Shown: positions 1 to 64,000 of the stretch, one piece after another
How positions within the stretch are numbered: the first letter of the stretch is position 1
Layout: every line of letters begins with the position of its first letter
NCBI GenBank assembly: GCA_030692355.1
Contig: JAUYCF010000076.1
Location: forward strand, 1 to 64,000
Length of the DNA: 64,000 nt
Direction: 5' to 3'
Source: Thiobacillus sp.
GTDB taxonomy: Bacteria; Pseudomonadota; Gammaproteobacteria; Burkholderiales; Thiobacillaceae
The notes under the pieces: model-generated
Databases searched by the model: none
What the model was told of the DNA's origin: nothing
The model's input: the letters and a program-made list of their open reading frames with translations, nothing else
Made by a program: the position numbers and the translations under genes

Positions 1-1322
1 TAGCGGTCGAAGCACATGCCGATGTTGCGCAGGAACAGGCGGCCCGTGGGGGTGACGCTGATCTTGCCGGTTTCGATGTTCACCAGCCCGTCGTCGGCCA
101 GCGGGCGCAGATCGGTCAGCGCGTCGGCGAAGTAGTCGGTGAACGCGATGCCCCATTCGCCGCCGAACGCAGCGAAATCGAGCTCGAGGTCGCACATCAC
201 GCGGGTGATGGCCGCGCGGCGGATCTGGTCGTCGCGGGTGAGCCGGATGCCTCGCTCGACGGCAAAGCCGGTTGCGGCGACGCGTTCCTGATAGCGCTTG
301 AGGTTCTTTTCGTTCTGCATGTAGACGTCGGCGGTCTGGCTGATGCTGGACGTGCCGAAGGCGAGAATGTCGCTGTCCTTGTGGGTGGTGTAGCCCTGGA
401 AATTGCGCCACAGGGTCTTGTTCTGCTGCGCGCGCACCAGTTCGTCGTCGGGGCGGGCGAAGTGGTCGAGGCCGATGTTGACGTAGCCCGCCGCGCCCAG
501 CGCCTCGTTCACCGCCTGCTGCAGGCCCAGGCGGGCCGCCAGGTCGGGCAGGTCGGCGTCGCGGATGAGAAGCTGGTGCTTTTTCAGCCACGGCACGTGG
601 GCGTAGGCAAACACCGCCAGCCGGTCGGGCGCCCATGCCACCACGCGTTCCAGGGTGCGGCTGAAGCTTTCGACGGTCTGTTTCGGCAGGCCGACGATGA
701 GGTCGAGGTTGATGCTGGAAAAACCCAGCTCGCGCGACCAGTCGATCACCTGCCGGATCAGTTCCTCGGACTGGACGCGGTTGACCGCCTGCTGCACGGC
801 CGGGTCCATGTCCTGCACGCCGAACGACACGCGGTTGAAGCCGGATTCGCGCAAGGCTGCCAGGTGCTCGCGCGTGAGTTCGCGCGGATCGGCTTCGCAG
901 CTGATCTCCGCATCGGGAGCCACGGTGAAATACTGCCGCATCATCGCCATCAGGCGGCGGATGTCGTCGGGATTCAGGTAGGTCGGGGTGCCGCCGCCCC
1001 AGTGCAGCTGGTGCGCCACGCGCTTGGGGTCGACCAGCTGCGCGGTGCGCGCCATTTCACGGTCGAGCGTCGCCAGGTAGGGCACGGTTTTACTGTAGTC
1101 GCGCGTCGCCACCATGTTGCAGCCGCAGTAGTGGCAAAGCGAATCGCAGAACGGGATGTGGGCGTACAGCGACAGCTCGCGATCGGGCGCCGACGCGGCC
1201 AGCGCTTCGGCCCAGTCCGCCTCGCCAAAACCGGTATGGAAATACGGCGCGGTGGGATACGAGGTATAACGCGGCCCGGCTACGCTGTACTTGCGGAGGA
1301 GTTCCAGGGTGGTCGGCGTCAT
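1..1322 (-). CDS. hemN: Oxygen-independent coproporphyrinogen III oxidase HemN (3' end outside the window)
   Basis: Reverse-strand translation MTPTTLELLRKYSVAGPRYTSYPTAPYFHTGF...YAHIPFCDSLCHYCGCNMVAT...HWGGGTPTYL; radical SAM CxxxCxxC and HemN signature. Not in the ORF track because it runs off the window. A GTG start slightly upstream is possible. Confidence 0.95.
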   Translation of the reverse strand, partial: MTPTTLELLRKYSVAGPRYTSYPTAPYFHTGFGEADWAEALAASAPDRELSLYAHIPFCDSLCHYCGCNMVATRDYSKTVPYLATLDREMARTAQLVDPKRVAHQLHWGGGTPTYLNPDDIRRLMAMMRQYFTVAPDAEISCEADPRELTREHLAALRESGFNRVSFGVQDMDPAVQQAVNRVQSEELIRQVIDWSRELGFSSINLDLIVGLPKQTVESFSRTLERVVAWAPDRLAVFAYAHVPWLKKHQLLIRDADLPDLAARLGLQQAVNEALGAAGYVNIGLDHFARPDDELVRAQQNKTLWRNFQGYTTHKDSDILAFGTSSISQTADVYMQNEKNLKRYQERVAATGFAVERGIRLTRDDQIRRAAITRVMCDLELDFAAFGGEWGIAFTDYFADALTDLRPLADDGLVNIETGKISVTPTGRLFLRNIGMCFDR

Positions 1323-1472
1323 CTTGCTGCTCACGTAAAAGATAATGGCGTCTTTTATCACACCGCGGACCTGAAATCCAGCGCGCCCCAGGCCGGGGCG
1401 CCCACCTGATTTTGCGGTAAAGTTAAGGATTGGAAAGCCGTTGCCAAGTATGCGTACGCGTCTGGAAAACAC

Positions 1473-2282
1473 ATGCCACCCACCCCGTTTCTGAACTTCA
1501 TTCGTTTCCTGCTGCTCGCGCTGCTGCTCGGCGCGGCGGGCGTCCGCGCCGACGAGGCGTCCGATCTGGCGCAAAGGGTCCACGACCGCCCCAACGGGCG
1601 CGATCTCACCACGCTGGGCCGCATGGTGCTGACCGAAAAGGACCGTGCACCGCGCATCCGCGAGATCGTCACCTATCGCCTCGACCAATCGGGCGGCGAA
1701 ACCGCCAACCTGATCCGTTTTCTCGACCCGGAAGACATCGCCGGAACCGGCCTTCTCAGCCTGGACAAAGCCGACGGCACTACCGACCAGTGGCTGTATC
1801 TGCCCGCGCTCGACCGGGTGCGGCGCATTTCCAGCGACCGCAAGGGGGGCCGCTTCGTCGGCTCCGACCTGTATTTCGAAGACCTGCAGGAGCGCAAGCC
1901 CTCGAAGGACCGCCACCGCCTGCTTGGCCGGCAAACCGAAAACGGCATCCTCTGCGAGGTGCTCGAAAGCGTGCCGACAGACCCCAGGGATTCGGCCTAC
2001 AGCAAGCGCATCAGCTGGATCGACCCCGCCACCGCCATTCCGCAGCGGGTGGACTATTTCGAGAAGAACGCCGCCAGCCCCGGCAAACGCTGGCTGCTGC
2101 GCAGCAAGAAACGCAACCAGGGCTACTGGACGCTGACCGACAGCCGCATGATCGATCTGTCCAGCGGCCACCAAACCCGGATGGTGGTCGACGTCGCGCT
2201 GTACGACCAGAAACTCCCCGCCAAACTGTTCACCTCGCAAGCCCTGGCCGACGAAAGCCTGGAATCGGAATACCGCCCATGA
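1473..2282 (+). CDS. LolA-like outer-membrane lipoprotein-sorting family protein
   Basis: Signal peptide; TLGRMVLTEKDRAPRIREIVTYRLDQSGGETANLIRFLDPEDIAGTGLLSLDK...DQWLYLPALDRVRRISS typical of the LolA-like family found next to RND exporters. Confidence 0.85.
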   Translation: MPPTPFLNFIRFLLLALLLGAAGVRADEASDLAQRVHDRPNGRDLTTLGRMVLTEKDRAPRIREIVTYRLDQSGGETANLIRFLDPEDIAGTGLLSLDKADGTTDQWLYLPALDRVRRISSDRKGGRFVGSDLYFEDLQERKPSKDRHRLLGRQTENGILCEVLESVPTDPRDSAYSKRISWIDPATAIPQRVDYFEKNAASPGKRWLLRSKKRNQGYWTLTDSRMIDLSSGHQTRMVVDVALYDQKLPAKLFTSQALADESLESEYRP

Positions 2283-3724
2283 AAAACCTGTTGCTGACCC
2301 TGAGCCTGTCGCTCGCCGCCCTGCCCGCTTACGCCGCCGACGAGCTGCCGCCGCCCCGCACCGTCGTCCAGGACGCGACGGACGACCTGCCGCCCCCGCG
2401 CACCACCACGCGCAAACCGCGTGTGACGCCGACCGAAACGGCGCCCGCCGAGGCCACGCCGCAAGCCGGCGCAGCCGACGACCTGCCGCCGCCCGCGCGC
2501 AGCCGCAGAGCGACTGCGCGCGGCTTTCAGCCGGTGTTCAAGGCCGGGATCGACGACCTGCTGCTGGAGGCCGCCGCGCTGCCCGACGCGCCCGAGGCCG
2601 ACAGCTATTCCACCCTGCGCGCCAGCGCCTATGTGCTGTGGCAGCCCAGCCGCAACTGGGAATTCCGCGCCGGCGCGCGGCTCGACGGCATGGCGCAGGA
2701 CGGCGGCGGCGCCGACCATGACGAAATGCTGGCCGACTACACCGACACCTATGTGCGCTACCGCAGCGGCGACACCCGCCTGACCCTTGGCGCGCAGACC
2801 ATCGTCTGGGGTCGCGCCGACGAAATCCCGCTGGCCGACCGCGTCAGCCGCGCCGACCTCACCCGCTTCATGCTCGACGACCTGGCCGACCGCCGCCGCG
2901 CGCAGCTGGCCGCGCGCTGGGAACAGACTTTCGGCGACTACAAGCTGGACGCGGTGTGGCTGCCGGTATTCCGCGGCGCGCAGTTGCCGGATGTCGCCAG
3001 CGTCTGGAGCCCGATCAACCGCAGCACGGGACAAGTTATCGGCATTGATCCGGCACTGACCGGATGGGTGAGTGGCGCGAGCATCGACGAAGACGAACAC
3101 GGCAGCGGCGGTGGCGCCATCCGGCTCACCAAGACCGGACAGCCGTTCGACTTCGGCGTGACGCTGGCGCGCACCCGGCAGTCGCTGCCGTATTACCGGG
3201 TCGATCTGCCCAACCTGACACTCACCGCCGTGCATCCTTTCAACACCTTTGTCGGCGCCGACCTGGAACGGGTGAGCGGCGGCTTCACCTGGCGCACGGA
3301 ACTCGGCTACACCGACAATGTGCCGGTGACCCTGGCCAGCACCACCGCGATGGACACCACGCATTCGCTCGACTGGATCGGCGCGGTGGAGTTTTTCCCG
3401 GGCGGGGGCGACACCCGCGTCAACCTGCAACTGGTCGCCCATGCGCTGCAAACCGGCCGCGGCATCCTGGAATTGAAGGAGTATTACGGCACCAACGGCG
3501 AAGTCGAAACGAGCTTCGGCCAGGGCCGCTGGAAGGCCGGCCTGCGCTTTTCCAGCGGAATCAACGTGCGCGATGTCTATCTTGGCCCCAAGCTCAGCTA
3601 CGTCGGCTGGGAGCCGCACGAACTCTACGTCGCCGCGCACTATTTCGACGGCGAGGCGCGCACCCTCGGCGGCTTCCACCAGGATCACTCGCTGCTCACG
3701 CTGGGCCTGCGTACCCGCTTCTGA
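2279..3724 (+). CDS. DUF1302-like outer-membrane beta-barrel protein
   Basis: ATGA overlap with the preceding gene; MKNLLLTLSLSLAALPAYA signal peptide; RLTLGAQTIVWGRADEIPLADRVSRADLTRF motif; C-terminal LLTLGLRTRF ending in an aromatic residue. Confidence 0.8.
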   Translation: MKNLLLTLSLSLAALPAYAADELPPPRTVVQDATDDLPPPRTTTRKPRVTPTETAPAEATPQAGAADDLPPPARSRRATARGFQPVFKAGIDDLLLEAAALPDAPEADSYSTLRASAYVLWQPSRNWEFRAGARLDGMAQDGGGADHDEMLADYTDTYVRYRSGDTRLTLGAQTIVWGRADEIPLADRVSRADLTRFMLDDLADRRRAQLAARWEQTFGDYKLDAVWLPVFRGAQLPDVASVWSPINRSTGQVIGIDPALTGWVSGASIDEDEHGSGGGAIRLTKTGQPFDFGVTLARTRQSLPYYRVDLPNLTLTAVHPFNTFVGADLERVSGGFTWRTELGYTDNVPVTLASTTAMDTTHSLDWIGAVEFFPGGGDTRVNLQLVAHALQTGRGILELKEYYGTNGEVETSFGQGRWKAGLRFSSGINVRDVYLGPKLSYVGWEPHELYVAAHYFDGEARTLGGFHQDHSLLTLGLRTRF

Positions 3725-3742
3725 TGACCCGCGCGGCATGAC

Positions 3743-6022
3743 ATGCTGAAACCCTGGTTCAACGGCAGCCGCATGCTGCCGCCGTGGCTGGCGCTGGCGC
3801 TGCTGCTCGGCATCCAGCTGGCGTCACTGCCGTTCCTGCTGAAGATCCACTTCAACAATGCGGGGGATATCTACTCCCCGCCCGATGCGCCCATCATCCA
3901 GCTGCGCGAATCGCTGTTCCGCGAGTTTCCCGGCGACGAGACGCTGATCGCCCTGTTCGAGGGCGACGCGCTCTACACGCCGGAATTTCTGGCCGCGCTC
4001 CACCGCGTGGCTGAAACCATGCAGGCGCACCCCTCGGTCGACCGGGTGCTGACGCTGACCACGGTGGAGCATATCGACGCCACCGACGACGGCTTTGCCG
4101 TGTCGCCGCTGATCGACCCGGATGCGCTGGATGCCCGCACCCCCGCGCAATGGCAGGCGCGCGTTCTGGGCGACACGTTTGCGCCAGGCCTGCTCGCCTC
4201 GCCTGACGGCCGTGCCGTGGCGCTGGTGGTGCGCCCGCGCATCCTCAAGGAAAGCCTCGCCCGGCGCGACATTCATATCGCGCTCGATGCCGCCATCGCC
4301 GCCGAAAAGCTGGATACCCTCCATAGCGCCACAGCCGGCACCGTGGCGCAGACCGTCGAGGAGCTGCGTTCGATCTGGCGTGACAGCGCGATATTCATTC
4401 CGCTCACCGTCGTCATCGGCCTGGCGCTGATGTGGTGGGTCGTCGGACGCGTGCGCCCGATGGTGGTGGGCGGCCTCGCCATGGGCACGGTGGTATCGGC
4501 CAGCGTCGCCGGGCTGGTCATCTCCGGGCAGCCCTACACGCCGATCACTGCCATGATCCCCACCCTGATGGCGGCCTATACCACCGCCACGCTGCTGCAT
4601 CTGTACGCGGCCATCCAGCGTGGGCGCATCGCCCTGTTGCCGCGGCCGCGGCGCATCGCGCGCGCGCTGTCCGAAACCTTCAAGCCCGGTCTGTTCAATG
4701 TGCTGACCACCGGCGCCGGGCTGTTGAGCCTGCTGTGGGTGGACATTCCGCCGGTACAGGCCTTCGGCCTGTCGGGCGCGATCGGCACGCTGATGGTATT
4801 CCTGGTGGTGTTCATCCTGGTGCCGCCGATCCTGCTGAAATGGGACACCCCGCGCTGGCCGCGCCGCGGCTCGGGGCTGGCGCGCGCGCGTCACGTCGCG
4901 GCGGCGGTGGCCGTGTTCAGCCTGCGCAACGCAAAGGCGGTGCTGGCCGGCACCGCCTTCGTCGTGCTGGCGACCATTCCGCTGGTGATGCAGGTCAAGG
5001 TGGAGTCGAACCTGATCAAGTTTTTTGCGCCCGAACACAGCATCAGCCGCAGCACCGACCGCGTGGAAAACGCGCTATCCGGCGTGACCGGACTTGAAAT
5101 CATCCTCACCGGCAGCGAGCGCGACAGTCTCAAGGACCCGGCCAGGCTGGCGCAAATCAAGGCGCTGCAAACCTGGGTGGAGCAGCTGCCGGAGGTCGAC
5201 CGCGGCTTTTCGCTGGTCGACGTGCTGGAGGAAATGAACCGCGCCCTCAGCGGCGAGGACCTCGGCGAGAACGCGCTGCCGGACAATCGCAGACTGGTCG
5301 AGCAGCTGCTGCTGATCTATGACGGCGAGGATTTATATGAACTGGTCAACCGCGAATTCCAGCGCGGCCGCATCACGCTCAGCCTCAACGTGCACGGTGC
5401 CAACGAGATCAGCCGGGTGATCGACAAGGTGCGCGCGCGCGTCGCGGCGCAGCCGATTGCGGGCGTGGAGATCGATCTCGCAGGCTTCGGGCGGCTGTTT
5501 TCGGATCAGGAAGACCGCATCGTCGACGGCCAGGTGAAAAGCTTCACTTCCGCCTTCCTGCTGATCCTGCTGCTGATGACCCTGCTGTTCCGCTCGTTCC
5601 GCGGCGCCCTGATCTGCCTGGTGCCGAACCTGGCGCCGCTGTTCTTCATTTTCGTCATGATGGGGGTGACCGGTATCGCACTCGATGTGGCCACCGTGCT
5701 GATCGCCGGCGTCATTCTCGGCATCACGGTGGACGACACCATCCATCTCTATCACGGCTATCTGCGCCGCATCCAGCACGGTGTCAGCCCGGTGTTCGCC
5801 ATCATCCGCAGCGTGGAAAGCTCGGGACGCGCGATCATCGCAATTTCGATCATTCTGATCGTCCAGTTCAGCCTGCTGGGGCTGTCCGACTTCCGCCCCA
5901 CGGCGCATTTCGGCATGCTGTGCGCGGTCGGCCTGTTCGCCGGACAGCTGTTCGAGATGCTGCTGATGCCCGCCCTGCTCGGCCTGCGCTTGCGCAAGCC
6001 GCGGCCCGTCACGGCACCGTGA
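3743..6022 (+). CDS. RND/MMPL-family transporter
   Basis: 759 aa, two repeated membrane halves (VFILVPPILLKW; LIAGVILGITVDDTIHLYHGYLRR) and large periplasmic loops. Confidence 0.9.
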   Translation: MLKPWFNGSRMLPPWLALALLLGIQLASLPFLLKIHFNNAGDIYSPPDAPIIQLRESLFREFPGDETLIALFEGDALYTPEFLAALHRVAETMQAHPSVDRVLTLTTVEHIDATDDGFAVSPLIDPDALDARTPAQWQARVLGDTFAPGLLASPDGRAVALVVRPRILKESLARRDIHIALDAAIAAEKLDTLHSATAGTVAQTVEELRSIWRDSAIFIPLTVVIGLALMWWVVGRVRPMVVGGLAMGTVVSASVAGLVISGQPYTPITAMIPTLMAAYTTATLLHLYAAIQRGRIALLPRPRRIARALSETFKPGLFNVLTTGAGLLSLLWVDIPPVQAFGLSGAIGTLMVFLVVFILVPPILLKWDTPRWPRRGSGLARARHVAAAVAVFSLRNAKAVLAGTAFVVLATIPLVMQVKVESNLIKFFAPEHSISRSTDRVENALSGVTGLEIILTGSERDSLKDPARLAQIKALQTWVEQLPEVDRGFSLVDVLEEMNRALSGEDLGENALPDNRRLVEQLLLIYDGEDLYELVNREFQRGRITLSLNVHGANEISRVIDKVRARVAAQPIAGVEIDLAGFGRLFSDQEDRIVDGQVKSFTSAFLLILLLMTLLFRSFRGALICLVPNLAPLFFIFVMMGVTGIALDVATVLIAGVILGITVDDTIHLYHGYLRRIQHGVSPVFAIIRSVESSGRAIIAISIILIVQFSLLGLSDFRPTAHFGMLCAVGLFAGQLFEMLLMPALLGLRLRKPRPVTAP

Positions 6023-6575
6023 TTTTCAGCGCGCCGAACGTGTCGTTGAGCAGCGCCACCTCGTCGCCCGAGGCGAACTGCCAGCCTTCCAGGTGGCCGA
6101 AATCGATGCTGGATCTTGGCGCCAGTTCGAGTTGGAAGCGCTTGACGGTCGACAGCGTGGGGTTGCGCACGGCCAGCACCACGGTCAGATAGCGATCGCC
6201 GGTGTTTTCGATCATCGCAACCAGGCCCTGGCCCAGCATCGACGAGCGAAAGCCGACCACCACCGGGAGCGCGGGCCTGGCCGTTTCCCGCGCCTGCTGG
6301 ATATCGGTTTCCTTGTAGGCCAGTTGCGCCTTGAGCTGCTCGATTTCGCGCAGGCTGTCGGTCAGCTGGTTGCGCGTTTCGATCAGATAGCGCTCGGCCT
6401 GCTGGCGGGTTTCGACTTCCTTCGACAGGCGCCGCTTCACCTCTCCCAGGTCGACGTTGAGCATGAAGGCATACAGCGCCAGCCCGCACACCAGCACCAG
6501 CAGCACGACATTCACGGCAATGGAGACGACCAGCCCGCGCCGCTTCGGCTGAGAGGGAGAAGGAATAGTCGCCAT
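6009..6575 (-). CDS. Hypothetical membrane-anchored coiled-coil protein
   Basis: MATIPSPSQPKRRGLVVSIAVNVVLLVLVCGLALYAF TM segment followed by a coiled coil; tail overlaps the convergent RND gene by 14 bp. Confidence 0.6.
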   Translation of the reverse strand: MATIPSPSQPKRRGLVVSIAVNVVLLVLVCGLALYAFMLNVDLGEVKRRLSKEVETRQQAERYLIETRNQLTDSLREIEQLKAQLAYKETDIQQARETARPALPVVVGFRSSMLGQGLVAMIENTGDRYLTVVLAVRNPTLSTVKRFQLELAPRSSIDFGHLEGWQFASGDEVALLNDTFGALKITVP

Positions 6576-6591
6576 AACGTCGCGCCTGTGC

Positions 6592-9411
6592 TCAGCCGGT
6601 ATTGCGCATTCCGGCGGCAATGGCATTGATCGACCGCTTCAGCGGTGTCAGCCAGCTATCCTGATCGGATTCCAACACGCTGTCGGTGCGGTAACGCTTC
6701 AGCATCAGCACCTGAATGTGGTTGATGGGGTCGATGTAGGGGCGGCGGCGCGAAATCGACAGCGCCAGCGACGGGTTGTCTTCCAGCATGGTCTCGATCT
6801 GTGCGACCTTTTTGACGCCGGCCACGGTAAGCGCGAATTCGTCCGCAATCGTGCGGTAGATCGTCATGGTGTTGGGGTGATCGCACAGGCGCGCATACTC
6901 CTCGGCGATTTCCATGTCGGCCTTGGTCAGCGCCATCTGCACGTTGGACAACAGGCCGCGGAAGAACGGCCACGTGCGACACATCGCCTGCAGGTGCGCG
7001 AGACCGTCCGGCTGGCGGTCGATGAAGCCCTGCAGCGCGCTGCCGATGCCGTACCAGGCAGGCAGCGTGTGGCGCGACTGCGCCCAGCCGAACACCCACG
7101 GGATCGCGCGGATCGACCCCAGCGAGCGGTCGGCCTTCTTGCGGTGCGACGGCCGGCTGCCGATGTTGAGCAGGCCGATTTCGGTGACCGGTGTGCCCTC
7201 GTAGAAATAGTCGATGAAGCCCGGCGTGCCGATCAGCGCCCGGTAGGCGGTCTCGCCCGCCGCCGCGATGTCGCGCATCCAGTCGAGATAGTCCGGCGGG
7301 TAATGCACTTCGCAGTTCGCCAGCGCGGTGGCGCTGGCCTTCAGGAGGCCGGTGACGCCCATGCCGATTTCGTAGTTGGCGGTTTCCGGGTTGCTGTATT
7401 TGTAGTACAGCATCTCGCCCTGCTCGGTGAACTTGATTTCGCCGTTCACGGTGCCGGGCGGCTGCGACAGGATCGCATCGTGGGTGGGGCCGCCGCCGCG
7501 CCCGACGGTGCCGCCCCGCCCATGGAACAGGCGGCATTCGACGCCGTGCTGCCGGGTCAGCGCGATGATGGAAAGCTGCGCCTGATAGAGGTTCCAGTTC
7601 GACGCCAGAATGCCGCCGTCCTTGCACGAATCGGAATAGCCGAGCATGACTTCCTGGCGATTGCCGTCGGACGCCACCAGCGCACGATAGACCTTGTTGG
7701 AAAACAGCTGGTCGAGAATCGCCTGGCTGCGCTGCAAATCGTCCACCGTCTCGAACAGCGGCGCCACCAGAATGCGGCAGAACCACTCGTGCCCATTGTG
7801 GCCGCACAGGCCCACCAGCCGCGCCAGCAGCATCACTTCCATCACGTGCGAGGCGCTGTGCGTCATCGAAATCACGTAGGTGCCGAAGACCTCGCCGCCC
7901 ACTTCGGCCTTCAGCTTGGCCATGCGCCGGAAAACCGCGAGCGCCTCGCGCGCCTCGTCGTCGAGCGCAGCGTCGTCCACCCCGATCAGGTCGATGCGGG
8001 CGATCCAGGCGGCCAGCCGCTGCAGCCGATCGGATTCGGCCGCGCCGGCGTAATCGAAATCGGGGTCGATCTGCCGCAGCACCGCGGTGACCGTGCGGGT
8101 ATGGACGGTCGACTCCTGGCGGATATCGAGCTGCAGCAAATGAAAGCCGAAGCTTTCGACCAGCCGGATCAGCGCCTGCAAATCCTGCATGGCGACGATG
8201 CGATCGCCGTGGCTGATCAGCGAATCGCGCAGCAGATAGAGATCGTCGAGGAAAGCAGCGGCGTTTTCGTACGCCAGATTCGAGAGGAAGCCCGGCACGT
8301 CGGCCAGGCACTGGTGGACGTAGGACAGGTTGGCGTCCAGCCGCGCCAGCATCATCGCCGCCATGCGGCGGTAGGGTTCGCGGCTGTAGATCTGCACGGC
8401 GGTGCCGCGGAACACCTGTTCGCCATATTCCGTTTCGTATTCCCGCAGGCGCGCCAGGAAGGGCGCCGAAGGCGTACACCAGTTGCTGCTGTGGGTGAGC
8501 GTCTGCCGCAGTTCAAGCACCCGCGCGCGGTATTCGTCCAGCGCTTCCTGCATCTGCCGGTGCACCGTCCATTCGGTGACATCCGCCGTCACGAACGGGT
8601 TGCCGTCGCGGTCGCCGCCGATCCACGAACCGAAGCGGATAAAGCTCGGCACGCTGACCGGCGCGACCCCATCGGCGTTCACGCCGTAATGCTTGCGCAG
8701 CGCCCTCTCGAAATACTCATACGCCTTCGGCACCGCCTCGAACAGGCTTTCCCGCACGTAATACAGGCCGTTGCGCACCTCGTCGCGCACTTCCAGCTTG
8801 GCGCTGCGCAGTTCGTCGGTGCGCCACATCACCTGGATTTCAGCGGCCAGTTCTGCTTCCTGTTCGCGCTGGTCGTTCACCCCCAGCGCCTGGCTGTACA
8901 TCTGGTCGCAAATCAGGAATACCCGGCGCACCCCCTCCATCACCGCACGGCGGCGTGCTTCGGTGGGGTGCGCGGTGAAAACAGGCGCGTAGTGCAGCCG
9001 GTTGAGCATGTCCTGCAGGGTGATCACCGAAATACCCTGCGCCTTGAGGTCGGCCAGGGTGCGGTCGAACGAGCCTTCCCACAGCGTCATGCCGTGCGAC
9101 AACAGGCGGCGGCGGTTGCGGTGGGCAAAGCTTTCTTCCGCCACATTGACCAGCATGAAATAGCTGGAAAAGGCACGCACTACAAGTTCCACCTTGCCGG
9201 CCGGCATGGCGTCGATGATCGCCATAAGCTCGGTGCGGCGCTGCTGGTCTTCCTGCTGGTGCAGTTCGGCAAAACCGCGCCGCAGGGTTTCCACCGCCTC
9301 GAACACGTCCTCGCCGGCAAACTGCAGCAACACCTGGCCCAGCAGGGTGCCCAGCAGTTTGACCTGCGCGCGCAAATGGTCGTCGGTCAGGAGATTTTCA
9401 GGTGCATTCAT
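6592..9411 (-). CDS. ppc: Phosphoenolpyruvate carboxylase
   Basis: 939 aa; FTAHPTEARRRAVMEGVRRV and VMLGYSDSCKDGGILASNWNLYQAQ signatures. Confidence 0.98.
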   Translation of the reverse strand: MNAPENLLTDDHLRAQVKLLGTLLGQVLLQFAGEDVFEAVETLRRGFAELHQQEDQQRRTELMAIIDAMPAGKVELVVRAFSSYFMLVNVAEESFAHRNRRRLLSHGMTLWEGSFDRTLADLKAQGISVITLQDMLNRLHYAPVFTAHPTEARRRAVMEGVRRVFLICDQMYSQALGVNDQREQEAELAAEIQVMWRTDELRSAKLEVRDEVRNGLYYVRESLFEAVPKAYEYFERALRKHYGVNADGVAPVSVPSFIRFGSWIGGDRDGNPFVTADVTEWTVHRQMQEALDEYRARVLELRQTLTHSSNWCTPSAPFLARLREYETEYGEQVFRGTAVQIYSREPYRRMAAMMLARLDANLSYVHQCLADVPGFLSNLAYENAAAFLDDLYLLRDSLISHGDRIVAMQDLQALIRLVESFGFHLLQLDIRQESTVHTRTVTAVLRQIDPDFDYAGAAESDRLQRLAAWIARIDLIGVDDAALDDEAREALAVFRRMAKLKAEVGGEVFGTYVISMTHSASHVMEVMLLARLVGLCGHNGHEWFCRILVAPLFETVDDLQRSQAILDQLFSNKVYRALVASDGNRQEVMLGYSDSCKDGGILASNWNLYQAQLSIIALTRQHGVECRLFHGRGGTVGRGGGPTHDAILSQPPGTVNGEIKFTEQGEMLYYKYSNPETANYEIGMGVTGLLKASATALANCEVHYPPDYLDWMRDIAAAGETAYRALIGTPGFIDYFYEGTPVTEIGLLNIGSRPSHRKKADRSLGSIRAIPWVFGWAQSRHTLPAWYGIGSALQGFIDRQPDGLAHLQAMCRTWPFFRGLLSNVQMALTKADMEIAEEYARLCDHPNTMTIYRTIADEFALTVAGVKKVAQIETMLEDNPSLALSISRRRPYIDPINHIQVLMLKRYRTDSVLESDQDSWLTPLKRSINAIAAGMRNTG

Positions 9412-9482
9412 GGCAGGGAATCAGCCCGGCACAGCGGGTTTCAGTGCGGCAAAGCCCGCTATTTTCGCATAGACGACGTGCA

Positions 9483-12400
9483 TCACCCAACCGCGCGCCG
9501 CGCGTTGCGGAACATCCGCAGCCACGGGGCGGCGCCGCGCATGCCGTCTGGCCGCCACGACAGCTGCGCAGCGCGGAACACGCGCTCCGGATGCGGCATC
9601 AGGATGCTGAAGCGGCCGTCCGCGGTGGTGAAGCCGGTCAGCCCGCCGGGCGAGCCGTTCGGATTCAGGGGATAGACCTCGGTCGGCGCGCCACGGTGGT
9701 CGATGTAGCGCAGCGTGGCCTGCGCCTCACCGGCGTGCGCGGGGTCGCGGAAAGCGATGCGGCCTTCGCCGTGCGACACCGCGATCGGCATCACCGAGCC
9801 GGCCATGTCGGCGAAGAAAATCGATGGTGAATCCAGCACCTCGACCAGCGCGAAGCGCGCCTCGAACTGCTCCGACAGGTTGCGCTCGAAGCGCGGCCAG
9901 GCAGCCGCCCCGGGGATCAGGTCGTGCAGCTGGCTCATCATCTGGCAGCCGTTGCACACCCCCAGTGCGAGCGTGTCGGCGCGTTCGAAGAAGGCCGCGA
10001 ACTGGTCGCGCGCGCGCGGGTTGAACAGGATCGACTTGGCCCAGCCGCCGCCCGCGCCCAGCACGTCGCCGTAGCTGAATCCGCCGCACGCCGCGAGTCC
10101 GGTGAAGTCGGCGAGGCTGGCCCGGCCGGACAGGATGTCGCTCATGTGGACGTCGACCGCGGCAAAGCCGGCCGCGTCGAACGCCGCGGCCATCTCGACC
10201 TGGCCGTTGACGCCCTGCTCGCGCAGCACCGCGATGCGCGGGCGCTTGCCGCTGGCGATGAAGGGCGCGGCGATGTCGGCGTCGACATCGAAGCCCGGCG
10301 CATAGCGCAGGCCGGGATCGGCGGCGTCGGCATGCTGCGCGAACTCCTGCTCGGCGCACGCCGGGTTGTCGCGCAGCTTCGCCATTTCGTAGCTGGTGCG
10401 CGCCCAGGCGCTTTGCAGCGCGGTGCGTGCCTCGTCGAAGAACGCCTGGTCGCCGCGCAGCAGGCGCAGGCGGTCCCACGCATTGGGCTGGCCGATCACA
10501 TGGAATTCGCCGCGCAGGCCGGCATCCATGAAGGCCCGCATCACCGCCGGCGTATCGTCGCGCCGCACCTGCAGCACCGCGCCGGCTTCCTCGTTGAACA
10601 GCACATTGAAAATGCGCTGCGAGACATCGCCCGCGCCCGGCAACTCCGGTTCCGGCAGTCCCGCGTCCTCGACCTCGCGGCGGATCTGGTCGAGACACAG
10701 CTCGTCCACGTCAAGATCCACCCCGCAATGCCCGGCAAACGCCATTTCGGCGAGCGTGACGAACAGGCCGCCGTCGGAGCGGTCGTGATAGGCCAGCAGC
10801 TTGCCGGCCGCGTTCAGCGCCTGCACGGTGTCGAAGAACGCGATGAGCGCCGCGGCCTCGGGGGCGTCCGGGCAGTCGTCGCCCACCTGCTTGAAAGCCT
10901 GGGCGAAGCTCGATGCGCCGAGGCGGTTCCTGCCCAGCCCCAGGTCGATCAGCACCAGATCGGTGTCGCCGGCGTCGGTGCGCAGTTGCGGCGTCAGGTG
11001 CCGCGTCGCGTCGGGGGTGTTGGCGAACGCCGAAATCACCAGCGAGATCGGCGAGGTCACCGCCTTCTGCTCGCCGTCGGCCTGCCACACGGTCTTCATG
11101 CTCATCGAATCCTTGCCGACCGGGATGGAGACGCCCAGTGCCTGGCAATACTGCGAGACCGCCGCCACGGTGTCGAACAGCGCAGCGTCCTCGCCCGGGT
11201 GGCCGGCGGGCGCCATCCAGTTGGCCGACAGCTTGACCTCACCCAGGCCCTCCACGCGCGCGGCGGCGAGGTTGGCGATCGCCTCGACGATCGCCATGCG
11301 CCCCGATGCGGGCGCATCGATCAGCGCCAGTGGCGCCTTCTCGCCGATGGAGAACACTTCGCCCTGCGTCGTCTGATAACCCGCTAGCGTGATCGCGCAG
11401 TCGGCCACCGGAATCTGCCACGGCCCGACGCACTGGTCGCGCGCGGTGAGCCCGCCGACGGTGCGGTCGCCGATGGCGATCAGGAACATCTTCGATGCCA
11501 CGCCGGGCATCGCCAGCACGCGGTAAACAGCGTCCTTGAGATCGATGCCGTCGAGCGCCAGCGGCGCCGGCAGAGCGGGCTGATGCACGACGTCGCGCGT
11601 CATCTTCGGCGGCTTGCCGAGGATAACGTCCAGGCTGACGTCGACCGGCGCGTTCCGGAAATGGCTGTCGGTGACCAGCAAATGATTTTCGTTGGTGGCT
11701 TCGCCCAGCACCGCGAAGGGACAGCGCTCACGCTCGCAGAGGGTGCGGAATTCGTCGAGGCGGTCCGGCGGGATCGCCAGCACGTAGCGCTCCTGCGCCT
11801 CGTTGCACCAGATTTCGCGCGGTGACATGCCGGATTCCTCAGACGGCACGGCGCGCAGTTCGAAGCGACCGCCGCGGCCGCCGCCATGCACCAGTTCGGG
11901 CAGCGCGTTCGACAGGCCGCCGGCGCCGACGTCGTGAATCGACAGGATCGGATTGGCCTCGCCCAGCTGCCAGCAGCGGTCGATGACCTCCTGCGCGCGC
12001 CGTTCCATTTCCGGGTTGCCGCGCTGTACCGAGTCGAAGTCGAGGTCGGCGGCGTTGGCGCCGGTGTCCATCGACGACGCCGCGCCACCGCCCAACCCGA
12101 TCAGCATGCCGGGGCCGCCCAGCTGGATCAGCAGGGTGCCGACCGGAAGCATTTTCTTGTCCACATGGTCGGCACGGATGCTGCCGACGCCGCCCGCCAG
12201 CATGATCGGCTTGTGGTAGCCGCGCCGCTGCCCGGCGACCGTTTCCTCGAAGGTGCGGAAATAGCCGGCCAGGTTGGGGCGGCCGAATTCATTGTTGAAC
12301 GCCGCCGCGCCGATCGGACCTTCGAGCATGATCGCAAGCGGGGTGACGATGCGATCCGGCTTGCCGTAGGCGCCGGCTTCCCACGGCTGTTCGAAGCCGG

Positions 12401-13436
12401 GAATGTTGAGGTTGGACACCGAGAATCCGGCGAGGCCGGCCTTGGGTTTCGACCCGATGCCGGTCGCGCCCTCGTCGCGGATTTCGCCGCCACTGCCGGT
12501 AGCCGCGCCTGCGAAGGGCGAAATCGCCGTCGGGTGGTTGTGCGTTTCCACCTTCATCAGCACATGGGTCAGCTCGCTGCCGTAGGCGTAGCCGCCGTCG
12601 CCGCGCGGGTAGAAGCGTTCGATGGTCGCGCCTTCGATCACCGACGAATTGTCGGAATACGCCACCACCGTGCCTTCGGGATGGGCGGCGTGGGTGTCGC
12701 GGATCATGCCGAACAGCGTTTTCGCCTGCGCCGCACCGTCGATCACCCACGAGGCATTGAAAATCTTGTGGCGGCAATGCTCGGAGTTGGCCTGCGCGAA
12801 CATCATCAGTTCGACGTCGGTGGGGTTGCGCCCGATACGGACGAAGTTCTCCACCAGGTAATCCAGCTCATCGTCCGACAGCGCGAGGCCGAGTTCGCGG
12901 TTGGCGGCTTGCAGCGCCGGGCGGCCGCCCCCCAGCACGTCGACGCGGGCCAGTTCGCGCGGCGGCACGTGGCGGAACAGCTGTTCCACGTCGGCCAGCG
13001 TCATCACGGCTTCGGTCATGCGGTCGTGCAGGAGCGGCAGCAGGCGCGCCATCGCCTCGGCCGACAGCGGCCGGCCGGCCGCGTCCAGCACATGGAAGGC
13101 GACGCCGCGCTCGATCCTCCGGAAGCCGGCAAGGCCGCAGTTTTTCAGGATGTCGGTCGCTTTCGACGACCACGGCGAGAGGGTGCCGGGGCGCGGCGTA
13201 ACGAGGATCAGCGGGTCGTCCGCGGTGGGTGTGGCGGTCGGCGTGCCGTAATCGAGCGCCTGCTCGACCAGCCGCATTTGCGCGGCATCGAGCGCGGCGT
13301 CCGCTTCCAGGAAATGCCAGTGGCGCGCAGCCAGCGTGCCCAGGCCCAGGCCCAGTTGCGCGGCCTCGCTGCGGATTTTATCGAGACGGAACGAAGACAG
13401 CGCGGCGGCGCCGGGAAGCGGGACAATGACAGACAT
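9483..13436 (-). CDS. purL: Phosphoribosylformylglycinamidine synthase
   Basis: 1317 aa; FGAM synthetase domains plus C-terminal glutaminase ([22 protein letters not shown]). Confidence 0.98.
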
Positions 13437-13438
13437 GT

Positions 13439-13465
13439 GCGCCTTTGCGGAACGGGCAAAGGCGC
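13439..13465 (-). promoter_or_regulatory. Perfect 10-bp hairpin in the purL leader covering its Shine-Dalgarno
   Basis: gcgcctttgc (13439-13448), 7-nt loop, gcaaaggcgc (13456-13465); purL ATG begins 2 nt beyond the stem. Confidence 0.75.
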
Positions 13466-13707
13466 TATTTTAGCTGATCGGCGCCCTTCTCCGGACCGGC
13501 TTGCCGGCGAATGGCGGCCTGCTTTCGCCAGGCTTCGAGGCAGTCGAGGCCGCAGAAATGATGGACGTAGTCCTGCGCATCCGTCACGTTGACCGAATCG
13601 GCCGGCACTTCCTTCAGGCAGACCGCACAACTGAGCATGGTGCAGCCTTCTTCGTCGGAACATTGCGCCACCGGCGCGCCCGCCGGGTTGTGGTGTGAGT
13701 TATTCAT
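13465..13707 (-). CDS. Small cysteine-rich protein (DUF3330-like)
   Basis: 80 aa; [40 protein letters not shown] with paired CxxC and CxxxC metal-ligand pattern. Confidence 0.6.
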
Positions 13708-13776
13708 ACGATATTCCCCGGATCACCAGACGTTTTCAGTGTAAGCCAATCGCACGGCTTCAGCCATGGGATTAAG

Positions 13777-15303
13777 ATGTCGGCAATACCGCCAAACCGG
13801 ATGCCCCACTGCATGGCCGCCCCTGAACGCCCCGCCCATCCCGCCGCTTGCGCCCCCCTGCCGGTCGCGCCCCGCGCCCTCGTCTCCCCGCCGCTGTTCA
13901 CGGCTGCCGCCATGCGAGAAATCGACCGGCAGTGGGCGAGCCGCCACCCCGCCGCCTCGTTGATGGAGCGGGCGGGCGCGGGCGCAGGCGAACTGGCCGG
14001 CACGCTGGCCTGCGAATCGGGCGCGCCGGTCCTGGTCCTGGCCGGTCCCGGCAACAACGGCGGCGATGCCCTGGTCGCCGCGCGCCATCTCACGGCGCAG
14101 GGATTCCGCGTCGACGTCGTCAGCCGTGCCGACCCCGCCCGCCTGCCGCCGGATGCCGCCCGCGCCTGGGCCGAATGGCGTAAAAACGGCGGCACGATCC
14201 TGGCGGATATCCCGCCGTTGCGGCGCTACAGCCTTGTCATCGACGGCCTGTTCGGGGTGGGGCTGCAGCGCGACATCGGCGGCGAAGACACGCACTGGAT
14301 CGGGCAGGCCAACGAAATGGACTGCCCGAAACTCGCGCTCGACGTGCCGAGCGGCCTCGACAGCGACAGCGGCCGCATCCGTGGCTGCGCCCTGCGCGCC
14401 GACCACACGCTGACCTTCATCGGCCTCAAGCCGGGTTTGTTCACCGCCGACGGCCCGGATTACGCCGGCCAGCTGCACCTCGACATGCTCGGCGTCGATC
14501 CGGCCGACCTGCCCGCCGCACCGGGCATCGCGCTGACGCAGCTGGAAAGCCGCCACCGCCTGCCCGCGCGCGCCCGGAACAGCCACAAAGGCCTGTTCGG
14601 CCATGTCGGCATCGTCGGCGGCAGCCACGGCATGGTGGGCGCCTGCCTGCTCGCCGGGCGCGCCGCGCTGCGGCAGGGCGCGGGCAGCGTGACGCTGGGC
14701 GCGCTGGACGAGCGCGTCGTGGTCGATTACGGCGAACCGCGGCTGATGTTCGCCGTGCCGGAAAATCTGGTTGGCAGGCATCCGGGCGTGCTGGCAGTCG
14801 GCCCCGGACTGGGCCAGGGCGCCCGCGCGCACGCCTTGCTGGAAGCGGCGCTGACGGCGCCCTGCCCGCTGGTGCTGGATGCCGACGCGCTGAACCTGCT
14901 GGCCGGCAACCCGGATCTGGCCAACCGCGCCGCCCGCCGCAGCCACCCCACCCTGCTCACCCCGCATCCCGGCGAAGCCGCGCGCCTGCTCGGCGTGAGC
15001 GGGACGGACATCCAGGCGAACCGCATCGAGGCCGCGCAGCGCCTGAGCGCGCAGTATCGCGCGCATGTCGCACTCAAGGGCGCCGGCACCGTCATCGCCC
15101 ATCTCGACGGCCGCTACGCCATCAACACCAGCGGCGGGCCCTGGCTCGCCCAGGCCGGCTCGGGCGACCGCCTCACCGGCATGGTGGCCGCGCTGCTGGT
15201 CCAGGGAATGGCCGCGGGCGATGCCTTGGAGGCTGCAGTGTGGCTTCACGGACAGCCCGACCTGAAAATCGCCCGAGGCTTTGCGAACCCGCGCGATGAT
15301 TAA
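13777..15303 (+). CDS. nnr: Bifunctional NAD(P)H-hydrate epimerase / ADP-dependent dehydratase
   Basis: VLAGPGNNGGDALVAARHL (epimerase) and LTPHPGEAARLLG...NTSGGPWLAQAGSGDRLTGMVAALL (dehydratase). Confidence 0.93.
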   Translation: MSAIPPNRMPHCMAAPERPAHPAACAPLPVAPRALVSPPLFTAAAMREIDRQWASRHPAASLMERAGAGAGELAGTLACESGAPVLVLAGPGNNGGDALVAARHLTAQGFRVDVVSRADPARLPPDAARAWAEWRKNGGTILADIPPLRRYSLVIDGLFGVGLQRDIGGEDTHWIGQANEMDCPKLALDVPSGLDSDSGRIRGCALRADHTLTFIGLKPGLFTADGPDYAGQLHLDMLGVDPADLPAAPGIALTQLESRHRLPARARNSHKGLFGHVGIVGGSHGMVGACLLAGRAALRQGAGSVTLGALDERVVVDYGEPRLMFAVPENLVGRHPGVLAVGPGLGQGARAHALLEAALTAPCPLVLDADALNLLAGNPDLANRAARRSHPTLLTPHPGEAARLLGVSGTDIQANRIEAAQRLSAQYRAHVALKGAGTVIAHLDGRYAINTSGGPWLAQAGSGDRLTGMVAALLVQGMAAGDALEAAVWLHGQPDLKIARGFANPRDD

Positions 15304-15390
15304 AGTACGCCGCCCCCATGCCGATATGAATGCTTCGAGTCACGCCCCGTTCTCACTTATGGGTTTCCGACTGTTGCAGATGCCGAATCC

Positions 15391-17382
15391 ATGAAGAAAA
15401 ACACCCGACATCTGGGTATCGGCGCCCGGATTTGGGGCGGTTTTGTCGTCGTGCTTGCCCTGATGGTCGCGCTCGGCGCGATCGGTCTGCGTTATGTGGC
15501 CGAAGCCAACCAGCGCCTGAAAGACATCACCCAGACCAATAACGTCAAGATCGAACTCGCGATGGAGATGCACAGTGCGCTGCGTGAGCGCGCGATCTCC
15601 ATGCACACACTCCCCAGCCTCGTCGATGCCTTCGAGAAGGATGACGAGATCCAGCGCTTCAATGCCGAGGCCACCCGCTACACCAAGGCGCGGACCCGCC
15701 TTGAGAGCATGCCGCTCAGCCCGCAAGAACGCGAGATCCTGGCGAAAATCTTCAAGATGACCCGTGAAGCGGGATCCGCGGTGCAATTGGTCGTGGACAG
15801 GTCCATCTTCATCGACGACCCGGCAGATGTCTTCGAGTGGATACGCCACGTGGCGATGCCGCGGCAAAGCGCCATCGCCGAACAAGTCAACCTCCTGCTC
15901 GACCTGCAGCGCAATCAGACAGCCGCCGCGGTGCGGGATGCGGAGAACTCATTTTCCCGCGTGCGCAACCTGATGCTGGGGCTCGGCACCGCGGCACTGC
16001 TGACAGGAATAATGATTGCCGGCTTTGTCGGCCAACGGGTGACGCGCCAGGCCAGGCAACTCGAAACCCAGGCCATGTATGACCAGCTGACCGGCTTGCC
16101 CAACCGTTCGCTGTTGCATGACCGGCTCCAGCATGAGATCGGGCTGTCCAAACGCGAGCATGCGTCGTTTGGCGTGGTGCTGATGGATCTGGACCGGTTC
16201 AAGGAAGTCAACGACACCCTCGGCCATGGCGTGGGCGACGAAGTCCTGCGTGAAGTCGGGCACCGCCTGAAGGAAGCGATACGCGCCGAGGATACGGTGG
16301 CGCGTTTGGGGGGGGACGAGTATGTCCTGCTGATACACAAGCTGGAACCAGAAGACGCCGCATTGATCGCAAACAAGATTTTCGCCGCCCTGGACAAACC
16401 CTTTCACTGGCAAAACCAGAGCATCGACCTCGGTGCGAGCCTGGGACTGTCGTTTTATCCTTCGCAGTGCGACGACGCCAGCAGCCTGCTGCGGTGCGCC
16501 GACATCGCGATGTATGTGGCGAAGCGCTCCGGCCAGGGCTATGCGCTGTATTCCCCGGATCAGGAGCACACCAGTCGCGACGATCTTTCGCTCAAGAGCG
16601 AGTTGCGCGAAGCCATCCAGTCGGACCAGTTGAGCCTGTACTACCAGCCGCAAATCGACCATCTCAGCCGGCGCGTGTCCGGCCTCGAGGCCCTGGTGCG
16701 CTGGAACCATCCGTCGCGCGGCCTCCTCGCACCCGACCAGTTCATCCCCCTGGCGGAAGATGCGGGGCTGATCGCCCCCCTCACCCACTGGGTGCTGAAG
16801 ACCGCGCTGGCACAGCTGGTGGCCCTGCAGAAAAAAGGCTACGCCCTGACCATGGCAGTCAACCTCTCCGCGCGCAACCTGCACGACATGGAACTGCCCG
16901 CCAGCATTCTCGCCCTGCTTGCCGAGAGCGGCGTGGCCCCGCAAGACCTCATCCTCGAAATCACCGAGAGTGCGGTGATGACCAATCCCAGCAACGGCCT
17001 GACCATCCTCACCGAGCTCGACCGCATGGGCGTGACGCTCGCCATCGACGACTTCGGCACCGGCTACTCCTCGCTCGCCTACCTCAAGCGCCTGCCGGTG
17101 GACGAACTGAAAATCGACAAATCCTTTGTGACGGATATGGAAGAAAACGATAACGACGCCGTGATCGTGCGCTCCACCATCGACCTCGCGCACAACCTGG
17201 GCCTCAAGGTTACCGCCGAAGGCGTGGAAACCCAGGGCGCCTGGGACCTGCTCGAGATCCTCGGCTGCGATAACTCACAGGGGTACTTCATGGGCAAACC
17301 GATGCCGGCGGAAAAGCTGGAGGCATGGCTGCAGGCGTCGGCGTGGTCCGGGGTTTGGACGAACGCACGTACCGCACGCTGA
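15391..17382 (+). CDS. Membrane GGDEF-EAL protein with N-terminal 4HB-MCP-like sensor
   Basis: Two TM segments flanking a helical region; MDLDRFKEVNDTLGHGVGDEVL...RLGGDEYVL; EALVRWNHP, DDFGTGYSSLAYLKRLPVDELKIDKSFV. Confidence 0.9.
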   Translation: MKKNTRHLGIGARIWGGFVVVLALMVALGAIGLRYVAEANQRLKDITQTNNVKIELAMEMHSALRERAISMHTLPSLVDAFEKDDEIQRFNAEATRYTKARTRLESMPLSPQEREILAKIFKMTREAGSAVQLVVDRSIFIDDPADVFEWIRHVAMPRQSAIAEQVNLLLDLQRNQTAAAVRDAENSFSRVRNLMLGLGTAALLTGIMIAGFVGQRVTRQARQLETQAMYDQLTGLPNRSLLHDRLQHEIGLSKREHASFGVVLMDLDRFKEVNDTLGHGVGDEVLREVGHRLKEAIRAEDTVARLGGDEYVLLIHKLEPEDAALIANKIFAALDKPFHWQNQSIDLGASLGLSFYPSQCDDASSLLRCADIAMYVAKRSGQGYALYSPDQEHTSRDDLSLKSELREAIQSDQLSLYYQPQIDHLSRRVSGLEALVRWNHPSRGLLAPDQFIPLAEDAGLIAPLTHWVLKTALAQLVALQKKGYALTMAVNLSARNLHDMELPASILALLAESGVAPQDLILEITESAVMTNPSNGLTILTELDRMGVTLAIDDFGTGYSSLAYLKRLPVDELKIDKSFVTDMEENDNDAVIVRSTIDLAHNLGLKVTAEGVETQGAWDLLEILGCDNSQGYFMGKPMPAEKLEAWLQASAWSGVWTNARTAR

Positions 17383-17443
17383 GCGCGCGTCAAAGCGCAA
17401 GGTTCGAAATTCACCTCCTTCACGCACGCCAAACAGGCGAGAT

Positions 17444-18313
17444 TCAGCAAACGTGCTTCTTCAGGTAGGCCGCGAAGTCTTCGCTGACCTCGCTGTGCTT
17501 CAACGCATATTCGACCGTCGCCTGCAGATAACCCAGCTTGCTGCCGCAGTCGTAGCGGGTGCCGTCGAAGTCATAGGCCAGCACCTGCTGTTCTTTCAGC
17601 AAGGCGGCGATGGCGTCGGTCAGCTGCAATTCGCCGCCGGCGCCGGGCTTGAGGTGCTGGATGTGGTGGAAGATCCGCGGGGTGAGGATGTAGCGGCCGA
17701 CCACGCCGAGGTTGGACGGTGCGTCCTCGGGTTTCGGTTTTTCGACGATGGCGTTCACCCGCGACACCCGATCCGCCATGGGGCTGGCGTCGACAATGCC
17801 GTAGGACGCGGTTTCCGAAGGCGCCACCTGCTGCACCCCAAGCACCGAGCACTGGTAATACTCGTATTGATCGACCATCTGCTTCATCGCCGCCGGACTG
17901 CCGTCGATCAGGTCGTCGGCGAGGATGACGGCGAAGGGTTCGTTGCCGATCACCGGCTGCGCACACAGCACCGCGTGGCCGAGCCCCAGCGCTTCAGCCT
18001 GGCGGATGTAGATGAAATTGATGCCGGCCGGGCGGATCGACTGCACCAGTTCCAGATCGCGATCCTTGCCGCGCGCGGCCAGTTCGGTTTCCAGTTCATA
18101 AGCCTTGTCGAAGTGGTCTTCGACAGTGCGCTTGGTGCGGCTGCTGATGAAGATCATGTCGGTGATGCCGGCTTCCATGGCCTCTTCAACTGCGTACTGG
18201 ATCAGCGGCTTGTCGACGATGGGCAGCATTTCCTTGGGGCTGGCCTTGGTGGCCGGCAGAAAACGGGTGCCAAGGCCGGCAACCGGAAATACAGCTTTCC
18301 TTACTCTTTGCAT
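17444..18313 (-). CDS. galU: UTP--glucose-1-phosphate uridylyltransferase
   Basis: [45 protein letters not shown]. Confidence 0.97.
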
Positions 18314-18338
18314 GGGTCTTCCCTATGAGTCCTTGGGT

Positions 18339-23205
<4,867 letters not shown>

Positions 23206-23221
23206 TCAAAATTCAATTTTC

Positions 23222-23304
23222 ATCCGCGAAGGATGCGAAGAAGCGCGAAGAAAATCCAAGTCCTGCTTTTTCTTTACTTCGCGCCCCTTCGCGTCCTTCG
23301 CGGA

Positions 23305-23305
<1 letters not shown>
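23222..23305. repeat. Imperfect inverted repeat (two 29-nt arms, 26/29 identical, 26-nt loop) between eno and kdsA
   Basis: Left arm atccgcgaaggatgcgaagaagcgcgaag (23222-23250); right arm cttcgcgccccttcgcgtccttcgcggat (23277-23305). Confidence 0.9.
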
Positions 23306-25868
<2,563 letters not shown>

Positions 25869-25897
25869 TTCGCGACCGGATTTCACTTGCGCCCCAT

Positions 25898-27181
25898 TCA
25901 GGGCCGGGTCTGGTCGATCATGATTTTCACGCCGGTCGCGCCCACCTTCACGTTGGCGACGACGCCCTCCAGATCGCCCGGCTGGGCCGTCGGATTACCG
26001 GATTTGGAAACGCGGGCCACCAGCATCACCTGCTTGTGCCGCGAGAGCGTGTTGCCGGGATTCATCGCCATGCTGTCGTCCAGCGAAAATTCCAGTGGAA
26101 GCTGGCCGGCGCTGGCACGGATGGCGGCCACGGGCGGACCGCTCTGGCCCGGACGTGCGAACAGGAAAAGCACATCCGTATCAGCGAGCCTGGACTTGAG
26201 CGCCGGAGCGATGTCGATGCGGCCCTTGATGGCAACGCCCTCAGCAACCGCCGCCGTCTTGCTATCGGCAGCGGGGGGCGGGGGGGGCGGATTGCTATCC
26301 GTCATGCCGGTTTGGGCCAGTCGTTCGGCTTCCTGCTGCGCGGCCAGGATGTCCTGGGCATAGGGCGATTCCGGCGGCAGCAAGCCGTGCATGCGCTTCA
26401 GGTAAGCGCTGGCACGGGCAAAGTCGCCTTCCCGAAAGGCATTGATCCCGGCCAGTTCCAGCGCCTTCATGTCTTCGGGATCGATCTCCAGCGCCTGCCG
26501 CACCAGTTCCATCGGCTTGCCCGTCAACACAAGGTTGCCGGTAATGGCCAGGACCTCGGCATAGCCGGACAGCACCGAGGCTTCCCGCGGCAACAGCCCG
26601 ACCGCCTTTTCATAAGCCTGCAGGGCCTTGGGCCACTGCTCGATCGCCGCGTAGGACTTGGCCAGCATGGTCCACGCCTCGCCGTCATCGGGATTGGCCT
26701 GGGTCCGTTCTTCCACTTTCCGGATCATGCTCATGAAGTCGTGCTCACCCGCGGCACCGGCCATGGCGGATTGGGCCGTGCCGGTTCGCGCCTCGGCAAC
26801 CAGGGACGCGGGGTTGCCCAGCCAGAAGTAAAGGGCGAAAGCGGCAACGGGCAACACGGCGCCCAGGGTGTACCCCAGCCTGCGGCTGCCGACACGGCCG
26901 GGTTCGGGGGCGTCGTCCGGGGTCAGGGCATCTTCGGCCAGGCGGGCCTCCAGCTCACGCCTGGCGCTTTGGTACTGCGCGTCGGAAAGCAGTCCGTTGG
27001 CGCGGTCGGCTTCCATTTCCTTCACCTGATCCTGGTAAACAGCGATATTGACGTCGCGCCGGACGGCCTTGTCTGTCCCGCCCCGCGTACGCAACAAGGC
27101 AGGCAGCACGAAGGCCATGGCGATGACGACGCAGACGACAGCGGCAATCCAGAACAACGAGATGGTCCAGAACGGGTTCAT
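25898..27181 (-). CDS. ccmI: c-type cytochrome biogenesis protein CcmI
   Basis: MNPFWTISLFWIAAVVCVVIAMAFVLPALLRTR...VYQDQVKEMEADRANGLLSDAQYQSARRELEARL plus TPR region; follows ccmH. Confidence 0.93.
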   Translation of the reverse strand: MNPFWTISLFWIAAVVCVVIAMAFVLPALLRTRGGTDKAVRRDVNIAVYQDQVKEMEADRANGLLSDAQYQSARRELEARLAEDALTPDDAPEPGRVGSRRLGYTLGAVLPVAAFALYFWLGNPASLVAEARTGTAQSAMAGAAGEHDFMSMIRKVEERTQANPDDGEAWTMLAKSYAAIEQWPKALQAYEKAVGLLPREASVLSGYAEVLAITGNLVLTGKPMELVRQALEIDPEDMKALELAGINAFREGDFARASAYLKRMHGLLPPESPYAQDILAAQQEAERLAQTGMTDSNPPPPPPAADSKTAAVAEGVAIKGRIDIAPALKSRLADTDVLFLFARPGQSGPPVAAIRASAGQLPLEFSLDDSMAMNPGNTLSRHKQVMLVARVSKSGNPTAQPGDLEGVVANVKVGATGVKIMIDQTRP

Positions 27182-27657
27182 TTTTCTTCCAGAAGTTGAG
27201 CGGCGGCGGCGAGTTTTTTCTCGTCCACCGGGGCGGCCTGCACGGCGCGGCGACGCCGCAGCGTCATGACCCAGGCGCCGCCGCCGATCCCCAGGAACAG
27301 CAAAGGGCCGAGCCAAAGCAGATACGTCACCGGCTTGAACGGCGGCCGATACAGCACGAAGTCGCCGTAGCGTTCGGTGAGGTAGGCGATCACCTCGCGG
27401 TCGTCCTTGCCGGCCTTCATCTGCTCGCGAATCTCGCGCCGCAGGTCTTCCGCCAGCTCGGCGTGCGAGCCGGCCAGCGACTCGTTCTGGCAGACCAGGC
27501 AACGCAGGTCTTCCGCCAGGTTGACCAGGCGCTGCTCGATGACGGGGTCTTCCGCGTTGGGCAGCGCCGCCTTCGGCGCCGCTTCATTGGCGAGCGCAGG
27601 CAGAGAAATCGCCAGCAGAAAGGCCAGCAGGACAGACTTGATGCAACCGGATTTCAT
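27178..27657 (-). CDS. ccmH: Cytochrome c-type biogenesis protein CcmH
   Basis: LAEDLRCLVCQNESLAGSHAELAEDLRREIREQMKAGKDDREVIAYLTERYGDFVLYRPP. Confidence 0.96.
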   Translation of the reverse strand: MKSGCIKSVLLAFLLAISLPALANEAAPKAALPNAEDPVIEQRLVNLAEDLRCLVCQNESLAGSHAELAEDLRREIREQMKAGKDDREVIAYLTERYGDFVLYRPPFKPVTYLLWLGPLLFLGIGGGAWVMTLRRRRAVQAAPVDEKKLAAAAQLLEEK

Positions 27658-28175
27658 GCGCCCAGCTCCTTGAGTTTCGGTTCGAACTTGGTCTGCCATA
27701 CGTCAGGGCCGATCGGACCGATGTGCTTCAGCCGCACGATGCCCGCCTGGTCGATGATGAAGGTCTCGGGGGTGCCGGTGACGCCGTAGTCGATGCCGAC
27801 CCTGCCATCGAGATCCTCTGGCACCGCCACATAGGGGCTGCCGGTGCGTGCGAGCAGCGCTTCCGCCTCGCGCGCCTTGTCCTTCCAGTTGAGGCCGACG
27901 ATTGGAATGCGGCCGCTCTGGGTCAGCTGCATCAGGAAACCGTGCTCCTGGCGGCACGATACGCACCAGGGCGCCCAGATGTTGAGCAGCCAGACCTGGC
28001 CCTTCAAGTCGGCCGGGCTGAAGGAGGCATTCGCATCCCCCACCAGCGGCAGCGTAAAGGCCGGGGCCGCGCGGCCGATGAACGGCGAAGGCACTTCGCG
28101 CGGGTTGAGGAACAGGCCCTTGGCGAAAAAGCCGACGAGGACGACGAAGAGAACGAGCGGCAGCCAGCGCTTCAT
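27654..28175 (-). CDS. ccmG: Thiol:disulfide interchange protein DsbE/CcmG
   Basis: Thioredoxin fold with WAPWCVSCRQEHGFLMQL; between ccmF and ccmH. Confidence 0.95.
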   Translation of the reverse strand: MKRWLPLVLFVVLVGFFAKGLFLNPREVPSPFIGRAAPAFTLPLVGDANASFSPADLKGQVWLLNIWAPWCVSCRQEHGFLMQLTQSGRIPIVGLNWKDKAREAEALLARTGSPYVAVPEDLDGRVGIDYGVTGTPETFIIDQAGIVRLKHIGPIGPDVWQTKFEPKLKELGA

Positions 28176-28178
28176 GAT

Positions 28179-30158
28179 TCAGGCCCCCTGCGCCGCGAGG
28201 TTCTTCGGCACTTCGCTGCGCCGCAACGCGATGCGGTAGCGCTTGTCGAAGGCCGCCATGAACCCGCCCACCACCATGAACAGGGTGCCGAGCCAGAGCC
28301 AGTTGATGAAGGGCTTGTAGAACAGGCGCACGGTCCAGGTGTCGCCCTGGTCGTCGAGCAACTCGCCCATGGCGACGTAGATGTCGCGGAAGAAATTGGG
28401 ATGCACCGAAGCCTCGGTCATCCCCATGCCGGCGGCGTTGTAGGTGCGCTTCTCAGGGTGCAGCGTGGCCACAGCCTTGCCGTTCCGGCTGACCTCCACC
28501 GTGCCGCGAGCGGCCCGGTAGTTGGGGCCTTCGTACATGGTGGTGCCGCGGAAGGTGAAGGTGTAGCCGGCGAGCTCGGCATAGCTTCCCACCTCCATGC
28601 GCACATCGCGCTCGCTCGAGTAGTTGGCGACCACGGCGATGCCGGCGATGCCGACGGCCATGCCGAAGTGCGCCAGCTGCATGCCCCAGAAACCGCGCGG
28701 CAGCGCCGCCAGTTTCTGCAGCAGGCCGCCCTGGCCATGTTTGAGCCGGTCGATGAATGCCGCGGCCACCGCCAGGGTGATCCAGGCGGCGAGGAAGAAG
28801 CCCAGGCTCGCCCAGGCATTGAAGCCGTCCTGCGTCAGCGGCAGCAGCAGGCCGGTGGCGAGCGCCACGACGAGCGCCCATTTCAGGCGGGTAACCATGT
28901 CCGGAAGGCTGGCTTCCTTCCAGCGCGCCAGCGGACCCACGCCCATGAGGAACAGCGCCGGCGCCATCAGCGGCACGAACACCGCGTTGAAATAGGGCGG
29001 GCCGACGGAGATCTTGCCCAGCCCCATGGCGTCCATGAACAGCGGGTACAGGGTGCCAAGCAGCACCGAGCCCAGGGCCGCGATCAGGATCACGTTATTG
29101 GCGAGCAGAAGCGACTCGCGCGAGAACCAGGTGAAGCCGCTGCCGGTGACCATCTTCGGCGCACGCCAGGCGTACAGCACCAGCGAGCCGCCGATCACCA
29201 CCGCGAGGAAGCCGAGGATGAAGGCGCCGCGCGCCGGGTCGGTGGCGAAGGCATGCACCGAGGACAGCACGCCGGAGCGCACCAGGAAGGTGCCGAGCAG
29301 CGACAGCGAGAAGGCGACCAGCGCCAGCAGCACGGTCCAGGCCTTGAACGCGCCGCGCTTCTCGGTGACCGCGAGCGAATGCATCAGGGCGGTGCCGGCG
29401 ATCCACGGCATGAACGAGGCGTTCTCGGTGGGATCCCAGAACCACCAGCCGCCCCAGCCCAGCTCGCGATAGGCCCACCAGCTGCCGAGCACGATGCCGA
29501 GGGTGAGGAAGGCCCACGCCACCGTGGTCCACGGCCGCGACCAGCGCGCCCAGGCGACGTCCATCTTGCCCGAAAGCAGCGCGGCGATGGCGAAGGCGAA
29601 GGCCACCGCGAAGCCGACGTAGCCCATGTACAGCATCGGCGGGTGGATGATCATGCCCCAGTCCTGCAACAGCGGATTCAAGTCGTTGCCGTCCATGGCG
29701 GCGGGCAGCAAGCGCTCGAACGGGTTGGAGGTAGTGAGCAGGAAGGCGAGGAAGCCGACCGAGATCAGCCCCATGACGCCAAGCACGCGCGCCGCCATGT
29801 CTTCCGGCAGGTGGCGCGAAAACACCGAGACCGCGGCGCTCCAGAAGGCGAGAATCAGTACCCACATCAGCAGCGAGCCTTCATGCGAGCCCCAGGTGGC
29901 GGTGAAGCGATAGAGCTCGGGCAACTGCGAAAACGAGTTGCGCGCCACGTTCAACACCGAGAAGTCGTTGGCGAGGAAGGACCAGGCGAGACAGATGAAC
30001 GCAATCAGCGCGAACAGGAGCTGCCCCTGCGCGGCGGGCCGCGCCACCGCCATCAGCGTGAGGTTGCCGCGCTGCGCGCCGTAGAGCGGCAGGATGGCCT
30101 GGATCAACGCCAGCAGCAGCGCGACAATCAGGGCGAAATGACCGAGTTCCGGGATCAT
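28179..30158 (-). CDS. ccmF: Heme lyase CcmF
   Basis: 659 aa polytopic; WGGWWFWDPTENASFMPWIAGTALMHSLAV. Confidence 0.98.
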   Translation of the reverse strand: MIPELGHFALIVALLLALIQAILPLYGAQRGNLTLMAVARPAAQGQLLFALIAFICLAWSFLANDFSVLNVARNSFSQLPELYRFTATWGSHEGSLLMWVLILAFWSAAVSVFSRHLPEDMAARVLGVMGLISVGFLAFLLTTSNPFERLLPAAMDGNDLNPLLQDWGMIIHPPMLYMGYVGFAVAFAFAIAALLSGKMDVAWARWSRPWTTVAWAFLTLGIVLGSWWAYRELGWGGWWFWDPTENASFMPWIAGTALMHSLAVTEKRGAFKAWTVLLALVAFSLSLLGTFLVRSGVLSSVHAFATDPARGAFILGFLAVVIGGSLVLYAWRAPKMVTGSGFTWFSRESLLLANNVILIAALGSVLLGTLYPLFMDAMGLGKISVGPPYFNAVFVPLMAPALFLMGVGPLARWKEASLPDMVTRLKWALVVALATGLLLPLTQDGFNAWASLGFFLAAWITLAVAAAFIDRLKHGQGGLLQKLAALPRGFWGMQLAHFGMAVGIAGIAVVANYSSERDVRMEVGSYAELAGYTFTFRGTTMYEGPNYRAARGTVEVSRNGKAVATLHPEKRTYNAAGMGMTEASVHPNFFRDIYVAMGELLDDQGDTWTVRLFYKPFINWLWLGTLFMVVGGFMAAFDKRYRIALRRSEVPKNLAAQGA

Positions 30159-30171
30159 GCTTTTTTCCTTT

Positions 30172-30199
30172 TTACTACCTGAAAATTACTGCCTGAAAA
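30172..30199. repeat. 14-bp near-perfect tandem duplication between ccmE and ccmF
   Basis: ttactacctgaaaa followed directly by ttactgcctgaaaa, one mismatch. Confidence 0.9.
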
Positions 30200-30286
30200 G
30201 TTGGCTCGCGCCGTGCTCGTTGACCGCGGGTCGGCAACACTTTGCCGGCCATTGCCCTGAGAATGGTTCAATCGCCCGAATCAAAA

Positions 30287-30739
30287 TTACTCCGCCACCG
30301 TCTGCTGCGCCTTCTGCGCCTGCTCGATCGCGCTGGCGGCTTCCGGCGGCATGTAGTTCTCGTCGTGCTTGGCCAGCACCTGGGTGGCTGCAAACAGGCC
30401 GTCGGCGCCCAGCCTGCCTTCAGCAACGACCCCCTTACCTTCCTTGAACAGGTCGGGCAGGATGCCGGTGTAGATCACCGGCATCGTCTTGGCGGTATCG
30501 GTGACCGCGAAACGCGTGGTGAGCCCGTCCGCCTCGCGCCGGATGCTCCCTTCCTCGACCAGGCCGCCGATGCGGAAGGCGCGGCTGGTCGGCGCCTCCC
30601 CGTTGGCGACCTGGGTGGGCGAGAAAAAGAACACCAGATTGCTGTTGAAGGCATTGAGCACCAGCGCGACCGCCACCCCAAGGGTGGCGACGACCAGGAC
30701 GATCAGGGCGAGTTTTCTGTGACGTGGTTTCATTGCCAT
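30287..30739 (-). CDS. ccmE: Heme chaperone CcmE
   Basis: [32 protein letters not shown]...[13 protein letters not shown] (heme-binding HDENY). Confidence 0.97.
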
Positions 30740-30758
30740 GCTGTTTCCAGATGATGGA

Positions 30759-30932
30759 TTATTGGGTATCCCATGATTTCATGCGCTTGAGCCGGCGCCA
30801 GACCTGCAGGCGATGGCGGCGCAGCAGCCCGACTTCAGCCGCGATACAGAGCAGCGTCATGCCGAACGACCCCCAGACATAGAGACCGTAGCCGCCCATG
30901 GCCCAGAAGGCCTGCCAGCTTTCCCAGATCAT
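30759..30932 (-). CDS. ccmD: Heme exporter protein CcmD
   Basis: 57 aa [57 protein letters not shown] between ccmC and ccmE; not a separate entry in the ORF track. Confidence 0.92.
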
Positions 30933-31663
30933 GGCTGTCCCTCCAGTTGGGCGCGCACCCATTCGGTCTGCCGCTCGCGTTCGAGGACCAGCGTACGGGC
31001 ACGCGACAGGGCGACGGCGATGGTATACATCCAGGCGGCGAGCGCCATGATGAGCATGCCCCAGAGCATGGTCTGCGCCATCGAGGGGGCGCGGGTGAGA
31101 CTGACCGAGGAGCCCTGGTGCAGGGTGTTCCACCATGTAACCGAGAAATAGATGATCGGCACGTTGATGACGCCGACCAGATTGAGCAGCGCACCAGCGC
31201 GGTCGGCGCGGCGCGGGTCGTCGATCGCGGCCTGCAGGGCCATGACGCCGACATAGAGGAACAGCAGGATCAGCTCGGAGGTGAGCCGGGCATCCCACAC
31301 CCACCAGGCACCCCACATCGGCTTGCCCCATAACGCGCCGGTCCACAGGGCGACGAAGGTGAACATGGCGCCGGTGGGCGCCAGCGCGCGCGCCATGACG
31401 AACGACAGCCGGGTGTTCCAGGCCAGGCCGATGGCCGACCAGAAGGCCATGACGACGTAGATGAACATCGACATCCAGGCCGCCGGCACATGGATGAATA
31501 TGATGCGATAGCCCTCGCCCTGCTGGAAGTCGGTGGGCGCCACGAAGAAACCGATATAGAGGCCAACAACCGTCAGGATGAATGCCAGGGCCGCAAACCA
31601 CGGGATCAGTTTCCCGGCCAGAGGATAAAAGGTCGACGGCGAAGCGTAATGGTACAAATTCAA
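30929..31663 (-). CDS. ccmC: Heme exporter protein CcmC
   Basis: IHVPAAWMSMFIYVVMAFWSAIGLAW...WGKPMWGAWWVWDARLTSELILLFLY tryptophan-rich motif. Confidence 0.98.
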   Translation of the reverse strand: MNLYHYASPSTFYPLAGKLIPWFAALAFILTVVGLYIGFFVAPTDFQQGEGYRIIFIHVPAAWMSMFIYVVMAFWSAIGLAWNTRLSFVMARALAPTGAMFTFVALWTGALWGKPMWGAWWVWDARLTSELILLFLYVGVMALQAAIDDPRRADRAGALLNLVGVINVPIIYFSVTWWNTLHQGSSVSLTRAPSMAQTMLWGMLIMALAAWMYTIAVALSRARTLVLERERQTEWVRAQLEGQP

Positions 31664-31667
31664 GTGC

Positions 31668-32336
31668 TTACTCCACAGAAACTTTAAGGGCCATTGCGCT
31701 CACCCACGGCGCCAGCAACAGCGACATCATCAAAAACGCCCCCAGCAGCGAAAGATGCGCTTCCGAACCGGTGCCGGAGAGCACGCCCTCCACCGCGCCG
31801 GCGCCGAAAATCAGGGCTGGCACATAAAGCGGCATGATCAGCAGGGTGACCAGCGCACCGCCGCCACGCAAGCCCAGTGTCAACGCGGCGCCAATGCTGC
31901 CGAGCAGGGACAGGATGGGCGTGCCGATGGCCAGCGACAGGACGAGCATCCACAGCGCCTCGGCCGGCAGATTGAACTGGATCCCCAGCAGCGGCGCGAT
32001 CAGCAGCAGCGGAATCCCGTTGATGATCCAGTGCGCGATCGCCTTTCCCAAGGTCAGCAGTGCAATAGGACTGGGCGACATCAGCATTTGTTCCAGGGTT
32101 CCGTCGCGATAATCGTCGGCGAACAGCCGATCCAGCGACAGCAACGACGCCAGCAGCGCCGCCACCCACACCACCCCCGGCCCGATGGTGCGCAGCATGC
32201 TCGGCTCCGGCCCGATGCCGAGCGGAAACATGCTCACCACCATGACGAAGAAGAATTGCGCGGTCAGCCAGTCGCCACGGCGCCGCGCCGCCAGCAACAC
32301 ATCGCGGCGAATGACAGTGAACAGGAATTTCAGCAT
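31668..32336 (-). CDS. ccmB: Heme exporter protein CcmB
   Basis: MLKFLFTVIRRDVLLAARRRGDWLTAQFFFVMVVSMFPLGIGPEP, polytopic. Confidence 0.96.
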   Translation of the reverse strand: MLKFLFTVIRRDVLLAARRRGDWLTAQFFFVMVVSMFPLGIGPEPSMLRTIGPGVVWVAALLASLLSLDRLFADDYRDGTLEQMLMSPSPIALLTLGKAIAHWIINGIPLLLIAPLLGIQFNLPAEALWMLVLSLAIGTPILSLLGSIGAALTLGLRGGGALVTLLIMPLYVPALIFGAGAVEGVLSGTGSEAHLSLLGAFLMMSLLLAPWVSAMALKVSVE

Positions 32337-32378
32337 CGTGGCCCATGCGCGAACACGCTCCACCCGCAAGGGGTAGGC

Positions 32379-32471
32379 CGTGGTTGTCCCCGCGAGGGGG
32401 AGGCCGTGAATGTAAAGCTGCTAAAGCAGCAACATTCACGCACTAAAGCCGCTGAAGCGTCAACAACCACG
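32379..32471. repeat. Nested palindromic element between ccmB and ccmA
   Basis: Outer arms cgtggttgt (32379-32387)/acaaccacg (32463-32471); inner arms cgtgaatgt (32405-32413)/acattcacg (32432-32440); innermost gctgc-taaa-gcagc (32417-32430). Confidence 0.85.
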
Positions 32472-32472
32472 C

Positions 32473-33105
32473 TCATTCGCCGACCGAGAGGGTTTTGGGG
32501 GTCAGGCCATCGAGTACCAGCGGCTGATGGGTGGTCATGATCGCCAGGCCACCCGCCACGACGTGATCGCGGATCATCCGCTCCACCATCGCGACCCCCT
32601 CGACGTCGAGCCCGGTCAGCGGTTCGTCGAGAATCCACAGCAGCGCGCCGGCCGTCATCAGCCCCGCCAGCGCAACGCGCCGGCGCTGGCCGAAAGACAG
32701 CACGCGGGCAGGGAAATCCATGCAACGCGACAGGCCCACCCGCTCCAGCGCAGCGGTCGCGGTTCCGGCATCTAGTTCGCGGCCGTTCAGTGCCGCCGCG
32801 ATCCGCAGATTCTCCATCGGGGTGAGGTCGTCCTTGATGCCGTTGGCATGGCCGAGATAGGCCATCTCCCGCCCATATTGTTCGTGCGCCTTGCCTAGGG
32901 GGTCGCCACGCCAGCGCACAACGCCGGCGGCGGGCGCGGACAGGCCGCAGAGGATGCGCAGCAGGCTGGTCTTGCCGCGACCATTGCCCCCCACCACCAA
33001 TAAAGCCTCGCCACGCCCCAACTCGAAACCCAGGTTCCTGAACAGCAGGCGCTCGCCGCGTTCGCAGGCCAGTCCATTGGCAGAAAGCATACTTGGCATC
33101 ATCAA
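32473..33105 (-). CDS. ccmA: Heme exporter ATP-binding protein CcmA
   Basis: Walker A VVGGNGRGKTSLLRILCGL; LSFGQRRRVALAGLM; Walker B LLWILDEPLTGLD. Confidence 0.97.
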   Translation of the reverse strand: MMMPSMLSANGLACERGERLLFRNLGFELGRGEALLVVGGNGRGKTSLLRILCGLSAPAAGVVRWRGDPLGKAHEQYGREMAYLGHANGIKDDLTPMENLRIAAALNGRELDAGTATAALERVGLSRCMDFPARVLSFGQRRRVALAGLMTAGALLWILDEPLTGLDVEGVAMVERMIRDHVVAGGLAIMTTHQPLVLDGLTPKTLSVGE

Positions 33106-33228
33106 TCGTGGGATACATCGTGGAATATCGGCGCAGAGCTTATCTTAAATATGCGACGTTTAACACTCGATGGCTTCAATCTCCATGTGTAAAAGTGCAG
33201 AATCGACGAGCCCCGGAGGGTTGCTGCA

Positions 33229-34005
33229 TCAACCCGCGATGCGGATCACGCGGTCGCCATTCGGCTGGGCCGGACCGATGAGACTCAAAAGCCCATCCAG
33301 TTCCGCCCGGCTATCCGGGGCGGCACGGGCCACACCGTTGAAAACCGTGCCGCGCCGGCGATCCCAACTGCCCAAACCCTGCAGGAACAGAGGCCCCGAT
33401 TCGGTCGACAGTTTGAATTTCAGGCCGCTTTCCATACCTTCCACGTCCGCGCGGTAGCTGCCGAGTCGTGGCCGCACCCGGCCCGAAACGGCATCCAGCC
33501 AGCGGAGGGTGGCATCGCCTTCGGTGCCGCTCCGGCTGAAGGCGATGTGGTCGGCTTTCAAAACCAGTCGACCGCCCGGTTGCCACAAACCGAGGTCGGG
33601 TGACAGTTGTTCCAGCCATTTTGCCGGCAGTTCGACCTGAGTTTCCAGCAGTTCCCCGCTGTTCGCGCCTGCGCGCAACACGCCCCGCGCATCGATGCCC
33701 GCACCCGTCAGTTGCAGCCGGTAGCCGATGCGGCCGGCGAAGAGATCGAGCGGGCGCAACTGCCAGCGAATGCGGCCCAGTTGCATATCGGGTGACGCCG
33801 CAGCCTTCACCCGAATCCCCGCGGCCTGGCCGCGCCACACGCTTCCTTCGGCCCGATCGAGCGACACCGCCTGCCGGGTGAAGTGCGGCAGTGCCCACGC
33901 CAGCAGACTGGCCGGCGCCCACGCCAGCAGCAGCGCCAGGTACACCAGCGCAGCCAGCAGGTAATGCGGCCCGCGCAAACGGAAGGGCGCGCGATCCGCC
34001 ATCAT
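33229..34005 (-). CDS. gspN: Type II secretion system protein N
   Basis: Single N-terminal TM, LDRAEGSVWRGQAAGIRV...GRIRWQLRPLDLFAGRIGYRLQL; last gene of the gsp run. Confidence 0.88.
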   Translation of the reverse strand: MMADRAPFRLRGPHYLLAALVYLALLLAWAPASLLAWALPHFTRQAVSLDRAEGSVWRGQAAGIRVKAAASPDMQLGRIRWQLRPLDLFAGRIGYRLQLTGAGIDARGVLRAGANSGELLETQVELPAKWLEQLSPDLGLWQPGGRLVLKADHIAFSRSGTEGDATLRWLDAVSGRVRPRLGSYRADVEGMESGLKFKLSTESGPLFLQGLGSWDRRRGTVFNGVARAAPDSRAELDGLLSLIGPAQPNGDRVIRIAG

Positions 34006-34490
34006 TCGCCCACCAGCACGGCGTCGACACTGACCATGCCGGCGGCGGCAGTCGCCTCGATGCGGGCCGATTCCACCCGCACCCCGTGGCTCGCCTGCAA
34101 CTCGCCGATCCAGGCGATCCACGCGTCGAACGCCACCTGCGGCAACAGCACCCGGACGTGGCCGGCATCCTGCGGCGTGATCGATTCGATACGCTCGCGC
34201 AGGCCCGTGGCCAGCGCGCGCTGCTCGACTGCGTGTGCGAGGCTGCCCATCTCCCGGATCGCCGCGGGCTGCGCCTTGAGGCGGGCGACTTCCTGCGCGT
34301 CCTGCTGCAACTGCCGGGCCTGGGCGCGCAGTTGCGGCAGCGCCTGCTGCAGCAGCGCCACGTCGCGCTGCATCGGCAGCCAGACGTAGGCAAACCCCAG
34401 GGCCAGCACCAGCAGCGCCGAGCCGCCGGCGAGGACGAAGCGTTCGCGCGGCACGCGCGTGCGCCAGAATTGAACCAGCAGGTCTTTCAT
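34002..34490 (-). CDS. gspM: Type II secretion system protein M
   Basis: 162 aa, N-terminal TM, between gspL and gspN. Confidence 0.88.
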   Translation of the reverse strand: MKDLLVQFWRTRVPRERFVLAGGSALLVLALGFAYVWLPMQRDVALLQQALPQLRAQARQLQQDAQEVARLKAQPAAIREMGSLAHAVEQRALATGLRERIESITPQDAGHVRVLLPQVAFDAWIAWIGELQASHGVRVESARIEATAAAGMVSVDAVLVGE

Positions 34491-35722
34491 GGCGTATTCC
34501 CCGTAATCGTGAAACGCGCCAGCGATTGCGGCGCCGTGCCGCTGACGCTTTGCAGCTGGCAGGCCAGGCCGGCGTCGGTCAGGCGCTTCAACAAGTTCTC
34601 GGCCGCCGCCTGGTCGGTCACCGTCACTTCCAGGCCGAGCTGGCTGGCTTCGTAGCGGATCGCGCGCAGGCCGCGGCTATCGGCGTCGAGCGCAGGCGCC
34701 ACGCGCGACAGCAAGGGCATAAAATCAGACGGCGACATTTGGCCCGCCGTGCCGCGCAGTTCGGCCAGATTGCGCTGCATCTGGAGCGGCGCGTCGACGA
34801 TCACGCGCGCGTCGGGGAAGGCCTCGCGGAAGCGCTCTTCCATCGCCGCCTGCAGGTGTTGCTTTTCACGGCTCAACAGCCACCACTCGGTCGCCGTCGC
34901 CCCGACCTGCAGCAAGGCGATCAGCCCGGCCAGAATCAGCGGCAGCCGCAAATTGGGCCACCCGCTCCCCGTACCCGATGATGCGAATGCGCCCTGCAGC
35001 AGATCGATGCCGCCATGGGCGGCGTCCGGATGCTGCAAGGGCATCCATCCCACCCCCACCTCGACCGCCACGCCCAGCACATGGCTCCAGGCTTCGACAT
35101 CGGGCGGCGGCGCGCCTTCGCGCAGACGCAACAGCAGGTGATGCGGCAAGGCTGCCGCCGCACGCGCTTCCGCCACGCTCAGCACGAGTGCGGTGGGCGG
35201 CTGCGTGGGCGTGCCGCCGTCCAGGCTCATGCCCGCATGCTCGCCGCTGCGCAGGAAGCCGCCACGGCCCCCCCACACCATCACCCAGCCATCGGCCGGC
35301 AACGCCGGCAGCAGGGTTTCCGGCCAGGCGCTACGCGGCCGCAGGCCGGCTCCGTCCAAACGCGCCCGCACCCGCGCCAGCCAGGCCTTGTCGACCACCG
35401 CCAGCGCAGTCTGGCCGTCGCCCAGCGTGGGGCCGGCGGCCACATGCACCGTGTCGGGTTCGGCCACCAGCCGGTCTTCGATCGCGTACGCCAGCAACTG
35501 CCGCATTTTCCGCTTGCTGCCGCGCGGCAGGGTGGCGCGGGTCAGCAGCACCGCCTCCGCCGGAATCACCAGTTCGCAGGCCTCGGCGCGCGGCAGGTCG
35601 GCGAGCGTGGCGCTGCCGGCATCGAGCCGCTCGCCGCGCGTACCAAGACGGCACCAGGGCAATGAAGCGTCCGGCTCGGTGTCGGGCCAGGAAGAAGGGA
35701 TATGGATGCGCAGCAGGCTCAT
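34487..35722 (-). CDS. gspL: Type II secretion system protein L
   Basis: SLLRIHIPSSWPDTEPDASLPWCRLG...RKMRQLLAYAIEDRLVAEPDTVHVA. Confidence 0.93.
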   Translation of the reverse strand: MSLLRIHIPSSWPDTEPDASLPWCRLGTRGERLDAGSATLADLPRAEACELVIPAEAVLLTRATLPRGSKRKMRQLLAYAIEDRLVAEPDTVHVAAGPTLGDGQTALAVVDKAWLARVRARLDGAGLRPRSAWPETLLPALPADGWVMVWGGRGGFLRSGEHAGMSLDGGTPTQPPTALVLSVAEARAAAALPHHLLLRLREGAPPPDVEAWSHVLGVAVEVGVGWMPLQHPDAAHGGIDLLQGAFASSGTGSGWPNLRLPLILAGLIALLQVGATATEWWLLSREKQHLQAAMEERFREAFPDARVIVDAPLQMQRNLAELRGTAGQMSPSDFMPLLSRVAPALDADSRGLRAIRYEASQLGLEVTVTDQAAAENLLKRLTDAGLACQLQSVSGTAPQSLARFTITGNTP

Positions 35723-35740
35723 GGTCAGGATTCGATTGGA

Positions 35741-36655
35741 TCAGATATTCTTTTGCCACACCAGCTTCGGCCAGGCGGTCGTTTCACGTTCCAGCAGGGC
35801 CTGGCAGCCGACTTTCGCACGGCCGAAGCGGGCATGGCCGGTAACCAGGAAATAGCGGCTGCCGACACTCAGCAGGGTCTCGTTGACCTGCGTCACCGTC
35901 TTCGGCAGCCGCGCGCGGAAGTCGGCGATGTCCTTGAAATGCTGCGCCTTGCGCGCCGTCACCAGCGCCTGCGCCTGGTCGAGCGGCAGGTCGGCGATCG
36001 CCGCCGCCAGCACTTCCGCCGGCGCGGTATTGACGTTGACCGGCGTCGCCTGCGGCAGCGCCGTCACGAAGGGGCGCAGGCGCTCCACCGCCACCGCGTC
36101 GAAGCCCTTGATGCGGTACAGGCTGTCCACCGTCGTCAGGGCCCGGTTGCCGGCGCGGTAAGGCGGATCAAGCGCCAGATAATCCATGTCCTCGGCGCCG
36201 CCCGGATGCGTCACCACGGCATCGGGGTCGATCCAGTCGACCACGGCGGCAGCATGCCCGGGCGGCAATTGCAGCAGCTCCAGCAGCTTGCTAAAAACCG
36301 CGAGATCGGTCGCGCTGACCTTGCCCCCGCGCACCAGGCTGTTGAGGTTGAACAGCCCCTGCTGGTCGGTCAGTTCGCCGGCCAGCTCGCCCCCCTCCAC
36401 CGGCAGCGGCGCCAGCGCCTGCGCCCAGCCCTCGTCCAGATGGTCGACGCTGCTGCCGTGCGCGTCTTGCGCCAGCGTCGAGCGCGCCCACTGCAGCGCT
36501 GCCAGCACCACCACCCTGCTTTGCGCCTGTTCATTGAGGTTTTCCACCTGGCGCACCCACAACTGCTGCTGCCACGCCATGAACGACGCGGCGCTCGCCA
36601 CCAGCGCGACGACCAGGATGGCCGTGATGACGGCCATGCCGCGCTGGCGCCTCAT
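35741..36655 (-). CDS. gspK: Type II secretion system minor pseudopilin GspK
   Basis: MRRQRGMAVITAILVVALVASAASFMAWQQQLWVRQVENL...NVNTAPAEVLAA. True start is inside the longer 35741-37255 ORF. Confidence 0.94.
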   Translation of the reverse strand: MRRQRGMAVITAILVVALVASAASFMAWQQQLWVRQVENLNEQAQSRVVVLAALQWARSTLAQDAHGSSVDHLDEGWAQALAPLPVEGGELAGELTDQQGLFNLNSLVRGGKVSATDLAVFSKLLELLQLPPGHAAAVVDWIDPDAVVTHPGGAEDMDYLALDPPYRAGNRALTTVDSLYRIKGFDAVAVERLRPFVTALPQATPVNVNTAPAEVLAAAIADLPLDQAQALVTARKAQHFKDIADFRARLPKTVTQVNETLLSVGSRYFLVTGHARFGRAKVGCQALLERETTAWPKLVWQKNI

Positions 36656-37242
36656 GGCAGGGCAAACACCCGCGTCACGGCGACGCCGCCGTCGAGTTCG
36701 AGCACCACCTCCAGCGCCGCCGGCAGCGCCGCCATCCCGGGCAGCGGCCAGCGCGGCTGCCAGTTGCCGCTGCCGTCGAGGTAGCGCAACTCGAAGCGGT
36801 TCACCCGCTCCAGCAATGCATGCACCACGGGCTCGGTGAGCGGCGCCCGGTCCAGCACCGGCCACACCAGTTGCTCGAGCGTGCCGTTGTTGAGCCGGTA
36901 GCCATGACGCTGAACATCCGCCAGCACGCCGGTCTGCCACGCCATGCCCATGCGGCTGAAACTCAGCTGCGCGTCGTTGGCACCAAGGGCCTGCGGGTTG
37001 CCCGCCAGCGCCGGCAGCGGCAGGTCGCCGCTGTCGCGCACCGGCCGGTCCACCGCCATGCTCATGTCCTGCTCCAGTTGCGCCAGCGTCAGCGCAATGT
37101 CGCGCCAGCGCCGGTTGTCCTCGGTGAGATGCTCGCGCGTCTGCAGAACCGCGTTCAGCCCGCGGTAGGCCAGCACCGACATCAGCGCGAAGATCGTCAG
37201 CGCCACCAGCATTTCCACCAGGGTGAAGCCGCGCTGCCTCAT
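36652..37242 (-). CDS. gspJ: Type II secretion system minor pseudopilin GspJ
   Basis: MRQRGFTLVEMLVALTIFALMSVLAYRGL. Confidence 0.95.
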   Translation of the reverse strand: MRQRGFTLVEMLVALTIFALMSVLAYRGLNAVLQTREHLTEDNRRWRDIALTLAQLEQDMSMAVDRPVRDSGDLPLPALAGNPQALGANDAQLSFSRMGMAWQTGVLADVQRHGYRLNNGTLEQLVWPVLDRAPLTEPVVHALLERVNRFELRYLDGSGNWQPRWPLPGMAALPAALEVVLELDGGVAVTRVFALP

Positions 37243-37619
37243 TTGCTCTCGGCACGCGCCAGATAGCCGGTCAGCCGTGCCAGTGCATGCTCGTCGCCCC
37301 CCGCCGCGCCAACACGGATTTCAACGCGGCGGAACGCCCGGTTGGGGGTGGCGCTGACGGTTTCGTGCCACGTCAATTTCAATCCCGCCTGCTCCACCTC
37401 GCCTTCGCGGGTGCCGGCATCGGGCCAGGCGCGCCGCGCCTGCAGTTCGGCCAGACGGTTTTGCGCCACCCAGCTGGCCAGCAGGCGTTGCCGCAGCTCG
37501 ACCGAGCTGTCGGCCATCATCGCCGACGCGCGACTGGCGGCGGCCAGCGCGATCGCCAGAATCGCCAGCGCCACCAGCACCTCGATCAGGGTGAAGCCGC
37601 GCGTCGACTGCCTGCTCAT
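37239..37619 (-). CDS. gspI: Type II secretion system minor pseudopilin GspI
   Basis: RGFTLIEVLVALAILAIALAAASRASAMMADSS...QNRLAELQARRAWP. Confidence 0.95.
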   Translation of the reverse strand: MSRQSTRGFTLIEVLVALAILAIALAAASRASAMMADSSVELRQRLLASWVAQNRLAELQARRAWPDAGTREGEVEQAGLKLTWHETVSATPNRAFRRVEIRVGAAGGDEHALARLTGYLARAESK

Positions 37620-38107
37620 TCGGCCATATCCCGCTGCGTCTCGACGCGTACCCGGCCCAGGCTGTCACCACGGATGCGCGCGCGCGCCGCGTTGAGCGCC
37701 AGGTCGGCGGTGAATGGCGCGCTGCTGCCGGACGGCAGGAACAGCAGGCGCTCGCCCGCCTCCAGACTGGCCTGATTCACCCGCAGTGCCAGCAGACGCA
37801 CGCCGCTCGCCAGGCTGCGGTCCTTCAGCAGATCGTCGCCGCTGCGCGGCACCCATTGCCTGTCCTCGTTCAACGCCCAGAAACGATAGCCCCCCTGCTC
37901 CACCGTAAACGCAATCGGCTCGCCCGATACCACCGCCTGGTCGCGCGTCTGTTCCAGCAGCAGCGCCAGCCGCTGCACCTCGTTCGCCAGCACGCGGTCG
38001 TCGTCCGGCATCAGGCGCACGCCCACCAATCCAACCATGATGCCGATGATCACCAGCACCACCAGAACCTCGATCAGGGTGAAGCCGCGCTGGCTTACAG
38101 CTCCCAC
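37616..38107 (-). CDS. gspH: Type II secretion system minor pseudopilin GspH
   Basis: QRGFTLIEVLVVLVIIGIMVGLVGVRLMPDDDRVLANEVQRLALLLEQTRDQAVVSG. Confidence 0.95.
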   Translation of the reverse strand: MGAVSQRGFTLIEVLVVLVIIGIMVGLVGVRLMPDDDRVLANEVQRLALLLEQTRDQAVVSGEPIAFTVEQGGYRFWALNEDRQWVPRSGDDLLKDRSLASGVRLLALRVNQASLEAGERLLFLPSGSSAPFTADLALNAARARIRGDSLGRVRVETQRDMAE

Positions 38108-38541
38108 GAACCGATGTCCGCGTTGTTGCCTTCGCCGCCTGCCGCACCGTCCGCGCCCAGGCTGAAAACGTCGATCTCGCCGTGCAGCCCGGGGTTCAGA
38201 TACTGGTAGGGCGCGTTCCAGGGGTCGTTGGGCAGGCGCTCGAGATAGCCGCCGGCTTTCCAGTTGCCGGGAATCGGCCCGGAAGTCGGCTTTTCCACCA
38301 GCGCCTGCAGGCCCTGATCGGTGGCCGGATAGCGCGCGTTATCGAGACGATAAAGGTTCAGCGCCTGCTTGATCGAGGCGATGTCCTGCTTGGCGGCAAC
38401 GATGCGCGCCTCGTCCGGCCGGCCCATGATCTTCGGCACCACCAGCGCGGCGAGAATGCCGAGAATCGCGACCACCACCATGATCTCGATCAGGGTGAAT
38501 CCGCGCGCGGCCTGGCCTGGTTTGTGTGATCCGGATTTCAT
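38095..38541 (-). CDS. gspG: Type II secretion system major pseudopilin GspG
   Basis: ARGFTLIEIMVVVAILGILAALVVPKIMGRPDEARIVAAKQDIASIKQALNLYRLDNARYPATDQGLQALV. Confidence 0.98.
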   Translation of the reverse strand: MKSGSHKPGQAARGFTLIEIMVVVAILGILAALVVPKIMGRPDEARIVAAKQDIASIKQALNLYRLDNARYPATDQGLQALVEKPTSGPIPGNWKAGGYLERLPNDPWNAPYQYLNPGLHGEIDVFSLGADGAAGGEGNNADIGSWEL

Positions 38542-38587
38542 GTCGATCCTTTCCAATTAAATCAACGGGCGCGAAAAAACAGCCCGC

Positions 38588-38615
38588 GTTATAAAAAATT
38601 GCAGCGCGTGCGCAA
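38588..38615 (-). promoter_or_regulatory. Candidate sigma-70 promoter in the gspF-gspG gap
   Basis: Minus strand TTGCGC-N16-TATAAC upstream of gspG. Confidence 0.4.
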
Positions 38616-38667
38616 GGTGATACGGCCGGGTCGCGCGTTCAGCGCAATTCATGCATCGACCGGCGCA

Positions 38668-39885
38668 TCAGCGCACCAACTGGTTCATCTCGAAAATCGG
38701 CAGCAGGATCGCCAGCACGATCACCAGCACCACCACCCCCATCACCACGATCAGCAGCGGCTCCAGCAGGCTGGTCAGCCCCATCACGCGGTTTTCCATT
38801 TCGCGGCTCTGCTGGGCGGCGGCGCGCTCGAGCATGTGCACCAGGCGGCCGCTCGCCTCGCCGCTGGCGATCATGTGCACCAGCATCGGCGGAAACAGTT
38901 TCGCGGCGGCGAGCGCGCGGCTCAGGCTGCCGCCCTCGCGCACCTTGCGCGCCGCCTCTTCCACTGCCTGCCGCATCGGCAGATTGTTCACCACCCCGGC
39001 GCCGGCGTGCAGCGCCGCCAGCAGCGGCACCCCGCTGCCCACCAGAATAGCCAGCGTGCTCGCCAGCTGTGCGCTGTTGACGCCGCGCACCAGCGCGCCC
39101 ACCAGCGGCAGCCGCAGCAGCCAGCGATGAAAACGCAGACGCGTCGGCGGCAGGCGCAGCGCCCGCCGCGCCGCCCAGATCGCCACGGCGATCGCGATCA
39201 GCCACAGCCAGCCGCTGGCGCGCAGAAAATCGCTCAGCCCGATCAGTGCGCGGGTCAGCCACGGCAGCGTCTGGTTGGTATTCTGGAACACGCTCACCAC
39301 CTGCGGCACCACGTAGGTCAAGAGGCCGAGCACCACGGTACCCGCCACCAGCGTGACGATGGCCGGGTAGATGAAGGCCAGTCCGACCTTCTGCCGCAGC
39401 GCCTGATGCGATTCGGTGTAGTCGGCCAGCCGCTCCATCACCTCGCCGAGACGGCCGGACTGCTCGCCGGCCGCGACCAGGGTGACGTACAGCTCGGGGA
39501 ACACGCGCGGATATTTCTGCAGCGCGCGCGCCAGCGAATGCCCCGCCAGCACCTCGCCGCGCACCCCGGCCAGCACCTGGCGCTGATAGTCGGTATCGGC
39601 CTGCTCGATCAGGGCGTTGAGCGTCTGCTCCACCGGCAGGCTGGCGGCCAGCAGGGTGGCGAACTGCCGCGTGACCAGGCTCAGTTGCGTGCCGGACAGA
39701 CCGCGCCGCCAATGCCAGCGGTTGCTGCCGCGCGCCATGGTGGCTTCGGACACCGTCGCTACTTCCGCCACCAGCAGCCCCTGTTCGCGCAGCCGGGCGC
39801 GCAACTGGCGCGCAGTGTCGGCTTCCAGCACGCCCTTCTTCAGGCGGCCGGCAGCGTCGTAAGCCTCGTAGCGAAATGCAGCCAT
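38668..39885 (-). CDS. gspF: Type II secretion system inner membrane protein GspF
   Basis: 405 aa; AAFRYEAYDAAGRLKKGVLEADTARQLRARLREQGL, GspF repeats. Confidence 0.98.
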   Translation of the reverse strand: MAAFRYEAYDAAGRLKKGVLEADTARQLRARLREQGLLVAEVATVSEATMARGSNRWHWRRGLSGTQLSLVTRQFATLLAASLPVEQTLNALIEQADTDYQRQVLAGVRGEVLAGHSLARALQKYPRVFPELYVTLVAAGEQSGRLGEVMERLADYTESHQALRQKVGLAFIYPAIVTLVAGTVVLGLLTYVVPQVVSVFQNTNQTLPWLTRALIGLSDFLRASGWLWLIAIAVAIWAARRALRLPPTRLRFHRWLLRLPLVGALVRGVNSAQLASTLAILVGSGVPLLAALHAGAGVVNNLPMRQAVEEAARKVREGGSLSRALAAAKLFPPMLVHMIASGEASGRLVHMLERAAAQQSREMENRVMGLTSLLEPLLIVVMGVVVLVIVLAILLPIFEMNQLVR

Positions 39886-39899
39886 GCCGATCCAGCCGC

Positions 39900-41414
39900 T
39901 CAGGCTTCGCGCGTCACGCGCAGCACTTCTTCCAGTGCGGTGTCGCCGGCACGCACCCAGCGCATGCCGTCCTGGCGCATGCTGGCCATGCCTTGCGCCA
40001 CGGCGTGGCCGCGCAGGTTCTGTTCGGACGCGCCGTCGTGGATCATGCGGCGCAGCGGCTCGTCGACCGCGAGCAATTCATAGATGCCGGTACGGCCGCG
40101 ATAGCCGGTGGAATTGCAGCTCGGGCAGCCGACTGCGCTGAACAACGGCCCGTCCAGCGCAGGCTCCCCGATCGCCGCGCGTTCCTTGTCACTCGCCGCG
40201 TGCGGCTGGCGACACAGCGGGCACAGCCTGCGCACCAGGCGCTGGCCGAGCACGCCCAGGAGGCTCGATGCCAGCAGAAAAGGCTCGATCCCCATGTCGA
40301 TCAGACGCGTCACCGAACTGGCAGCATCGTTGGTGTGCAGCGTCGCCAGCACCAGATGGCCGGTGAGCGAAGCCTGCACCGCAATCTGCGCGGTCTCCAG
40401 GTCGCGGATTTCGCCGATCATGATGACGTCCGGATCCTGTCGCAGGATGGAGCGCAGCGCGCGCGCAAAAGTCAGCTCGATGCGCGGGTTGGCCTGGGTC
40501 TGGCCGATACCGTCGAGGTCGTACTCGATCGGGTCCTCCACCGTCATGATGTTGAGCGTCTTGGCGTCGAGCCTTGAGAGCGCCGCATAGAGCGTGGTGG
40601 TTTTTCCCGAGCCGGTCGGCCCGGTCACCAGCACGATGCCGTGCGGGCGGCGGATCAGCTCGTCAAGCCCGGTCAGGGTGTGGTCGCTCATGCCGAGGCG
40701 GCCCAGCTCCAGCCGCCCCGCCTGCTTGTCGAGCAGACGCAGCACCACGCGCTCGCCGTGGCCGGTGGGCAGTGTCGACACCCGCACATCCACCGGCCGC
40801 CCGGCCAGCCGCAGGGTGATGCGGCCGTCCTGCGGCAGGCGCTTCTCGGCGATGTCGAGCTGCGCCATCACCTTGATGCGCGAAACGATCGCCGCGTGCA
40901 GCGCGCGCTTCGGCTCGATCACGTCGCGCAGTGCGCCGTCCATGCGAAAGCGCACCACCGAGCGCGTCTCGTAGGGTTCGATATGGATGTCGGACGCATT
41001 CTCGCGCAGCGCCTGCGTCAGCAGCGCATTGATGAGGCGAATGATCGGCGCGTCGTCCTCGCTTTCCAGCAGGTCGGCCACCTCGGGAATGTCCTGCGCC
41101 AGCTGCTGCAGGTCCATTCCCTGCGCCATGTCGTCGACCAGACTGGCCGCCTGGTTTTCGCCACGCGCATAGGCCAGTGTCAGGACGCGCTCGAACTGCT
41201 CCGGCGCCAGCACCTGCGTCTGCAGCGGGCACTTGAGGATGCGCCGCACCTCGGCCAGGGTGGCGGGCTCGGCGCCCTCGCGCAGCCACACCTCCATCTC
41301 GTCGCCGACGCGCCGCGCCACCAGCACCCCGCGGGTGCGTGCAAAGCCGTAAGGCAGCAGTGTGGCGAGCTGCGAATCCGGAACGTGGGTCGCGGTCGTA
41401 TCCATGACAGGCAT
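39900..41414 (-). CDS. gspE: Type II secretion system ATPase GspE
   Basis: GIVLVTGPTGSGKTTTLYAALSRL; Asp/His boxes; CPLCRQ...CPSCNSTGYRGRTGIYELL zinc motif. Confidence 0.98.
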   Translation of the reverse strand: MPVMDTTATHVPDSQLATLLPYGFARTRGVLVARRVGDEMEVWLREGAEPATLAEVRRILKCPLQTQVLAPEQFERVLTLAYARGENQAASLVDDMAQGMDLQQLAQDIPEVADLLESEDDAPIIRLINALLTQALRENASDIHIEPYETRSVVRFRMDGALRDVIEPKRALHAAIVSRIKVMAQLDIAEKRLPQDGRITLRLAGRPVDVRVSTLPTGHGERVVLRLLDKQAGRLELGRLGMSDHTLTGLDELIRRPHGIVLVTGPTGSGKTTTLYAALSRLDAKTLNIMTVEDPIEYDLDGIGQTQANPRIELTFARALRSILRQDPDVIMIGEIRDLETAQIAVQASLTGHLVLATLHTNDAASSVTRLIDMGIEPFLLASSLLGVLGQRLVRRLCPLCRQPHAASDKERAAIGEPALDGPLFSAVGCPSCNSTGYRGRTGIYELLAVDEPLRRMIHDGASEQNLRGHAVAQGMASMRQDGMRWVRAGDTALEEVLRVTREA

Positions 41415-43498
41415 CAGGGCGCCGTCAGTGGCGTGTTCTGGGCGGGCTGCGGCGGCTGGTTGAGCAGCTGGGGCAGCGGCGGATTCATCAGCTCGGGCAG
41501 CGGCTCCATCTGCATGTCGGGCAGGGCAAAATGCGGCTGCATGCGGAACTCGGCCTGTTTCTGCCGGATGAAGTCATAACGCTCGCCGGTCAGCACGTCC
41601 GAACTGCTGGTGTCGCGCAGCACGTGCGGTCGCAGGAACACCATCAGGTTGGTTTTCATACGCTTGCGCTTTTCCGACCTGAACAGATGGCCGACCAGTG
41701 GGATGTCCCCCAGCAGCGGCACCCTGTCGACACCGTCCTGCATGGTGTCCTGGATCAGCCCGCCGATGACGATGATGCGGCCGTCGTCGACCAGCACCGT
41801 GGAATCGATGGAGCGCATGTCGGTGATGATGTCGGCCGCCGTGGTGGTCGGGCGCAGGCTGGAAATCTCCTGATAGATCTGCAGCTTGACCGAGCCGCCT
41901 TCCGACACCTGCGGCCGCACCCTCAACGTCAGTCCGACGTCGCGGCGTTCGATGGTCTGGAACGGACTCGGCGTGGTGGTCGAGCCGGTCTGCGCATACT
42001 GGCCGGTGATGAAGGGCACATTCTGGCCGATCACGATCTTCGCCTCCTCGTTGTCCATGGTCAGCAGGTTGGGCGTCGACAGGATGTTGGCGTTAGCGTC
42101 CGATTCCAGCGCCCGCGCCAGCGCGCCGAGGTTGGTCACCACGCCGAGACCGGGGATGTCGATGGTGCCGCTGACGATGCCGATGTTCAGCCCCTGCCCC
42201 AGGGTGCCGAGGTTGACCGCGGCGTCGAGGATGTTGCTGCCGGTATTGCGGCCGCCGAGGTTGGTGCCGCCGATAAAATTCGTGCCGCTCTTCTCGATGC
42301 CGCGCAGGTCCTGCCACTGGATGCCGAACTCGGCCGCTTTCTCGGCGGTGATCTCCACCACCAGCGCCTCGACGAACACCTGTGCGCGGCGCGCGTCGAG
42401 CTTGTCGATTACCGCGCGCAGCGCATTGTAGGTCACGTCCGGCGCGCTGATGACGAGCGAGTTGGTCGCCGTGTCGGCGAGGATCATGCTGCCGCCGGCG
42501 GCGCCGGATACGGGGCTGACGCTGGCCGTCTGGCTGGCGGCCGGCGTGGTTCCCGTCATGCTGGCCGTCACCGGCCCAATCGGCGCCTCGCCGGTCAGAA
42601 TGCCGCGCAGGGTCTCGGCCAGCTTCGCCGCTTCGGCATTGCGCAGGTACACCACATGAATGTTGCCGCCCGCCGCGCCCGCCACATCGAGCCCGGCGAC
42701 CAGGCCGCGCAGCGTCTGGATGCGCGATGGATTGTCGCTGCGCACCAGCAGCGAATTCGAGCGCACATCCGGCACGATCATCAGCCGCGCACCGCCCGGC
42801 TGCCCCGCCGCCGCGGCACCCTCGGACATCAGCCGCCCCAGCGACTGCGCCACGTCCACCGCCGATACATGGTTCAGCCGGATCAGCGCGGTATCGTTTG
42901 CGCTCGGCTGGTCGACCGCCTCGATGACCGCGTTCAGCCGGCGCACATTGTCGGCATAATCGGTAATCACCAGCGTGTTGCTGCTGGGCAGTACCGCGAT
43001 GGCGTTGTTGGGACCGATCAGCGGCCGCAGCACCGGCATCAATTGCGCGGCGGACTCATGCTGCAGCGGGTAAACCTGGGTGATGATCCGGTCGCCGCTC
43101 TCGCTGACCTGCTTGCCGCGGGTCACGCTGTAATTCTGCTTCGCCTCCGCTTCCGGCACGATCTTCACCACCCCGCGGCCCTCGATCGCCGAGAAGCCCT
43201 GCATGCGCAGCGCCGACAGCAGGATCGGATACACCTGATCGCGCGGCACCGGCCTCGCCGAAGTGATGATCACCGTGCCCTTGACGCGCGGATCGATGAT
43301 GAAGTTCTTGCCGGTGAGTTCGCCCACCGCCTTGATCACCGAGGGAATATCGGCGTTGACGAAATTGAGAACGACCGGGTCAGCCTGGGTCCGGGTCTGG
43401 GCCTGGGTCTGCAACGGCGGCAGCGCCAGCGCAAACAACAGGACGCTCAACGTCAGCCGGCGGGGGAAACCCGATCGTGTTTTTTTCATGTTGTTCAT
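41414..43498 (-). CDS. gspD: Type II secretion system secretin GspD
   Basis: 694 aa; VVLNFVNADIPSVIKAVGELTGKNFIIDPRVKGTVIITSARPV; C-terminal secretin domain. Confidence 0.98.
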   Translation of the reverse strand: MNNMKKTRSGFPRRLTLSVLLFALALPPLQTQAQTRTQADPVVLNFVNADIPSVIKAVGELTGKNFIIDPRVKGTVIITSARPVPRDQVYPILLSALRMQGFSAIEGRGVVKIVPEAEAKQNYSVTRGKQVSESGDRIITQVYPLQHESAAQLMPVLRPLIGPNNAIAVLPSSNTLVITDYADNVRRLNAVIEAVDQPSANDTALIRLNHVSAVDVAQSLGRLMSEGAAAAGQPGGARLMIVPDVRSNSLLVRSDNPSRIQTLRGLVAGLDVAGAAGGNIHVVYLRNAEAAKLAETLRGILTGEAPIGPVTASMTGTTPAASQTASVSPVSGAAGGSMILADTATNSLVISAPDVTYNALRAVIDKLDARRAQVFVEALVVEITAEKAAEFGIQWQDLRGIEKSGTNFIGGTNLGGRNTGSNILDAAVNLGTLGQGLNIGIVSGTIDIPGLGVVTNLGALARALESDANANILSTPNLLTMDNEEAKIVIGQNVPFITGQYAQTGSTTTPSPFQTIERRDVGLTLRVRPQVSEGGSVKLQIYQEISSLRPTTTAADIITDMRSIDSTVLVDDGRIIVIGGLIQDTMQDGVDRVPLLGDIPLVGHLFRSEKRKRMKTNLMVFLRPHVLRDTSSSDVLTGERYDFIRQKQAEFRMQPHFALPDMQMEPLPELMNPPLPQLLNQPPQPAQNTPLTAP

Positions 43499-43503
43499 TG
43501 TTT

Positions 43504-44316
43504 CTACTGCAGCCTGTAGGAAAGAGTAAACGGCTTGCCCTGGCGTTCGCCCACTACGGTGAGGCGCTGCACCCCCTCCGTACCGGACACCTGCCGCGCA
43601 AAGTCCTGCACATTGGCAACCGGCATGCCATTGACCATGCGCAGCGTGTCCCCGCTTTGCAGGCCCAGCCGCGCAGCCAGCCCGTCACCCGTCACCGTGG
43701 TCAGCACCAGGCCGGGCTGCGCGCCACTCCCGGCGCGCGCCTGAACCCCGAGACTTTGCGGGTTGGCCAAGGCCTGGTTGAATTCATTGCGGGAAACCGG
43801 AATGTCGCCGCCGGCCAGCGCCAGCGGCTGCCCCACCGCATCCAGTTCAAGGCGCTCACGCATCCCGCGGTTGAGCAAAATCACGTGGTCGGGGGCCACC
43901 GAGTCCAGCACCACGCCCGGCACGATTTCATAACCGGTGGCAACGGCCTGATCCTGCCCGTCAACGCCCAGAATCGCCATCGCCGGCTGGCCGCCCAGTG
44001 CTGCGAACACCCCGCGCAGCTTCAGGTTGAGCGAGGTCACCGGCTCATCGCGCGCATCCGCCGCCCCCCGCGCCGCGCCGAACAGATGCGCCGCACGCAG
44101 CGTAGCCAGTTGCGCGCCCGGCTTGATGTCGGCGCGCGCGTCGCTTGCCGGCAGCGGCGGCACAGGCGCGGCAAAGCGCCAGGTCCAGTGCGCCAGCAAG
44201 GCCGCCAGCGCCAGCAGCAACAGCAGATTTAACGGTGCACCCAACCAGGAAGCGCGACGCAACGAGACGAAAAGGGGAGCGAGCAGCATCGCGTTCAAGC
44301 TTCCTATAAAAGGCAT
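43504..44316 (-). CDS. gspC: Type II secretion system protein GspC
   Basis: N-terminal TM, SLNLKLRGVFAALGGQPAMAILGVDGQDQAVATGYEIVPG and PDZ-like domain; upstream of gspD. Confidence 0.93.
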   Translation of the reverse strand: MPFIGSLNAMLLAPLFVSLRRASWLGAPLNLLLLLALAALLAHWTWRFAAPVPPLPASDARADIKPGAQLATLRAAHLFGAARGAADARDEPVTSLNLKLRGVFAALGGQPAMAILGVDGQDQAVATGYEIVPGVVLDSVAPDHVILLNRGMRERLELDAVGQPLALAGGDIPVSRNEFNQALANPQSLGVQARAGSGAQPGLVLTTVTGDGLAARLGLQSGDTLRMVNGMPVANVQDFARQVSGTEGVQRLTVVGERQGKPFTLSYRLQ

Positions 44317-44428
44317 GGCGGCGCAACCCGGCGGGCCGCCCAAGCGCCCGGGTGCCGCGGCGATTCGGCCGGGCAGGAGGGTGACATCGGCCGGGAAGAA
44401 ACGCGACACGCGCGTTCGATCGACGGCA

Positions 44429-45847
44429 TTATTCCTCAATTCCGTAGCGCTTGACCTTGCGCCACAACGTCGATTTGTCGATTCCGAGGATTTCCGCCGC
44501 CAGCGCGCGGTCGCCGTGCGTCTCGCGCAGGGTCTTGCGGATGAAATAGGCCTCCACTTCGTCAAGGCTTTGCGGCGGCAGATAGTCGAGGGCGCGGCCG
44601 CGCGGGTCCTTATGTTCGGTCAGCCGCGGCGGCAGCACATCGGCATCGATATGATCCGACTCGGCAAGAATGATCATGCGCTGGATGATGTTTTCCAGTT
44701 CGCGCACGTTGCCGGGCCAGTCATAACGCATCAGCGCGCCGAGCACGGTGGTGCTGACGCCGCCGATGTGCTTGCCGAGGCGCAACGAATGCTTGTTCAG
44801 CAGATAGTAGGTCAGCAGCGCGATATCCTCGCGCCGCTCGCGCAGCGGCGGAACGCTGATCTCCATCACCGACAGACGATAGAAGAGGTCTTCACGAAAC
44901 TGGCCGCTTTCCACCAGTTCGGGGATCGGCCGGTTGCTGGCGGCGATCACGCGGACATCGACGTGGACGGGTTCGGTGGCGCCGGTCGGGTAGAAACTGC
45001 CGTCCTGCAGCACGCGCAGCAGCTTGGCCTGCAACGCCAGCGGGGCATTGTTGATCTCGTCGAGGAACAGGGTGCCGCCATCGGCAACCTCGAACAGGCC
45101 GGGCTTGTTGCGCTCGGCGCCGGTAAAGGAACCCTTGCGAAAGCCGAACAGCTCGCTTTCGATCAGGTTTTCCGGGATCGCCGCGCAGTTGATGGCGACG
45201 AAGGACTTGTCGCGGCGCTTGCCGCGCTGGTGGATCTGGCGTGCCACCAGCTCTTTGCCGCTGCCGCTTTCACCGAAGATCAACACACTGGAGTCGTAGG
45301 CGGCGGCGGCGTCGATCAGGCGGTCGACCCGTTCCTTCGCCTGGGACTGGCCGATGATCTCGCCGCTTTCCTCGTAGGCACGGCTTTGCCGACGCAGGCG
45401 CTGGTTCTCGGTCGAGAGCAGGTAAAAACCGAGCGCCTTTTCCACTACGCAGCGCAGCTTGATGGTGTCGAACGGCTTCTGGACGTAATCGTAGGCGCCT
45501 TCCTTGAGGGCGTCGATGGCGGACTCGATGGTGGCATGGCCGGTGATCAGCACGACCTGGGTCTGCGGGTCATGCGATTTCACGAACTTGAGCAGATCGA
45601 GACCATCGGCGCCCGGCATGCGGAGATCGGAGAGCACGACGGCGACGTCGTTGTTTTCGAGGAAATCCATCGCCTCGTGCGCGTTCTCGGCGCTGGCCAC
45701 CTTGAACGTCATCGACGACTCGGCCAGCACGGCGAGGATCAGCTCACGCATGTTGCGGTCATCCTCGGTAACCAGAATGGTCGGGATGGCATCGGCCATG
45801 CCGGCATCCTTGTCATTGCCGCGTGGAGCGGAGGCATCCTGTTTCAT
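44429..45847 (-). CDS. Sigma-54-dependent two-component response regulator (NtrC family)
   Basis: Receiver domain TILVTEDDRNMRE...VVLSDLRMPGADG; AAA+ FGESGSGKELVARQIH, GSFTGA; Fis HTH LAAEILGIDKSTLWRKVKRYGIEE. Confidence 0.96.
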   Translation of the reverse strand: MKQDASAPRGNDKDAGMADAIPTILVTEDDRNMRELILAVLAESSMTFKVASAENAHEAMDFLENNDVAVVLSDLRMPGADGLDLLKFVKSHDPQTQVVLITGHATIESAIDALKEGAYDYVQKPFDTIKLRCVVEKALGFYLLSTENQRLRRQSRAYEESGEIIGQSQAKERVDRLIDAAAAYDSSVLIFGESGSGKELVARQIHQRGKRRDKSFVAINCAAIPENLIESELFGFRKGSFTGAERNKPGLFEVADGGTLFLDEINNAPLALQAKLLRVLQDGSFYPTGATEPVHVDVRVIAASNRPIPELVESGQFREDLFYRLSVMEISVPPLRERREDIALLTYYLLNKHSLRLGKHIGGVSTTVLGALMRYDWPGNVRELENIIQRMIILAESDHIDADVLPPRLTEHKDPRGRALDYLPPQSLDEVEAYFIRKTLRETHGDRALAAEILGIDKSTLWRKVKRYGIEE

Positions 45848-47289
45848 GATTTTGCCCGTTCCAGGTCGACTGCCGGCAGTTTGACGATAAAACACGCGCC
45901 TTCGCCATTCGCGGCATCATAAGCAATAAAGCCGCCACGTTTTGTAACGATTGCCTGGCTGATGGACAGGCCAAGCCCGGAGCCATGCCCGACGTCCTTG
46001 GTGGAAAAGAAGGGGTCGAACAAGCGCTTGCGGATATCCTGCGGCACGCCCGGGCCATTGTCCGAAATCGCGATGGCGGCATAGGCGTCCTCCGCCCAGG
46101 TGCGCACGACGATGCGCGGCGACGATGTCTTGTCGAGCGCGTCGATGGCATTGACCAGCAGGTTGCTCAAAACGATGTCGATCTGGCCGCACCCCCCCTC
46201 GACAACCAGCGTTTCCGGGCACAGGTCCAGCACGATTTCGATCCGGTAGCGTTTAAGCCTGCAATTGATGAATGTCTCGGTCAACTCTTGTGCCAGCTGG
46301 TTCAGATCGCAGGTCTCGCCGCTGCACTTGTCCTTGCGCGCGTAGTCGAGCAATTCCTGCACCACGCGCGAGCAGCGCTGCGTCTCGTCGGCGATGATGC
46401 GGGCATAGCCCGCCAGTTTTGGATGCCCGGCCGCGCCCCGGTCGAGCAGTTGCGCATAGCCAAGTATATTGCCAAGGGGCGTGTTCAGTTCGTGCGCGAC
46501 GCCGGCTGCCAGCTGGCCCATCGCCACCAGCTTCTCGCGCGTCGCAACGCTTTCCATCAGTTGGCGATATTCGGTGATGTCCTGCAGGATCAACACGCCG
46601 CCCATGTCGTTTTCCTCATCGCTATAGAAGGCGAGGTTGAGCGAGAAAAAACGCTTGCCGCCCCCGACGTTGAGGGCAATTTCCTGGTTTCGGATCATGT
46701 GCTTGTAGAGAAAGGCATCGCGCAGCAGTTCACGGTCGTGCTCGTTGACGTCGAGCAGTTCGAACAGGTTTGCGCCGATCAGCGCGCCCGGCCGGACTCC
46801 GAACAGCGCATCCGCCTGGCGGTTGGCGATGGTGACGCGCAAATCGTCGGCCAGACTCAGCAGGGCGCCCGGCAGGCTTTGCAGAATGGTGTTGCTGCGG
46901 TTGCGCTCGTTGAGAAAGCGCCCCTGACATTCCTCCACGGTCTGGAACATCATCCGCAGCGTGGCGATGGTGGTGTTGTATTCCGGTATCAGGCGGCCGA
47001 TGCTGGTCCATGCGTAGGGTTCGGCCGAGGCCGGCTCCAGCAGACCTTCGCGCGCGTGAAGAATGCCAAGCTCAAGCCGCCTCAGCGCGGCCCGTTCGCC
47101 AAGCAGGCGCACGATCAGATAGGCGAACAGGGCGGCCAGCAGGAAACCGGATAGCCAGAGCAGGTGCGATTCATTCCAGAAAGGACCCAAAAAGGCATAC
47201 AGCAGGCCGGCCAGCAATGCAATCGCGGCCGGCAGCAGGTGGCCGGGAAAGATTGAAATGAAGGGGCGCCGGTTGGCTGTCCCCCGCAA
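45844..47289 (-). CDS. Sensor histidine kinase (TM + PAS + HisKA + HATPase)
   Basis: Two TM helices, PAS region, H-box AAGVAHELNTPLGNILGYAQLL, ISDNGPGVP, GSGLGLSISQAIV; 4-bp overlap with the response regulator. Confidence 0.95.
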   Translation of the reverse strand: MRGTANRRPFISIFPGHLLPAAIALLAGLLYAFLGPFWNESHLLWLSGFLLAALFAYLIVRLLGERAALRRLELGILHAREGLLEPASAEPYAWTSIGRLIPEYNTTIATLRMMFQTVEECQGRFLNERNRSNTILQSLPGALLSLADDLRVTIANRQADALFGVRPGALIGANLFELLDVNEHDRELLRDAFLYKHMIRNQEIALNVGGGKRFFSLNLAFYSDEENDMGGVLILQDITEYRQLMESVATREKLVAMGQLAAGVAHELNTPLGNILGYAQLLDRGAAGHPKLAGYARIIADETQRCSRVVQELLDYARKDKCSGETCDLNQLAQELTETFINCRLKRYRIEIVLDLCPETLVVEGGCGQIDIVLSNLLVNAIDALDKTSSPRIVVRTWAEDAYAAIAISDNGPGVPQDIRKRLFDPFFSTKDVGHGSGLGLSISQAIVTKRGGFIAYDAANGEGACFIVKLPAVDLERAKS

Positions 47290-47340
47290 ACTCAGCGATT
47301 TGATGGCAATACCTCTTGACTACTTGATTGGCACAACACG

Positions 47341-47376
47341 AAAAAAAACACGGCCGCCAGTCACCGGGCGGCCGTG
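47341..47376 (-). terminator. Rho-independent terminator after the porin gene
   Basis: Perfect 10-bp stem cacggccgcc/ggcggccgtg followed on the minus strand by a T run (plus-strand A8). Confidence 0.9.
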
Positions 47377-47398
47377 CAGAACCACTGCAAGAGACGGA

Positions 47399-48592
47399 TC
47401 AGAAGACGAACTGCAGGCCAAGCGTGGCCTGATTATAATCCTGCAGCGCCGGGTTGGTCGGGTGTTCGGTATCGAAGGAAATATCCGCGTACTCGAAGCT
47501 GACCTTCAACTTCTGTCCGTCCAGATAGTAGTTCGCACCGACGCTGTTCCATTTCTGGTCGTGATACTCGACACCGCCGTCCTTGACGCCGTAATCGGAC
47601 TTCTCGTGACGAGCGAAGAACTGCAGACGACCCTTGCCGACCTTGTTGGGCAGCATGTAACCGGCCTTGACGTAATAGCCCTCGAGATCGCTGTTGACGG
47701 GCAGTGCGGGATCCGGACTCATATTGGTGGCGCCACCGGTGTCGTACTCGAAGACCGCGCCGGACAGCGTGTAGACCCCGCTCGCAGTCGGGTACTCCAT
47801 GAACGCGTCCACCGTCCATGCCTTGTAATCCTTGATGTCGCTACGCGCAACATAGTTGCCGTAGGCGACGCCTTCCTGCATATCGTAGGCGGCGCCAACG
47901 GTCAGCACCTTCTTCGTTCCCAGGTAGGTGCCCAGATAGCCGTAGTTGAATTCCGGCTCCCAGAAGCTGTAATGCACGCGGGTAGTCAGGCGCGGATTGT
48001 CCTCGGCCACTTCGTTGCCCTCGCGGCCGTCGGCAATCATGACGCGATACTGGAATTTGGCATCCAGCAGGTTGCCCCAGACCGCCAGACCGGTATCGCG
48101 GCTGCCGCCGAACGGCGTGTAGGAGAGCACCTCGGCACGGTCCATGGTCAGCGGCTCCAGGCACGCCTCCAGGTTCTCCCGCGAAAAGGTGTTCTTGAAG
48201 CGGCCGGCAATGAAGCGCACCTCATCGCGATAGTCCATGGTCACATAAGCGTCGCGGTAATAGACGCTCTTGTTGTCCTCGCCGAGCTTGCTGTCGTTGC
48301 CGGCCTCGATCTGCGCATAAAAACCCACGAAGTCGTTGTACTGGCCGGAAAAGGTCAGGCGGTTGCGGCGCAAAAAAGCATCGTTCGACGAACCGTTATC
48401 GGTTGCAGAAGTGAATCCTTTGTGCTGCAACCACCCCTGCAGGGCGTAGGTAAAGGTGAGCGAACCCTCCTCGCCGAACTCGATGGTGGGACCAGCCGCT
48501 GCGCCCAGCGGCAGCAAACCGGCGAGCAGGCCAACAGCACAGGCACGGGACAGCGGGGAAACAGTATTGCGCGGGACGGTCAGAATTTTCAT
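47399..48592 (-). CDS. Phosphate-selective-porin-like outer-membrane porin; candidate ExtI-type porin
   Basis: Signal peptide; TIEFGEEGSLTFTYALQGWLQHKGF...NRLTFSGQYNDFVGFYAQIEAGNDSKLGEDNKSVYYRDAYVTMDYRDEVRFIAGRFKNTFSRENLE...TLGLQFVF C-terminal aromatic; co-oriented with the cytochromes. Confidence 0.85.
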   Translation of the reverse strand: MKILTVPRNTVSPLSRACAVGLLAGLLPLGAAAGPTIEFGEEGSLTFTYALQGWLQHKGFTSATDNGSSNDAFLRRNRLTFSGQYNDFVGFYAQIEAGNDSKLGEDNKSVYYRDAYVTMDYRDEVRFIAGRFKNTFSRENLEACLEPLTMDRAEVLSYTPFGGSRDTGLAVWGNLLDAKFQYRVMIADGREGNEVAEDNPRLTTRVHYSFWEPEFNYGYLGTYLGTKKVLTVGAAYDMQEGVAYGNYVARSDIKDYKAWTVDAFMEYPTASGVYTLSGAVFEYDTGGATNMSPDPALPVNSDLEGYYVKAGYMLPNKVGKGRLQFFARHEKSDYGVKDGGVEYHDQKWNSVGANYYLDGQKLKVSFEYADISFDTEHPTNPALQDYNQATLGLQFVF

Positions 48593-48593
48593 G

Positions 48594-49097
48594 TTATTTC
48601 GCTCCTGGAATGGCTTGATAAGCGCCCTGCACCCTGGTCAGGTCACCCTTATGGCAGCTGCCGCAGGCGTCAGCCGTGTTGTCACGAGGCTTGGCGAGCA
48701 TTTTCGCGTGCGCCACTTCTTGCTTCATGATTCTCGAATTCCCCTTGTGGCAGCCTACGCACGAGTTGTTCACCTTGGCGTGCTGCGCATGCCAGGGCGC
48801 CTTGGCGGCATCCATTTCGGGCGCTGCCGCGCGCTTGCCATTGTGGCACTTGAAGCAACTCGAAGCGCCCAGGCCGCAGGCATTGGCGAGAGAAATCGGC
48901 GACAGCCGCGCCGCGCCTTCCGCCAGCGCCGCCGTAGCCTCGCCCCCCCAACCCGTGGCCGCAAGCCCGGTCGAATCTTCAGCGTGCTTGCCAGCCAGGC
49001 CGGTGAACATTGCGACACCCAGGCCAAACAGCGACAGCATGACGCCACCGCGCCAGATTTTTCCCAACAGACTACCCTTACCTTGGTTGCGCTTCAT
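48594..49097 (-). CDS. Membrane-anchored/secreted triheme c-type cytochrome (ExtM-type candidate)
   Basis: Three CXXCH motifs (CFKCH, CVGCH, CGSCH); N-terminal hydrophobic segment. Confidence 0.88.
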   Translation of the reverse strand: MKRNQGKGSLLGKIWRGGVMLSLFGLGVAMFTGLAGKHAEDSTGLAATGWGGEATAALAEGAARLSPISLANACGLGASSCFKCHNGKRAAAPEMDAAKAPWHAQHAKVNNSCVGCHKGNSRIMKQEVAHAKMLAKPRDNTADACGSCHKGDLTRVQGAYQAIPGAK

Positions 49098-49365
49098 CTA
49101 CCCTTCTCCTTTGCTCGTCACGAGTTGCGGGAAGCCCGTCCAGATTATCCAGACGGGCGCCTTCCGATTGCTTGAACCGATCATCCCATGCCTTGCGTAT
49201 CTCCGCCTCGCTCGTACCCGAAGCGCATGTGCATGCCAGCCCGTTGCCGCGGTATTTGAGCCTGGGCTGCTCCGGCTCGGCCGCCGCAACGGCCGGTGCC
49301 GCCAACAGCAGGGCAAGGGCCATTAAATTCACTGCACCAGTCGATCGCATGGGTTTCCGGTTCAC
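49078..49365 (-). CDS. Small secreted conserved protein (ExtJ-type candidate)
   Basis: Signal peptide MNRKPMRSTGAVNLMALALLLAAPAVAAA then EPEQPRLKYRGNGLACTCASGTSEAEIRKAWDDRFKQSEGARLDNLDGLP; overlaps the triheme gene start. Confidence 0.65.
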   Translation of the reverse strand: MNRKPMRSTGAVNLMALALLLAAPAVAAAEPEQPRLKYRGNGLACTCASGTSEAEIRKAWDDRFKQSEGARLDNLDGLPATRDEQRRRVDEAQPR

Positions 49366-49462
49366 CTCTGTCTTATCGACACCCTACCAAAGCACAAGCC
49401 ATGCCAGAAGCCATTATCCCTATATAACAACAGCTTATTGCAATACCGCAAGCCCGCTTAGA

Positions 49463-49479
49463 TTGCACAATACGTGCCA
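49463..49479 (-). promoter_or_regulatory. Sigma-54 (-24/-12) promoter upstream of the small protein/triheme/porin unit
   Basis: Minus strand TGGCACGTATTGTGCAA: GG-N10-GC spacing and perfect TGGCACG -24 element. Confidence 0.75.
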
Positions 49480-49589
49480 TGAACAGCGATCTTTCAAATT
49501 GCAATCGGTACCGGGATGGCAGCAGTTCACCACTGGACGAATCGCGCGCGCCCCAGCAGCCTTACCGGGTTCGCTCGCAGCCGGGTTAC

Positions 49590-50816
49590 TCACCGATCCA
49601 CGCCCGCCTCAATACGCAACAACTCATAGCGTGCCGCCACAGCCTCGGCGAGCGCCTGCCGCAACAACGGTACCGCGGCAGCCGGCAACTGGTCGGCACG
49701 GCTCAGACTATCACGGTAGATGCGCTCGTAATGCTCGGCCGGCAGCACCCGCATGACCAGTACCACGCGCCAGTCGCTGCCCGGCGCTGTGAAGGGCTGC
49801 CGAAAATCGCGCGCCTCACCGGCGGGGATGCGGGTATCGAACAGCTCCCGCGTGATCGGCGTATCGACCTGCCAGCCGATCACCTGGCGCCCCAGTTCGA
49901 AGATGCCGCCATCGGCAGCGTGGCGGTAAAACGCAAGCTCGACCTTCGGCACCATGTAGGTCGGAAAATGATGGCCCGCGCCGCTATTGCGAACGTTCGC
50001 CCGCGCCTCGTAGCGGCCGTCGCCAAGCGCATGCAGCTTCAACGATACATCGATCGCCCGTCGCGTCATCTCCGGATCGTGAATACCGCGCCAGAGGTGC
50101 CGGCGATCCGGCATATGGCAGGACTGGCAGGTCTGCTTGCCGGCCCCCTCCCTGGCGTACGGGCTGGCAAGCCATTGCCGGTAGGTGTCCTCCATCAATT
50201 TGCCGGCGATGCTCGGGCCGTCATCCGGAAACTGGTGGCAATGCGCGCAGAAGCGGCTGTCCCCGAAAGCCGTGGATACGGTAAAGCCGCCATGCGGGAT
50301 GTCGGCGGCGACCTCGGCGCGCGGCGGCGGCCCGAAGCGCTGGTGGCCGCGCACGTGGCAGGCCGCGCAAATCAGGCCCTGATGCCCCAGGTTGGCTTCG
50401 ACATAGTCCGGCGGCGGCTGCTTCGGTGCGTTCGGCCAGCCGTGCTCCAGCGCCAGCAGCGCTTTCTGCTCGGCCAGCGGCGCATGACAGCGCAGGCAAC
50501 GGTTGCCCTGATCCTGATCCATCAATTTGAGCTGCCAGCGCAAGCCGGGGCCCATTGCCTTGCTGTGCAGCGAGGTGCGCCAGGCCGCAAGCTGTTCGGT
50601 ATGGCACTGCCCGCAGGCCTCAGGACTGAGCGAGGCTTCCAGCGGCGAGAACGTGGCCGGCGGAGCACCCTGCGGCGGCATCGGTTCGGTCCAGTGCTTG
50701 CTTAAAAAGGCCTCGATCGCAGGCGCAGGCTTCTCGCCGCAACCTGACAGCAGTCCGAGCAGGAGCGGCAGGGTCGGCAGCACCCACGAGTGCCGCGTAT
50801 GAAAAAGGCGGTTCAA
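49590..50816 (-). CDS. Pentaheme c-type cytochrome lipoprotein (ExtS-type candidate)
   Basis: Five CXXCH (CGQCH, CLRCH, CAACH, CAHCH, CQSCH); lipobox LLLGLLSGC. TTG start proposed at 50816 with SD GGAG; the track ATG at 50876 lies upstream of a terminator hairpin. Confidence 0.85.
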   Translation of the reverse strand: MNRLFHTRHSWVLPTLPLLLGLLSGCGEKPAPAIEAFLSKHWTEPMPPQGAPPATFSPLEASLSPEACGQCHTEQLAAWRTSLHSKAMGPGLRWQLKLMDQDQGNRCLRCHAPLAEQKALLALEHGWPNAPKQPPPDYVEANLGHQGLICAACHVRGHQRFGPPPRAEVAADIPHGGFTVSTAFGDSRFCAHCHQFPDDGPSIAGKLMEDTYRQWLASPYAREGAGKQTCQSCHMPDRRHLWRGIHDPEMTRRAIDVSLKLHALGDGRYEARANVRNSGAGHHFPTYMVPKVELAFYRHAADGGIFELGRQVIGWQVDTPITRELFDTRIPAGEARDFRQPFTAPGSDWRVVLVMRVLPAEHYERIYRDSLSRADQLPAAAVPLLRQALAEAVAARYELLRIEAGVDR

Positions 50817-50829
50817 ATCCAGCTCCACG

Positions 50830-50859
50830 AAAAAAAGGCCCACGAGAGTATCGTGGGCC
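50830..50859 (-). terminator. Rho-independent terminator after the ExtH-like gene
   Basis: Perfect 9-bp stem ggcccacga-gagta-tcgtgggcc (50837-50859) followed on the minus strand by T7. Confidence 0.93.
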
Positions 50860-50890
50860 AGAATAGGAGAAAGCAAGGTTCAGGAGGAAA

Positions 50891-52345
50891 TTAGCCGCCG
50901 CACGGGTTGGCGGGCGGGGCGCTGGTGCCGGCGGTCGGGATCACCTCGCCGTACTTGTAGGCCTTGTCCGCCTCGATGATGGCGTTGGAGGACTTGGCAT
51001 ACGCATCGGTGATGTAGCGCTGGGCCACCAGGGTCGGGCTCGATGCCGCGCGATAGAAGGACTTCGCGTCGGTGCGCCACGGCGAATCCTCGGGCAGGAT
51101 CGCATTGCCGGTCGCGTCGGTGATGACGCTTCCCGGGGTCAGCGAACTCCACTCCACCATCGCACCATCGTAGAAACGGGTCGGCTTGCCGAGAATCACG
51201 GCACTGGCGACGCCGGTGATCATCGCCCGGAAGGTCGTCTCGCAGTAGGTGTAGATGACGTCGCCCGGCTGGTACGCATTGCCGAAGCCGACCTGCTGGT
51301 AGTTTCCGGCGATGAAGCCGGCACCGCTGACGTTGCCGTCCAGGTAGGCCTGCAAATCCGCCTTATCCTTGTATCGATAACCTTCGGCGGCGACGAGCAT
51401 ATTGGTGAAGTCGAGCTGCAACGCGCCCCACGGATGGCCCTGACGCGAGCCGCTGTTCTGGAAGGTGGTCATGTAGTTCGCGACCGGGGTGATCGTGTTC
51501 GCAGTGCTGGTTTCGCCGGCACTGTATTGCGAAATGTTGCGCGCATCCCAGATGAAGACGCCGTCGTTCAGGACGTTGGTATCGCTCGCGGGCAGGACGC
51601 GCAGCATGTCGCCCACCGTCGCCTGAAGCTGCGTATTGTCAACCAGCAGATCTTTGACCGAGGCGTGTCCGTTGTTAGGCGCCGTGCTTGCGGTTGCCTG
51701 GAAGTCGCCAGCGCCCATGCCGTTGGTATTGATCCACTGGTTGCCGCCGTTGAGGATGGCCAGATTCTTCTTGTCGACGCCCCAGTAGCGCAGCGCGTAC
51801 CAGATTCGGCCCTGCGCCATCGCGTTGCCGGTGTTGCCGACGCCCATGGCGGCGACGATCATGTCGTTTTGCGGGTCGATGTCGTATTTCTTCAGCAACG
51901 CGTCCATGCTGGCGCCGTCCGGCACCATGCTCGCCGTCTCGATCACGCCGTTACTGCGGGTCTGAATCCACTCGCTGCCAGGCGAAAGATAGGTAAACAC
52001 GCTGGTCCCGTTCGGCTTGATGTATTCCACGCCCGCCGGGCACGCTGGAGTTGAAGTTGTTAGGCACCCTGAAACCTGCAGGATGACCAGCTTTCCGGTA
52101 ATTCCGGCCGGACGATTGGCAAGCCAGTTGTCTTTCCAGCGTTTGAGCGTCGCTGCGGTGATCAGGCCGTTTTCGTTCAGGTTGTAATCGTCGGCCGACA
52201 CCTGGGCGATCGCCGCCGGCGTGTTCACCGGAATTTGTGTCACCAGCGCTGTCGTGTCCTCGCCGCCGCCGCCGCAGCCCTGCAGGCCCAGCGCCATTGC
52301 CAGGACGGTCATGCCGGCCCAGCCCCTATTCATCTGCTTGTTCAT
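50891..52345 (-). CDS. extH: Rhodanese-like lipoprotein, ExtH-like (selenite/tellurite reduction operon type)
   Basis: MNKQMNRGWAGMTVLAMALGLQGCGGGG lipobox; GVFIWDARNISQYSAG and catalytic loop IYTYCETTFRAMITG; NMLVAAEGYRYKDKADLQAYLDGN. Confidence 0.7.
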   Translation of the reverse strand: MNKQMNRGWAGMTVLAMALGLQGCGGGGEDTTALVTQIPVNTPAAIAQVSADDYNLNENGLITAATLKRWKDNWLANRPAGITGKLVILQVSGCLTTSTPACPAGVEYIKPNGTSVFTYLSPGSEWIQTRSNGVIETASMVPDGASMDALLKKYDIDPQNDMIVAAMGVGNTGNAMAQGRIWYALRYWGVDKKNLAILNGGNQWINTNGMGAGDFQATASTAPNNGHASVKDLLVDNTQLQATVGDMLRVLPASDTNVLNDGVFIWDARNISQYSAGETSTANTITPVANYMTTFQNSGSRQGHPWGALQLDFTNMLVAAEGYRYKDKADLQAYLDGNVSGAGFIAGNYQQVGFGNAYQPGDVIYTYCETTFRAMITGVASAVILGKPTRFYDGAMVEWSSLTPGSVITDATGNAILPEDSPWRTDAKSFYRAASSPTLVAQRYITDAYAKSSNAIIEADKAYKYGEVIPTAGTSAPPANPCGG

Positions 52346-52414
52346 TGAGAATCCTCCATCCATTATCAAGCCCGCGCCCACCTTGCCGGACGGCAAGACG
52401 GCGCACCCATAGCG

Positions 52415-52446
52415 GCCGGCCCGCCGGGGCCGGCGGTAAAACCGCC
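52415..52446 (-). promoter_or_regulatory. Mutually exclusive hairpins in the leader before extH-like
   Basis: gccggccc/gggccggc (52415-52422/52427-52434) and ggcggt/accgcc (52432-52437/52441-52446) share 52432-52434. Confidence 0.4.
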
Positions 52447-52499
52447 CGTCCCGGCCATGCACAACCTCCACCGCGACCATGGCCGCGGGCAAAACACTT

Positions 52500-52685
52500 T
52501 CAATCCAGCGGTGCTTTCAGCACCACCGGCATCCAGTCCTGTTCCAGCGCATCGAGCAATGCGCCGTAATCGTCCGTATTCATTTCCCGCACGTGCGCAC
52601 CAGCGGCGCGCAAGGCTTCGGCCAGGCCCGGCATCGCCGGCACCGCCGCGGGATTGATCAGCAAAACCCGTTTTTCCGTGCTCAT
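52500..52685 (-). CDS. Small protein of the DsrE-like operon, function unknown
   Basis: MSTEKRVLLINPAAVPAMPGLAEALRAAGAHVREMNTDDYGALLDALEQDWMPVVLKAPLD; 4-bp overlap with the upstream gene. Confidence 0.6.
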   Translation of the reverse strand: MSTEKRVLLINPAAVPAMPGLAEALRAAGAHVREMNTDDYGALLDALEQDWMPVVLKAPLD

Positions 52686-52942
52686 ACGCAATACACCACG
52701 TCATGGTCGAGGATCTGCCCCGCCAGGACCGCCATGGCGTCACCGGCGGGGTCGAGTTCCACCACGGGCACCTCGGCGAATTCCAGCGCTTCCATTTGTT
52801 CCGCCACGCCGGCACTTTCAGGCAGCCTGCCCAAGGTGGCGATGGTGACGGCGTCGTCGAGCAGGGTGAGTCCGCTGGCCATGCGCAGCGCTTCGACCGG
52901 TTTCTGCACGGCCACCATCAGAATGTGTTTTTGATCAGCCAT
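52682..52942 (-). CDS. DsrE-family-like small protein
   Basis: ADQKHILMVAVQKPVEALRMASGLTLLDDAVTIATLGRLPESAGVAEQMEALEFAEVPVVEL; DsrE/F-like fold pattern and context. Confidence 0.6.
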   Translation of the reverse strand: MADQKHILMVAVQKPVEALRMASGLTLLDDAVTIATLGRLPESAGVAEQMEALEFAEVPVVELDPAGDAMAVLAGQILDHDVVYCV

Positions 52943-52951
52943 GTCCCGTCC

Positions 52952-53263
52952 TCAGAAAACCAGCACCTTGTCGCACTTGCGCACGAGTTCGGCGTCCTGG
53001 TACTGGCCGCCGACGACGACGATGTCGGCGAGGGTGTTGAGGTCGAACCTGCCGGCGGCGTAATGCCCGGCGCTGTGCTCGCATAGGGTAACGCTGTTCG
53101 GGCGCGCCCGGGCGCGCTCGACAAACCCTGCATCGGCGAGCAGGTTGACGCCGGTGTCGGTCAGGAAGCTCAGGGTTTCCCAACCGCGCGCGGTCGCCGC
53201 GTCGATCAGGCCGTTCGCCTGCGGCAGAAAGCGTTCATCGGTGATCACGATACCCAGTTGCAT
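52952..53263 (-). CDS. DsrE-like sulfur relay family protein
   Basis: MQLGIVITDERFLPQANGLIDAATARGWETLSFLTDTGVNLLADAGFV...SVTLCEHSAGHY; between TusA and the small DsrE-like protein. Confidence 0.65.
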   Translation of the reverse strand: MQLGIVITDERFLPQANGLIDAATARGWETLSFLTDTGVNLLADAGFVERARARPNSVTLCEHSAGHYAAGRFDLNTLADIVVVGGQYQDAELVRKCDKVLVF

Positions 53264-53266
53264 GAC

Positions 53267-53512
53267 TCAGGCCTTCCTGATCTTCCAGGTGAAGGAACCG
53301 CTTCCCTCCTGGCGATCGATCAGGTCGTTACCCTCGGCTTCGCACATGGCCATGATCGATTCGCCCGAGGAAGGGTTGTCGAAAACCAGGCTCAGTACGT
53401 CGCCGCTTTCCAGCTTCTGCAGCGCTTTCTTGGTGTACATCTGCGGATGCGGGCAGGCGTAGCCGCACACGTTCAGCTCCCATTCTCCATCGGCGGTCTT
53501 GTTGAAACTCAT
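53267..53512 (-). CDS. TusA-family sulfurtransferase
   Basis: LNVCGYACPHPQMYTKKALQKLESGDVLSLVFDNPSSGESI; CPxP motif. Confidence 0.9.
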   Translation of the reverse strand: MSFNKTADGEWELNVCGYACPHPQMYTKKALQKLESGDVLSLVFDNPSSGESIMAMCEAEGNDLIDRQEGSGSFTWKIRKA

Positions 53513-53575
53513 TGCCATAACCTTGCTCCTTGATAACCAATAACGGATTGCTTGTCTTGAATTTCCGGGCAGCCC

Positions 53576-55027
53576 TTAGAGGCCGCACTCCGAACCCTTG
53601 CGGGCATCGTTCCAGTCCATGTACCAGGTGAAGGCCTTCACCCCGACATAGGCGCCGATCACCATTCCGAACAGGAACACCCAGCCGCTGGGATCGCCGT
53701 TGGTGACGGTGGCGAAGAACGCGCCGATGTTGCAGCCCATGGCGAGTCGGGCGCCGATGCCCATCAGCGTGCCGCCGACGATGGCGAAGAACGCGGTTTC
53801 CCAGCTCGGCAGCTTCCACTTGAACTCGCGACGCGCCAGCGCCATCACCGAGGCGCCGAGAATGATGCCGATCGACATGAAGCCGGGGGCGTTCAGCAGC
53901 GGGTTGGGCAGGCCGTTGTCGAGGCCGAAGAAAATGCTGTCCATGCTGTTGATGCCGAGCTGCTGCATGATCCAGCCGCCCCACTGCGCTTCCTGGGTGG
54001 TGATGTACCAGTAGCCGGGATCGAACACGGTGTCCTGGATCGACAGGCCGTTGGTATAGCCCATCGCCACCAGCAGTTCGCCGAAGTTGAAAATGTCATA
54101 GTGTTCGCGCAGCGCGCCGGTGACGTACATGTGCAGGCCGGCGAGGATGCCCAGGCCGATGCCGGCCAGCGCGGTGTTTTTCGACGAGATGCACATGGCC
54201 CAGATGCCGGCGATTTCGTCGCCCAGGGACGGCGCGGTCTTGCCGGTGCGGCGCAGGTGGCCCTTGCGGTAATAGAAGACGTACAGCGCAACGAGGATGA
54301 TGGCAACCGGCAGGATCGCGGTCAGCATCGTATTCATGAGCACGATGCCGGTAGCGGTCTCAGCCATGCCAAACGCTTCGGCGGTGGTGGAACCCTTGAG
54401 ATCCCAGATGTAGCCGGCGGTGAAGATATCGAACCAGCCTTCGTTGACGGTCAGCTCAGCCGGCATGTCCTTGGCGGCGGCTGAATCGATCCAGGATTGC
54501 GGCACCAGCGAATCCCACCAGCCGCTGGCGGTGACGACGATGGCCTGCGAGAACGAGATGGCCACGATCACCAGCATCGAGTTCATGTTGCCCTCGCCCG
54601 CCTTGTACAGCGAACCGGAGGCGCACCCCCCCGTGAAGACGATGCCGAAGCCGAAGATCGCCGCGCCGATGACGATATGCCAGCCCATCGCATTGGGATG
54701 GAACGTGCTGAAACCGGCCAGGGTGACCACGGTGGCCACCAGCGCATAGAGCGCCACGGCGATCATCATGCCCACCGCCATGCGCGGCACCTTCACCGCA
54801 AACAGGTCGCGCACCGCCGATGCCATGCAGAAGCGGCCGTACTGCAGCAGCACACCGTATGCCAGACCGAACCAGACATAAACCAGCAGATAGAGGAAGC
54901 GCGAATCCTGTGCCAACGCCCACACCGAGCCGATGACCACGAGCAGGAAAACACCCATCGCCTGAAGACTGCTTTTACGAAACAGCCAATGCGTTTCAGT
55001 TGCGATACTTGCCGACGCTACATTCAC
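53576..55027 (-). CDS. YeeE/YedE-family (TsuA-like) sulfur-compound transporter
   Basis: YGRFCMASAVRDLF, GFGIVFTGGCASGSLYKAGEGNMNSM, RLAMGCNIGAFFATVTNGDPSGWVFLFGMVIGAYVG. Confidence 0.93.
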   Translation of the reverse strand: MNVASASIATETHWLFRKSSLQAMGVFLLVVIGSVWALAQDSRFLYLLVYVWFGLAYGVLLQYGRFCMASAVRDLFAVKVPRMAVGMMIAVALYALVATVVTLAGFSTFHPNAMGWHIVIGAAIFGFGIVFTGGCASGSLYKAGEGNMNSMLVIVAISFSQAIVVTASGWWDSLVPQSWIDSAAAKDMPAELTVNEGWFDIFTAGYIWDLKGSTTAEAFGMAETATGIVLMNTMLTAILPVAIILVALYVFYYRKGHLRRTGKTAPSLGDEIAGIWAMCISSKNTALAGIGLGILAGLHMYVTGALREHYDIFNFGELLVAMGYTNGLSIQDTVFDPGYWYITTQEAQWGGWIMQQLGINSMDSIFFGLDNGLPNPLLNAPGFMSIGIILGASVMALARREFKWKLPSWETAFFAIVGGTLMGIGARLAMGCNIGAFFATVTNGDPSGWVFLFGMVIGAYVGVKAFTWYMDWNDARKGSECGL

Positions 55028-55049
55028 TCACACTCTCCTCAGCAAAACC

Positions 55050-55069
55050 GGCGGGCCTGGCAGGCCGCC
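55050..55069 (-). terminator. Terminator-like or attenuator hairpin between the tusA-like gene and yeeE
   Basis: Minus strand GGCGGCCTGCCAGGCCCGCC followed by GGTTTTG; 8 bp with one bulge. Confidence 0.4.
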
Positions 55070-55082
55070 CCATATATTGCAT

Positions 55083-55430
55083 TTATTGCACTGCCTTAAA
55101 AAAACCCTTGCGCAGGTAAACACGCCAGCAATCAGGTGCCCGAACCGTGGCGAGATGCGTGCAGCCGAGCGCCTGCGCCAGCGCAGGAAACCCCTCGACA
55201 GCCGTGGGATTGTCGAGCACCACTTCGATGGCCGCACCCGACCCGACTTCGCCCAGCACCTTCATGGTCAGCAACTGCGGCCGCGGGCACATGGCGCCCA
55301 GGCAATCGACCGAGCGCACCACATGCACACACCCCAAACCGGGGACATCGATGTCCTTGTTAACCAGGCTAGCCATACCGGCTGGGCGGTCATGAAGACG
55401 ATCGAACAGACTGTTCACTTGCACGCGCAT
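55083..55430 (-). CDS. TusA-like sulfurtransferase (first gene of the sulfur operon)
   Basis: VDCLGAMCPRPQLLTMKVLGEVGSGAAIEVVLDNPTAVEGFPALAQALGC; CPxP motif. Start at 55430 or 55376. Confidence 0.85.
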   Translation of the reverse strand: MRVQVNSLFDRLHDRPAGMASLVNKDIDVPGLGCVHVVRSVDCLGAMCPRPQLLTMKVLGEVGSGAAIEVVLDNPTAVEGFPALAQALGCTHLATVRAPDCWRVYLRKGFFKAVQ

Positions 55431-55455
55431 CCTCCGCTTGGCGACCCGCATTAAT

Positions 55456-55472
55456 AAGCACGTTGCGTGCCA
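55456..55472 (-). promoter_or_regulatory. Sigma-54 (-24/-12) promoter at the head of the sulfur operon
   Basis: Minus strand TGGCACGCAACGTGCTT: GG-N10-GC spacing and perfect TGGCACG -24 element. Confidence 0.75.
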
Positions 55473-55773
55473 CATTAATTTGTCTTTTGCAAACATATGG
55501 TTATTCCAACTCGCGGGTTTCCATCCAATGAAAAATGCAATAGCGCCGGTTTTATGGTTTGGCGCTGGTGTCTTTTGCAACGGGAAAACATCCAGGCTGG
55601 CGGCGAGACACTTGAGAGACACCGATCAACTCATCACGCGGCGACACGGCATACGATTCCACGTGGCCTTCGCCCATGGAAAGTCTGGGTAGCCCAGTAA
55701 TGTCCGCTTGGCCAAGGCGCTGGATTGCCGCGTTTCGATGGGCGGAGCCACGCCATCGGTCAAGGCGCGGGGG

Positions 55774-58116
55774 TCAGGCAGTCAGGCGCCGCCAGGTTGC
55801 CACCACGGTATCGGGATTGAGCGACATCGAGCCGATTCCCTGCGCCACCAGCCAGTCGGCCAGGTCGGGGTGATCGCTCGGCCCCTGGCCGCAGATGCCG
55901 ATGTATTTGCCTTGCCGCTTGCAGGCAGCAATGGCTTCGGCCAGCAGCTTTTTCACCGCCGGATTGCGCTCGTCGAAGCCTTCCGCCACCAGGCCGGAAT
56001 CGCGGTCGATGCCCAGCGTCAGCTGGGTGAGGTCGTTGCTGCCGATGGAAAAGCCGTCGACGTGCTGCAAAAAATCGTCGGCCAGCAGCACGTTTGAGGG
56101 AATCTCGCACATCATGATCAGGCGCAGGCCATGGTCGCCGCGCTTGAGGCCGTTTGCCTCCAGCAGTTTCACCACCGCCGCGCATTCTTCCACCGTGCGG
56201 ACGAAGGGGATCATCACCTCGACGTTGGAAAAGCCCATCGTTTCGCGCACCTGTTTCAGCGCGCGGCACTCCAGCTCGAACGCAGGACGGAACAGCGCCG
56301 ACACGTAGCGCGCCGCGCCGCGCAGCCCCAGCATGGGGTTTTCCTCCTTCGGCTCGTAGCGCGCGCCGCCCACCAGGTTGGCGTATTCGTTGGACTTGAA
56401 GTCCGACAGCCGCACGATCACCGGCTGCGGCCAGAACGCGGCGGCCAGGGTGGCGATGCCCTCGGCCAGCTTGTCCACATAAAACGACACCGGGTCGGCA
56501 TAGCCCGCCGTGCGCGCATCGATCTCGGCGCGAACGTCCGGCGGCTGGCCGGCATGGTCGAGCAGCGCCAGCGGATGCACGCCGATCATGCGCGCGATGA
56601 TGAATTCCAGCCGCGCCAGACCGACGCCGTGATTTGGAATCTGCGCGAACTCGAAGGCGCGCTCTGGATTGCCGACGTTCATCATCAGCTTCACCGGCGG
56701 CTCGGCCAGCGTTTCGATCGCCAGCGTCTCCACGGTGAAGGCCAGCTTGCCCGCATAGACCATGCCGGTGTCGCCCTCGGCGCACGACACCGTCACCAAT
56801 TCGCCGTCCTTCAGTATGGTGGTCGCCTCGCCGGTGCCCACCACGGCGGGAATACCCAGCTCGCGCGCGACAATGGCGGCGTGGCAGGTGCGCCCGCCGC
56901 GGTTGGTGACGATTGCCGCCGCGCGTTTCATCACCGGCTCCCAGTCGGGGTCGGTCATGTCGGTGACGAGGATGTCGCCCGGCTGCACCCGGTTCATTTC
57001 CGCCGGGCTGGCGATCAGCCGCACTTCGCCCACGCCGATTTTCTGGCCGATGGCGCGGCCGGTGATGCGCACCTCGCCGGCAGCTTCCAGGGTATAGCGT
57101 TCGCCGACGCCGCTGGCGCGCGCCTTCACCGTTTCCGGGCGCGCCTGCACGATGAAGAGTTCGCCGGTCTCGCCGTCCTTCGCCCACTCGACGTCCATCG
57201 GGCGCTGGTAGTGCGCCTCGATCGCCACCGCCTGGCGCGCCAGTTCCAGCACCTCGGCATCGGTCAGCGAATACTGCCGGCGCAGCTCCGCCGGCGTGTC
57301 CTCGATCACGGTCGCGCCTTCGCGCCACACCATGCGGGTCGCTTTCTCGCCCAGCTCGCGCCGCACCACGGCGGGAAATCCCTCGGCCAGCTTCGGTTTG
57401 TGCACATAGAACTCGTCCGGATTGACCGAGCCCTGCACCACGGTTTCGCCCAGCCCGTAGGCGGCGGTGATGAACACCACGTCGCGGAAGCCGGATTCGG
57501 TGTCCAGCGTGAACAGCACGCCCGCACAGGCAATGTCGGAGCGCACCATGCGCTGCACGCCCGCCGACAGCGCCACGTCGGCATGCGCGAAGCCGTGGTG
57601 CACCCGGTAGGCAATGGCGCGGTCGTTGTAGAGCGAGGCGAAGACCTTGCTTACATAGCGCAGCAGGTCGTCGGCACCCTGCACGTGCAGGTAGGTTTCC
57701 TGCTGGCCGGCAAACGAGGCATCGGGCAGGTCCTCGGCGGTGGCCGACGAGCGCACCGCCACCGACACGTTGTCGCCGAGCGCGGCATACGCCGTGCGCA
57801 GGCCGGTTTCGAGCGCGGCCGGCAACGCGGCCGCCTCGACCCAGGCGCGGATTTCCGCCCCCGCCGCGGCCAGCGCCGTCACGTCCGCCACGTCGAGCGC
57901 CGCCAGCCGTTCATGAATGCGCGCGCGCAAATCGTTGTGGTCGAGAAAATCCCAGAACGCCTGCGCCGTGGTGGCGAAGCCGCCCGGCACCTTGACGCCG
58001 GCGCCGGACAGATTGCCGATCATCTCGCCCAGCGACGCATTCTTGCCGCCCACGCGCGGCACGTCCGCCATCGACAGGCTATCCAGCGAAACGATATAGT
58101 CAGTTGAAGCCTGCAT
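55774..58116 (-). CDS. ppsA: Phosphoenolpyruvate synthase
   Basis: 780 aa; [54 protein letters not shown]. Confidence 0.98.
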
Positions 58117-58126
58117 AATTCACCCC

Positions 58127-58903
58127 ATGAAAAGCCACAGCGTTTTCTGCGTATCCGATCACACCGGTGTCACCGTCGAGGCGGTGGCGAAGAGCGTGCT
58201 GGCGCAGTTTCCTGCACTTGAGTTTAGCCTGATTGCGCTGCCTTTCATCGACAGCCCGGAAAAGGCGCGGGCCGCCGCGGCGCGGATTGCCGCCACGCCC
58301 GGCGCGCTGGTGTTTTCCACCCTGACCGACCCGGCCCTGCGCGCCGCCCTGCGCGACAGCCGCGCCAGCCTGTTCGATGTCTTCGACCTCGTCGCTCCCG
58401 CCGTGGAAGCCGCGCTGGGCCTGGCCGCCACCCCCAGCGGCGGGCGCACCCACGGCATGGCGAACGACTACGAATCGCGCATGGACGCGGTGAATTTCAG
58501 CCTGGCGCTGGACGACGGTCTGCAGCCGCAACGGCTCGACCAGGCCGACCTGATCCTGGTCGGCGTCTCGCGCGTCGGCAAAACCCCCAGCGCGCTCTAC
58601 CTCGCCCTGCAATACGGTCTGCGCGTCGCCAACTATCCGCTGACGCCGGACGACCTCGAACAGGACAGCCTGCCCGGCGTCCTGCTCGCCCACCTGCCGC
58701 GCCTGCGTGCCCTGACCCTGTCGGCGGAACGCCTCGCCGCCATCCGCCAGGTGCGCTATCCCGACAGCCGCTACGCCAGCCTGCGGCAATGCCGCGACGA
58801 ACTTGCCGCCGCCAAACGGCTATTCGGGCAGCATGGCCTGCCCGTGCTGGACACCACCCGCATGTCGGTGGAGGAAATCGCGGCGCGCCTGCGGTATTCC
58901 TGA
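58127..58903 (+). CDS. ppsR: PEP synthase regulatory protein (bifunctional kinase/pyrophosphorylase)
   Basis: VFCVSDHTGVTVEAVAKSVLAQF...ADLILVGVSRVGKTPSALYLALQYGLRVANYPL; divergent from ppsA. Confidence 0.97.
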   Translation: MKSHSVFCVSDHTGVTVEAVAKSVLAQFPALEFSLIALPFIDSPEKARAAAARIAATPGALVFSTLTDPALRAALRDSRASLFDVFDLVAPAVEAALGLAATPSGGRTHGMANDYESRMDAVNFSLALDDGLQPQRLDQADLILVGVSRVGKTPSALYLALQYGLRVANYPLTPDDLEQDSLPGVLLAHLPRLRALTLSAERLAAIRQVRYPDSRYASLRQCRDELAAAKRLFGQHGLPVLDTTRMSVEEIAARLRYS

Positions 58904-59040
58904 AGCCACGCCACGCGGCCGTCTTTCCACAAGCGTCCCGCTTTCCGCCCGTTTGAGCAGGGGCTGCAGCAGCCACGCACGGCTGCGGATAACCTCAATG
59001 CGGCGGTCGACCTTCACATGCGCAGGCAGGAGCCGTCCAG

Positions 59041-59222
59041 GGCTCGCCGTCGGGCGACCGAAGAGGGTATCCTGTCGGACATCTCCCGTGATGGCCGCCG
59101 TTGCGGTGCCGGATCGGTTGTCGCGGCTGCCGGAGTTTGCCGGCAAAACCATGGTAGTGATTCTGCCGGATTCCGGTAAACGCTATCTTTCCAGTGTATT
59201 GCTTGAAGGAGTTGAGGCATGA
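59041..59222 (+). pseudogene. C-terminal remnant of cysteine synthase (cysK-like) with a frameshift
   Basis: ARRRATEEGILSDIS in one frame, then VMAAVAVPDRLSRLPEFAGKTMVVILPDSGKRYLSSVLLEGVEA* in another; matches the CysK C-terminal pattern EEGILxGISSGAAVA...VVILPDSGERYLSSxLF. Confidence 0.8.
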
Positions 59223-59629
59223 GTACAGGCAAACCGGGGAGCCGTCCCTGGTCGAAGTGGATGACACTGGTGTTATTGCTGGCGACGGGCCTGTTCGTGA
59301 TCAAACAGCTTCCATCGGGTTACAGCAGCGATCTTGACCGAATTGGCCAAGGTCGCAACACGGTGGTATTGATACACGACAAGATGTCTGCGAACACCTT
59401 GCATGTGATGGAGGCGGTAGACGCGATACGCGACGATTATGCAGACGATATCGAGTTTCTGGTGGCGGATGTGAATACCCCGGAAAGCGCGGCGTTTATT
59501 CGGCAACAAAATGTGAATGGCGCCACCATCCTGATGTTTGCCGCCGATGGTCGCCGACTGCAGGTGCTCCATGGGGTACTGAGTATTGAGGCGTTGCGCA
59601 TGGCCATCAAGGAGGCTTTCCAGCTTTAA
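59219..59629 (+). CDS. Membrane-anchored thioredoxin-like protein without CxxC
   Basis: TM segment; NTVVLIHDKMSANTLHVMEAVDAIRDDYADDIEFLVADVNTPESAAFIRQQNVNGATILMFAADGRRLQVLHGVLSIEALRMAIKEAF (thioredoxin-like beta-alpha pattern). Confidence 0.6.
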   Translation: MSTGKPGSRPWSKWMTLVLLLATGLFVIKQLPSGYSSDLDRIGQGRNTVVLIHDKMSANTLHVMEAVDAIRDDYADDIEFLVADVNTPESAAFIRQQNVNGATILMFAADGRRLQVLHGVLSIEALRMAIKEAFQL

Positions 59630-59862
59630 TAGTGACGCGACCGGGAGGCGACTGGCTGCGGGAATTCGACTCCACGCAACACGTTCAACCAAAGCTCACC
59701 GTCATCTAATGCGCATCGGCACTTCAAGCTGGCCACGAAGCGCTTTCACCCGGGCCTCCCCCGCGCGATGCCCCCAGGAAACCATCGTGCTACAGCGCTT
59801 CAGATTTGTCTGAATCTGCCGAAACAACGATATGTACCTGCCCCGAAAAAGGAACATGGTTG

Positions 59863-60165
59863 ATGTCCGAAGAAAATCAGGGTCTTACCCGCATGATGGA
59901 AAGTGACGATAATTTCGAGCCAACGATCTGGATTGAAAACCTTGTCTCTATCCTGGCCAGCTTCCTGGCTGACCCGCGCCTGCGTTATTCACAAGGCGTA
60001 CAACCCAACGTTGTCGAAGGCGAGATTTGCCTGGTGGTGGCCGCCTGGCTGGAATCCACCGATCGCCCCACCTATGACCACGTCATGGAGTTTGCCCAAT
60101 CCAACCAGTTGAAAACCAAACTGGACCGCCGCAGCGGTGAGCGGGCCATGCAAAAACCGGCCTGA
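59863..60165 (+). CDS. Conserved hypothetical protein
   Basis: MSEENQGLTRMMESDDNFEPTIWIENLVSILASFLADPRLRYSQGVQPNVVEGEICLVVAAWLES; start at 59806 also possible. Confidence 0.5.
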   Translation: MSEENQGLTRMMESDDNFEPTIWIENLVSILASFLADPRLRYSQGVQPNVVEGEICLVVAAWLESTDRPTYDHVMEFAQSNQLKTKLDRRSGERAMQKPA

Positions 60166-60190
60166 TGCACCCGCGCTGAAAACCGGAAAA

Positions 60191-60970
60191 TCAGACCAGG
60201 CGCTGCCGCACGGCTTCGAAAACGGCGATCGCCAATGCCGCCGAGGCATTCAGCGATTCCATTTTTCCCGGCATGGGAATCTGAACCGTTGCGGTTGCCG
60301 CGGCACGCACATCGTCCGACAGCCCGGCGCCTTCGTTGCCCACAATGAAGGCAAGCGGGCCCGTCAGATCGCTTGAAAACACACTGCGATCTTCAGCCAA
60401 TGCAAGGGCAAGGCTTTGTCCTTTGAATTGCGCGCACCAAGCAGGTACATCCACCCCCCGTTCGATCGGCAACACAAACTGCGCGCCCTGCCCGCCGCGC
60501 AGCGCCTTCGGCGACCAGGGATCGTGACAGCCCTTCGACAGCACCGCCAGGGTGGCGCCCGCCGCCGCCGCGGTACGCAGCATGGAACCCAGATTGCCGG
60601 GGTCCTGGATGTCTTCCAGCACGATCGCCAGCGGCGTCGTCGTGGCGGGCGCCGGCGCAAGCCAGGCGGCTTCGGCGAGCACCCCGGTCGGCGTGGCGAC
60701 GGGGGACAGTTCGGCGAATAACACATCGGACAGGACGATGACCCTGGCCTGCGAACAGCGCGCGGCAAACGGGGTCAGCCGCGCGGCATCGAACGCGGCG
60801 GCCCGCACCAGGGTATGCGGCTGGCCGCCCGCATCGAGGTACGCCGTCAGCAGATGCTCGCCGTCGAGCAGGGTCATCTGCGCTTCCCTGCGCGCACGGG
60901 CGGACTCGGACAGCTTTTTCAGCCGCTTGAACAGGGGATTGTCGCGCGAGGAAATGGGCGTTTCGGTCAT
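60191..60970 (-). CDS. SpoU/TrmH-family RNA 2'-O-methyltransferase
   Basis: LAIVLEDIQDPGNLGSMLRTAAAAGA...LAFIVGNEGAGLSDDV...IPMPGKMESLNASAALAIAVFE. Confidence 0.95.
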   Translation of the reverse strand: MTETPISSRDNPLFKRLKKLSESARARREAQMTLLDGEHLLTAYLDAGGQPHTLVRAAAFDAARLTPFAARCSQARVIVLSDVLFAELSPVATPTGVLAEAAWLAPAPATTTPLAIVLEDIQDPGNLGSMLRTAAAAGATLAVLSKGCHDPWSPKALRGGQGAQFVLPIERGVDVPAWCAQFKGQSLALALAEDRSVFSSDLTGPLAFIVGNEGAGLSDDVRAAATATVQIPMPGKMESLNASAALAIAVFEAVRQRLV

Positions 60971-61015
60971 GCCCGGATTATCCGCGTTTCACTATCGCAC
61001 GCTACACTTCATACG

Positions 61016-61975
61016 ATGCGCATCGCCCTCATCACCCCCTACGGTCGCGAACACCGCAACGGCAACTGGCACACGGCCGCGCGCTGGGCGCGCTTCCTGC
61101 GCGAGGCGGGCCACACGGTGCGGACGCAGGTGGAATGGGATGGCCGCAGCACCGACCTGATGCTGGCGCTGCATGCGCGGCGCAGCTTTGCTTCGATCCG
61201 CGCCTTTGCCGAGCGCTTTCCGACCCGCCCGCTGTTGCTGGCGCTAACCGGCACCGACCTGTATCGCGACATCCACCAGGACGCCGACGCCCAGCAGGCG
61301 CTGGAACTCGCGCACCGGCTGATCGTGCTGCAGGCGCGCGGCGTCGACGAACTGCCGGCGCATCTGGCCGCCAGGACGCGGGTGGTCTACCAGTCGTCGC
61401 CCGACATTGCCCGTCTGCCCGCGCCTGCCCATACTTTCGAGGTGCTGGTGATCGGCAACCTGCGCGAAGAAAAGGATCCCTTCCGGGCGGCGCTGGCGAC
61501 GGCCTACCTGCCCGAGCAATCGCTGATTCGCGTGACGCATCTGGGCGGCGCCCTCTCCGGGGAGATGGCCGAAACGGCGGAGATGGCGCAGAGCAAGCTG
61601 CCGCGCTGGCACTGGGCCGGGGAGGTGCCGCACCGGACGGTGCTGAAGCGGCTGGCGCGCGCGCACCTGATGGTCATCAGCTCGGTGATGGAAGGCGGCG
61701 CCAACGTCATCTGCGAGGCGCTGGCGGCGGATGTGCCGGTGCTGGCCTCGCACATGCCCGGCAATATCGGCATGCTGGGCGAAGACTACCCCGGCTATTT
61801 CCCGGTGGGCGACGAACGACAGCTGGCTACACTCTTGTCGAGGGCCGAAACCGACCCCGATTTTTATGCCGATCTGTTGAGCCACGCCCGCCAGCGTCGC
61901 GGGCTGATGCGGCCGGAGCAGGAAGCCAGCCGCCTGCGGCAGGTCGTGGCGGAATTCGAGCAAGGCGCGGTGTGA
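61016..61975 (+). CDS. senB: SenB-like selenosugar synthase (TIGR04348-type glycosyltransferase)
   Basis: MRIALITPYGREHRNGNWHTAARWARFLREAGHTVRTQ...LHARRSFASIRAF...LALTGTDLYRDI...VISSVMEGGANVICEALAADVPVLASHMPGNIGMLGEDYPGYFPVGD. Confidence 0.75.
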   Translation: MRIALITPYGREHRNGNWHTAARWARFLREAGHTVRTQVEWDGRSTDLMLALHARRSFASIRAFAERFPTRPLLLALTGTDLYRDIHQDADAQQALELAHRLIVLQARGVDELPAHLAARTRVVYQSSPDIARLPAPAHTFEVLVIGNLREEKDPFRAALATAYLPEQSLIRVTHLGGALSGEMAETAEMAQSKLPRWHWAGEVPHRTVLKRLARAHLMVISSVMEGGANVICEALAADVPVLASHMPGNIGMLGEDYPGYFPVGDERQLATLLSRAETDPDFYADLLSHARQRRGLMRPEQEASRLRQVVAEFEQGAV

Positions 61976-62000
61976 CCACGGCGAGCCGCAGCCAATCGAT

Positions 62001-62669
62001 TCACCCCTCGTCGAACAGGATACCGAACATGCGCGCGCGTTCGGCCGCGCTCAAACCGCGCAGCACACGCACCGCCTGGCGCGCGACCCGTTCATCGCGC
62101 GTGATCGAATATTCGATCGCCAGCGTGCGCCAGACGTCGGCCAGCGCCGGGTCGGACGCCTGCAGCTTTTGCAGCGCCTGGGTCACCCCCGCCTGCCCCT
62201 TCGTCAGATAGAACGTCAGCCCCAGGTTGTGCCAGGCCTGAATGTAGTCGGGGTCGGTTTCCACGGCCGCGCGATACGCCTGCATCGCCTCGCGGGGACG
62301 CCCGCTGTCGCGGTAGGTGTTGCCCAGATTGTTGTGCGCATAGACATCGCCGGGCGCGAAGCGCAGATTCCGCTGGTACGCCGCGATGGCTTCGGCAAAC
62401 CGCCCCAGCTCGCCCAGCGCGCGCCCCTGAACGAACCAGGCCAGCGGATTCTTCGCATCGGCCTGTGCCCACGTTTGCCCCCACGCCAGCAGCCCCGGCC
62501 AGTCGGCGCGTTTTTCAAGCACCTGCGCCTGCAGCACCCACTCGGCCTGCGAACGCGCCGCAAGCACCGCCTGGCTGCCATCCAGACCAAACGTCTGGGC
62601 GGCAGCCGCCACCGGGCCGGTAAACGCAAGGGCAAGCAGCAACGGGAGTAAAGCGATACGGTCAGGCAT
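62001..62669 (-). CDS. Secreted TPR-repeat protein
   Basis: MPDRIALLPLLLALAFTGPVAAAA signal peptide; consecutive TPRs (GRFAEAIAAYQRNLRFAPGDVYAHNNLGNTYRDSGRPREAMQAYRAAVETDPDYIQAWHNLGLTFY). Confidence 0.8.
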   Translation of the reverse strand: MPDRIALLPLLLALAFTGPVAAAAQTFGLDGSQAVLAARSQAEWVLQAQVLEKRADWPGLLAWGQTWAQADAKNPLAWFVQGRALGELGRFAEAIAAYQRNLRFAPGDVYAHNNLGNTYRDSGRPREAMQAYRAAVETDPDYIQAWHNLGLTFYLTKGQAGVTQALQKLQASDPALADVWRTLAIEYSITRDERVARQAVRVLRGLSAAERARMFGILFDEG

Positions 62670-62778
62670 GGGCGAATTCACAGATTGCAGCTGCCTCGTT
62701 GATGGATCGACATCCGTCATTTTACGCCGCACTTGACGCATCGATTATGCTGTCGGCTGTCCAAAAAAGAGTATCCCC

Positions 62779-64000
62779 ATGCACGCCACCGCCGAACACT
62801 TCATCCCCGGCAAGGACGCCTCGCTCGAAGCGTCGATCGCCACCCTGCAATCCAGGCTCGAAACCATCGGCTTCCATATCGAGGAGCGCTCCTGGCTCAA
62901 TCCGGTGGAGGGCGTGTGGTCGGTGCACATCCGCGACCGCGACTGCCCGCTGCTGTTCACCAACGGCAAGGGCGCCTCGGAACTGGCCGCGCGGGCGAGC
63001 GCGCTGGGCGAGTATTTCGAGCGTCTGTCGACCAATTATTTCTGGACCCACTTCTATCTGGGCGAGACGATCGCCCACCGCAGCTACGTCCACCATCCCG
63101 ACGAGCGCTGGTTTTCTTCAGACGATGACGCCTGGCCGGCCGAACTGCTTACGCCCGAACTGCACGCCCACTACAATCCCGACGACGGCGTGCGTGCCGA
63201 CCAGCTGATCGACCTCAACTCCGGCAACGCCGAACGCGGTATCTGCGCCATCCCCTACCAGCGCCTCGCCGACGGCGAGACCGTGTATTTCCCGGTCAAC
63301 CTCATCGGCAACCTCTACGTCAGCAACGGCATGTCGGCCGGCAACACGCTGATGGAAGCGCGCACCCAGGCGCTGGCCGAAATCTTCGAGCGCCACATCA
63401 AGTTCCGCATCATCGCGGAGGGCCTGTGCCTGCCCGACGTGCCCGAAGCCGTGATCGAGCGCTATCCGCACATCGCCGCCGGCATCCGCGCGTTGCGCTG
63501 CGCCGGCTTCGGCATCCTGGTGAAGGACGCCTCGCTCGGCGGAAAGTATCCGGTGATGAACGTCACCCTGCTGCATCCCAACGACCAGGGCTGCTTCGCC
63601 AGCTTCGGCGCGCACCCGCGCTTCGAAGTCGCGCTGGAGCGCGCGCTGACCGAACTGCTGCAGGGCCGCGCGCTCGATTCGCTGGCGGGTTTCCCCGCCC
63701 CCGGCTTCGACGAAGCCGAAATCGCCGACCCGCAGAACCTGGAAATCCACTTCGTCGATTCCAGCGGCGTGATTTCCTGGCAGTTCCTGCGCGACACCCC
63801 CGACTTCGAATTCGTCGACTGGAATTTCGGCACCACGACCGAAGAGGATTACGCGTGGTCGGTCGATGCGCTGCACGGAGCCGGGCACGACCTCTACATC
63901 GCCGACTTCACCCACCTCGGCGTCTACGCCTGCCGCATCCTGGTGCCCGGCGTCTCCGAGATCTATCCGGTCGAGGAACTCGAATTCGAGAACAACAGCG
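62779..64000 (+). CDS. ycaO: YcaO-family protein, E. coli YcaO-like (3' end outside the window)
   Basis: MHATAEHFIPGKDASLEASIATLQSRLETIGFHIEERSWLNPVEGVWSVHIRDRDCPLLFTNGKGASELAARASALGEYFERLS...GMSAGNTLMEARTQALAEIFERHIKFRII. Confidence 0.92.
   Translation, partial: MHATAEHFIPGKDASLEASIATLQSRLETIGFHIEERSWLNPVEGVWSVHIRDRDCPLLFTNGKGASELAARASALGEYFERLSTNYFWTHFYLGETIAHRSYVHHPDERWFSSDDDAWPAELLTPELHAHYNPDDGVRADQLIDLNSGNAERGICAIPYQRLADGETVYFPVNLIGNLYVSNGMSAGNTLMEARTQALAEIFERHIKFRIIAEGLCLPDVPEAVIERYPHIAAGIRALRCAGFGILVKDASLGGKYPVMNVTLLHPNDQGCFASFGAHPRFEVALERALTELLQGRALDSLAGFPAPGFDEAEIADPQNLEIHFVDSSGVISWQFLRDTPDFEFVDWNFGTTTEEDYAWSVDALHGAGHDLYIADFTHLGVYACRILVPGVSEIYPVEELEFENNS

Follow-up and report, generated by a model that had tools for sequence, protein, structure and literature searches.

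Does a senB gene that stands apart from the other selenoneine genes act alone or as part of the selenoneine pathway? The stretch of DNA analyzed here (64,000 nucleotides from Thiobacillus sp., "the window") carries such a gene at positions 61016 to 61975 of the forward strand, and neither senA nor selD (senC) was found in the 20 kb around it. A sequence-only reading had correctly described these flanks and had taken the gene for an orphan, which would make a selenosugar with no selenoneine step to follow. We consider it probable (roughly 0.88) that the gene encodes the functional SenB of a selenoneine pathway dispersed over two loci of this Thiobacillus-type bacterium. This assessment draws on the presence of the genes, their conserved residues, their synteny, and their co-occurrence, with the reactions extrapolated from the characterized Variovorax enzymes.

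The senB frame runs from an ATG at 61016 to a TGA stop at 61973 to 61975 without a frameshift and encodes 319 amino acids. We compared the protein to TIGR04348 ("selenoneine biosynthesis selenosugar synthase SenB"), a curated equivalog model with a cutoff of 300 bits. It scored 442.4 bits (E = 7e-133) over model positions 1 to 309 of 310, and its second-best family, Glyco4_Geo_Pelo, gave 110 bits (its own cutoff being 400). No other protein of the genome passed the TIGR04348 cutoff; the other eight matches reached at most 47 bits, a level that ordinary group-1 glycosyltransferases in control genomes also reach. At an E value of ≤0.001, the PDB relatives were solely solved SenBs (8k5u, 8jjq, 8jjn, and 8fbx), with E values of about 1e-65 for 8k5u, 8jjq, and 8fbx. 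The N-terminal pattern on which the sequence-only reading had relied is present at residues 15 to 33 (NGNWHTAARWARFLREAGH).

Pairwise alignment with the crystallized Variovorax SenB gave 43% identity, and the possibility that active-site residues had been lost was not borne out. D86 and Q131 are conserved, as are the residues implicated in sugar-donor or selenophosphate binding or in breaking the Se-P bond (N20, T23, H58, R61, T83, T85, R155, K158, E231, and E239; PMC10891094). K158 and E231 were invariant among the 116 SenBs that we collected. The protein thus resembles the SenBs of Variovorax paradoxus and Ramlibacter (TIGR04348; PDB 8FBX, 8JJQ, and 8K5U) in whole-length homology and in its catalytic and selenophosphate-binding residues, but it departs from them at two positions (V157E and H235N), and its gene adjoins neither senA nor selD. 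Both substitutions are the majority states among the 116 SenBs. The second turns the EGGAHV motif into EGGANV; asparagine occupies position 235 in 97 of the 116 proteins, many of them encoded beside senA, and we therefore rejected H235N as a marker of SenBs that lack a SenA. Positions 61016 to 61975 encode an intact, genuine SenB, predicted to use a UDP-sugar and selenophosphate for selenosugar synthesis.

Next, we looked at the rest of the genome, which was searched whole and by family (3.27 Mb in 117 contigs; completeness, 99.99%). In our labeling, senB lies on contig C115. Contig C76 of the same genome carries a compact egtD and selD group, with senA divergent from both and selO after egtD. 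The selD product scored 533 bits against PRK00943 (cutoff, 299) and that of egtD 374 bits against TIGR03438 (cutoff, 291). SenA reached 435.9 bits against NF041186, 16 bits over the cutoff of 420, and 248.7 bits against the EgtB model (cutoff, 360). Its top PDB matches were the selenoneine synthases 8ryz and 8k5i (256 bits), above OvsA and EgtB, and it has the histidines of the GHxxWF and HExMHxE motifs expected for iron binding. In a quick tree, the Thiobacillus SenAs formed a fully supported clade with those of Hydrogenophilus-type genomes on a long stem branch. Because of the narrow margin of 16 bits and the long stem, the exact activity predicted for this SenA carries less certainty than the one predicted for SenB. 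Besides the free SelD of C76, a 759-amino-acid fusion protein, in which a SelD domain is joined to a pyridine-nucleotide oxidoreductase (TIGR03169), is encoded on contig C23 (L010:1390-3669). The sequence-only reading had proposed a genome search for senA, selD, selA, and selU and had allowed that a SelD homolog might be missing; a senA or senC found away from senB would, by its own account, turn the orphan into a mere split pathway, and this is what the genome shows. The search recovered senA and selD on C76 and selU on contig C6, and SelD is encoded both as the free protein and in the fusion; for SelA, the family search of the whole genome found nothing. With SelA absent, SelA-made selenocysteine is not the use of SelD in this genome.

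As predicted from these genes, hercynine supply, selenophosphate supply, and a selenoneine synthase are all encoded in the genome. SelD would provide selenophosphate, and SenB would transfer selenium onto the anomeric carbon of a UDP-sugar, releasing a 1-selenosugar. EgtD would trimethylate histidine to hercynine, which SenA would combine with the selenosugar on the way to selenoneine, an antioxidant. Compared with the senABC cluster of selenoneine biosynthesis (Kayrouz et al. 2022), as far as it is summarized in PMC9814287, the genome likewise encodes SenA, SenB, and SelD/SenC, together with EgtD. It differs from that cluster in having two loci (senB on C115 and egtD-selD-senA on C76, not one cluster) and in a SenA from a divergent clade that also includes those of Hydrogenophilus-type genomes.

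The separation of the two loci does not stem from the assembly. In the window genome, senB lies ~15 kb and senA ~11 kb from the closest contig ends, which leaves a minimum of 26 kb between the two genes even if C115 and C76 adjoin. The same split is found in two single-contig congeners, where senB is ~446 kb (G249) and ~965 kb (G254) from egtD-selD-senA, and it is therefore no assembly artifact. The egtD-selD-senA group also occurs in G271 of the same genus, and selD-senA occurs in G167. Other arrangements exist in the family. G199, of the Hydrogenophilus-type group, has senB, selD, senA, and egtD in one locus, with a senA of the same clade as in Thiobacillus. Two further members carry a linked egtD-senA-senB-selD (fusion) set of a Variovorax-like lineage (G211:C30 [L188] and G218:C10 [L195]), and G229 has two SenBs on separate contigs, one of them beside SenA. 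Several Thiobacillus genomes encode, besides SenA proper, a second SenA- or EgtB-like protein of ~340 bits, below the SenA cutoff (G249:C1:1347478-1348701; also G259, G301, and G248).

The surroundings of senB point to how the split may have arisen. Upstream and divergent lies a gene for a SpoU-family RNA 2'-O-methyltransferase (60191 to 60970, reverse strand; PF00588, 115.6 bits). By the start-codon coordinates, 45 bases (60971 to 61015) separate the two genes, and this gap must, we infer, hold or overlap the senB promoter. Beyond spoU follow ppsR, for the PEP synthase regulatory protein (58127 to 58903, forward strand; PRK05339, 256 bits against a cutoff of 225, and synteny), and a PEP synthase-like gene, ppsA (55774 to 58116, reverse strand), named from a reading of its sequence and from its place beside ppsR in a conserved order. 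On the other side are genes for a TPR-repeat protein (62001 to 62741, reverse strand; TPR Pfam families) and for YcaO, the ribosomal protein S12 methylthiotransferase accessory factor (62779 to 64000, forward strand, continuing beyond the window; NF040716, 725.9 bits against a cutoff of 700). The SpoU, TPR, and YcaO neighbors had been recognized from the sequence, and the Pfam and NCBIfam models agree.

In many Betaproteobacteria outside the genus (e.g., L147, L152 to L155, L160, L164, and L165), the order is ppsA-ppsR-spoU-senA-senB, with senA and senB divergent. The window shares with these loci the ppsA-ppsR-spoU flank and the orientation of senB but is missing the senA that lies there between spoU and senB. 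About 40 Thiobacillus-type loci likewise read ppsA-ppsR-spoU-senB without an intervening senA. Since spoU adjoins senB in nearly all Thiobacillus-type loci and senA-senB in many other Betaproteobacteria, it marks by synteny where senAB ancestrally lay and is not a selenium gene itself; ppsA and ppsR are syntenic markers as well. The simplest reading is that senB kept its ancestral betaproteobacterial place beside spoU and that senA was lost from there. The Thiobacillus senA may either have moved to the second site or have been replaced by a transferred copy, the SenB and SenA trees being quick ones.

The window also contains, at 49590 to 55622, genes for a multiheme cytochrome, an ExtH-like lipoprotein with a rhodanese domain, a pair of TusA-like proteins, and a transporter resembling YedE. 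None of these products reaches a curated NCBIfam cutoff (ExtH-like, 124 bits against 200; YedE-like, 155 bits against 350). The sequence-only reading gave their distance from senB correctly (~6 kb) and suggested a selenium-linked, ext-like locus, a link that these scores and the relatives do not support. Among relatives, such genes lie next to ppsA in L098, L099, and G258 and are absent there in others (the single-contig G249, G306, and the L140 to L143 group), all of which keep ppsA-ppsR-spoU-senB. Their proximity to senB is therefore likely incidental, a chance placement rather than a conserved neighborhood.

We then followed SenB, SenA, and SelD across relatives. Of 199 sampled genomes of the order, 59 had SenB; senA lay within 10 kb in 39 of these and elsewhere in 9, and it was absent at E = 1e-60 in 11. 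SelD was present in 56 of the 59 (P = 7e-7 by Fisher's test, the genomes not being independent), including all 11 that lacked SenA. A loose search (E = 1e-5) found no hidden SenA in these 11 genomes: matches in G014, G182, and G028 were OvoA (685, 685, and 678 bits with the ovoA model), and the others gave weak matches of up to 83 bits or none. Within the family, SenB and SenA co-occurred (P = 6e-10 by Fisher's test on 118 genomes, relatedness not corrected). The 60 family genomes of good quality comprised 34 with both proteins, 15 with SenB only, 1 with SenA only, and 10 with neither, and 14 of the 15 SenB-only genomes encoded SelD. In one genus (G043, G242, G243, G244, and G246), senB adjoins selD and no SenA passes the threshold. 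Genomes with this direct adjacency and no SenA over the threshold include G043 (G043:C1:180579-182482, L082), G242 (L185), and G069 (L091), G043 and G069 being single-contig genomes. Genomes with SenB and SelD and without SenA are possible candidates for a selenosugar-only pathway, as judged from gene content; the window genome is not among them. We found no paper on an orphan SenB in the open-access literature. In Tepidiphilus (L151:2892-7451), a MacB-type ABC exporter set (HlyD, an ATPase, and two MacB permeases) lies beside a SenA-less senB, and related genes occur near senB in three relatives. ABC exporters are common gene neighbors.

How else could the gene be read? It is hardly credible that it is an ordinary GT4 sugar transferase misnamed SenB. 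Pfam detects only Glycos_transf_1 and its kin in the protein, and GT-B enzymes are easily confused, but the protein exceeds the equivalog cutoff by 142 bits and its score for the second-best family by more than 300, the residues of the selenophosphate pocket are preserved, as is K158, and all PDB matches are SenBs. The orphan proposed by the sequence-only reading, with the selenosugar as the end product and no selenoneine in this organism, would fit the absence of senA and selD near senB and relatives such as G043, which have SenB and SelD without SenA. We regard it as very improbable, because senA, selD, and egtD stand together on C76 of the same genome and because SenB, SenA, and SelD are all encoded in 24 of the 28 genomes of good quality in the genus.

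A less remote idea, yet still a quite doubtful one, is that the selenosugar has two uses, one as the SenA substrate and the other as a product in itself or a store of selenium. It would suit the separate transcription units of senB and senA in Thiobacillus and the frequency in the family of genomes with SenB and SelD but no SenA (14 of the 49 good-quality SenB-bearing genomes). Against it, no selenosugar consumer or transporter was identified, and the window genome has the full selenoneine set. Slightly better placed, though unlikely as well, is the wider view that, across the Thiobacillaceae, the selenosugar is more than a selenoneine intermediate and counts as a product itself: whole genera with SelD and SenB and without SenA would make it as such, and in SenA-bearing species, this one included, the separate senB would serve both uses. 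What counts against the dispersed selenoneine pathway is that 15 of the 49 good-quality SenB-bearing family genomes lack SenA, and SenB may have a use of its own.

The preferred reading, a selenoneine pathway dispersed over two loci, removes a false orphan and leaves the known pathway, in two pieces. In Thiobacillus, selenoneine genes need to be sought genome-wide rather than by cluster, as surveys demanding senA beside senB would overlook almost all of its members. The place to look for a genuine selenosugar-only pathway is the family members with senB-selD and without senA.
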